The translations under genes were made by a program, and so were the position numbers. The notes under the pieces were generated by a model, which saw nothing but the letters and a program-made list of their open reading frames with translations, ran no database searches and was not told the origin of the DNA. Shown piece by piece: positions 1 to 32,549 of a stretch of 32,549 nt of DNA. The stretch's first letter is position 1; each line of letters begins with the position of its first letter. Origin of the DNA: an uncultured Alphaproteobacteria bacterium (GTDB lineage Bacteria > Pseudomonadota > Alphaproteobacteria > RF32 > CAG-239); contig CALXWI010000015.1 of NCBI GenBank assembly GCA_944392325.1, positions 1 through 32,549 on the forward strand, written 5' to 3'.

Positions 1-24
1 TAAACAATTGCGTATTTTCATCAT
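1..24 (-). CDS. Start of a divergent gene, truncated by the window edge
   Basis: Only eight codons are visible, reading MMKIRNCL on the minus strand with two consecutive ATG codons (24-22 and 21-19). An AGGAG Shine-Dalgarno sequence lies about 6 bases before the first ATG. A good promoter (TTTACA, 17 bases, TATTAT) sits upstream at 62-90. The start signals together support a real gene, but too little is present to name it. It is divergent from the prepilin-peptidase-like gene. Confidence 0.6.
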
Positions 25-61
25 AATATCTCCTATTATAAACTTCTTTCCTACGAATCTT

Positions 62-90
62 ATAATAGCAAATATTTCAATGGTTGTAAA
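62..90 (-). promoter_or_regulatory. Sigma-70-type promoter for the divergent left-edge gene
   Basis: On the minus strand a -35 TTTACA (complement of 85-90) and a -10 TATTAT (complement of 62-67) are separated by exactly 17 bases. Each matches the consensus at five of six positions. A transcript would start near 55 and run about 30 bases to the ATG. Confidence 0.5.
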
Positions 91-154
91 TAGAAATTTT
101 AATAAGAAGACGGAATTTTTTTGATGAAGGGAAAATTAATTGGGCTTTTAAAGC

Positions 155-180
155 TTTGTTTAAATGTTAGGGGTTATAAT
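155..180 (+). promoter_or_regulatory. Possible promoter for the peptidase-channel pair
   Basis: A perfect TATAAT -10 lies at 175-180, about 30 bases before the chosen ATG at 210. No convincing -35 is present at the usual spacing, only a T-rich TTTGTT at 155-160 that is too close. The call rests on the -10 and its position. Confidence 0.4.
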
Positions 181-209
181 GGTGAAAAGTGTTACTTAAG
201 GAGGATGCG

Positions 210-884
210 ATGATTTATGCTCTGTATGGTTTGGTCTTTGGCGCTTTAGTTCCTTATATGGCAAGGCGTTTCGGTAAGTTTATGCCGGCGACAATGGCTT
301 ATGCCGTTATTCAGCTGTTAAAACCGCAACGCAGAGTTAAGGCTGAGCGAATCCTCAAAAATCCTCGATATTTGGATTTACGGGCTGCTTATCGTCGTCG
401 CAGTGTGTTGTTTGCGCTGTTGGGGGCAGTGTTGTCTGCGGCCGTATTCTACAAATATGGCGCTGAAAATATTGGCTGGTATTTGATTTTTGTTTGGGCG
501 GCGTTGCTCTTGATTGAAATTGATTATCGCTGGCAGATGTTGCCGGATATTATTACGGTGCCGTTGATTATTATCGGCTTTGGGTACTCGTTGATGGTGG
601 GCGGATGGAGCGGCCCGGGGGAGAGTTTTACCGGAGCCGTCGTCGGGTATTTTTTGCCGGTTATAGCCAGTTTGTTTTTGGTCTGGAAAAACAAAGATGT
701 GTTTGGCGGCGGTGATATTAAATATTTGGCGGCGGTCGGCGCTTGGATGGGGCCGGATAAGATTTTGTATGTGATTCTGACGGCTTGTGCGATTTTTGCG
801 GTATTTGCCGCCTTGAAAAAATGCCGCGAGGGGGCCTTTGGGCCGGCAATTGCGGCGGCGTCACTGATTTGGGCTTTAGTATAA
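210..884 (+). CDS. Prepilin peptidase-like A24 aspartyl membrane protease
   Basis: This 224-residue polytopic membrane protein carries both family A24 aspartate motifs. One is the ID...LPD segment in the middle, followed by ITVPLIIIGF. The other is FGGGDIKYLAAVGAWMG near residue 168, which matches the GxGDxKxxxxxGxxxG signature. A24 enzymes cut prepilin leaders at the inner membrane. The N-terminal part is short and has no paired cysteines, so the bifunctional methyltransferase domain of classical PilD appears absent. The start at 210 was chosen over GTG at 189 because a full AAGGAGG lies 5 bases before it. The channel gene follows 17 bases after its stop. No pilin or secretion ATPase gene is visible nearby, so the substrate is unknown. 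Confidence 0.85.
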   Translation: MIYALYGLVFGALVPYMARRFGKFMPATMAYAVIQLLKPQRRVKAERILKNPRYLDLRAAYRRRSVLFALLGAVLSAAVFYKYGAENIGWYLIFVWAALLLIEIDYRWQMLPDIITVPLIIIGFGYSLMVGGWSGPGESFTGAVVGYFLPVIASLFLVWKNKDVFGGGDIKYLAAVGAWMGPDKILYVILTACAIFAVFAALKKCREGAFGPAIAAASLIWALV

Positions 885-901
885 AGTAAGGGATTAAACT
901 G

Positions 902-1639
902 ATGAAACAGTTGGTTGAAAAAATTAAAAAAACATCAAAACAAGACAAACGCAAGCTGAAAAGACTGCTGGAAGGGCATAGTTTTGACTTGATGATTATG
1001 TCATTAATCTTGTTTAATGCCGTGGTCATGGGGCTGATGGCGGTGCCGGAAATGGCGGTATATGGTGGAATTTTGTTTGTGTTGGATAAGTTGTGTCTGG
1101 CCATATTTATTGCCGAAATATTGATGAAGATTTATGCTTATGGTAAAAACTTTTTCCGCTCCGGATGGAATGTGTTTGATTTTACGGTAATCTTATTGTC
1201 AGCGGTGCCGGTGACTAGTTATTTTATTGCTTTGCGGACGTTTAGGCTGTTTTTGCTGCTGCGCTATGTTAACCGCTGTGCACGCCTCAAGCAGGTATTG
1301 GGTATTTTTATCGGCTTGTTGCCTAGTTTTGCGGCGATGTTGGCGATATTGGCCATATTCTTTTATGTGTTTGCAATTATGGCGGTTAATTTGTTTGGCG
1401 GAGTTTTTTTGGAGTTTGCATCGCTGGGGTCATCATTGTTTGCATTGTTGCAGGTGTTTACTCTGGACGGGTGGGCTTCAACCATTGCTCGTCCGGTAAT
1501 GCTGGAGTTTCCGCATGCGTGGATATTCTTTGTGGCGTTTGTGCTGATGTCGTTTTTGCTGGTATTGAGCTTTGTTATCAGTGCAATTGTTGAGGTGGTA
1601 CGAAAGTCTACCGGAATTATGCCCAAGATTAAGCTCTAA
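902..1639 (+). CDS. Bacterial voltage-gated cation channel, NaChBac-like
   Basis: This 245-residue protein has the one-repeat voltage-gated channel layout. A basic N-terminus precedes S1-S3 (about 25-105), then an S4 with R112, R115, R121 and R125, with leucine at 118 where an arginine would continue the three-residue ladder. S5 is near 135-165 and the pore helix near 175-190. The selectivity filter reads TLDGW at 187-191, followed by S6 (about 205-232). NaChBac and NavAb have TLESW there. The aspartate and glycine recall calcium-selective variants, so the ion cannot be assigned. The C-terminus ends soon after S6, so the long coiled coil of NaChBac is missing. Four subunits should form a pore in the inner membrane. 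Likely co-transcribed with the peptidase gene. Confidence 0.85.
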   Translation: MKQLVEKIKKTSKQDKRKLKRLLEGHSFDLMIMSLILFNAVVMGLMAVPEMAVYGGILFVLDKLCLAIFIAEILMKIYAYGKNFFRSGWNVFDFTVILLSAVPVTSYFIALRTFRLFLLLRYVNRCARLKQVLGIFIGLLPSFAAMLAILAIFFYVFAIMAVNLFGGVFLEFASLGSSLFALLQVFTLDGWASTIARPVMLEFPHAWIFFVAFVLMSFLLVLSFVISAIVEVVRKSTGIMPKIKL

Positions 1640-1642
1640 AAT

Positions 1643-1678
1643 AAAAAACCGTTCAGAAATATTCCGAACGGTTTTTTT
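1643..1678 (+). terminator. Rho-independent terminator after the channel gene
   Basis: The inverted repeat ACCGTTC / GAACGGT, extended by A and T runs, encloses an 11-base loop and is followed by seven Ts. The A-rich 5' arm makes it usable in both directions, which fits its position between convergent genes. Confidence 0.85.
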
Positions 1679-1695
1679 GGTGTTTGATGAACCAT

Positions 1696-2202
1696 TTAAT
1701 TTTTATCCCAAAAAAAGGTAACTGATTCTTGGATAATTTCCTCAATGCAAGGTGAATAGTATTCATCAGCAGTGAGCAAAATCGCAGTCAGATACCGGCG
1801 CATAGCGAGATTGTCAAGGTTTTGTATCGGCAAGCTGCTGATAAGTTGCTGCTCGGCAGATTGGACATCGGCAAGGCTGATGCTGTTGTCATGATTAAGA
1901 TAGCGGAACAGCAACAAATAGAAGTTGTTTTCCGTATCATTCAGGTCAGCAAAGCTGGATATCATCTCGTTACGCAAGTGGAGCAGGTTGAAATTGCCGC
2001 TGTTGGGCCAATTGACCTCGGAAATGTTTTTCTGCAGGTATTTCCACTGTGTGCCATGGAGGTTGAGCAAAAAGTTTTTCCAGTCAATGCTGCAGGCGCG
2101 ATGTTCAAGCTTGTCTGAATACAGGCGATTAACAATCAAAGGCGGGATAATAATGTGTCCTAATGCCGAAAAAATGGTTCTCTTTAGTGCTAATGTTTCC
2201 AT
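1696..2202 (-). CDS. Hypothetical protein, 168 residues
   Basis: I do not recognise this protein. It starts METLALKRTIFSALGHIIIPPLIV, a hydrophobic N-terminal stretch that could be a membrane-associated helix, and continues as a mostly polar sequence rich in Asn, Leu and Asp that looks alpha-helical. There are no obvious catalytic motifs and few cysteines. The ATG at 2202 has no good Shine-Dalgarno sequence, but a TATAAT-like element lies about 15 bases upstream on the same strand. The gene stands alone, convergent with the channel gene and divergent from groES. Antisense open frames in this interval have weaker starts and no recognisable product. Confidence 0.65.
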   Translation of the reverse strand: METLALKRTIFSALGHIIIPPLIVNRLYSDKLEHRACSIDWKNFLLNLHGTQWKYLQKNISEVNWPNSGNFNLLHLRNEMISSFADLNDTENNFYLLLFRYLNHDNSISLADVQSAEQQLISSLPIQNLDNLAMRRYLTAILLTADEYYSPCIEEIIQESVTFFWDKN

Positions 2203-2302
2203 TTTACTTAAAAATTATAGTGTTAATAATATATGAATTGTCGGAAAAGTAATACATTTTATTTAAAATGTCAAAATATTTGTGATTTTTTTTATTGGAG
2301 GC

Positions 2303-2330
2303 TTGATTTATGCAATTTGAATCCCTAAGT
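2303..2330 (+). promoter_or_regulatory. Possible RpoH (sigma-32) heat-shock promoter of groESL
   Basis: TTGATT at 2303-2308, preceded by C as in the CTTGA-type -35, is followed after 14 bases by CCCTAAGT at 2323-2330. This resembles the sigma-32 -10 CCCCATnT at five of eight positions. The transcript would start about 40 bases before groES. No CIRCE inverted repeat (TTAGCACTC-N9-GAGTGCTAA) is present, so HrcA control is not supported. Known RpoH control of groESL in proteobacteria makes this plausible. Confidence 0.45.
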
Positions 2331-2378
2331 ATGCAGGTAGAAAAATAAAACAACTTGATAACTTAGGAGTTTAGAGTA

Positions 2379-2669
2379 ATGAACATTAAACCTTTGCATG
2401 ACCGTGTGCTGATTAAACGCATTGAAGCAAATAATAAAACTGCCGGCGGAATTATTATTCCGGATACGGCGAAGGAAAAACCCAGCGAGGGTATTGTGGA
2501 AGCTGTCGGAAACGGTTTTCGCGCTGAAGACGGGAAAATTATTCCGATGAGCGTGAAAGAAGGCGATAAGGTTTTGTTTGCCAAATGGTCTGGTACTGAA
2601 GTGAAAGTCAACGGTGAAGACAGACTGATTGTGAAAGAGTCTGATATCTTGGCCGTGATTAATGATTAA
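2379..2669 (+). CDS. groES: Co-chaperonin GroES
   Basis: GroES forms the seven-fold lid that closes the GroEL folding chamber in the cytosol. The 96-residue protein has the full family pattern: [15 protein letters not shown] at the start, the mobile loop [18 protein letters not shown] around residues 22-40, and the conserved end [12 protein letters not shown]. Length equals the usual bacterial GroES. The ATG at 2379 has TAGGAG nine bases upstream. groEL follows after 54 bases with no terminator between, so the two form the standard bicistronic operon. Confidence 0.98.
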
Positions 2670-2708
2670 TCCGGTGCAAGAGCTTGGTTTGTGTGTTTTT
2701 ATCAATAA

Positions 2709-4382
<1,674 letters not shown>

Positions 4383-4410
4383 GCCTAGTCAACATCTTAT
4401 ACCAAAAGCA

Positions 4411-4443
4411 AAAAAAGGTCTGCTCAGATGGCAGGCCTTTTTT
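4411..4443 (+). terminator. Terminator shared by groEL and the glycan operon
   Basis: AAAAAAGG(T)CTGC pairs with GCAG(G)CCTTTTTT around a 7-base loop. The flanking A and T runs allow termination from both sides. It lies between the convergent groEL and GT2 genes, only 8 bases beyond the GT2 stop. Confidence 0.85.
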
Positions 4444-4450
4444 GATGGGG

Positions 4451-5422
4451 TTATAATTTGATTTTGATACCCATAAGATATAGGATTTTTTGGTTATTGA
4501 TCTTTTGATATGAAAAGATTTTTTGGAGCCATGACGGATTGTATCGTCGGTAGAGTTTTTGGAGATGTTGCTGAATTGAGCTATCTTCTTTGATTAGAGA
4601 GCATAATTGTGAGTAAGAAGATTGATTGCTGATGGCTGATGATAAACACAGGCTGCGGTCGGCAAAGTCTAAGGTCAGAAGTTTTTCGGCGGTGGAAAAA
4701 TGGTTCTGGATAGCAAAATTGAGAATGTAAGCAGCTACCAATAGGCGGTTGTGCTCCCGTTCAGTTTGATTGGCGGCATTGTGTACGGTGGATTTTTCGT
4801 GCTGGACATAGTGATATTGGGCGCTGTCGGTTAAAGCAATGTCTTGAGCAAAAGTAATGGCTTGAATTAGTAAGATATTGTCTTCATAGTAAGACTTGAG
4901 GTCTTCGGGAAAGCTGAGATGATGAGTCTTGAATAAATCGGTCTTGAAAATTTTATCCCATATAGCGCCGTTTTTGAGGGAGGATAATTTTTCAGCCAAA
5001 GTGTGGCAATGAGCCGTATCAACTAGGTGCTTGACCGGAAGGGATGCTCCATTAACTTCAACCGTATAGGTAGTATAGGCAATATCGCTTTGCCGAGGGA
5101 GAGTCGTGTTGTAGAGTTTTTCATAGTAATCATCATCAACCCAGTCATCAGAATCGCAAAAGCCGATATAATCACCGCTGGCTTGGGAGATGCCTAAGTT
5201 CATGGCCGGTCCGTAGCCGATGTTGTGCTCAAAGTGGATGACTTTTATTTGCGGGCGGCGCTGCTGATAAGCTTTGATTATGCGACGGCAGGCATCATTG
5301 GAGCCATTGTCTATCCAGATGAGCTCAATATCTTGTAGGGTTTGGGAGACTAAGCTGTTCAGGCATTTATCCAGATATTTTTCACTGTTATATATGGGGG
5401 TGATGACTGATAGTTTAGGCAT
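4451..5422 (-). CDS. Family 2 (GT-A) glycosyltransferase
   Basis: This is an inverting glycosyltransferase that would add one sugar to a surface glycan from a nucleotide-sugar donor at the cytosolic face of the inner membrane. The 323-residue protein opens with LSVITPIYNSEKYLDKCLNS, has IDNGSND near 37-43, and has the metal-binding DSDD at 90-93 in the GT-A fold. The ending MGIKIKL is common in O-antigen and capsule GT2 enzymes. It is the last gene of the operon, starting 9 bases after the DUF4422 stop without a clear Shine-Dalgarno sequence, so translation is probably coupled. The sugar transferred cannot be read from sequence. Confidence 0.92.
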   Translation of the reverse strand: MPKLSVITPIYNSEKYLDKCLNSLVSQTLQDIELIWIDNGSNDACRRIIKAYQQRRPQIKVIHFEHNIGYGPAMNLGISQASGDYIGFCDSDDWVDDDYYEKLYNTTLPRQSDIAYTTYTVEVNGASLPVKHLVDTAHCHTLAEKLSSLKNGAIWDKIFKTDLFKTHHLSFPEDLKSYYEDNILLIQAITFAQDIALTDSAQYHYVQHEKSTVHNAANQTEREHNRLLVAAYILNFAIQNHFSTAEKLLTLDFADRSLCLSSAISNQSSYSQLCSLIKEDSSIQQHLQKLYRRYNPSWLQKIFSYQKINNQKILYLMGIKIKL

Positions 5423-5431
5423 TGGCGCGGC

Positions 5432-6370
5432 TTAAATATATAGTTTTTTTAAGTGTTTTAATTCTTTGAATTTCTGTTTGTACTTTTGGCGAGGCTTGCC
5501 CCACAAAAGCTTATACAGAATCCAATATTTGATGTACTTAATATAGGAAAGCTTTAAGGGTTTGTCATTCAAAATATATGCAGCATTCACCTCTTTTATG
5601 CGGATGCCATGGCGGAGTTGCAGCTGAAAGATGAATACAGAGAGTAGAAACTCTCCAAAGTAGCCCAAGAAACGTGCTGCTTGGTCATCCATTGATGAAG
5701 AATCAATCTGTTTATCTACGGCTTGTAAAATGCTAAAGCAGAAGTTGTTGTATTCTAAAAACAGAGCTTTATTCATGACAAACATATTACACAGGTATTG
5801 GACGGAGCCTTGTGCTAAGCGATTGATGGCTTGATTGTATTCGGGAAAAAGTTTGCGGGCGGTTTGAACCAGAATATCAAAATATTTGGTATCTTGCTTG
5901 GGAAGTTTGCCGTATTGTGTACGGCAGTTGTGGGATGAAAGGTGCTTGACATCATAAGGCTTGATGACGAGGCAATCGCAATCTTTCATCGTGTCCATAA
6001 TTAGTTTATCAGAAAGGTGGATTTGCTGGTAATCTTTGCTCATAAAGGGTACAAAGTAAACAGCACCTTTAGGCAGCCAGACAAAGTCATCACGCCCACG
6101 CCAGCCATCAAACATAAAGTGACGGCGGTAGTGCATAAAACCAACATAATCAGGATTACCTATTTTATCATAATTTTTCCATACCCAATATTGAGCTGTT
6201 AGTTCGCAATATTTGCGGTTATGCTGCGAGATATTGTCACCGGTGTCATCACGCAGCATACCTTCAAACAGTTTAGGAGCATCAGCGCATCCAGTCTGAA
6301 TCGGGGTCAAAATATCAGACTGAATGAGCGGATGTTCATCATGGTAGGATATGAAGATTTTTATGGACAT
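5432..6370 (-). CDS. DUF4422 family glycosyltransferase
   Basis: The 312-residue protein matches DUF4422, a family found in surface-polysaccharide clusters and treated as glycosyltransferases. Visible signatures are KIFISYHDEHPLIQSDILTPIQTG at the start, DDTGDNISQHNRKYCELTAQYWVWKN near 40-66, and YVGFMHYRRHF near 74-84. The last about 45 residues turn basic (IKYIKYWILYKLLWGK, then PRQKYKQKFKELKHLKKLYI). This end resembles the ends of the two upstream GT8 proteins, although the catalytic families differ. It sits between a GT8 gene (9-base gap) and the GT2 gene. Donor and acceptor are unknown. Confidence 0.88.
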   Translation of the reverse strand: MSIKIFISYHDEHPLIQSDILTPIQTGCADAPKLFEGMLRDDTGDNISQHNRKYCELTAQYWVWKNYDKIGNPDYVGFMHYRRHFMFDGWRGRDDFVWLPKGAVYFVPFMSKDYQQIHLSDKLIMDTMKDCDCLVIKPYDVKHLSSHNCRTQYGKLPKQDTKYFDILVQTARKLFPEYNQAINRLAQGSVQYLCNMFVMNKALFLEYNNFCFSILQAVDKQIDSSSMDDQAARFLGYFGEFLLSVFIFQLQLRHGIRIKEVNAAYILNDKPLKLSYIKYIKYWILYKLLWGKPRQKYKQKFKELKHLKKLYI

Positions 6371-6379
6371 TGTTTCCTT

Positions 6380-7522
6380 CTAAATTTTGAAAAATGATTT
6401 TTTTAGCTTCTTTGCGTCTTTTAATAAAGTTTTTAAAGACTGGTATTTTTGATTGTATTTTTGATACCGCTTGCCGAAGGCGAAAGCTTTTTTGATTGCA
6501 TACCAAGATTTTTTCAGCTTAAAACGCATTGGATGTTCAATAACAAACAAAAGTTTGGTATTGTATTCGTTGGCGGCAAAGCGATTGTTGATGTTGGGAA
6601 AGTGAATTTGAGCAAGCTCTTTGCGAAGTTGTTGTATTTCCGGATTTAAAATTTGGAAGGCGTGTAAACGAGAGAATATTTCCTGATAAAAATCAGTTTG
6701 ACATGCTAATTCCCACCATTTATTAGCGAATTCTTCTTCGGGAAAAAACCATGGTTTTTCTTTGCCTGAATAGTGAATTATAAATGGTGATTGGGCTGCA
6801 GTTGTCCATTGTTGTTTATGTTCTTTATCCATAAATGGAATACTTTCTTCTCGAAAGGTTTTTTGGGATGTTTCGTAATTCCATTTACTATCAAGTAAAA
6901 AAATGTCATTTTGGAAATATTTGTTTAATACATCTTGATCTAAGCATATATAGCTTTCTGCTTCAGCTAAAGATAATAATTCTTGTATGTTTGTTTTATT
7001 TATTTGCTTATTATTAAATATAATTACACCACCTTGAAAGTAGGTGTTAATATTTTTTATGCCCAAAGTGTCAATTGTATATTTATAGGCTTGAGGATTG
7101 TGATTAATAATCCCATTCCATAAATTGCAAGGGGTGGCTGCTAATTTATGGTTTCCGATGTTAATTTGGAACAATTGAGCAGGATCGGCATTAAAAATGA
7201 TATCTGCATCACAAAATAAAATTTTAGGGTAAGAGCTAAATATAAGAGGAATGTAGAGCTTAAAAAAAGTTTCAACGGTTACGTGGCTATGTAAAATGAA
7301 TTTGTGATCTTTTATTTTGGAGGAAAAATCAACAAATTCTAATTTTACATTGGGAGTTTTGATAGCTTTTTTTAATTTTGTTTTGTTTGCATCTGAAATA
7401 TTTTGTTCAAGTATATATATGATATAATCTTGTGATGAATTTATATGCTGCAAGAGAGAGTGCAGACATACGGAAAAGTATGGTACAAAAAAATTTGATA
7501 CAGAAAAAACAATTGGTATCAT
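6380..7522 (-). CDS. Family 8 glycosyltransferase (LPS galactosyl/glucosyltransferase-like)
   Basis: GT8 enzymes are retaining transferases using UDP-glucose or UDP-galactose, as in LPS core synthesis. The 380-residue protein starts IPIVFSVSNFFVPYFSVCLHSLL, has the metal-binding DAD at 105-107 within ILFCDADIIF, then YFQGGVIIFN, the LDQDVLN segment, and the C-terminal metal ligand motif IIHYSGKEKPW. After about residue 290 comes a non-catalytic module (ELAQIHFPNIN, then a Lys/Tyr-rich tail) shared with the tandem GT8 protein upstream. The gene is AT-rich compared with the rfb genes of the same operon, suggesting a different origin. Confidence 0.92.
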   Translation of the reverse strand: MIPIVFSVSNFFVPYFSVCLHSLLQHINSSQDYIIYILEQNISDANKTKLKKAIKTPNVKLEFVDFSSKIKDHKFILHSHVTVETFFKLYIPLIFSSYPKILFCDADIIFNADPAQLFQINIGNHKLAATPCNLWNGIINHNPQAYKYTIDTLGIKNINTYFQGGVIIFNNKQINKTNIQELLSLAEAESYICLDQDVLNKYFQNDIFLLDSKWNYETSQKTFREESIPFMDKEHKQQWTTAAQSPFIIHYSGKEKPWFFPEEEFANKWWELACQTDFYQEIFSRLHAFQILNPEIQQLRKELAQIHFPNINNRFAANEYNTKLLFVIEHPMRFKLKKSWYAIKKAFAFGKRYQKYNQKYQSLKTLLKDAKKLKKSFFKI

Positions 7523-7531
7523 TTTATATTC

Positions 7532-9679
7532 CTATAGACTAATAAGCGCTTTATTATATTTTTTAGATTTTTTTAAGGCTGTTTTTAGTTTGCTGTATTT
7601 GTTTTTGTATTTTTGTCTTGCTTTTTTTGATGGTGAAAGTTTCATTTTAATTTTATAGTATAGTTTTTTTAATGTGAATAACCATTTATGCTGATTAATA
7701 AATAAAGATTGTACCATTTCCTGAGTAATTAAAAATTGTTGATTTATATTTGGAAAATGGATTGTGGCAAGTTCTCTTTTTATATTATCGGTGATAATCT
7801 TAACATCATGGGACATATTAAAAGCCATGTTTTTTAATATATTTTCATAGAAAGGTGTTTGTCGTGCGTATTGGAAATATAGAGTGGCGAATGATGTTTC
7901 GGGGAACATATCTGGTTTGCCTCCGGGCATATGGTATATTTTAATATCATTTGCAGCTTCTGATATTTCATTGTAAAATTCTTCATCAATCGTATTTAGT
8001 TCTTTTCTTTGATAAAAAACCAAATAATTATATTTGGGACTTAGGTAATAAATATGATCTTCACAAACTTTATTGATAACGTCTTGGTCAACAAAACGGG
8101 GATTGTGTAAGTATTGTAGCATTGTTATTGCTTTTTGCGAAAAATTGATTTTGCGGAGTTCTTTAAGGTTAAATAACAAGATACCACATTGAACATATTT
8201 TTGATAATCCATATATATTACATTTTTTATGTAATATTGCAAATTGATACCATTAATGGTGATAGCGTTTTTTGCTCTACTTTGTAAAATATAATCTTTT
8301 GATGCTGCAATCCAGTTATTACCAATATTTAAGTCATATAATTCGGTAAGATCAGACGTAATTAATGTATCTGCGTCAATGTAAATCATTTTATCATATT
8401 GAGTAAAAAGTTTATCTATGAATAGTCGGTAATAGGTTTCTTGGGATAATGGTGGAAAGACATAAAATAAATAGTTATATGCTTCTAATTCGTGGCTGAT
8501 GTTGATAAAGCGGACTTTACAGTTTTTATATGGCTTTGCTATTTCTAATATTTTAGATTTGTTTGTGTCATTGATTTGGGTTTCAAGAATTAAGATATCG
8601 TAGTTGCGAGTGATATCCATATTTTGGAATAATGAATAAAGCGTTATCCCTAAATATGAGGCATAGTTGTTAGATGAGGATAAAAGTATGGATATTTGTT
8701 TCTTGAAAGCAGGTGCTATGGTTATATTTTTAAATAAGTTGTTGGGAATTACCTCTTTTTGGGCATTTTCACCAAAAGCCTGTTTTAAAAAATATTCAAA
8801 TTGAGGTGTTTTGATTGCATATTTCCAAAATTCTCCGGCTAGAGGGCGGTGTCTGTCGGTAAAAGGTTTTGGACCAGCATAGTGAATTATTTTTGGTGAT
8901 TTTCTAGATTCATCATATTCTCGGTATAAAGATTGAGAAATGCCTTTTTTTAAAAATTGGTAATCAAAAAAATACCAAACGTGATTCCATGATAAAGGAA
9001 TGTTTTTTACATCACCTTCACATACGGCATTTAAAATACATTGGTCAAAAAATACCGGCGTCTTTATTTCAGCCAGTTTTGAAAGGCATTTTGTTGTAAA
9101 GTTAGTCGTTCTCATTTTTTCAAGATTGAAAAGGCAAATACCGGCTTGAAAATAATTTTTAGGATTCTTTAATTTTAAAATTTTTTCAAAATATGGTTTA
9201 TATTTTTCTCCGTTGGGTAAGGTGTTGTTTATGTTATAATTGTAAATTGCTGAGATGTTTGAGGCTGCTGCTAATATTTTATTGTTGAGATTGATATCAT
9301 AAAGTTCACTGACATCGCTGCAAAATACAATATCTACATCACAATAGAGAATTTTTTTTAGATTAGGTAGAATTTGCGGTAAAAAAATGCGGTAATAGGT
9401 TTCTTCGCTAACATAACCATATGTATAAAACTGTTGGTTATTCCAAAGTTCTTTATAATCTTCAAGATTTATGAGAGTTATGTTAAGATGGTTGTACTTT
9501 TTTAAATAAGATAATTGTTGAGAACAGTATTGTAAATTGCCATTTTTTAATATGAAGATGTTATATGTTTTTTGAAGATTAGAATGCTCAGCGAGAGATA
9601 ATAATGCAACCGATAACATTGGAATATATGTATCGGATACTGAAAAAACAATGTTTACTTGTGGTCGTTTATTAGGCAT
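7532..9679 (-). CDS. Tandem two-domain family 8 glycosyltransferase
   Basis: The 715-residue protein contains two complete GT8 domains. Domain 1 (about 8-300) has DVD at 114-116, YFQAGICLFN near 176, FDQCILN near 211 and IIHYAGPKPF at 264-273. Domain 2 (about 326-610) has IDADTLI with DAD at 435-437, the QCGILLFN segment, VDQDVIN, and IYHMPGGKPD. Both therefore keep the metal and donor-binding residues and could add two sugars in sequence, or the same one twice. The C-terminal 80 residues carry RELATIHFPNIN and a Lys-rich tail (KKARQKYKNKYSKLKTALKK) matching the neighbouring GT8. The length is about twice the usual GT8. The gene is strongly AT-rich. Specificity is unknown. Confidence 0.93.
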   Translation of the reverse strand: MPNKRPQVNIVFSVSDTYIPMLSVALLSLAEHSNLQKTYNIFILKNGNLQYCSQQLSYLKKYNHLNITLINLEDYKELWNNQQFYTYGYVSEETYYRIFLPQILPNLKKILYCDVDIVFCSDVSELYDINLNNKILAAASNISAIYNYNINNTLPNGEKYKPYFEKILKLKNPKNYFQAGICLFNLEKMRTTNFTTKCLSKLAEIKTPVFFDQCILNAVCEGDVKNIPLSWNHVWYFFDYQFLKKGISQSLYREYDESRKSPKIIHYAGPKPFTDRHRPLAGEFWKYAIKTPQFEYFLKQAFGENAQKEVIPNNLFKNITIAPAFKKQISILLSSSNNYASYLGITLYSLFQNMDITRNYDILILETQINDTNKSKILEIAKPYKNCKVRFINISHELEAYNYLFYVFPPLSQETYYRLFIDKLFTQYDKMIYIDADTLITSDLTELYDLNIGNNWIAASKDYILQSRAKNAITINGINLQYYIKNVIYMDYQKYVQCGILLFNLKELRKINFSQKAITMLQYLHNPRFVDQDVINKVCEDHIYYLSPKYNYLVFYQRKELNTIDEEFYNEISEAANDIKIYHMPGGKPDMFPETSFATLYFQYARQTPFYENILKNMAFNMSHDVKIITDNIKRELATIHFPNINQQFLITQEMVQSLFINQHKWLFTLKKLYYKIKMKLSPSKKARQKYKNKYSKLKTALKKSKKYNKALISL

Positions 9680-9728
9680 TTATCATTTCTCCATTCTATA
9701 TAAGTATTTTTTATCTATTATAATCGTT

Positions 9729-10892
9729 TTATTGTTTATGTCTTATGAATTTAAAATGTTCTATATTGTTTCTGGCATTGGCAAAACAAATATCTTTTAG
9801 TGCAATCCCATCTTTCCATAATAGGTAGGTTAAGCTTAGTTGGTCTCTTTTGCAGTATTTAACTATGTTAAGCCACCATTCATCCATAATATTTTTGATA
9901 CGTTGATTGTTATGGTTACGGTATATTATGTTGTTTTCGGTCATGCCAAAATTTATAGGAAAACCGTCATTTCGAATTTTTTCTAAAAATTCATTGATTG
10001 TAGGAGTTTCATCTTTTTGTGTTGTTAATATCCATTTGGCATGTTCGTAACTGCATTTTTCTAAAAAATGGCCTGGAAGTAGTAAGCCGACGTATTTGCG
10101 AGCTTCTACCAAATCAAAAATAAAGGGTGATAATATATCAATATTAGAATCAATATATATGCTTTCAGTGTATTCTGATAAAACTATATGGGGAAGTATT
10201 TTATGATATCTGTTTATTCTGGTGGAATCTAGGTCAGTTCTGAGCAACGGCCGGAATTGCCATATGCCGTCTTGTTTTTTGTTTAGTAATTCTTTATTGT
10301 CTGTAAAACAAATATAATCCCAATTTTTATCAACATAGCTTTGTTGTTTTATATTGTCATAATCTCCAACCAAACAAGTGTAAACGCATCTTTTGGTGGG
10401 TAATATGGAGGATACTCGTGGGAGAATAGGAGGATTCTTACTAAAATAAGCGTATGATGCGTAGTAGCGACCATTTTGTAAAAAATGAATTAAAGGGCAA
10501 ATTTGTAATAAAGGTTGCCCATCTAAATATTGTTTGGTATTAAATGTTGATGATGGGTTGTAAAACATTTGCCAACCAATACTTAGATAATGATCTAGTC
10601 CGGATAAACCATATTTTTTATATTCAGGGTAGTTTTGAGTATAGTAATCGTCGTCGTATAAGCCTAATTTTATTATTGTTTCTTTATAGTTATCTAAGAC
10701 TAATGATGTTAGCATTCTATTGTTGGCATGAAGCAAATCATTATGAGAGTCGCACCATCCATTATGAGAGGTGAGGGATGAGAACAAATCAATTAGGGTG
10801 TGTTGTTGATCGATAACGTAGTTAAGATTTTTTTCTAATTGATTGAGCTTTTGTTTTAATTTGTTTTTTTTCTTCCAAAAAATTAGTTTCAT
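9729..10892 (-). CDS. DUF616/TOD1-MUCI70-type glycosyltransferase with N-terminal GT-associated repeat
   Basis: Residues from about 165 onward (VYTCLVGDYDNIKQ, YICFTDN, IYIDSNIDI, then the DQLSLTYLLWK region) match the DUF616 / TOD1-MUCI70 glycosyltransferase-like domain. Before it lies a segment (YDDDYYTQNYPEYKKYGLSG, LDHYLSIGW, NPSSTFNTKQYL) of the kind often fused to bacterial glycosyltransferases. The first 30 residues are a Lys-rich possible coiled coil (KLIFWKKKNKLKQKLNQLEK). I chose ATG at 10892, 5 bases after the upstream stop and with GGAG about 11 bases before it. The alternative ATG at 10949 would add 19 residues lying inside the oxidoreductase gene. Role: one sugar transfer in the operon product. 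Donor unknown. Confidence 0.82.
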   Translation of the reverse strand: MKLIFWKKKNKLKQKLNQLEKNLNYVIDQQHTLIDLFSSLTSHNGWCDSHNDLLHANNRMLTSLVLDNYKETIIKLGLYDDDYYTQNYPEYKKYGLSGLDHYLSIGWQMFYNPSSTFNTKQYLDGQPLLQICPLIHFLQNGRYYASYAYFSKNPPILPRVSSILPTKRCVYTCLVGDYDNIKQQSYVDKNWDYICFTDNKELLNKKQDGIWQFRPLLRTDLDSTRINRYHKILPHIVLSEYTESIYIDSNIDILSPFIFDLVEARKYVGLLLPGHFLEKCSYEHAKWILTTQKDETPTINEFLEKIRNDGFPINFGMTENNIIYRNHNNQRIKNIMDEWWLNIVKYCKRDQLSLTYLLWKDGIALKDICFANARNNIEHFKFIRHKQ

Positions 10893-10897
10893 TATAC

Positions 10898-12160
10898 TCA
10901 AATCTCCATACCGGTTTTGAAGGCTTGAAAGGTCCAGAGGTAATCCCATTTGCCGAAGCGGCCGATGCTTTCGATGCCTTGGCTGGTTAAGTATTTGAGG
11001 ATTATCTCTCGGTGGTGGTAAATGCCGTGGGTGAATGTTACATTCGCGTAGCGCTCAAAGCGGATATCTTGTACGAGAATATCCGAATCGCTAAAGCCAC
11101 AGACGCTCTTGAGTTTGTCCACGGTTTGTTTTAATACCAATTCGGCGGGTGAAATCTCCGCATCATTGGCGTAAAAAATTTCGGCTTGCAGAGAAGAGCA
11201 ACCTTCCGGTGCGTTGTCAGGTGATTTCAAATTAGGCGAATAAACCCGTGCCGGCGGAATATCTGCGTCATAGATATAAAACCACAAATATTTAGCAACA
11301 TCAGGGCGATTGAACCCTAGTGAAACCTGATAGCCGCAGGTCCAGTTGAGGTGCTCTGCAGCAGTTAAAACCTCAGTCGGGCAGCCGTCTATCATCTTGA
11401 CAATTTCCGGCAGGGGTAAAGAGGATATTAGTCTTGAATAGGTTTCGCAACTTCCATCAGCAAAGAAAATCTGTTTGCTTGAGGGCGAAATTCTGACTAC
11501 TTTTTTATTAAAACGAATATCCAAGCCTTGACGGCAATCATCTAATATGCTTCTGAACCCGCCTTTTTTGGGGTATTTCATATAATTGGTATAATAAAAG
11601 TTGGCGGCTTGTTCGGAGTATGATCCGCGCAAGACTTCTTCCAACGCCGGAGAATAGATGCGGTTGCCAATCCACTTGGTTTCCATATCCTTGGGCGATT
11701 GGCCCCAATATTTGCGGGTATAAACCGCGGCAAAGTTATCAGTAAAATAGTTGCCGTTTTGTACTCGCAGCCATTCATCATAATTTTGGATGTCAGCTAC
11801 TTCTGTATGTGGGCGGTTGACAAAGTCAGTGATTATCTTAACCTTGGTTTCAGTAGGTAAGGCGGCTAAATTATTGATGGCGGGATGTTTGAGCCAGCAG
11901 CCTTGATAATAGTTGTAGGAAACCGAGGGGTGGGCATACAGAGGTGAAGATTTTTCAAATATACCTGCAATATATTCATCTTTGGTAAAGGTAAAATGCA
12001 CAAAGCGGTCAAAGCGGAAACCGTCGATTGTAAAATTGCCGCACAAGCCGCCCCAGTCGTTATCTTTTTCATAAATAACGCTATCAATGCCTTTTTGTTT
12101 GAGGTGATAGCCGGCAGAGATACCGGCTATACCTGAGCCTAAGATGATGTTATTGGGCAA
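10898..12160 (-). CDS. FAD-dependent oxidoreductase, UDP-galactopyranose mutase / protoporphyrinogen-oxidase-like
   Basis: The 420-residue protein has an N-terminal dinucleotide-binding GSGIAG at 8-13 and the WGGLCGNF segment near 37. It ends with GRFGKWDYLWTFQAFKTGME, which resembles the FAD-contacting end of UDP-galactopyranose mutases and related flavoenzymes. In a glycan operon a pyranose-furanose mutase or a sugar-nucleotide oxidoreductase is the natural guess. Mutase arginines cannot be confirmed by eye and a protoporphyrinogen-oxidase-like fold is equally consistent. The start is TTG at 12160: GGAGAG lies 4 bases before it and the next residues give PNNIILGSGIAG. It overlaps the end of rfbG by 11 bases, implying coupled translation. 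Confidence 0.8.
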   Translation of the reverse strand: MPNNIILGSGIAGISAGYHLKQKGIDSVIYEKDNDWGGLCGNFTIDGFRFDRFVHFTFTKDEYIAGIFEKSSPLYAHPSVSYNYYQGCWLKHPAINNLAALPTETKVKIITDFVNRPHTEVADIQNYDEWLRVQNGNYFTDNFAAVYTRKYWGQSPKDMETKWIGNRIYSPALEEVLRGSYSEQAANFYYTNYMKYPKKGGFRSILDDCRQGLDIRFNKKVVRISPSSKQIFFADGSCETYSRLISSLPLPEIVKMIDGCPTEVLTAAEHLNWTCGYQVSLGFNRPDVAKYLWFYIYDADIPPARVYSPNLKSPDNAPEGCSSLQAEIFYANDAEISPAELVLKQTVDKLKSVCGFSDSDILVQDIRFERYANVTFTHGIYHHREIILKYLTSQGIESIGRFGKWDYLWTFQAFKTGMEI

Positions 12161-13229
12161 TATGCTCTCCGTGTTCTAAGATTTGTTTGACACAGAAGTC
12201 ATACATATCATTACAATGCAGAGCCTCTTTGTACCAATCAACCGTTTTTTCAATGGCTTCTTGCAAACCCCACTTGGCTTCCCACTGCAGCATTACATAA
12301 GCTTTGGTAACATCAAGATTGAGCAGGGTGTTTTCGTGTACGGCGTTGGGGTCAGAAGCATCAACAACTTTGCCTTTGCCATAATAATCAACAAGGCGTT
12401 TAACAACCTCAAATACGGTTTTGTTGGCTGAGATGTGCGGGCCAAAGTTGAAGGAGGTAGAGTATTCTACCGGATTTTCCATAAGCTTTTGGCCGACTTT
12501 AAGGTAGCCTGACAAAGGCTCTAAAACGTGCTCCCACGGGCGAGTGGCTATCGGGTTGCGAATCTCGATATCTTTACCGGCTTCAATATAGCGGATGCAA
12601 TCGGGAATCAGGCGGTTGTCTGACCAATCACCGCCGCCGATGACGTTACCGGCACGGACAGAGGCGATGGCTTTGCCGTGTTTGGCGTAGTCTTTGGGGT
12701 TGAAATAGGAGTTGCGATAAGAGGAAATCATCAACTCGGTGCAGCCTTTGGATGATGAATAAGGGTCATAACCGCCCATACGGTCGGTCTCTTTGTAGCC
12801 CCAAATTTGTTCAACATTCTCATAACATTTGTCAGATGTAATCATAACAACGGTCTTGACGCAGTCATGCAGGCGGACGGCTTCCATAATATTTAATGAG
12901 CCCATAAGATTGGTCTCATAGGTTTCTTTGGGGTGCTGGTAGGCCGTGCGTACCAAAGCTTGAGCCGCCAAGTGGAAAATTATCTCTGGTTGATATTTTT
13001 CAATGGTTTGAGACAAATGTATATAATCGCGAGTGTCGCCGCGGACATCGGCGTAAAGTTTATCATGCAGATGGCAGGCTTCAAAATTGCCTTTATCAGA
13101 GTAAGGATCCAAAGAATAACCAACTACTTTGGCCCCCATCATCGTCAGCCAAATGGACAGCCATGAGCCCTTAAAGCCGGTGTGTCCGGTTACTAATACG
13201 GTTTTGCCTTTATATACATCATTATACAT
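12150..13229 (-). CDS. rfbG: CDP-glucose 4,6-dehydratase
   Basis: RfbG converts CDP-glucose to CDP-4-dehydro-6-deoxyglucose, using bound NAD, in the cytosol. The 359-residue protein has the SDR glycine motif GHTGFKG at 15-21, HLAAQALVRTAY near 86, TSDK at 131-134, and the catalytic pair Y157xxxK161 in YDPYSSSKG. The phrase KGSWLSIWL after the glycine motif is typical of this enzyme rather than of dTDP-glucose dehydratase. ATG at 13229 was preferred over 13250 because GGTGGAG lies 8 bases before it. It overlaps the preceding SDR gene by 8 bases. rfbF, two genes upstream, supplies its substrate. Confidence 0.95.
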   Translation of the reverse strand: MYNDVYKGKTVLVTGHTGFKGSWLSIWLTMMGAKVVGYSLDPYSDKGNFEACHLHDKLYADVRGDTRDYIHLSQTIEKYQPEIIFHLAAQALVRTAYQHPKETYETNLMGSLNIMEAVRLHDCVKTVVMITSDKCYENVEQIWGYKETDRMGGYDPYSSSKGCTELMISSYRNSYFNPKDYAKHGKAIASVRAGNVIGGGDWSDNRLIPDCIRYIEAGKDIEIRNPIATRPWEHVLEPLSGYLKVGQKLMENPVEYSTSFNFGPHISANKTVFEVVKRLVDYYGKGKVVDASDPNAVHENTLLNLDVTKAYVMLQWEAKWGLQEAIEKTVDWYKEALHCNDMYDFCVKQILEHGEHIAQ

Positions 13230-14118
13230 TATGTGTTCTCCACCATTCAATTGTCATTTTTAAGCCTTCTTCCAAGGTGTATTTTGGGGTCCAGCCGATT
13301 GATTTTAATTTTTCGTTATTGCCGACTACCAAATCATCGCCAAAGGCGGCGGGGATGGCTCCCCATAAAATTGAGCCTTGGAAATTGGTCAGCTCGGCGA
13401 TTTTGTTTACGATTGTGCGCAGTTGTACCGGTTGGCCGGAGCAAATATTGACCGCACCTTCAAGATTGCTCTCAAAAACAGCAACAATTCCTCTGGCGGT
13501 GTCTTCAACATGCAGATAGTCTTGGAATTTCAGGCAGTCGCTTACTTTGACATCTTCACCTTTGAGGCAAGAATTGATAACAGAGGGCATTAGTCTTTGC
13601 GGTTTTTCGTTGGGGCCATAAAGGTTGAAAATCCGCGGCCACTTGAAGCTTATGCCGTTTTGTCGGCAATAAACTTTGGCTATATTGAATACGGCGTTTT
13701 TGCCGTTGCCATATAAGGTTTGTGGGTCGGTAGGGGTTTCATCTTCAAGCAGGTAGCCGTATTTGTATTCATATTCGGAGCAAGTGCCGGCTCCGGCAAA
13801 GACTTTGCCGCCATGCTCTTTGAATGATTTGAGCAAGTTGAGGGTGGCAACGACCCAATCCATATTTAAGTCAGATACGTGGCATTTGGGGCCGACGTAC
13901 CAGGCCAAATGGATAAGATTTTCAAAATTGTGCTCAGCCATAAAGTGTTCAACCGCTGAGGCATCAAGCAGGTTCATCTCGTGTTGGATGAAATTGGGCT
14001 GCTCCGGTGCAAAGGGCGGATAAACCAAAGCGTGGACTTCATAGCCGCGGCGCAATAATTCTTTGGTTACTTGCGAGCCAATGAAACCGGTGGCGCCGGT
14101 GAGTAAAACCTTTTTCAT
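13222..14118 (-). CDS. NAD-dependent epimerase/reductase, CDP-abequose/paratose synthase-like
   Basis: This 298-residue extended SDR has GATGFIG at 8-14 and the catalytic pair Y136xxxK140 (YGNGK). It contains FKWPRIFNLYGPNEKPQRLMP, then DYLHVEDTARG, typical of sugar-nucleotide epimerases and reductases. Its length equals that of RfbJ-type CDP-abequose synthase (about 299). Lying between rfbF and rfbG, it most likely acts on CDP-4-dehydro-6-deoxyglucose. The 3-dehydratase RfbH needed for dideoxyhexoses is not in the window, so the product may be a CDP-6-deoxyhexose rather than abequose or paratose. That part is inference. The gene starts 4 bases after the rfbF stop. Confidence 0.85.
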   Translation of the reverse strand: MKKVLLTGATGFIGSQVTKELLRRGYEVHALVYPPFAPEQPNFIQHEMNLLDASAVEHFMAEHNFENLIHLAWYVGPKCHVSDLNMDWVVATLNLLKSFKEHGGKVFAGAGTCSEYEYKYGYLLEDETPTDPQTLYGNGKNAVFNIAKVYCRQNGISFKWPRIFNLYGPNEKPQRLMPSVINSCLKGEDVKVSDCLKFQDYLHVEDTARGIVAVFESNLEGAVNICSGQPVQLRTIVNKIAELTNFQGSILWGAIPAAFGDDLVVGNNEKLKSIGWTPKYTLEEGLKMTIEWWRTHNV

Positions 14119-14122
14119 AAAA

Positions 14123-14902
14123 TTACTCCCAAAGCTTCCACGGGGCAGTGCCTGTCGCCCACATCTTGTTCAAATCTTCTTTATCTTTAAGCATATCCAT
14201 GGCATGCCAGAAGCCGGTGTGCTTGTAGGCATTCATTTTGCCGTCTTTAGTGAGATTCTTAAGGGGATCTTCTTCCCACATCATATTTTCAGAATCTTCG
14301 GGGATATAATCAAATATTTCTGGTTCGCAGACAAAGAAGCCGGCATTAATCCAAGATCCGCTCTCTTTGGGTTTTTCAGCAAAGTTGGAGATAGTACCAT
14401 CATTTTCAATGCCTAAAGCTCCCCAGCGACCTTCGGGCTGATAAGCTGTCAAAGTGCAGAGCTTGCCTGATTTATTGTGATTTTCAAGTAAGGCCGGGAT
14501 AGAGATGTTGCCAACGCCGTCGCCATAAGTCAGCATAAAAGCCTCGTTGCCAATATATTTTTGTGCCTTTTTGATGCGCCCTGCAGTCTTAGTATTGCGT
14601 CCGGTGTAAAGCATGGTGACCTTCCATGGCTCACAGGAGTTTTGGTGGACGGTTACATCGTTGGTCGATAAATCAACCGTAACATCAGAGTTGTTCATAT
14701 AATAGTTAACGAAGTAGTCTTTGATGACTTCTTGTTTATAACCTGTCAGAATAACAAAGTCATTGAAACCATAGTAGGAATAAATTTTCATAATATGCCA
14801 GAGAATCGGGTAACCTCCAATACCAACCATAGGTTTGGGGCGAACACCAGTCTCTTCCCCTAAACGAGTACCTAAACCACCAGCAAGAATAACAACTTTC
14901 AT
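14123..14902 (-). CDS. rfbF: Glucose-1-phosphate cytidylyltransferase
   Basis: RfbF makes CDP-glucose from CTP and glucose-1-phosphate, the entry step to CDP-deoxyhexoses. The 259-residue protein has the nucleotidyltransferase signature LAGGLGTRL at 6-14 followed by RPKPMVGIGGYPILWHIM, the YGDGVGNI metal-site motif near 134, and ends with FWHAMDMLKDKEDLNKMW, all as in RfbF. Length matches the family (about 257). AAGGAGT lies 8 bases before the ATG. It is the first gene of the operon and is preceded by a promoter at 14958-14986. Confidence 0.96.
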   Translation of the reverse strand: MKVVILAGGLGTRLGEETGVRPKPMVGIGGYPILWHIMKIYSYYGFNDFVILTGYKQEVIKDYFVNYYMNNSDVTVDLSTNDVTVHQNSCEPWKVTMLYTGRNTKTAGRIKKAQKYIGNEAFMLTYGDGVGNISIPALLENHNKSGKLCTLTAYQPEGRWGALGIENDGTISNFAEKPKESGSWINAGFFVCEPEIFDYIPEDSENMMWEEDPLKNLTKDGKMNAYKHTGFWHAMDMLKDKEDLNKMWATGTAPWKLWE

Positions 14903-14957
14903 AAACTAAGACTCCTTAATTGGGTTGGCATAAATGGAGATATTGTTGGGACGATCA

Positions 14958-14986
14958 AATATATTTGTTAGTGATGAAATTTACAA
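14958..14986 (-). promoter_or_regulatory. Promoter of the nine-gene glycan operon
   Basis: On the minus strand TTGTAA (complement of 14981-14986) and TATATT (complement of 14958-14963) are separated by 17 bases, with four and five of six consensus matches. The predicted leader is about 50 bases and leads to the AAGGAGT site at 14911-14917. No ops/JUMPstart element was seen. Confidence 0.5.
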
Positions 14987-15250
14987 AATATCTAGCGTAA
15001 CTAATCGGTATATTAGAATCTATAGTGTATTTTGCTTTTGGGTGTTTATAGAATCCTTTATCCTTTTGTATTTACTTTAGTTATTTAGTAAAAATCAAGC
15101 CTGTATCGCACACAAAATGACCATTTATATTTTACGTTATATAAGCGGTATCATACAGGTAATTTTTCGATTTTCAAGATAAATTTTTGCTAATGTGTAT
15201 GTCAGAATAAAATACAATTTTTTTTAGTATTTTATGGTTGGCTAAATTAA
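14987..15250. other. AT-rich intergenic stretch with no gene seen
   Basis: This stretch upstream of the rfbF promoter is AT-rich, with stop codons in all frames at short intervals. I see no RNA gene, long inverted repeat or start signal in it. It ends abruptly where GC-rich repeat material begins near 15251. Confidence 0.6.
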
Positions 15251-15382
15251 TGGCAAGCTGGGGCAAACGGGCGCCGTTTGAGCCGCTCGGTTAGCTGTAG
15301 TTCGTCCCTTGCCAAAGAAGCCGCGTTGCTCAAGCTGGGGTAGCTTGCCCCCATCGGTTAGTTGAGGTTAGTCCTCTGCCAA
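15251..15382. repeat. Two imperfect GC-rich hairpin repeat units
   Basis: Two units share an ordered set of words: CAAGCTGGGG, then TCGGTTAG, then TGCCAA (unit A about 15252-15315, unit B about 15330-15382). Unit A is strongly palindromic: TGGCAAG at 15251-15257 pairs with CTTGCCA at 15308-15314, and CAAACGG at 15264-15270 pairs with CCGTTTG at 15274-15280. Unit B has AAGCT/AGCTT and GGGG/CCCC arms. The GC content stands out against the AT-rich surroundings. This looks like a REP-type or mobile hairpin element. No coding potential was seen. Confidence 0.6.
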
Positions 15383-15471
15383 GCTCCAAATCCGTCGCCG
15401 CTAGGATTTAAAACGAAAACAAGCTCCGTGAAGGAGCTTGTTTTTATTTTAATGGAGCGGGCAATGGGATT
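15383..15471. repeat. 89-bp direct repeat, copy 1 (tRNA-Gly 3' end plus terminator)
   Basis: This segment matches 15568-15656 at 88 of 89 positions; the only difference is G at 15430 against A at 15615. On the minus strand it holds the last 19 bases of tRNA-Gly including CCA (15453-15471) and the same terminator hairpin (15416-15444), but no tRNA body. It may be an attachment-site-like footprint or a decayed tandem copy of the tRNA gene. Confidence 0.85.
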
Positions 15472-15567
15472 GGCTCCTTTTAGTCGCCGCCCTGGCGCTC
15501 ATAAGCAATAAGCTTACCGGCGTGCTTCCGCCCGCCTTTCGCTGATTGTCGGACCCACTTACTCGTG
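15472..15567. other. 96-bp GC-rich insert between the two repeat copies
   Basis: The sequence is GC-rich and unlike the flanks. At 15551-15560 it contains, on the minus strand, GTGGGTCCGA, the same ten bases as the 5' half of the tRNA-Gly T-arm. Copy 1 therefore looks like a tRNA 3' half split from a T-arm 5' half by about 80 bases. I see no gene in it. Confidence 0.5.
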
Positions 15568-15656
15568 GCTCCAAATCCGTCGCCGCTAGGATTTAAAACG
15601 AAAACAAGCTCCGTAAAGGAGCTTGTTTTTATTTTAATGGAGCGGGCAATGGGATT
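15568..15656. repeat. 89-bp direct repeat, copy 2 (joined to the intact tRNA-Gly)
   Basis: The second copy lies 185 bases from copy 1. It includes the true 3' end of tRNA-Gly and its terminator. The repeat stops at 15656, inside the T-loop of the tRNA. Confidence 0.85.
15601..15630 (-). terminator. Terminator of tRNA-Gly
   Basis: AAAACAAGCTCC (15601-15612) and GGAGCTTGTTTT (15618-15629) form a perfect 12-bp stem around a 5-base loop. It lies just past the tRNA on its own strand, with T-rich DNA after it. The same hairpin is duplicated at 15416-15444. Confidence 0.85.
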
Positions 15657-15712
15657 CGGACCCACGACATCAACCTTGGCAAGGTTGCGCTCTACCCCTG
15701 AGCTATACCCGC
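15638..15712 (-). tRNA. tRNA-Gly (anticodon GCC)
   Basis: The minus strand folds as a complete 75-base cloverleaf with encoded CCA. The acceptor is GCGGGTA with TGCCCGC. The D-arm is GCTC-AGGGGTA-GAGC. The anticodon arm is CAACC-TTGCCAA-GGTTG with anticodon GCC. The variable loop is ATGTC. The T-arm is GTGGG-TCCGAAT-CCCAT, and the discriminator base is T. One odd point is that the T-loop begins TCC rather than TTC, placing C at position 55 where pseudouridine is normally found. The gene is complete, and its 3' 19 bases are duplicated at 15453-15471. Confidence 0.95.
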
Positions 15713-15957
15713 ATCACTGACAACGTGTTATTTAATATCATATTAAAAATAAAATGCAAGCTTTTTTTTATATTTTTTTTGATTTTTTTTTATCTGTCAA
15801 TATGGCAAATAAAAATAAAAGTAAAATGTTGGCTTTAATGTGGTGATTTTGAATGATTTTTTGTATTTTGTTTGAAATAATGGTTGACAAAATTTGTTTT
15901 TAGGAGTATCGCTAATGGCGATATTTTATTATTAACTAATTTTTTTATATTATTATT
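15713..15957. other. AT-rich spacer with divergent control signals
   Basis: The spacer between tRNA-Gly and the M16-like gene is dominated by A and T runs. The part near 15884-15923 holds a promoter and an inverted repeat for the downstream gene. A weak promoter for the tRNA (TTGCAT and an AT-rich -10) may lie near 15735-15765 on the minus strand. Nothing else was seen. Confidence 0.5.
15884..15923 (+). promoter_or_regulatory. Promoter with overlapping operator-like inverted repeat
   Basis: A perfect -35 TTGACA (15884-15889) is followed after 17 bases by TATCGC (15907-15912) in the -10 position, a weak match. TATCGC is itself the left arm of an inverted repeat whose right arm, GCGATA, is at 15918-15923, with a 5-base spacer. 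A protein bound there would cover the -10. The next gene has no Shine-Dalgarno sequence. A 6-codon frame (15915-15935) with a TAGGAG site precedes it. Confidence 0.4.
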
Positions 15958-17127
15958 ATGGAAAAGGTTATTTTATCCAATGGTGTTATTTGTGTAGTGA
16001 CTTCGGGTGCAACCGGTGAGTTTACTTTGTCAGCAACAGTTAAAGTTGGGCATATTAATGAACCAAAGCAAGGATTGGCCGCAGTCTATGAAAAAGTAAT
16101 GATGTTGCAAAGTGACAAACTTCAGGCCGTGTATGGAGGGACAATAACTTCTTATCTTACAGGCGGAAAAGTGGAAGACTTTGGGACTTGTTTGGAAAAA
16201 TTGGCTCAGTTGATAATTAAGCCTAAGTTCTCAATAGAACTGCTTGATGAGGCGGTGACTGATATTATCCGTCATACTAAAGACAGAGATGTTTTACCGC
16301 GGAGACAGTTAAAACTTTTGTACAAACACAAGGCTTTTAATGGTGGTGTGGTTTGGAATACTGAGGCTTATATCAACTCATTGCTGAGTATAACCGTAGA
16401 TGATTTGCAAAAATTGCATGAAGTGTATTATACCGGAAAAAATCTTATCATTGGGGTAAGCGGAATCGCACTCGGTAAACTGAAACACGCTTTGGAACAA
16501 GCTTTTGCTTGCTTGCCGATGGGTGAAGAATGTGAAACGCAACTACCTAAGTATACCGGAGGTTATGGAGTTTTATCATCTAAGGGAAATTTCCAAAGAC
16601 TGTTGATGGGCTGGGATGTTTCTGCTTTATCAAATGTGGCTGAAGCTAATGTTATGATGTCTATGTTGGCAGGGCGTTTGGAACGTAGTTTTGCTGATGC
16701 CGGTATGGATGTGGTAACAGAAGTTAAAATTGCCGGATATTACGGATGTCGAACTTTACGGGTTGCTGTAGAAAGTGGATGTGATGTGCAAATGAAGGAT
16801 ATTGTAGATATTGTTTGCAAGAATATTCATCGCTTGAAATATGAGTTGGCTTCGGAGCGTAGAATGGAAACGTCTCGCAATAGAGCCATGACAGAAAAAC
16901 TGTTTAAGTTTGGCCAGCCTGAAGCTGCATCGGTTGAAATTGCTTGGCAATTGTTGGGCAAGGGACGCATGTATGATGTGGATGAACGGATTAATGCTAC
17001 TTGGTTGGTGTCGGCTCGTGATGTGCAGGATATTGCGAAATTTGTGTTCTCTACTCCTGTAACTTATGTGGTCGCAGCTGAAAATCCATATTATGGATTA
17101 GCTGATATTGTAGAAAAAATTGGGTAA
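15958..17127 (+). CDS. M16-like peptidase homologue lacking the zinc motif (pseudoenzyme)
   Basis: The 389-residue protein has the layout of an M16 (pitrilysin/processing-peptidase) subunit: LSNGV near residue 6, VKVGHINEPKQGLAAVYEKV at about 28-47, and ITVDDLQKLHEVYYTGKNLIIGVSG near 145-168, followed by the second half-domain. Where active enzymes have HxxEH this has AxxEK, so both zinc-binding histidines are gone and only the glutamate remains. In the family, such inactive subunits pair with active ones or act as scaffolds. No active partner is in the window and no signal peptide is visible, so it appears cytosolic. The start is ATG at 15958 with no Shine-Dalgarno sequence and an AT-rich leader. 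Confidence 0.72.
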   Translation: MEKVILSNGVICVVTSGATGEFTLSATVKVGHINEPKQGLAAVYEKVMMLQSDKLQAVYGGTITSYLTGGKVEDFGTCLEKLAQLIIKPKFSIELLDEAVTDIIRHTKDRDVLPRRQLKLLYKHKAFNGGVVWNTEAYINSLLSITVDDLQKLHEVYYTGKNLIIGVSGIALGKLKHALEQAFACLPMGEECETQLPKYTGGYGVLSSKGNFQRLLMGWDVSALSNVAEANVMMSMLAGRLERSFADAGMDVVTEVKIAGYYGCRTLRVAVESGCDVQMKDIVDIVCKNIHRLKYELASERRMETSRNRAMTEKLFKFGQPEAASVEIAWQLLGKGRMYDVDERINATWLVSARDVQDIAKFVFSTPVTYVVAAENPYYGLADIVEKIG

Positions 17128-17138
17128 AAAATTTTTTT

Positions 17139-17169
17139 AGGTGTACCTTTTTTAGGTGCACCTTTTTTT
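17139..17169 (+). terminator. Terminator after the M16-like gene
   Basis: AGGTGTACC (17139-17147) pairs with GGTGCACCT (17155-17163), with one G-T wobble, around a T-rich loop, and a run of seven Ts follows. It lies 12 bases beyond the stop codon. Confidence 0.8.
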
Positions 17170-17232
17170 GTTAATCTAAGCTTAAAAAATGCAGGATTAT
17201 GATAAGTCAGTTTTAGTTGCTAGGAGAGAAAA

Positions 17233-17574
17233 ATGCGACAGTTCTATCCGGTTTTGTTATTGTTGATTTCAAATATATTTATGACTTTTGCCTGGTATGG
17301 GCATTTGAAGTTTAAATCAACGGCTTTGTGGGTGGTAATCTTAGCCAGTTGGGGAATCGCTTTCTTGGAATATTGTTTTCAGGTGCCGGCTAATAGAATC
17401 GGGCATGAATATTTTTCTGCTCCGCAGCTCAAAATTATGCAAGAGGCGATTACGATTATGGTCTTCTCAATCTTTTCTATTTTTTATCTTAAAGAAGATT
17501 TGCGCTGGAATGATGCGGTTGGCTTTATTTTTATTTTGCTGGCGGTGGTTTTCGTCTTCAAAAAGTGGGATTAA
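17233..17574 (+). CDS. DUF486 (DMT-like) small membrane protein
   Basis: The 113-residue protein has four hydrophobic helices and the DUF486 pattern: FMTFAWYGHLK near 17-27, SWGIAFLEYCFQVPANRIG near 38-57, QLKIMQEAITIMVFSIFSIFYL near 64-86, and a final helix ending VVFVFKKWD. DUF486 proteins belong to the drug/metabolite transporter clan, but their substrates are not established. Length is standard. TAGGAGAG lies 6 bases before the ATG. It is a single gene between two hairpin terminators (17139-17169 and 17595-17628). Confidence 0.88.
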   Translation: MRQFYPVLLLLISNIFMTFAWYGHLKFKSTALWVVILASWGIAFLEYCFQVPANRIGHEYFSAPQLKIMQEAITIMVFSIFSIFYLKEDLRWNDAVGFIFILLAVVFVFKKWD

Positions 17575-17594
17575 GGTTGATACCATATTGGCGC

Positions 17595-17628
17595 ACACAG
17601 GCTTCCGCCTGTGTTGGATAATTTTTTT
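17595..17628 (+). terminator. Terminator after the DUF486 gene
   Basis: ACACAGGC (17595-17602) and GCCTGTGT (17607-17614) form a perfect 8-bp stem with a TTCC loop, followed after a short gap by seven Ts (17622-17628). Confidence 0.75.
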
Positions 17629-17740
17629 AGAAGTGCTGAACCATAGACCATATAAAGATATATTGTGCTTTCAACAAGCACTATCTGAGCATCGCGCTTT
17701 TATTGTCCCAATCTTGCTATCGCTAACTTATGCCTGCGGA

Positions 17741-17779
17741 GGCTCTCTGCTCAAACGGTGCCCGTTTGCGACGTGAGCC
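17741..17779. repeat. Dispersed hairpin repeat related to 15263-15283
   Basis: Inner arms CAAACGG (17752-17758) and CCGTTTG (17762-17768) lie within outer arms GGCTC (17741-17745) and GAGCC (17775-17779). The core CTCAAACGGTGCCCGTTTG differs at one position from the minus strand of 15264-15282, so the two copies are in opposite orientation about 2.5 kb apart. A GCTAAC word upstream is also shared. Confidence 0.6.
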
Positions 17780-17802
17780 GGAGCAAATACAAACATTGTA
17801 TA

Positions 17803-17831
17803 TTGATTTTTAACCTTTGTTATGTTAAACT
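17803..17831 (+). promoter_or_regulatory. Candidate promoter for the structured leader
   Basis: TTGATT (17803-17808) and TAAACT (17826-17831) are separated by 17 bases, each with four of six consensus matches. Transcription from about 17838 would give a leader of roughly 240 bases before the Cys-rich protein gene, including all the hairpins between 17844 and 18042. Confidence 0.4.
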
Positions 17832-17843
17832 TATTCCTAGCGG

Positions 17844-18075
17844 GCAAAGTCTGTCCGTCAGGGCGTCACAACCCTTTGCAATATAGTCGTTTTGGTATAA
17901 CGACTTAAAAAAATGATTACCGGTACTTATATGCCTGTATGGGCGGGTGCCGGTATTATAAGAGCTTTGGCTTGAAATTGCCGGGCCGTATATATTGCTA
18001 CGGTTGTGAACACCCGTCCACCCTTTGCTTCAAAGAGTGGACGTTGTTTTTAACAATTAAAACAAAGGGTGTTCA
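17844..18075 (+). promoter_or_regulatory. Long structured 5' leader or small RNA upstream of the Cys-rich secreted protein
   Basis: At least six paired elements occur in a row. They are GCAAAG/CTTTGC (17844-17849 with 17874-17879); AGTCGTT/AACGACT (17885-17891 with 17899-17905); TACCGGTAC/GTGCCGGTA (17918-17926 with 17947-17955); GCCGTA/TACGGT (17985-17990 with 17999-18004); a 12-bp hairpin with one mismatch (18016-18027 with 18031-18042) followed by a T-rich run; and TGAACACCC/GGGTGTTCA (18007-18015 with 18067-18075). The last covers the ribosome-binding region. ACCCTTTG (18020-18027) can pair instead with CAAAGGGT (18063-18070). I do not recognise a known riboswitch class. No gene lies in this gap. 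Confidence 0.5.
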
Positions 18076-18077
18076 AA

Positions 18078-19058
18078 ATGAATAACATTAAATTTTTACT
18101 TTTAGGGACAAGTCTGTCCTTAATCCCAACTTTAACTTTTGCCCAATGCGTTGCGACCCAAGATTGCGAAACTTTGGGTTATACTGAAACCTCTTGCAAC
18201 GGCGGAAAGGGTGTAAAATGCCCCTTTGGTAACAAATGGGCTTGCCTGCCGACTAAAGAATCTGTCTGCAAAGAAGAAGGCTTTACTTTGGCTTGCAATG
18301 AAAATGGACAAATCGGTAGTGGTGATGCTTGTAATGGACTATATAAACAATGTTCTTGCGATTCGAGTTATAAATACATCTGCTCTGGTGAAGGATATTC
18401 AGGAGGTTCCGGTATTGCATGCAATGGTAAATATGCGGCTTGTAATTGTTCCTCAGGCTATGAATGGAAAGATGGAGCTTGTGTTGCTTCCCGACCGGTG
18501 TGTGAAATTGGGGCCCTCTATTATAGTGATAATACTTGCTCAGGTAATTTGGAGAGTAACAAAACGCTACTTGGTGTTGTTATTTATTCTAATGGTTCAT
18601 CAGGAGGTGGTTGGGTGATGACGGTTAATCCGATAGCTACAGGTATAGCGTGGGATAGTGGGTCAAATTATACTACAGGAATTACAGATAAACCTGCCTC
18701 GGCTAGTTGTCCTAATACTCAAAAATTGGTTGATTTAGGTTATCGTTTTGCTGCGGCTAATATGGCCAATAATTATACTGTAGGAGCTCGTAAATGGTGT
18801 TTGCCGGCTAATGATGTGCTTCAAAGTATTAATAATGCAACTAATTTTGCTAAGGTTAATAGAGGGATAACTATAGCAGGGGGAACTCAATTGGGGAATT
18901 TGTCGTCAGGACGAGAAATCGTTTGGTCATCATCAGAAGCTAATTCTGGTAAGGCAAAGGGATTAGATGTATATAATAGTGGTTCTTTTAGTGTGGGCGA
19001 AGTATTGAAGGACTATAATGGAGGTATTGTGTCAGTTCGTCCGGTAACGGAATTTTAG
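18078..19058 (+). CDS. Secreted cysteine-rich protein with DUF1566-like C-terminal domain
   Basis: The 326-residue protein has a Sec signal peptide (MNNIKFLLLGTSLSLIPTLTFA, probable cut before QC). Residues 23-140 are a cysteine-rich stalk with about three degenerate repeats of the type CNG..Y..C.C...Y.W..C, the last two reading GSGDACNGLYKQCSC and GSGIACNGKYAACNC. The C-terminal half (from about CEIGALYYSD) resembles DUF1566/Lcl-type domains, with GVVIYSNGSSGGGWVM, a RKWCLPANDVL segment, IVWSSSE and the closing VSVRPVTEF. It is probably exported and disulfide-bonded, on the cell surface or in the periplasm. The role is unknown. ATG at 18078 was chosen over GTG at 18069 because AAAGGG precedes it by 8 bases. 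The leader is highly structured. Confidence 0.75.
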   Translation: MNNIKFLLLGTSLSLIPTLTFAQCVATQDCETLGYTETSCNGGKGVKCPFGNKWACLPTKESVCKEEGFTLACNENGQIGSGDACNGLYKQCSCDSSYKYICSGEGYSGGSGIACNGKYAACNCSSGYEWKDGACVASRPVCEIGALYYSDNTCSGNLESNKTLLGVVIYSNGSSGGGWVMTVNPIATGIAWDSGSNYTTGITDKPASASCPNTQKLVDLGYRFAAANMANNYTVGARKWCLPANDVLQSINNATNFAKVNRGITIAGGTQLGNLSSGREIVWSSSEANSGKAKGLDVYNSGSFSVGEVLKDYNGGIVSVRPVTEF

Positions 19059-19072
19059 GTGAAGATATGAGG

Positions 19073-19100
19073 CTAAAGGCTCTGAAAATGGAGCCTTTAG
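19073..19100. terminator. Hairpin between convergent genes
   Basis: CTAAAGGCTC (19073-19082) and GAGCCTTTAG (19091-19100) form a perfect 10-bp stem with an 8-base loop. The T-run (19113-19119) follows only after 12 bases, so it is not a textbook terminator, but its position after the Cys-rich gene stop supports that use. Confidence 0.55.
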
Positions 19101-19117
19101 ATTATGGGGAAATTTTT

Positions 19118-19624
19118 TTAACGGCCTTCGTTTTCTAAAATTTCTTTTTCTATATAATTATTGAGATCGTAGTGATCTTGGGTGGAAGTACTGCGGGCAA
19201 CTGGTTGGTAGCGTGATGTTTCTTGAGAAGAGGGGAGGTTTTCTTTATCATCAAGAGAGTGGGCTTCTCGTTTTTGATAGTTGCCTTTTTTATCTAGGCA
19301 TTCAATGATAATGCCCATAACATTGTATTTGAGTTGATCTTCAAGGCTGAATAAGCGGCGGACGCGAACTTTGATTTCTTCGCGATTGGGGTAGCCAAAT
19401 AATGATGGAGGGAGAACATCTATCATTGTTTCGGCTGTATCAAATACCAAAAAAGCTTTAACCAAACATAAAACTCTTTCTTTAAGGTCTTCGCAGACAA
19501 ATTCGATGATATCATTGGGGCGAATGGATTGATGTTGTTCATTGAAAAGTCGGATATCAATGGTCTTGCTGCCGTCAATGATTTTTTTGAAGCTAAAAGA
19601 ATGGATTTTTAAAATATGTTTCAT
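19118..19624 (-). CDS. ASCH domain protein
   Basis: The 168-residue protein begins MKHILKIHSFSFKKIIDGSKTIDIRL and continues SIRPNDIIEFVC, the pattern of the ASCH domain (MkxHxLxLxxxxFxxIxxGxKxIExR...GDxIxF). ASCH folds resemble PUA and are thought to bind RNA or modified nucleotides; some act as amidohydrolases. The domain covers about residues 1-110. The remaining about 55 residues are polar, probably disordered and end acidic. AGGA lies 8 bases before the ATG. It starts 10 bases after the YrbL-like gene stop, so the two are probably co-transcribed. Confidence 0.8.
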   Translation of the reverse strand: MKHILKIHSFSFKKIIDGSKTIDIRLFNEQHQSIRPNDIIEFVCEDLKERVLCLVKAFLVFDTAETMIDVLPPSLFGYPNREEIKVRVRRLFSLEDQLKYNVMGIIIECLDKKGNYQKREAHSLDDKENLPSSQETSRYQPVARSTSTQDHYDLNNYIEKEILENEGR

Positions 19625-19634
19625 TGTGGGTATC

Positions 19635-20198
19635 CTAAAAAGGGCTGGAAAGGTTCATTTTGTGGTAGAGACTACGGATGCGGCGTTTCATTATATGGCG
19701 AGCAAGTGGGCGAAAAAAACGTTCTAAGCCAAGATAAGTCCAGGGTTTGTAGTGGCGGTAGCTTTTGAGGTCAATGTAGATAAGGCGCTGGTGTTGGCTG
19801 CGTTCTTGGACAACAAAATTCATTAGATTAAAGTCATAAAAGAAGATGTCATTATCAAGAAGAATTTGGAAAAAAGTTTGTAGTTGGGTTTGAATTTCTG
19901 CGCTAAGCTTTTGTTGTTGAACATAATTTAAAAGCGGTTGAGATGGTTGTTGATTGTCATCAATGATGAGCTCACATTCGAGCCCTAAACCTTTGTTGGT
20001 GCTAACAAGTTCGGGAGTGTAGTGGCAGATAAAGTTGCCGAGTTTTTGTTTGAGCTTGCGGTAAATGTTGAGCTCTTGTTGCAGTGTTTCGGCTGATTTG
20101 CCTTTTTGCATAACTTTGATGCAATGTGAGTCGTCTGTGGGATGGTGATAGCATTCACGAGTGGCTCCCCAGCTGATTAAATCGGTCAATTGTAGCAT
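19635..20198 (-). CDS. YrbL family protein
   Basis: The 187-residue protein matches YrbL, a PhoP-regulated family with a kinase-like fold in enterobacteria. Matches include ISWGATRECYHHPTDDSHCIKV at the start, a helix with QQELNIYRKL, IFFYDFNLMNFVVQ near 118-131 (resembling a catalytic-loop HxDxxxxN region with D and N present), and LIYIDLKSYRH near 138-149 (a DFG-like position reading DLK). Kinase activity has not been shown for the family to my knowledge. AAGGAAG lies 6 bases before the ATG, and a good promoter lies upstream. It is the first gene of a two-gene unit with the ASCH protein. Confidence 0.82.
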   Translation of the reverse strand: MLQLTDLISWGATRECYHHPTDDSHCIKVMQKGKSAETLQQELNIYRKLKQKLGNFICHYTPELVSTNKGLGLECELIIDDNQQPSQPLLNYVQQQKLSAEIQTQLQTFFQILLDNDIFFYDFNLMNFVVQERSQHQRLIYIDLKSYRHYKPWTYLGLERFFRPLARHIMKRRIRSLYHKMNLSSPF

Positions 20199-20226
20199 TG
20201 AGTCTTCCTTATAATTATTTAGCTTA

Positions 20227-20254
20227 ATTATACTGTTTTTTGTGAAATAGGCAA
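20227..20254 (-). promoter_or_regulatory. Promoter of the YrbL-ASCH unit
   Basis: On the minus strand TTGCCT (complement of 20249-20254) and a perfect TATAAT (complement of 20227-20232) are spaced by 16 bases. The leader to the YrbL start would be about 20-25 bases. Confidence 0.55.
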
Positions 20255-20364
20255 GAGTTTACTCTTTTATGTGTGAAGAATATAGCCTAAAGGTCTGTCT
20301 TTAAATTCCTAAGATGATGATTATTTTTCTAACTGTGTGATAATTTTATGTGTGTGTGAATGTT

Positions 20365-21087
20365 ATGAGAATAGTTAGCTGGAATTGTAACGGCGCTTTC
20401 CGTAACAAATATGAGTTAATTGCTGGGTATCAGCCGGATATTATTGTGGCTCCGGAAAGCGAGAGCCCTGAGTTCTTGGCTAAAAGTGAGCAAAATATTC
20501 CGTGTGAGAATCATATTTGGGATGGTGAGAGTGCTTGTCGAGGGCTGAGTATTTTTACTTTTAATGGATACAAGGCCTATGTCCCTGATTTTTATCGTCG
20601 TGATTTCAAAATGGTGATGCCCGTGATGGTTTATAATGCTTGGCGGTGTTATTTGCTGATTGCGGTGTGGACCAAGTTTGTGGGTAAAGTAAATAATAGT
20701 TATGTTGCTCAGGCCTACAATGCGATGTGCTTTTATGATAAATATTTTACGGGGAATACGGTGATTATCGGTGATTTTAATAGTAATGCCATTTGGGACA
20801 ATAAAAAACAACGGAGAGTTAAACATCAGGCTTTGGTGCGTAAGCTAAGTAATGATAACTTTTCAAGTGTGTATCATGAGATGAATGATGAACAGCAGGG
20901 GCATGAAACCCAACCAACGTTGTTTTTTCATCATCAAAAGGAAAAAGCTTACCATATTGACTATGCTTTTATGCATCGTAGTATGTTTGATAATTTGGCT
21001 GATTTTAGAGTTGGAAAACATGAAGAATGGGGGCAAAAAAGCGACCATATGCCTTTGTTTTTGAACCTAAAAGATAGAGCTTGTTAA
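20365..21087 (+). CDS. Endonuclease/exonuclease/phosphatase (EEP) family protein
   Basis: The 240-residue protein has the full EEP fold motif set. These are MRIVSWNCNGAFRNK at the start with the metal-binding Asn, IVAPES near 30-36, VIIGDFNSNAIWD near 137-149, YHIDYAF near 201-207, and SDHMPLFLNL near the end. Such enzymes hydrolyse phosphodiester bonds in nucleic acids or lipids. The exact substrate is open, as it is shorter than exonuclease III and differs from it in the middle. No signal peptide is visible. ATG at 20365 fits the conserved RIVSWN start; the GTG at 20350 would only add CVNV and has no better ribosome site. Its stop codon overlaps that of trmB. Confidence 0.82.
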   Translation: MRIVSWNCNGAFRNKYELIAGYQPDIIVAPESESPEFLAKSEQNIPCENHIWDGESACRGLSIFTFNGYKAYVPDFYRRDFKMVMPVMVYNAWRCYLLIAVWTKFVGKVNNSYVAQAYNAMCFYDKYFTGNTVIIGDFNSNAIWDNKKQRRVKHQALVRKLSNDNFSSVYHEMNDEQQGHETQPTLFFHHQKEKAYHIDYAFMHRSMFDNLADFRVGKHEEWGQKSDHMPLFLNLKDRAC

Positions 21088-21836
21088 ATGCGGCGGTAGT
21101 CCAAAAATACCGGACGGCGGCCTTCGCGGAGGGCTTTTTGCTGGTATTTAGTCTTGACCCAGTCGGCGGGTTCGTGTTTCCAGTCTTGGCCGCAGGTGGC
21201 GGTCCAGACAAACTCCGGAGTTTGGTGCATTTGGTGCAAGGTCCAGCTCTTGTAGACCGGATGGTCGGTGGCTATGCGCAAAATGCCGCCGTGCTTGATG
21301 ATGCGGGCAAGCTCGCGAAGATTGTCCGGATTTATAAAACGGCGCGAGGCGTGGCGCTTCTTGGGCCAAGGGTCCGGAAACAGCAAGAAGACTTTATCTA
21401 AAAAGTGGTCAGGCATATTGCGGAACAGCAAGCGAATATCATCAGCATAAACGCGGATGTTGTCGCGCCGCTCCGGCAAAAGCTTGATTTCTTTGGGGAG
21501 AGCAGAGCCTTCTTTGATGCCGGTGATGAGGGTGAGGAGGTTGGCAACTCCGTTTTGGAAGACTTCGGCTCCGATGTAGCCGTTTTCAGGGTGGAGAAGG
21601 GCTTGGCCGGCAAGGTGGTCGCCGTTGCCAAAGCCTATCTCTAGGCAGAGCTCTTTGACGGGAAAATCAAATAAGTGCTCGGGGCTGAGAGGGGTGTCAG
21701 CCGAAATTTGGATTTGCGGCAGAAAGCACTCCAGCAAGGTGCTTTTGGCTTTGCGGATAATGCGGCCTTTGCGGCGCCCGAAAAACTTGGGCTTGTCAGA
21801 TATAAAATGTGAAGTCTCAGACATCGGATGTTCCAT
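21084..21836 (-). CDS. trmB: tRNA (guanine-N7-)-methyltransferase
   Basis: TrmB places m7G at position 46 of tRNA using S-adenosylmethionine. The 250-residue protein shows LCLEIGFGNGDHL (SAM site) near 62-75, YIGAEVFQNGVANLL near 87, DKVFLLFPDPWPKKRHASRRF near 145-166 (family signature FPDPWPKxRH), and the TKYQQKALREGRRPVF end. ATG at 21836 gives MEHPMSET; the second ATG at 21824 is equally possible, and neither has a strong ribosome site. Its stop shares TTAA with the EEP gene stop. In many alphaproteobacteria metK lies between the XRE regulator and trmB, but not here. Confidence 0.96.
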   Translation of the reverse strand: MEHPMSETSHFISDKPKFFGRRKGRIIRKAKSTLLECFLPQIQISADTPLSPEHLFDFPVKELCLEIGFGNGDHLAGQALLHPENGYIGAEVFQNGVANLLTLITGIKEGSALPKEIKLLPERRDNIRVYADDIRLLFRNMPDHFLDKVFLLFPDPWPKKRHASRRFINPDNLRELARIIKHGGILRIATDHPVYKSWTLHQMHQTPEFVWTATCGQDWKHEPADWVKTKYQQKALREGRRPVFLDYRRI

Positions 21837-21870
21837 TTATCAAAGTTAGTATTTGGCTGAGATATTATAA

Positions 21871-21900
21871 AAAAAAGCTGGAAAAATCCAGCTTTTTTTT
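21871..21900. terminator. Terminator downstream of the XRE regulator
   Basis: GCTGGA and TCCAGC with an AAAA loop, extended by A and T runs on either side (21871-21900), form a strong hairpin. It lies between the XRE stop and the trmB start on the same strand, so trmB likely has its own promoter or depends on readthrough. Confidence 0.8.
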
Positions 21901-21906
21901 GATTAT

Positions 21907-22407
21907 TTATTGTTCATCGTTCTTGTCATTATTGGTTGTGGTTTTTGACATCGCGATGATTAAGTCATATAGATGTTTGGCCGCCTTACGATTAGGAATC
22001 TTGTAATAGGCTTTTACCAGCTCTATGGTTTCCTGACGGTTCATAGGGTCGGCATCAAACTTGGCTTGTTCTTCTTCCAAAAAAGACAGCTTGTCGTCAG
22101 GAAGGCTAAAAGTGCGCGGGCTTTGTTTGGCCACGCTGCTGTCCATGTCTTCATAGAAGAACTCAATAGGTACTTCCAAAACTTTGCCGATATCCCACAG
22201 ACGGCTGGCTCCGACTCGGTTCATACCTCTTTCATACTTTTGGACTTGTTGGAAAGTAAGTCCTAACAGTGATGCCAATTTCTCCTGGCTGAGGCCCAGC
22301 AGAGTTCTTCTGAGGCGGATACGATTGCCTACGTGGACGTCAATCGGATTAGGCTGGCCGGTTGGGGTTCTGCCCCGACTTGACCGTTTTACACTTTCTG
22401 TACTCAT
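21907..22407 (-). CDS. XRE-family helix-turn-helix regulator
   Basis: The 166-residue protein has an XRE/cro-type DNA-binding domain at about 26-82 (NRIRLRRTLLGLSQEKLASLLGLTFQQVQKYERGMNRVGASRLWDIGKVLEV), followed by a short linker and a helical C-terminus (RQETIELVKAYYKIPNRKAAKHLYDLI). It matches the conserved alphaproteobacterial regulator found beside lnt. The basic, Ser-rich N-terminus precedes the fold. AAGGAA lies about 7 bases before the ATG. A promoter at 22443-22471 and a downstream terminator mark a single-gene unit. The target genes are not visible from sequence. Confidence 0.92.
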   Translation of the reverse strand: MSTESVKRSSRGRTPTGQPNPIDVHVGNRIRLRRTLLGLSQEKLASLLGLTFQQVQKYERGMNRVGASRLWDIGKVLEVPIEFFYEDMDSSVAKQSPRTFSLPDDKLSFLEEEQAKFDADPMNRQETIELVKAYYKIPNRKAAKHLYDLIIAMSKTTTNNDKNDEQ

Positions 22408-22442
22408 TTTCGTTTCCTTATTGCAATTAAGCTCGTCTCTTA

Positions 22443-22471
22443 AAAATAGGATTTTATGCCCGTTTCGTCAA
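22443..22471 (-). promoter_or_regulatory. Promoter of the XRE regulator
   Basis: On the minus strand TTGACG (complement of 22466-22471) and TATTTT (complement of 22443-22448) are separated by 17 bases, matching consensus at five and four positions. Transcription would begin about 30 bases before the ATG. Confidence 0.5.
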
Positions 22472-22533
22472 CTATAATTTTGCAATATTTTTGAAATAAA
22501 TTAGTTTTATGCAATTAGCGATAGATATATGAA

Positions 22534-24078
22534 CTAATTACTATTTTTGGTTAAACAAAAGGAGAGAATAAAACTTAAGATTATAAGACTAAGGGTGAGG
22601 CCAAGGGGGATTATATTCCCATAATTGCGATAAAATGACGGGAGAGAAAGTTGAGCCGGAAGCCAGATGTCGGAGATGCCGGTTTGGTGTAAATCTAAAC
22701 GACCGAAAACTTTGCCGGTGGGGGATATGAGGGCTGAAATGCCGGAGTTGGCCGCGCGGATGACGGTGATGCCTTCTTCAACAGCGCGGAGGCGGGTAGT
22801 CTCAAAATGTTGATATGGGCCGGAGCTTTTGCCGTACCAGCCGTCATTGGTAAGGTTGATGAGAAGCTGCGGCGGATTATGCTTGTTGATAACTTGTGAA
22901 GGGAAGATGATTTCGTAGCAAATGGCAATGCCTAGGCTTGGCAAATTTGCGGTGTGGAAGGTTTGTGGGCCGCTGCCGGCATAAAAATCTGAGATTACGT
23001 TGGTGATGGGGCGGATGGCGCGGGGCAAGTATTGACGCAGAGGAATGTATTCGCCAAAGGGAACCAGATGAGATTTATAATACTTGTGTTGGAGGCTGCC
23101 CGTGTGGTCAAACATAAACATTGCATTGACCGGGGCGTAACGACCGGAATCATTGACGGTATAGCTGAGGCTGCCGGTCAAAAGGTAGCCGTTTTGAGGT
23201 ATGGCGGCTTGAATTTGGCGGTGATGATTGGCATCCAAATCAAGCGGAAAAGGGCTGGCGGTCTCTCCCCAAATTACCAATGAAAGCGGAGCCTCGGCGG
23301 GGAGGCGGCTCATGTCAATATATTGCTGAAAGTTGCGTTCAAGGGAGGCTCTGTCCCATTTGAGAGTTTGCGGAATGGAGGGTTGAACAAGGCGGATGAG
23401 GTATTGTTTAGCCGTTTGAACAGGGTAAGCCGCAAGCCGGTATGTGCCATACAAAAAGGCGGGAATAAGCGCTAAGCATAGTACCAATGCGGCTAAGCTA
23501 AAATGGCGGCGGTCAGGCTTTATAAGCCAGAGAGACGGCGATTGGGCGGCGTACAAAACAATCAAAGATAAGAGATATGTGCCGCCGAGGGAGGCTGCTT
23601 GCAGCAGCTGAGGGCAAGGGGCTAAAGTTGTGCCGATTAAATTCCACGGAAAACCGGTGAAAATAAAACTGCGAATCCATTCAAACAAAACCCATAATGC
23701 CGGAAAAGCAATAAAGCGGGCGTATAAGCCCTTAAAGTAATGGCAGAGCAGGCTCGGTAAGCCGATAAACAGGCCGAAAAAAGCGCCGGAAAGCAAGGGT
23801 ACCAGCGGGTATAGCCAGCCAAAACTTGAGGCATCAATCAAAAGGGCGTTGCCTATCCAGCTGAAGCCGGCGGCAAAAAAGCCGAATCCGAACCAGTAGC
23901 CGCTCCAGAAGCTTGCTGATTTAGTCGAGCGGGTGTGAATGATGGCAAAAAGCCCGCTGAGTGTTACAAAAAGCAAAGGCATAGCCGCAAACGGCGGCAG
24001 AGCCAGAACACTCAATAAACCAAGCAGAAACGAGCTAAGTTTATAGTGTGAGCTTAGGCGCTTAAGGAGCTTCCGCAT
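22534..24078 (-). CDS. lnt: Apolipoprotein N-acyltransferase
   Basis: Lnt adds the third acyl chain to the N-terminal cysteine of lipoproteins in the inner membrane. The 514-residue protein has about seven hydrophobic helices in its first 215 residues (including FPWNLIGTTLAPCPQLLQAASLGGTY), then a nitrilase-like periplasmic domain. That domain carries the three catalytic positions: Glu in VIWGETASPFP, Lys in YYKSHLVPFGEYIP, and Cys in IAICYEIIFP. A last helix closes the C-terminus. Length matches the family. The start overlaps the end of corC by 25 bases, giving translational coupling. Confidence 0.96.
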   Translation of the reverse strand: MRKLLKRLSSHYKLSSFLLGLLSVLALPPFAAMPLLFVTLSGLFAIIHTRSTKSASFWSGYWFGFGFFAAGFSWIGNALLIDASSFGWLYPLVPLLSGAFFGLFIGLPSLLCHYFKGLYARFIAFPALWVLFEWIRSFIFTGFPWNLIGTTLAPCPQLLQAASLGGTYLLSLIVLYAAQSPSLWLIKPDRRHFSLAALVLCLALIPAFLYGTYRLAAYPVQTAKQYLIRLVQPSIPQTLKWDRASLERNFQQYIDMSRLPAEAPLSLVIWGETASPFPLDLDANHHRQIQAAIPQNGYLLTGSLSYTVNDSGRYAPVNAMFMFDHTGSLQHKYYKSHLVPFGEYIPLRQYLPRAIRPITNVISDFYAGSGPQTFHTANLPSLGIAICYEIIFPSQVINKHNPPQLLINLTNDGWYGKSSGPYQHFETTRLRAVEEGITVIRAANSGISALISPTGKVFGRLDLHQTGISDIWLPAQLSLPSFYRNYGNIIPLGLTLSLIILSFILSFCLTKNSN

Positions 24079-24956
24079 GAGTGGTTATCCGATTGAGGGG
24101 GAAGAATTATCATAATCTTTTTGATGCGGCGCGGGTCTACGTCAAGAATACGAAACTTGATGCCGTTGGCGCCGTCAATGACTTCACCTTTATTCGGAAT
24201 GCGTTGCGCCAAATGGAAAACCAAGCCGCCAAGCGTATTGATAACGGCGTCTTTGTCGGTAATGTATTTTTCAAGGTCAATACCGGTAGTGGTTTTGATT
24301 TCATCAAGTTCAGCGCGGGCATCGGCGACGATTACGCCTTCTTGCGGAGAGATAACGTGTTGCTCTTCAAAATCGTATTCATCTTCAATATTACCGACGA
24401 TTTCTTCAAGCAGGTCTTCAATGGTGACCAGACCGTCGACGCCGCCGTATTCATCAATAACTATGGCCATGTGGACTTTGTCGGCTTGCATCTCACGCAG
24501 GAGGTCTAAAACGCCCATGCTCGGGGAAACAAATTTGACACTCTTGTTGATGGAGTTGATGAGCTCGCTTACCGGTTGGTCGTCCTCGTTTTTGATGAGG
24601 CCGATAGCAAGGTCAATAATATGCAGAATACCGACAATATCATCTAGCGAATCGCCATAGATGGGGATACGGGAGTGCCCTTTTTCAACCATCAGCTTGG
24701 CCAGCTCGGATACGGTGCCGCTTTGTGGAAAGGCGATGATTTCGGCGCGGGGAACCATTACGTGGCAGCATTTTTTGTCTTTGAGGTACAAAACGTTGCT
24801 TAAGAGTTGTTGTTCGTGTTCGCTGAAGTCTTCTTCTCCGTCGGTGCGGTTTTCTTCAAGCAATTCTTCAATGGTTTCACGGACGGTTTCGTTGGATTTG
24901 CGCGTGAAAAGGCTTTTGAAAATCTGTTTGATAGGCGAGTGAGTTTCTTCAGTCAT
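24054..24956 (-). CDS. corC: CorC/HlyC-type CBS domain protein
   Basis: The 300-residue protein has two CBS domains (about 67-185, starting [12 protein letters not shown] and containing [21 protein letters not shown]) and a C-terminal CorC_HlyC transporter-associated domain ([10 protein letters not shown] near 205, [22 protein letters not shown]). It lacks the N-terminal DUF21 membrane domain and is therefore the short cytosolic form. CorC is linked to magnesium and cobalt efflux, but the biochemical role of this short form is not settled. It starts 8 bases after the ybeY stop and overlaps lnt. The position between ybeY and lnt is conserved in proteobacteria. Confidence 0.93.
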
Positions 24957-24964
24957 AATAGGGA

Positions 24965-25483
24965 TTACTCCGTATAAGGGTTGGGAATGTTGAGTTCTTT
25001 TAAGATATTGATTTCGTGGCCTTCCATAACTTCAGCCTCAGCATCAAGCTGGTGGTCATAGCCCATTAGGTGCAAAAGTCCATGGACCAAAAGGTGGCAA
25101 TAGTGGTCGTGGAGGCTGATGTGTTTTTCGTCGGCTTCACGTTGAGTGGTTTCATAGGCGATGATGATATCGCCGAGTTCAACCTCGTCATAAAGCTCAG
25201 CCTCTGAGGTGAAGTCGTCGTCATCCATATTGGCAAAGGACAAGACGTTGGTCGGGCGGTCAATGCCGCGAAACTCTTTGTTGTATTTGTGGACGATGTC
25301 ATCGTTGCTCAGAGATAAGCCAATCAGGAGGGGCTTGTCAAAGTCGATAGAGCTTAAATCGGCATTGAGTTCCATATAGTTAAAAGCGGTATTGGCAACG
25401 TTTTCAGACAAAGTTTCGATGTTGGCGAGGGCATCAAGCCAGCGGTCGTCATCAACATTTATTCCTAATTCAAAACTAATCAT
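24965..25483 (-). CDS. ybeY: Endoribonuclease YbeY
   Basis: YbeY is a metal-dependent RNase for 16S rRNA 3' processing and ribosome quality control. The zinc motif HGLLHLMGYDH lies near the C-terminus, and EFRGIDRPTNVLSFA lies in the middle, as in all YbeY. I chose ATG at 25483 (172 residues, starting MISFELGINVDDD), which overlaps the phoH stop by 8 bases. The earlier ATG at 25534 would add 17 residues lying inside phoH. The metal ligands are intact. It sits between phoH and corC in one minus-strand operon. Confidence 0.95.
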   Translation of the reverse strand: MISFELGINVDDDRWLDALANIETLSENVANTAFNYMELNADLSSIDFDKPLLIGLSLSNDDIVHKYNKEFRGIDRPTNVLSFANMDDDDFTSEAELYDEVELGDIIIAYETTQREADEKHISLHDHYCHLLVHGLLHLMGYDHQLDAEAEVMEGHEINILKELNIPNPYTE

Positions 25484-26438
25484 AGCCGTGTTGTTTCTTT
25501 CCTTTTTCTTCATAAGCTTTGACAATCTTGGCAACTAAGCCGTGGCGGACAACATCGGCGGCGCTGAAGGTGGTAGAACCAATGCCGGGGACTTTGTCTA
25601 AGGTATCAAGAGCGTCTTTTAAGCCGGAAATTACTCCGCGGGGCAAGTCTACTTGGCTTAAGTCGCCGTTGATGACCATGCGGGAGTTCTCACCCAGACG
25701 GGTCAAAAACATTTTCATCTGCATGGGGGTAGTGTTTTGTGCCTCATCAAGGATAATGAAGGCATTAGACAAGGTGCGGCCGCGCATAAAGGCCAGCGGG
25801 GCAATTTCAATTTCACCAATAGCCAGTTTCTTATCAACTTGTTCGGCAGGGAGCATTTCGTACAAGGCATCGTAGAGCGGGCGCAGGTACGGGTCGACTT
25901 TGTCTTTTAAGTCGCCGGGGAGGAAGCCCAAGTTCTCTCCGGCTTCAACCGCCGGACGCGACAAGATTATCTTGTCAATTTTGCCTTCAAGCATCATAGA
26001 TACGGCAAGGGCTACCGCCAGATAAGTTTTACCGGTACCGGCAGGGCCTAGGCCAAAGACCATCTCGTTATTCATCATCTCTTGAATATAGCGGGCTTGG
26101 GTGGCCGAGCGTGGGTAGATGTGGCGTTTTTTGGTTTTTAAGACGATATCGGCTAGCTCCTCGCTTTCGGAAATGGGTGCGCTGTCTTCGGTCAGACGGA
26201 CGGCGGCTTTGACCTCTTGCTCGTTGAGTTCAACCCCTTTGGAAAGCTTGTGGTGCAAAACCTCAAGCGCGTTGCGGGCTTGTTTGACAGCGGCAGCTTC
26301 GCCGTTGATTTTGATTTTGTTGCCGAAAGAGGAGATTTCAACATTGAGGAGCTTTTCCAAGAGCTTGAGGTTGCTGTCTTGGGGGCCGTTGAGCTGTTGG
26401 ACAAGTTGGTTGTTAAATAATTCAAAGAGTTCTTCCAT
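25476..26438 (-). CDS. phoH: PhoH-like ATPase
   Basis: The 320-residue protein has Walker A GPAGTGKT at 131-138, Walker B FIILDEAQNTTP near 225-237, and the conserved NGDLSQVDLP segment. An N-terminal KH-like region (GNKIKINGEAAAVKQARNAL near 39-58) suggests RNA binding, as in YbeZ. It works with YbeY in rRNA processing in bacteria where it has been studied. AAGGAGA lies 7 bases before the ATG, within the end of miaB, and the miaB stop is only 2 bases upstream. Length matches the family. Confidence 0.95.
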   Translation of the reverse strand: MEELFELFNNQLVQQLNGPQDSNLKLLEKLLNVEISSFGNKIKINGEAAAVKQARNALEVLHHKLSKGVELNEQEVKAAVRLTEDSAPISESEELADIVLKTKKRHIYPRSATQARYIQEMMNNEMVFGLGPAGTGKTYLAVALAVSMMLEGKIDKIILSRPAVEAGENLGFLPGDLKDKVDPYLRPLYDALYEMLPAEQVDKKLAIGEIEIAPLAFMRGRTLSNAFIILDEAQNTTPMQMKMFLTRLGENSRMVINGDLSQVDLPRGVISGLKDALDTLDKVPGIGSTTFSAADVVRHGLVAKIVKAYEEKGKKQHGYD

Positions 26439-26440
26439 AG

Positions 26441-27775
26441 CTAGTCTCCTTCTTTGATGCCGGTCAGAGAGTTGGTGGTGGCTCCGGTGACCTTGATGTT
26501 GACAATATGGTTAAGCTTGTCGGCACTGATGTCGGCATGCAGGTTTTGCATATAGGGGGTGCGGCCTATCAGCTGGCCTTTGTGGCGGCCTTTGTGTTCA
26601 AACAAAACCGGCATTACTTGTCCGATGCTTTGTTGGTTGAACTTGAGCTGGTAGTCAAACAATAAATTTTGCAGAATTTCCAAGCGCTCTTTCTTGACTT
26701 TTTCTTCAACCTGATTAGGCATTAAAGCGGCAGGAGTCCCCGGACGAGGGCTGTATTTGAACGAAAAAGCCTGAATATATTTGACCTGATTGACAACATC
26801 TAAGGTGGCCTGAAAGTCGGCGTCGGTTTCATCTGGGAAGCCGACGATAAAGTCTGACGACATACCGATTTGGGGGTTGGCGGCCAACAATTTGTCAATG
26901 ATGCGGAGGTAGTCGCCGGAGGTGTGGCGGCGATTCATGGCCTTAAGAATCTTATCAGAACCGGACTGAATCGGCAAATGAAGATAAGGCATAAGCTTTG
27001 GAATATCGCGGTAGCAATTGATTAAGTCGTCGGTCATATCGGCCGGATAAGAGGTGGTATAACGAATCCGCTCCAGACCATCAATTTCAGCCAATTGGCG
27101 GATGAGGTAGGCCAGAGTACGCTCGTGGCCTTGAGCATCTTCCCCATGGTAGGAGTTGACGTTTTGGCCGAGTAGGTTGATTTCGACGCTGCCCTCAGAT
27201 ACAAGGCGGCGGGCTTCAGCCAAGACATCAGCAACCGGACGAGAGGTTTCAACCCCGCGGGTGTAAGGGACAACGCAATAGGTGCAAAAATTGTTGCAGC
27301 CTTCTTGAATGGCCAAAAATGAGCAGCCGCCGGAAGAATGGTTGGCGGGCAGAAAGTCAAACTTGTCTTCAGCCGGAAAATCGGTATCAATTACAAAGGT
27401 GCCTTTGCGGCGTTTGACTTTGGCCAAAATCTCAGGCAGGCGGTGGTAAGTTAACGGGCCGGTAGCAAAATCTACAAACGGGGCTCGTTTCCAGATTTGT
27501 TCATCTTCGGCCTGAACAACGCAGCCGCAAACCCCGATAATGGTGTCTTTGCCGGCAGAGAGGCGCTCTTCACGGATGAGGTTTAAGCGACCTAAGTCCG
27601 AAAAAACTTTTTCAGCCGCTTTTTCGCGGATGTGGCAGGTGTTGAAAATGACCAAATCAGCGTCTTTGAGGCTGGTGGCCGGAGTGTAGCCAAGCTGTTG
27701 CAAAATGCCGGCAATGCGTCCGGAATCGTAGACGTTCATTTGGCAGCCGAAGGTTTTGATATAATATTTTGACAT
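26441..27775 (-). CDS. miaB: tRNA-2-methylthio-N6-dimethylallyladenosine synthase
   Basis: MiaB is a radical-SAM enzyme that adds a methylthio group to i6A37 in tRNA. The N-terminal domain has KTFGCQMN at 7-14 and two more cysteines (FNTCHIRE and GVCGCVV) for the auxiliary iron-sulfur cluster. The radical-SAM CxxxCxxC is CNNFCTYC, followed by VVPYTRGVE. A TRAM domain (ending IKVTGATTNSLTG) closes the protein. ATG at 27775 gives MSKYYIKTFGCQMN and 444 residues, the usual length. The upstream ATG at 27850 would add an unlikely basic leader. It is first in the operon with phoH-ybeY-corC-lnt. Confidence 0.97.
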   Translation of the reverse strand: MSKYYIKTFGCQMNVYDSGRIAGILQQLGYTPATSLKDADLVIFNTCHIREKAAEKVFSDLGRLNLIREERLSAGKDTIIGVCGCVVQAEDEQIWKRAPFVDFATGPLTYHRLPEILAKVKRRKGTFVIDTDFPAEDKFDFLPANHSSGGCSFLAIQEGCNNFCTYCVVPYTRGVETSRPVADVLAEARRLVSEGSVEINLLGQNVNSYHGEDAQGHERTLAYLIRQLAEIDGLERIRYTTSYPADMTDDLINCYRDIPKLMPYLHLPIQSGSDKILKAMNRRHTSGDYLRIIDKLLAANPQIGMSSDFIVGFPDETDADFQATLDVVNQVKYIQAFSFKYSPRPGTPAALMPNQVEEKVKKERLEILQNLLFDYQLKFNQQSIGQVMPVLFEHKGRHKGQLIGRTPYMQNLHADISADKLNHIVNIKVTGATTNSLTGIKEGD

Positions 27776-27931
27776 TATAGTTTTTATAGTTATCCCGTTT
27801 GCATAATTTATATTTCCTTTTAGTGTAAGATATATTTTAATGTTTTTCAAATGTTATTTGCATCTTTGGGAGAAGTTGGCGCAGTTTTTTGGACCGGTAA
27901 GACTTTTTTGTGGTGTTATGGATTTTTTTTT

Positions 27932-27939
27932 GCTATAAT
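27932..27939 (+). promoter_or_regulatory. Extended -10 promoter for the TerB-like gene
   Basis: TGC followed by TATAAT (27932-27939) is a perfect extended -10. No good -35 is present at the normal spacing, which extended -10 promoters tolerate. It lies about 33 bases before the ATG at 27972. Confidence 0.55.
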
Positions 27940-27971
27940 CGGGGTGTCTTGAGTAACTTAAGGTAAAGAAA

Positions 27972-28412
27972 ATGAATATGACGGAGCAAGATATGATGAT
28001 TGTTTCTCAACTCAGAGAAGACCAAAAGCTGGCTTTTATTAAGGCATTTGCCAAACTGGCCGCGCGGGATGGAAAAATTGATGATGATGAACGCGAGTTT
28101 ATTAAAGGGATGGCTTTGACATATGGCGTGCCGGCCGCCAGAATCGATGAAATTTGGGAGCAAGGCGATGATGCCGAGCTGTTGGCTGAGCTGAAAGAAA
28201 TCAAAAACCGCAAGGCGGCATTGATGCTGATTAAAGAAATGTGCATCTTGGCTAATGCCGATGAGGATTTGTCGGACAATGAGGTGTTGTTTATCGGCCA
28301 AGTCGGTGAGGCAATGGGCGTGGAAATGTCTAAAATACAGGAAATCAGCAATTGGGTGCTTGAACGCTTGATTTGGCTGGAAAAAGGCCGCTTGATTTTT
28401 GAGGAAGTTTAA
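27972..28412 (+). CDS. TerB-like helical protein
   Basis: The 146-residue, largely helical acidic protein resembles the TerB/tellurite-resistance and DjlA-N-terminal fold. It has FAKLAARDGKIDDDEREFIKGMA near 26-48 and the echoing CILANADEDLSDNEVLFIGQVG near 92-112. The two acidic DG(K/E)xxxxE segments are typical of TerB and bind metal in some members. No signal peptide or J-domain is present. AAGGTAAAG precedes the ATG. The next gene starts 16 bases after its stop, so the two likely form an operon. Function is unknown. Confidence 0.75.
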   Translation: MNMTEQDMMIVSQLREDQKLAFIKAFAKLAARDGKIDDDEREFIKGMALTYGVPAARIDEIWEQGDDAELLAELKEIKNRKAALMLIKEMCILANADEDLSDNEVLFIGQVGEAMGVEMSKIQEISNWVLERLIWLEKGRLIFEEV

Positions 28413-28428
28413 CAAAGGGGCTCAATTG

Positions 28429-29448
28429 ATGGAACCTAAAGAAAACGAATATGTTAATGATTACGGACAGATGTCGCGAATCGGCAAAATGGAAGTTTTC
28501 AAAGATGATAATCATCGAATCGAAAAACCGGCCAAAATTGTGCAGCGGGTGCTGGAGGCTAAGTATCCGCGGATGTCGCAGGAGGATAGTCGGAGAATTA
28601 TTCGGGAGATAGCCTCTAAACCGGCAGATATGAAAATCAAAGTCGAGGGGGAAGATATCCGAATCGACCATTTGACTTTGTATGTGGCTAACAGTATTGA
28701 GAGTATTAACAGCGGGTCTTCTGACTATGGGGCGTCTTCAAGGAGCGAATATTTTGGCTGGATTGAAGAAGGCCAAAAAATCATCAGCGATATGAATACC
28801 GACGGGGTTACTCCGGAAGAGCTTGAAACCAAGCATAAGTTTTTGGACGATTTTGCACAGCGCGAGGTCGATTTGATGACTTGTTTGGCGCTTTATAAAA
28901 AATGCAATTTGGCCGACCCTGAAGTCAAGAAAAAATATGACGAGCTTAACCAAAAGCTATTGAAACTACGCGAAATCAGGAGTGCCGTGCAGATGGCTAC
29001 GCCTGATAAAGCCGACCGCGAAGTGCCCGACGCCACAGAAAACGCCAGACGCAAAGCCTTGGCAATGGTGTATACCGGTGTGTTGGCCGAGTTGGCGGCC
29101 GAGGCTAAGGGCGGAGTGTCGCGTTTGACAGAGCAGCAAAGACGTGACTTGAATGTGTATTTTGAGCCTTATGTTAACAGCCGTTATATTTGGGCCTCAA
29201 TGCAAAGAGATGCTGAGGCTAGGGATTATTATCGGGAGAGCCAGACCGAACGCTTTGCCGTGAAGAAAATTGAAAAACAGGCGGTCAATAAAGAATCTTT
29301 AATGCATAAGTTGGCGGTGTTGTCAGGCAGAATCGCTGAAAATCAAAATAAAAAGGCTTCACCTGTTGAACAACAGCAACGGGCATTTGACATTAACCGT
29401 TATATGATGCTAAAAAAGATGCAGGAAAAAGAGTTGTCACGTGCCTAG
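28429..29448 (+). CDS. Hypothetical protein, 339 residues
   Basis: I do not recognise this protein. It is strongly charged and helical, with no signal peptide or membrane segment. The middle (about residues 100-200) contains long Lys/Glu-rich helices that may form coiled coil (KKYDELNQKLLKLREIRSAVQM). No cysteine- or histidine-rich metal site is present. I preferred ATG at 28429 because AAGGGG lies 9 bases upstream; the earlier ATG at 28399 overlaps the TerB-like gene. It follows the TerB-like gene closely and precedes yggT after 35 bases. A cytosolic structural or regulatory role is only a guess. Confidence 0.75.
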   Translation: MEPKENEYVNDYGQMSRIGKMEVFKDDNHRIEKPAKIVQRVLEAKYPRMSQEDSRRIIREIASKPADMKIKVEGEDIRIDHLTLYVANSIESINSGSSDYGASSRSEYFGWIEEGQKIISDMNTDGVTPEELETKHKFLDDFAQREVDLMTCLALYKKCNLADPEVKKKYDELNQKLLKLREIRSAVQMATPDKADREVPDATENARRKALAMVYTGVLAELAAEAKGGVSRLTEQQRRDLNVYFEPYVNSRYIWASMQRDAEARDYYRESQTERFAVKKIEKQAVNKESLMHKLAVLSGRIAENQNKKASPVEQQQRAFDINRYMMLKKMQEKELSRA

Positions 29449-29483
29449 TCGGATAAAACTCAGAAGTTGTCAGGAGTAAAATA

Positions 29484-29783
29484 ATGGGTGTGCTTATTGA
29501 GCCTTTTTTGTATATTATTGCTTTGGTGATTGATATTTATTTTAAAGTAGTGGTGGTTGAGGTTATTATCAACTGGCTGCTGCATTTCAGAATCTTGGAT
29601 GCCTCAAACAAATATGCGCGCAAAACGGTTGAGGTGCTGGAGGCGTTGACGCATCCGGTGTATAAACGGATTGCCAGATATGTGCCTCCGTTTGCGGGAA
29701 TCGATTTTTCACCGTTTATTTTGCTGATTGCGCTGCTGTTTGTGGGACGCTTGGTGTTCCGCTTGTCGCAGTTGGTATTGTAA
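29484..29783 (+). CDS. yggT: YggT family membrane protein
   Basis: The 99-residue protein has two long hydrophobic segments separated by the conserved loop EALTHPVYKRIARYVPPFAGIDFSPFILLIAL (about 53-84), which defines YggT. YggT proteins are inner-membrane proteins of poorly known function, linked to osmotic stress in some bacteria and to cell-shape or division roles in others. CAGGAG lies about 7 bases before the ATG. The order yggT, DUF167, folD is common in alphaproteobacteria. Confidence 0.92.
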   Translation: MGVLIEPFLYIIALVIDIYFKVVVVEVIINWLLHFRILDASNKYARKTVEVLEALTHPVYKRIARYVPPFAGIDFSPFILLIALLFVGRLVFRLSQLVL

Positions 29784-29797
29784 ACAACTAAAAAAGG

Positions 29798-30115
29798 GTG
29801 GACGGGTATTTGTTTTATGATATAAAAGCAGAGGCGGTGGTGCTGAGGGTGAGGTTGACCCCTAATGCCGCAGCACAGAAAATCTGCGGTTGTTTTGATG
29901 ATGCCGATGGTGAAGAGTATCTGAAAATCAGCGTAACGGCGGTGCCGGAAAAAGGCAAGGCTAATAAAGATTTGATTGCCTTGCTGAGCAAAAAGTTGAA
30001 ACTCCCCAAAGGGGCTTTCAAAATAGTGTCAGGGGAAACCGATCGTTATAAAAAACTGGAAATTTCCGGTAATGTTGATATGATTGTGCAGACGTTAGAA
30101 AATTTGACGGAGTAA
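29798..30115 (+). CDS. DUF167 (YggU) family protein
   Basis: The 105-residue protein matches DUF167: VVLRVRLTPNAAAQKI near 14-29, EEYLKISVTAVPEKGKANKDLIALLSKKL near 39-67, then IVSGETDRYKKLEI near 78-91. The family is small, cytosolic and of unknown function. The start is uncertain. GTG at 29798 follows an AAAAAGG directly, while TTG at 29810, four codons in, has GGGTGG at a more normal distance. Both give the conserved domain intact. It lies between yggT and folD. Confidence 0.9.
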   Translation: MDGYLFYDIKAEAVVLRVRLTPNAAAQKICGCFDDADGEEYLKISVTAVPEKGKANKDLIALLSKKLKLPKGAFKIVSGETDRYKKLEISGNVDMIVQTLENLTE

Positions 30116-30118
30116 AGT

Positions 30119-30964
30119 TTGAAGATTATTGATGGAAAAATGCTGGCCCTTGAAGTGCGTGAGAAATTGCGCCAAGAAATAAAGCAAAAAGGCCTGAAAC
30201 CGCGCTTGGCGGTGGTGCTGGTCGGTGATAATGAGGCCAGTCAGATTTATGTGCGCAACAAAAGAAAAGCCGCTGAAGATATCGAACTTGAATGTGAAGT
30301 GCATCATTTGCCGGCCGAATCGACCTTTGAACAAGTGGCGGATTTGGTGAAAAGCCTGAATGCGAATCCGAAAGTCAATGGGATAATCGTGCAGATGCCG
30401 CTGCCCCAGCATTTGCACAGCGATAAAATTTTACGCCTGATTGATGAGCGTAAAGATGTGGACGGCTTTGGCTTGCATAATGCCGGTTTGTTAATGCAAA
30501 ACCAGCCTTCGGCAATGGTGGCGGCAACTCCCAAGGGTGTGCTGGAAATGCTGCGCTCAACCGGTATCCAACTGGCCGGAAAACACGCGGTGATTATCGG
30601 GCGGTCTAATATTGTCGGGCGGCCGTTGGCGGCTCTGCTCTTAAACCAAGATTGTACGGTTACGGTGGTGCATACCCTGACCAAAAATATTGCCGAGATT
30701 ACCAAGCAGGCTGATATCGTGGTGGCGGCATGCGGGTGCCCTAAGTTGGTCAAAGCGTCGTGGGTCAAAGACGGTGCGGTGGTGATTGATGTCGGAATTA
30801 ATCGCCTTGATAACCACTTGTGCGGCGATGTTGATTTTGACGAGGTGGCGCCTAAGGCGGCTTTTATTTCTCCGGTGCCGGGTGGCGTGGGGCCGATGAC
30901 AATTGCGATGTTGTTGGAAAATACGGTTGAAGCTTGTGAACAGCAAATGAAGGGAGCTAAGTAG
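30119..30964 (+). CDS. folD: Bifunctional methylenetetrahydrofolate dehydrogenase / cyclohydrolase
   Basis: FolD interconverts 5,10-methylene-, methenyl- and 10-formyl-tetrahydrofolate in the cytosol. The 281-residue protein has the catalytic Tyr44-xxx-Lys48 (YVRNKRKA), GIIVQMPLPQH near 95-105, the NADP-binding GRSNIVGRPLAALLL near 161-175 and PVPGGVGPMTIAMLL near the end. Length matches the family. The start is TTG at 30119, with CGGAG six bases upstream; no ATG lies nearby in frame before codon 8. It begins 3 bases after the DUF167 stop and ends directly against the next gene. Confidence 0.97.
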   Translation: MKIIDGKMLALEVREKLRQEIKQKGLKPRLAVVLVGDNEASQIYVRNKRKAAEDIELECEVHHLPAESTFEQVADLVKSLNANPKVNGIIVQMPLPQHLHSDKILRLIDERKDVDGFGLHNAGLLMQNQPSAMVAATPKGVLEMLRSTGIQLAGKHAVIIGRSNIVGRPLAALLLNQDCTVTVVHTLTKNIAEITKQADIVVAACGCPKLVKASWVKDGAVVIDVGINRLDNHLCGDVDFDEVAPKAAFISPVPGGVGPMTIAMLLENTVEACEQQMKGAK

Positions 30965-31579
30965 ATGGTGTTACGCAGAATTAGGGATTATTTTAATCGT
31001 TGGGTGCGGGCTTGTTATGACTGGATGATTAATATAGCCTCAAACGAGCACGCAATGTATTTTTTGGCGGTGGTGGCTTTTATTGAGAGCTCGTTTTTTC
31101 CGATACCGCCGGATATTATGCTTATCCCGATGGTGTTGGCAGCTCCGCAAAAAGCTTGGCGGATTGCCGGTGTGGCTACCCTTGCCAGCGTGGCCGGCGG
31201 ATATTTTGGCTATGCTGTCGGGGTGTTTGGCTATGAGATGATAGCTAAGCCGATTTTGAGTTTTTATGGCTATATGCAGCAGTTTGAGACTTTTCAGGGG
31301 TATTATCACGAATGGGGGGCTTGGATTGTGTTTGCAGCCGGTATTACACCTTTCCCTTACAAGGTAATTACCATTGCCAGCGGTGTGGTCGGGCTTAACC
31401 TGTGGGTGTTTGGTATAGCCTCCATTGTGGCGCGCGGTATTCGCTTTTATTTGGTGGCGTGGCTGCTCAAAAAATATGGCGAGCCGATGAGAGAGTTTAT
31501 TGATAAAAATTTGGGAATGTTATCAATCTTATTCTTATTGTTATTGGTCGGTGGCTTTGCCTGCATCAAGTATCTATAA
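30965..31579 (+). CDS. YqaA / DedA (VTT domain) membrane protein
   Basis: The 204-residue protein has four or five hydrophobic segments and VTT-type features. These are FLAVVAFIESSFFPIPPDIMLIPMVL near 34-59, SVAGGYFGYAVGVFGYE near 76-92, and FAAGITPFPYKVITIASGVVGLNLWVFGIASIVARGIRFY near 121-160. It groups with the YqaA subfamily of DedA/SNARE-associated proteins, which act in membrane lipid transport or homeostasis. The conserved Glu and the proline-rich re-entrant loop are present. AAGGGAG lies 8 bases before the ATG, which directly follows the folD stop. Confidence 0.88.
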   Translation: MVLRRIRDYFNRWVRACYDWMINIASNEHAMYFLAVVAFIESSFFPIPPDIMLIPMVLAAPQKAWRIAGVATLASVAGGYFGYAVGVFGYEMIAKPILSFYGYMQQFETFQGYYHEWGAWIVFAAGITPFPYKVITIASGVVGLNLWVFGIASIVARGIRFYLVAWLLKKYGEPMREFIDKNLGMLSILFLLLLVGGFACIKYL

Positions 31580-31640
31580 AAAAAGCTCTCAGCAGTGATC
31601 TGTCCAACTTTCGGGGGACAGATCACAGAGGGCCTTTTTT
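31577..31640. terminator. Long bidirectional terminator between the YqaA gene and infA
   Basis: A perfect 11-bp stem, GTGATCTGTCC (31595-31605) with GGACAGATCAC (31616-31626), encloses a 10-base loop. Below it the A-run plus GCTCTC and GAGGGCC plus T-run pair imperfectly, giving a two-tier hairpin of about 64 bases. It serves both convergent genes. Confidence 0.85.
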
Positions 31641-31650
31641 ATGGTTTAGA

Positions 31651-31872
31651 TTAATCTTTATGGCGGAAGGTAATGCGCCCTTTGGTCAGGTCATAAGGGG
31701 TCATCTCAATATCAACTTTATCACCAACCATTACGCGGATGCGGAACTTACGCATTTTGCCTGCGGTGTGAGCCAAAATCTCAACCCCGTTCTCAAGCCG
31801 GACGCGAAACATGGCATTAGGCAGCTTTTCGATTACTTCGCCGGTAAGTTCAAGAAGTTCTTCTTTACTCAT
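31651..31872 (-). CDS. infA: Translation initiation factor IF-1
   Basis: IF-1 binds the ribosomal A site during initiation. The 73-residue protein has the complete S1-like OB fold: [29 protein letters not shown], then [38 protein letters not shown], diagnostic of IF-1. Length is standard. AAGGA lies 8 bases before the ATG. It is a single gene, convergent with the YqaA gene. Confidence 0.98.
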
Positions 31873-31915
31873 AAAATATTCCTTATTTGATTAAACTTTT
31901 GATTATTTGTCTTTG

Positions 31916-31944
31916 TATATAAACCATAATTTTTTTTTATGCAA
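31916..31944 (-). promoter_or_regulatory. Candidate promoter of infA
   Basis: On the minus strand TTGCAT (complement of 31939-31944) and TATATA (complement of 31916-31921) are separated by 17 bases, with an A/T tract between. The consensus matches are modest (three and four of six). Confidence 0.35.
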
Positions 31945-32070
31945 TGAAAATTTGTTAAAATCTGTCCGAAAAAGGGGAAAAATAAATCACGAAAGCCGGC
32001 GGCGTTAGCCTTTATTTAATAAAAATATTGTAGATTGAGGCCATAAAAAAACAAAGAACGGTGCGTTATT

Positions 32071-32283
32071 ATGGAAAAACAAAAGAATTTTGAAGAAGTA
32101 ACCGCAGCATTGGCGGCGTGGGATGATCGCGATGTGGCTTTTATTAAGGCTGATGTGCAAAACGGCCGCGATATGTGGATGATTTGTGCTGCAGATGGTA
32201 CCAAGTTGGCCTCCACCGACAATAGGGATTATGCCTTTGTGGTGGCTAAGCAGAATAATTTGACGCCCAAAAGTGTACATTAG
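32071..32283 (+). CDS. DUF1150 family protein
   Basis: The 70-residue protein resembles DUF1150, a small alphaproteobacterial family often found near small heat-shock genes. It has VAFIKADVQNGRDMWMICAADGTKLASTDNRDYAFVVAKQNNLTPKSVH. The family pattern is Y-V-K-P...I-HAADGT..A...R..A...A.Q..LEPVSVH. It has no known catalytic residues. No clear Shine-Dalgarno sequence precedes the ATG at 32071. No Hsp20 gene is visible; a cold-shock gene follows instead. Function unknown. Confidence 0.78.
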   Translation: MEKQKNFEEVTAALAAWDDRDVAFIKADVQNGRDMWMICAADGTKLASTDNRDYAFVVAKQNNLTPKSVH

Positions 32284-32406
32284 ATATTAGTTTATTATCC
32301 TCTACTAAAGTATAGCCTAGTTTTGAGGTATTCGGCGGTTTATATATTAGCTGTATTAAACGGACTATTATGGTATTAATGTCTTTTTGTTACAGGAGTT
32401 GGCCGA

Positions 32407-32549
32407 ATGTATACCGGTGTAGTTAAAAATTTTGATGTTAAGCTTGGTTTTGGTTATATTACGATGGATAAGAACCAGACAGATGTATTTGTGCATGCAA
32501 CGGCTTTTGACCAATCCAAAATCAGGGCTCTTCACCCAGGGCAGATAGT
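32407..32549 (+). CDS. Cold-shock protein, 3' end cut by window edge
   Basis: The first 47 residues are visible: MYTGVVKNFDVKLGFGYIT, then DVFVHATAFDQ and LHPGQI. The RNA-binding motifs RNP1 (KLGFGYI) and RNP2 (VFVHAT) of the cold-shock domain are clear, with lysine and leucine replacing the usual K-G pair in KGFGFI. Such proteins bind single-stranded RNA and DNA and act as RNA chaperones. AGGAG lies 8 bases before the ATG at 32407. The upstream 120 bases may be a leader, as is common for these genes. The C-terminal part is outside the window. Confidence 0.93.
   Translation, partial: MYTGVVKNFDVKLGFGYITMDKNQTDVFVHATAFDQSKIRALHPGQI

Follow-up and report, generated by a model that had tools for sequence, protein, structure and literature searches.

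The leader and its gene

The DNA analysed here (the window) is a 32,549-nucleotide stretch of a contig from an uncultured gut alphaproteobacterium. It contains a folded RNA leader of about 240 bases on the forward strand (17838-18080), larger than the feature of about 200 bases first noted there, which runs into the start codon of a gene for a Cys-rich secreted mosaic protein. Its parts and their coordinates are collected in Table 1. The RNA 5' end is predicted at about 17837-17842, downstream of a promoter-like pair that a consensus promoter scan found too weak to be listed. Farther upstream, the hairpin CACAGGCTTCCGCCTGTG with a T-rich run (17592-17626) follows a DMT-family gene (17233-17574) and is likely an ordinary terminator.

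Table 1. Parts of the leader and its gene in the window, from 5' to 3'
Feature	Position	Strand	Remarks
Promoter-like pair TTGATT - 17 nt - TAAACT (extended TG)	17803-17831	+	conserved in the class A alignment
P1 hairpin, GCGGGC (17840-17845)/GTCCGT (17853-17858)	17840-17858	+	97.6% of cells paired
P2 hairpin, AGGG/CCCT; loop holds address a1 (CACAA, 17867-17871)	17860-17875	+	stem invariant in class A
PK1	17867-17871 (P2 loop) with 18004-18008	+	95% of cells paired (class A)
Address b1 (GCAATATA), 5' strand of PK2	17878-17885	+	complementary to own b'
PK2	17878-17885 with 17991-17998 (P7 loop)	+	
P4 hairpin, GTCGTT/AACGAC	17886-17904	+	99.4% paired in class A; absent in class B
P5 hairpin, ACCGG/CCGGT	17919-17954	+	100% paired; both-side changes in 4/5 pairs
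PK3 5' strand (TGGGCGGGTG), SD look-alike	17940-17949	+	complementary to 18011-18020
PK3	17940-17949 (P5 3' side) with 18011-18020	+	
RF02221 (sRNA-Xcc1) match, model positions 1-87 of 87	17941-18027	+	32 bits, E 6e-4
P6 hairpin (GGC/GCC)	17969-17982	+	77% of cells paired; A-rich loop kept in all classes
P7 hairpin, CCGTA/TACGG; loop is address b' (TATATTGC, 17991-17998)	17986-18003	+	stem 92.9% paired
Address a' (TTGTG)	18004-18008	+	partner a1 (PK1) or, with the next strand, the start region (P8)
Anti-SD strand	18009-18020	+	18011-18020 is the PK3 3' strand; its ACACCC is part of the P8 5' strand
P9 hairpin (18016-18042) and T-rich tract (18044-18051), terminator-like	18016-18051	+	first bases overlap PK3
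Ribosome site and a2 (GGGTGTTCAAAA), running into ATG (18078-18080)	18067-18080	+	partner a' and anti-SD strand (P8)
Cys-rich secreted mosaic protein	18078-19058	+	weak C-terminal Lcl_C (DUF1566) match

A check of the sequence from 17838 to 18080 recovered all of the paired elements of the initial annotation where it had placed them. These include the final helix, TGAACACCC (18007-18015) with GGGTGTTCA (18067-18075), which ends 2 bases short of the ATG at 18078, and the hairpin GTCCAC...GTGGAC at 18016-18042 with a T-rich run behind it. The reported occurrence of ACCCTTTGC at 17871-17879 is likewise present. A simple terminator scan of the window did not have P9 among its listed terminators. 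By their coordinates, PK3 and the base of P9 overlap.

The folding energy of the leader is -86.4 kcal/mol, compared with -58.8 +/- 4.6 kcal/mol in dinucleotide shuffles (z = -6.0, with 0 of 200 shuffles as good). The minimum-energy fold is nevertheless an incomplete picture, because the pseudoknots PK1, PK2, and PK3, which are proven by the comparison of copies described below, cannot be represented in such a fold. It merges the strands of PK1 and PK2 into a nested helix and breaks P7; the comparison contradicts this, and we rejected it as the real structure. Within P5, the 3' side contains the 5' strand of PK3, and the b' address in the P7 loop is the 3' strand of PK2.

Copies of the leader and their long-range pairings

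A DNA search of the same genome (1.53 Mb in 83 contigs) gave 21 matches, 10 of which, the one in the window included, cover most of the query at 86-100% identity. Covariance models built for two classes of leader raised the count to at least 52 copies, 32 with the class A model and 20 with the class B model, the weaker matches to the class B model being class A copies. The classes differ in the helix over the Shine-Dalgarno (SD) sequence, which is ACACCC/GGGTGT or ACATCC/GGATGT in class A and AGCTCC/GGAGCT in class B; a promoter-only class and some others make up the rest. In two class A copies, which are located at contig ends, the gene is missing. Of the 50 copies followed by a gene, 48 stand before a member of the paralogous Cys-rich secreted-protein family; of the remaining two, one has a small lipoprotein gene behind it (C40:486) and the other a gene for a small protein of unknown type (C3:17562).

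The Cys-rich family has about 60 members in the genome, and 67 distinct starts were recovered from stretches around paralogues. These mosaic proteins have signal peptides that are almost the same in all of them, differ in their Cys-rich modules, and end in a region with weak likeness to Lcl_C/DUF1566. Nine of them, starting with MQKIS or MQKMS, have no RNA leader (L116, L125, L139, L143, L115, L140, L141, L150, and L151) and have a promoter of the TTGAAA/TATAAT type near the ATG. The family thus has members outside the control of the leader.

Comparison of the copies proves the three pseudoknots. For both PK1 and PK2, none of 2000 partner permutations reached the observed pairing, either in class A or in class B. 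In class B, PK2 is 100% paired, with changes on both sides in all 7 pairs. In class A, 189 cells were changed on both sides, compared with 64 in shuffles. Sliding the partners by 1-3 columns abolished the covariation signal in both classes. PK3, tested separately in the two classes, gave 0/5000 permutations in each. It is kept in nearly all of 101 leaders, with one class B copy having five pairs only. Its sequence is nearly invariant in other genera, and its covariation support comes from classes A and B. G-U pairs are frequent intermediates in the leader helices, as in P1, where 4 of the 6 pairs have changed on both sides. Covariation, which the initial annotation had named as the check on its proposal, is present, and every long-range helix has pairs that changed on both sides.

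The same helices are where the copies differ. The b1 strand has 27 distinct versions among 29 class A copies. Among ten near-identical copies of subclass A1, per-site diversity is 0.37-0.43 in the pseudoknot strands and 0.27 in P1, and at most 0.07 in other regions; the letters of the addresses differ between these copies while the pairing is maintained. The hypervariability of the addresses could have been caused either by selection for distinct specificities or by local homogenisation that spares the long-range helices, and gene conversion of the latter kind was considered as a possible source. Over-dispersion of the addresses was tried as proof of diversifying selection and dropped, as distances do not exceed those of column shuffles.

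At matching loci of two related species, leader-gene cassettes appear to have been exchanged and few clean orthologues are left. In two such pairs (L250 and L106, L207 and L154) the flanks align at 85-97% and the leader and gene are of different classes, which suggests cassette exchange. One leader, L159 (G000:C5:19098-19289), is chimeric; its 3' half equals a copy on contig C10 (L158) and its 5' half differs. Both PK1 and PK2 are broken in it, and it could be either a recent recombinant between copies or an assembly chimera.

Such exchange could mean that leader and gene form a mobile cassette whose folds serve DNA recombination, of the integron attC type or another single-strand type, instead of regulation. 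The different-class cassettes at matching loci and the chimera with its broken pseudoknots would agree with this, as would the occurrence of the probably related sRNA-Xcc1 upstream of symE in Xanthomonas integron cassettes (PMC12444791). The frequent G-U intermediates, however, fit RNA, and the element stands just before the start codon in the sense direction, with its promoter, SD-complementary strand, and T-rich tract kept. We consider recombination as the purpose of the folds very unlikely.

Spread of the leader and its probable relationship to sRNA-Xcc1

The class A model found the RNA in 121 of the 152 genomes of the family and in 15 of its 16 genera, with per-genome copy counts to be read as "at least". 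An order-wide search added one further genome with the RNA, and an even sampling of the class gave matches in 21 of 385 genomes. At the position of P9, a stable hairpin and T-rich tract occur in all class A copies (100%), in 68% of those of class B, in 97% of those from other genera, and in 95% of those found at the level of the class. The downstream genes elsewhere encode lipoproteins, autotransporter-like and pilin-like proteins, a glycosyltransferase, a methyltransferase, and Cys-rich proteins. Within the family the RNA mostly precedes secreted or surface genes; by a crude hydrophobicity score, 42 of 54 downstream products have a signal-like N-terminus, compared with 23% of background ORFs. 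The initial annotation would have been undermined by a plain repeat lying before unrelated genes. Unrelated genes do follow the leader in other genera, but a plain repeat is ruled out by the covariation, which marks a folded RNA.

A small lipoprotein (..QERNTLRSL..) is found under the leader in several genera (L211, L222, L227, L235, L266, L280, and G000:C40:486-650), with a different PK2 sequence each time. This locus is a candidate for the ancestral, vertically inherited one.

With Rfam at gathering thresholds, there was no match in the window. At relaxed thresholds the window aligns with RF02221 (sRNA-Xcc1) at 32 bits, short of the gathering cutoff of 53 that marks membership; the best copy of the same genome scored 37.3 bits and other loci 31.2-36.3 bits, all below 53. 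A full-length match in the same register also occurs in three loci of other genera and three class-level loci. The architecture of RF02221, an outer stem closing two hairpins, is present over 87 of 87 positions; the outer stem is the covarying PK3, whose 5' strand is the 5' strand of the outer stem in Rfam, and the last hairpin is P7.

For comparison we took above-threshold RF02221 loci from other Proteobacteria. Upstream of the Rfam model these loci have the same P2 hairpin with a1, followed by b1, and their a' and b' are complementary to this upstream region (0/5000 each). The pairing of P2/a1/b1 with a'/b' is shared by both groups, the corresponding figure being 0/2000 in the leaders of the gut Alphaproteobacteria (hereafter gut leaders), and a simple finder located all parts in 18 of 22 RF02221 loci. 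RF02221 thus appears to cover just the 3' half of the element. The published sRNA-Xcc1 is about 88 nt long, its ends having been mapped by RACE (PMC2996969), and these ends would fit a cut at the outer stem.

In the RF02221 loci, a' and b' find a second complement around the ribosome site of the gene that follows (0/5000 each in a test of Watson-Crick runs), and the energy test for a' is weaker (101/5000). The downstream genes are of the Bro-N, KilA-N, Rha, P22_AR_N, and SymE types. Pasteurella phage Pmp1, Escherichia phage Rac-SA53, and Stenotrophomonas phage Smp131 have the above-threshold RNA beside or at annotated anti-repressor genes, and in Pmp1 and Rac-SA53 visual inspection is enough to recognise the a and b sequences around the start site. 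The arrangement follows the scheme known from the C4 antisense RNA of phages P1 and P7 (summarised in PMC5320573). In six loci (L289, L290, L301, L312, L333, and L334) both pseudoknot strands are repeated flanking the SD of an antirepressor-type gene. A phage, integron, or antirepressor/SymE context was seen neither in the window nor in the 48 of 50 copies of its genome that precede Cys-rich secreted proteins, and a BLAST search of the window leader against phages gave no match.

On this comparison the leader is a probable distant relative of sRNA-Xcc1. The idea of a novel RNA raised in the initial annotation survives in so far as the leader is a new variant; it is not unrelated to everything known, being C4-like as well. 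In the openly readable literature we found no paper linking sRNA-Xcc1 to C4.

Start-site contact and proposed control

In the window, GTTGTGAACACCC pairs with the leader's own start region, GGGTGTTCAAAAT, with one mismatch (P8). The match of a' and the anti-SD strand is closer with the leader's own start site than with those of sister copies. This locus-specific fit was reached by 0/5000 permutations in A1, 4/5000 in A2, 7/5000 in the second species, 0/5000 in other genera, and 4/5000 in class-level loci. It was not significant in the five A3 copies, and class B leaders showed no locus-specific a' contact beyond a fixed GCTCC/GGAGC helix. When the test was limited to 8 nt of a', A1 showed no signal, so the A1 result depends on the full strand. 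P8 is missing from some copies in other genera, such as L212 and L276, and the terminator-like hairpin may therefore be their output.

Contact between b' and the ribosome site showed no excess over permutation in the gut leaders, and a duplicated b address at their start sites was sought and not found. With the a' contact kept and the b' contact absent, the gut leaders retain half of the C4-type target contact, and they have turned the outer-stem strand into an anti-SD strand. PK3 and P8 use the same anti-SD bases and are mutually exclusive.

The structured cis-regulatory leader, its terminator-like hairpin, and the sequestered ribosome site of the initial annotation are supported, and its partner switch is not. 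Switching between ACCCTTTG and CAAAGGGT is possible in the window, but it is specific to the A1 subclass and lacking in class B copies and other genera, and we rejected it as a conserved feature. Since P8 covers the ribosome site and the leader is highly stable, an RNA thermometer, or a 5' structure that does no more than stabilise and mask the site, might also be proposed. A thermometer would need neither covarying pseudoknots 100-130 nt apart nor an alternative partner for the anti-SD strand, and we consider this explanation extremely improbable.

We regard the following as established on comparative sequence grounds: the leaders form a large covarying family with three pseudoknots; the family is spread as described above; it has the same architecture as the extended sRNA-Xcc1; and its members show start-site complementarity. 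From these we think it probable that the leader is a 5' leader of the C4-antisense type, distantly related to sRNA-Xcc1, that controls its own downstream gene. The two 5' addresses (a1 and b1) pair with the 3' addresses (a' and b'), and PK3 closes the 3' part. Because a' is shared by a1 and the start site, and the anti-SD strand by PK3 and P8, the alternatives are mutually exclusive. With PK1 and PK3 formed, the start site would be free and translation possible; with P8 formed, it would be blocked. P9, whose base overlaps PK3, could end a share of the transcripts and release an RNA of about 200 nt. Alternatively, processing at the PK3 stem could free the 3' part, in the way that RNase P excises C4 RNA. 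Once released, the RNA could target the gene it came from as well as any other copy with the same address. As addresses differ between nearly all copies, the roughly fifty genes would be under independent control.

The same arrangement can be read as a riboswitch-like leader that senses a ligand or protein, with the pseudoknot body as the aptamer, PK3 as the anti-terminator or anti-sequestor, and P8 and P9 as the OFF platform. Three mutually exclusive strands (the P5 3' side, the anti-SD strand, and the SD) together with a terminator-like hairpin do resemble an expression platform, PK3 and P8 being mutually exclusive conserved helices of the kind that control an SD or a terminator in riboswitches, and the many copies before genes for signal-bearing secreted or surface proteins are what a common signal would suggest. 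This reading leaves unexplained why a1 and the start site carry the same locus-specific complement, and also the duplicated a and b addresses at RF02221 start sites and the phage antirepressor context. We consider a sensing leader, in which the address helices would be ordinary structural helices free to vary, unlikely.

The C4-type reading can be extended to an address-coded antisense network in which each leader silences its own gene and the copies with the same address, as in phage heteroimmunity, with addresses selected to be distinct so that surface proteins are expressed independently or one at a time. We offer this extension as a speculation whose truth we doubt. If it were true, antigen-type diversity would be under a domesticated phage immunity RNA.

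The C4-type reading would assign a C4-like antisense mechanism, acting on the adjacent gene, to an Rfam family that has been an orphan described as acting in trans and whose model appears to represent just the 3' half of the element. The same RNA occurs across an entire order of gut Alphaproteobacteria, and upstream of one family of variable secreted proteins it has multiplied about fifty-fold. Copies that are almost identical, apart mainly from their self-complementary address helices, are a natural data set for RNA specificity, and they also inform how a phage-type silencing RNA may be used in the regulation of surface proteins.

Among known systems, riboswitch expression platforms share with the gut leaders mutually exclusive helices over the SD and a terminator-like hairpin. 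The gut leaders differ in that the alternative partners are locus-specific antisense addresses, and no conserved ligand pocket was identified. In the C4 RNA of phages P1 and P7, two variable addresses are complements of the target gene's ribosome site; specificity is set by a few variable bases, and the antisense unit lies within a longer transcript (PMC5320573). As in C4 (RF01695) and the c4-a1b1 motif, a' in the gut leaders is complementary to the ribosome-site region of the gene, except in class B. The corresponding complementarity of b' is present in the RF02221 loci and not in the gut leaders, which further differ from C4 in having another stem arrangement, in showing one of the two start-site contacts, and in not residing in a phage; the C4 model gave no match in the window or related loci. 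The C4-like Group 1 sRNAs of Acinetobacter baumannii, which are reported to be processed from longer transcripts, resemble the gut leaders in being a phage-type antisense RNA with many copies per bacterial genome and a variable a' region (PMC5320573). Unlike them, the gut leaders head one paralogous family of secreted-protein genes, and sequence models do not link the two.

sRNA-Xcc1 aligns with the gut leaders over its full length in the same register, and its extended loci share P2/a1, b1, a', and b'. The gut leaders differ from it in having P4 and a larger P5 in class A, in being without the b' contact to the ribosome site, and in heading secreted-protein genes, not phage or integron genes, in tens of copies per genome. 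As RF02221 fails at its curated score and C4 at its model, we file the leader as a C4-like new variant and a probable distant relative of sRNA-Xcc1.
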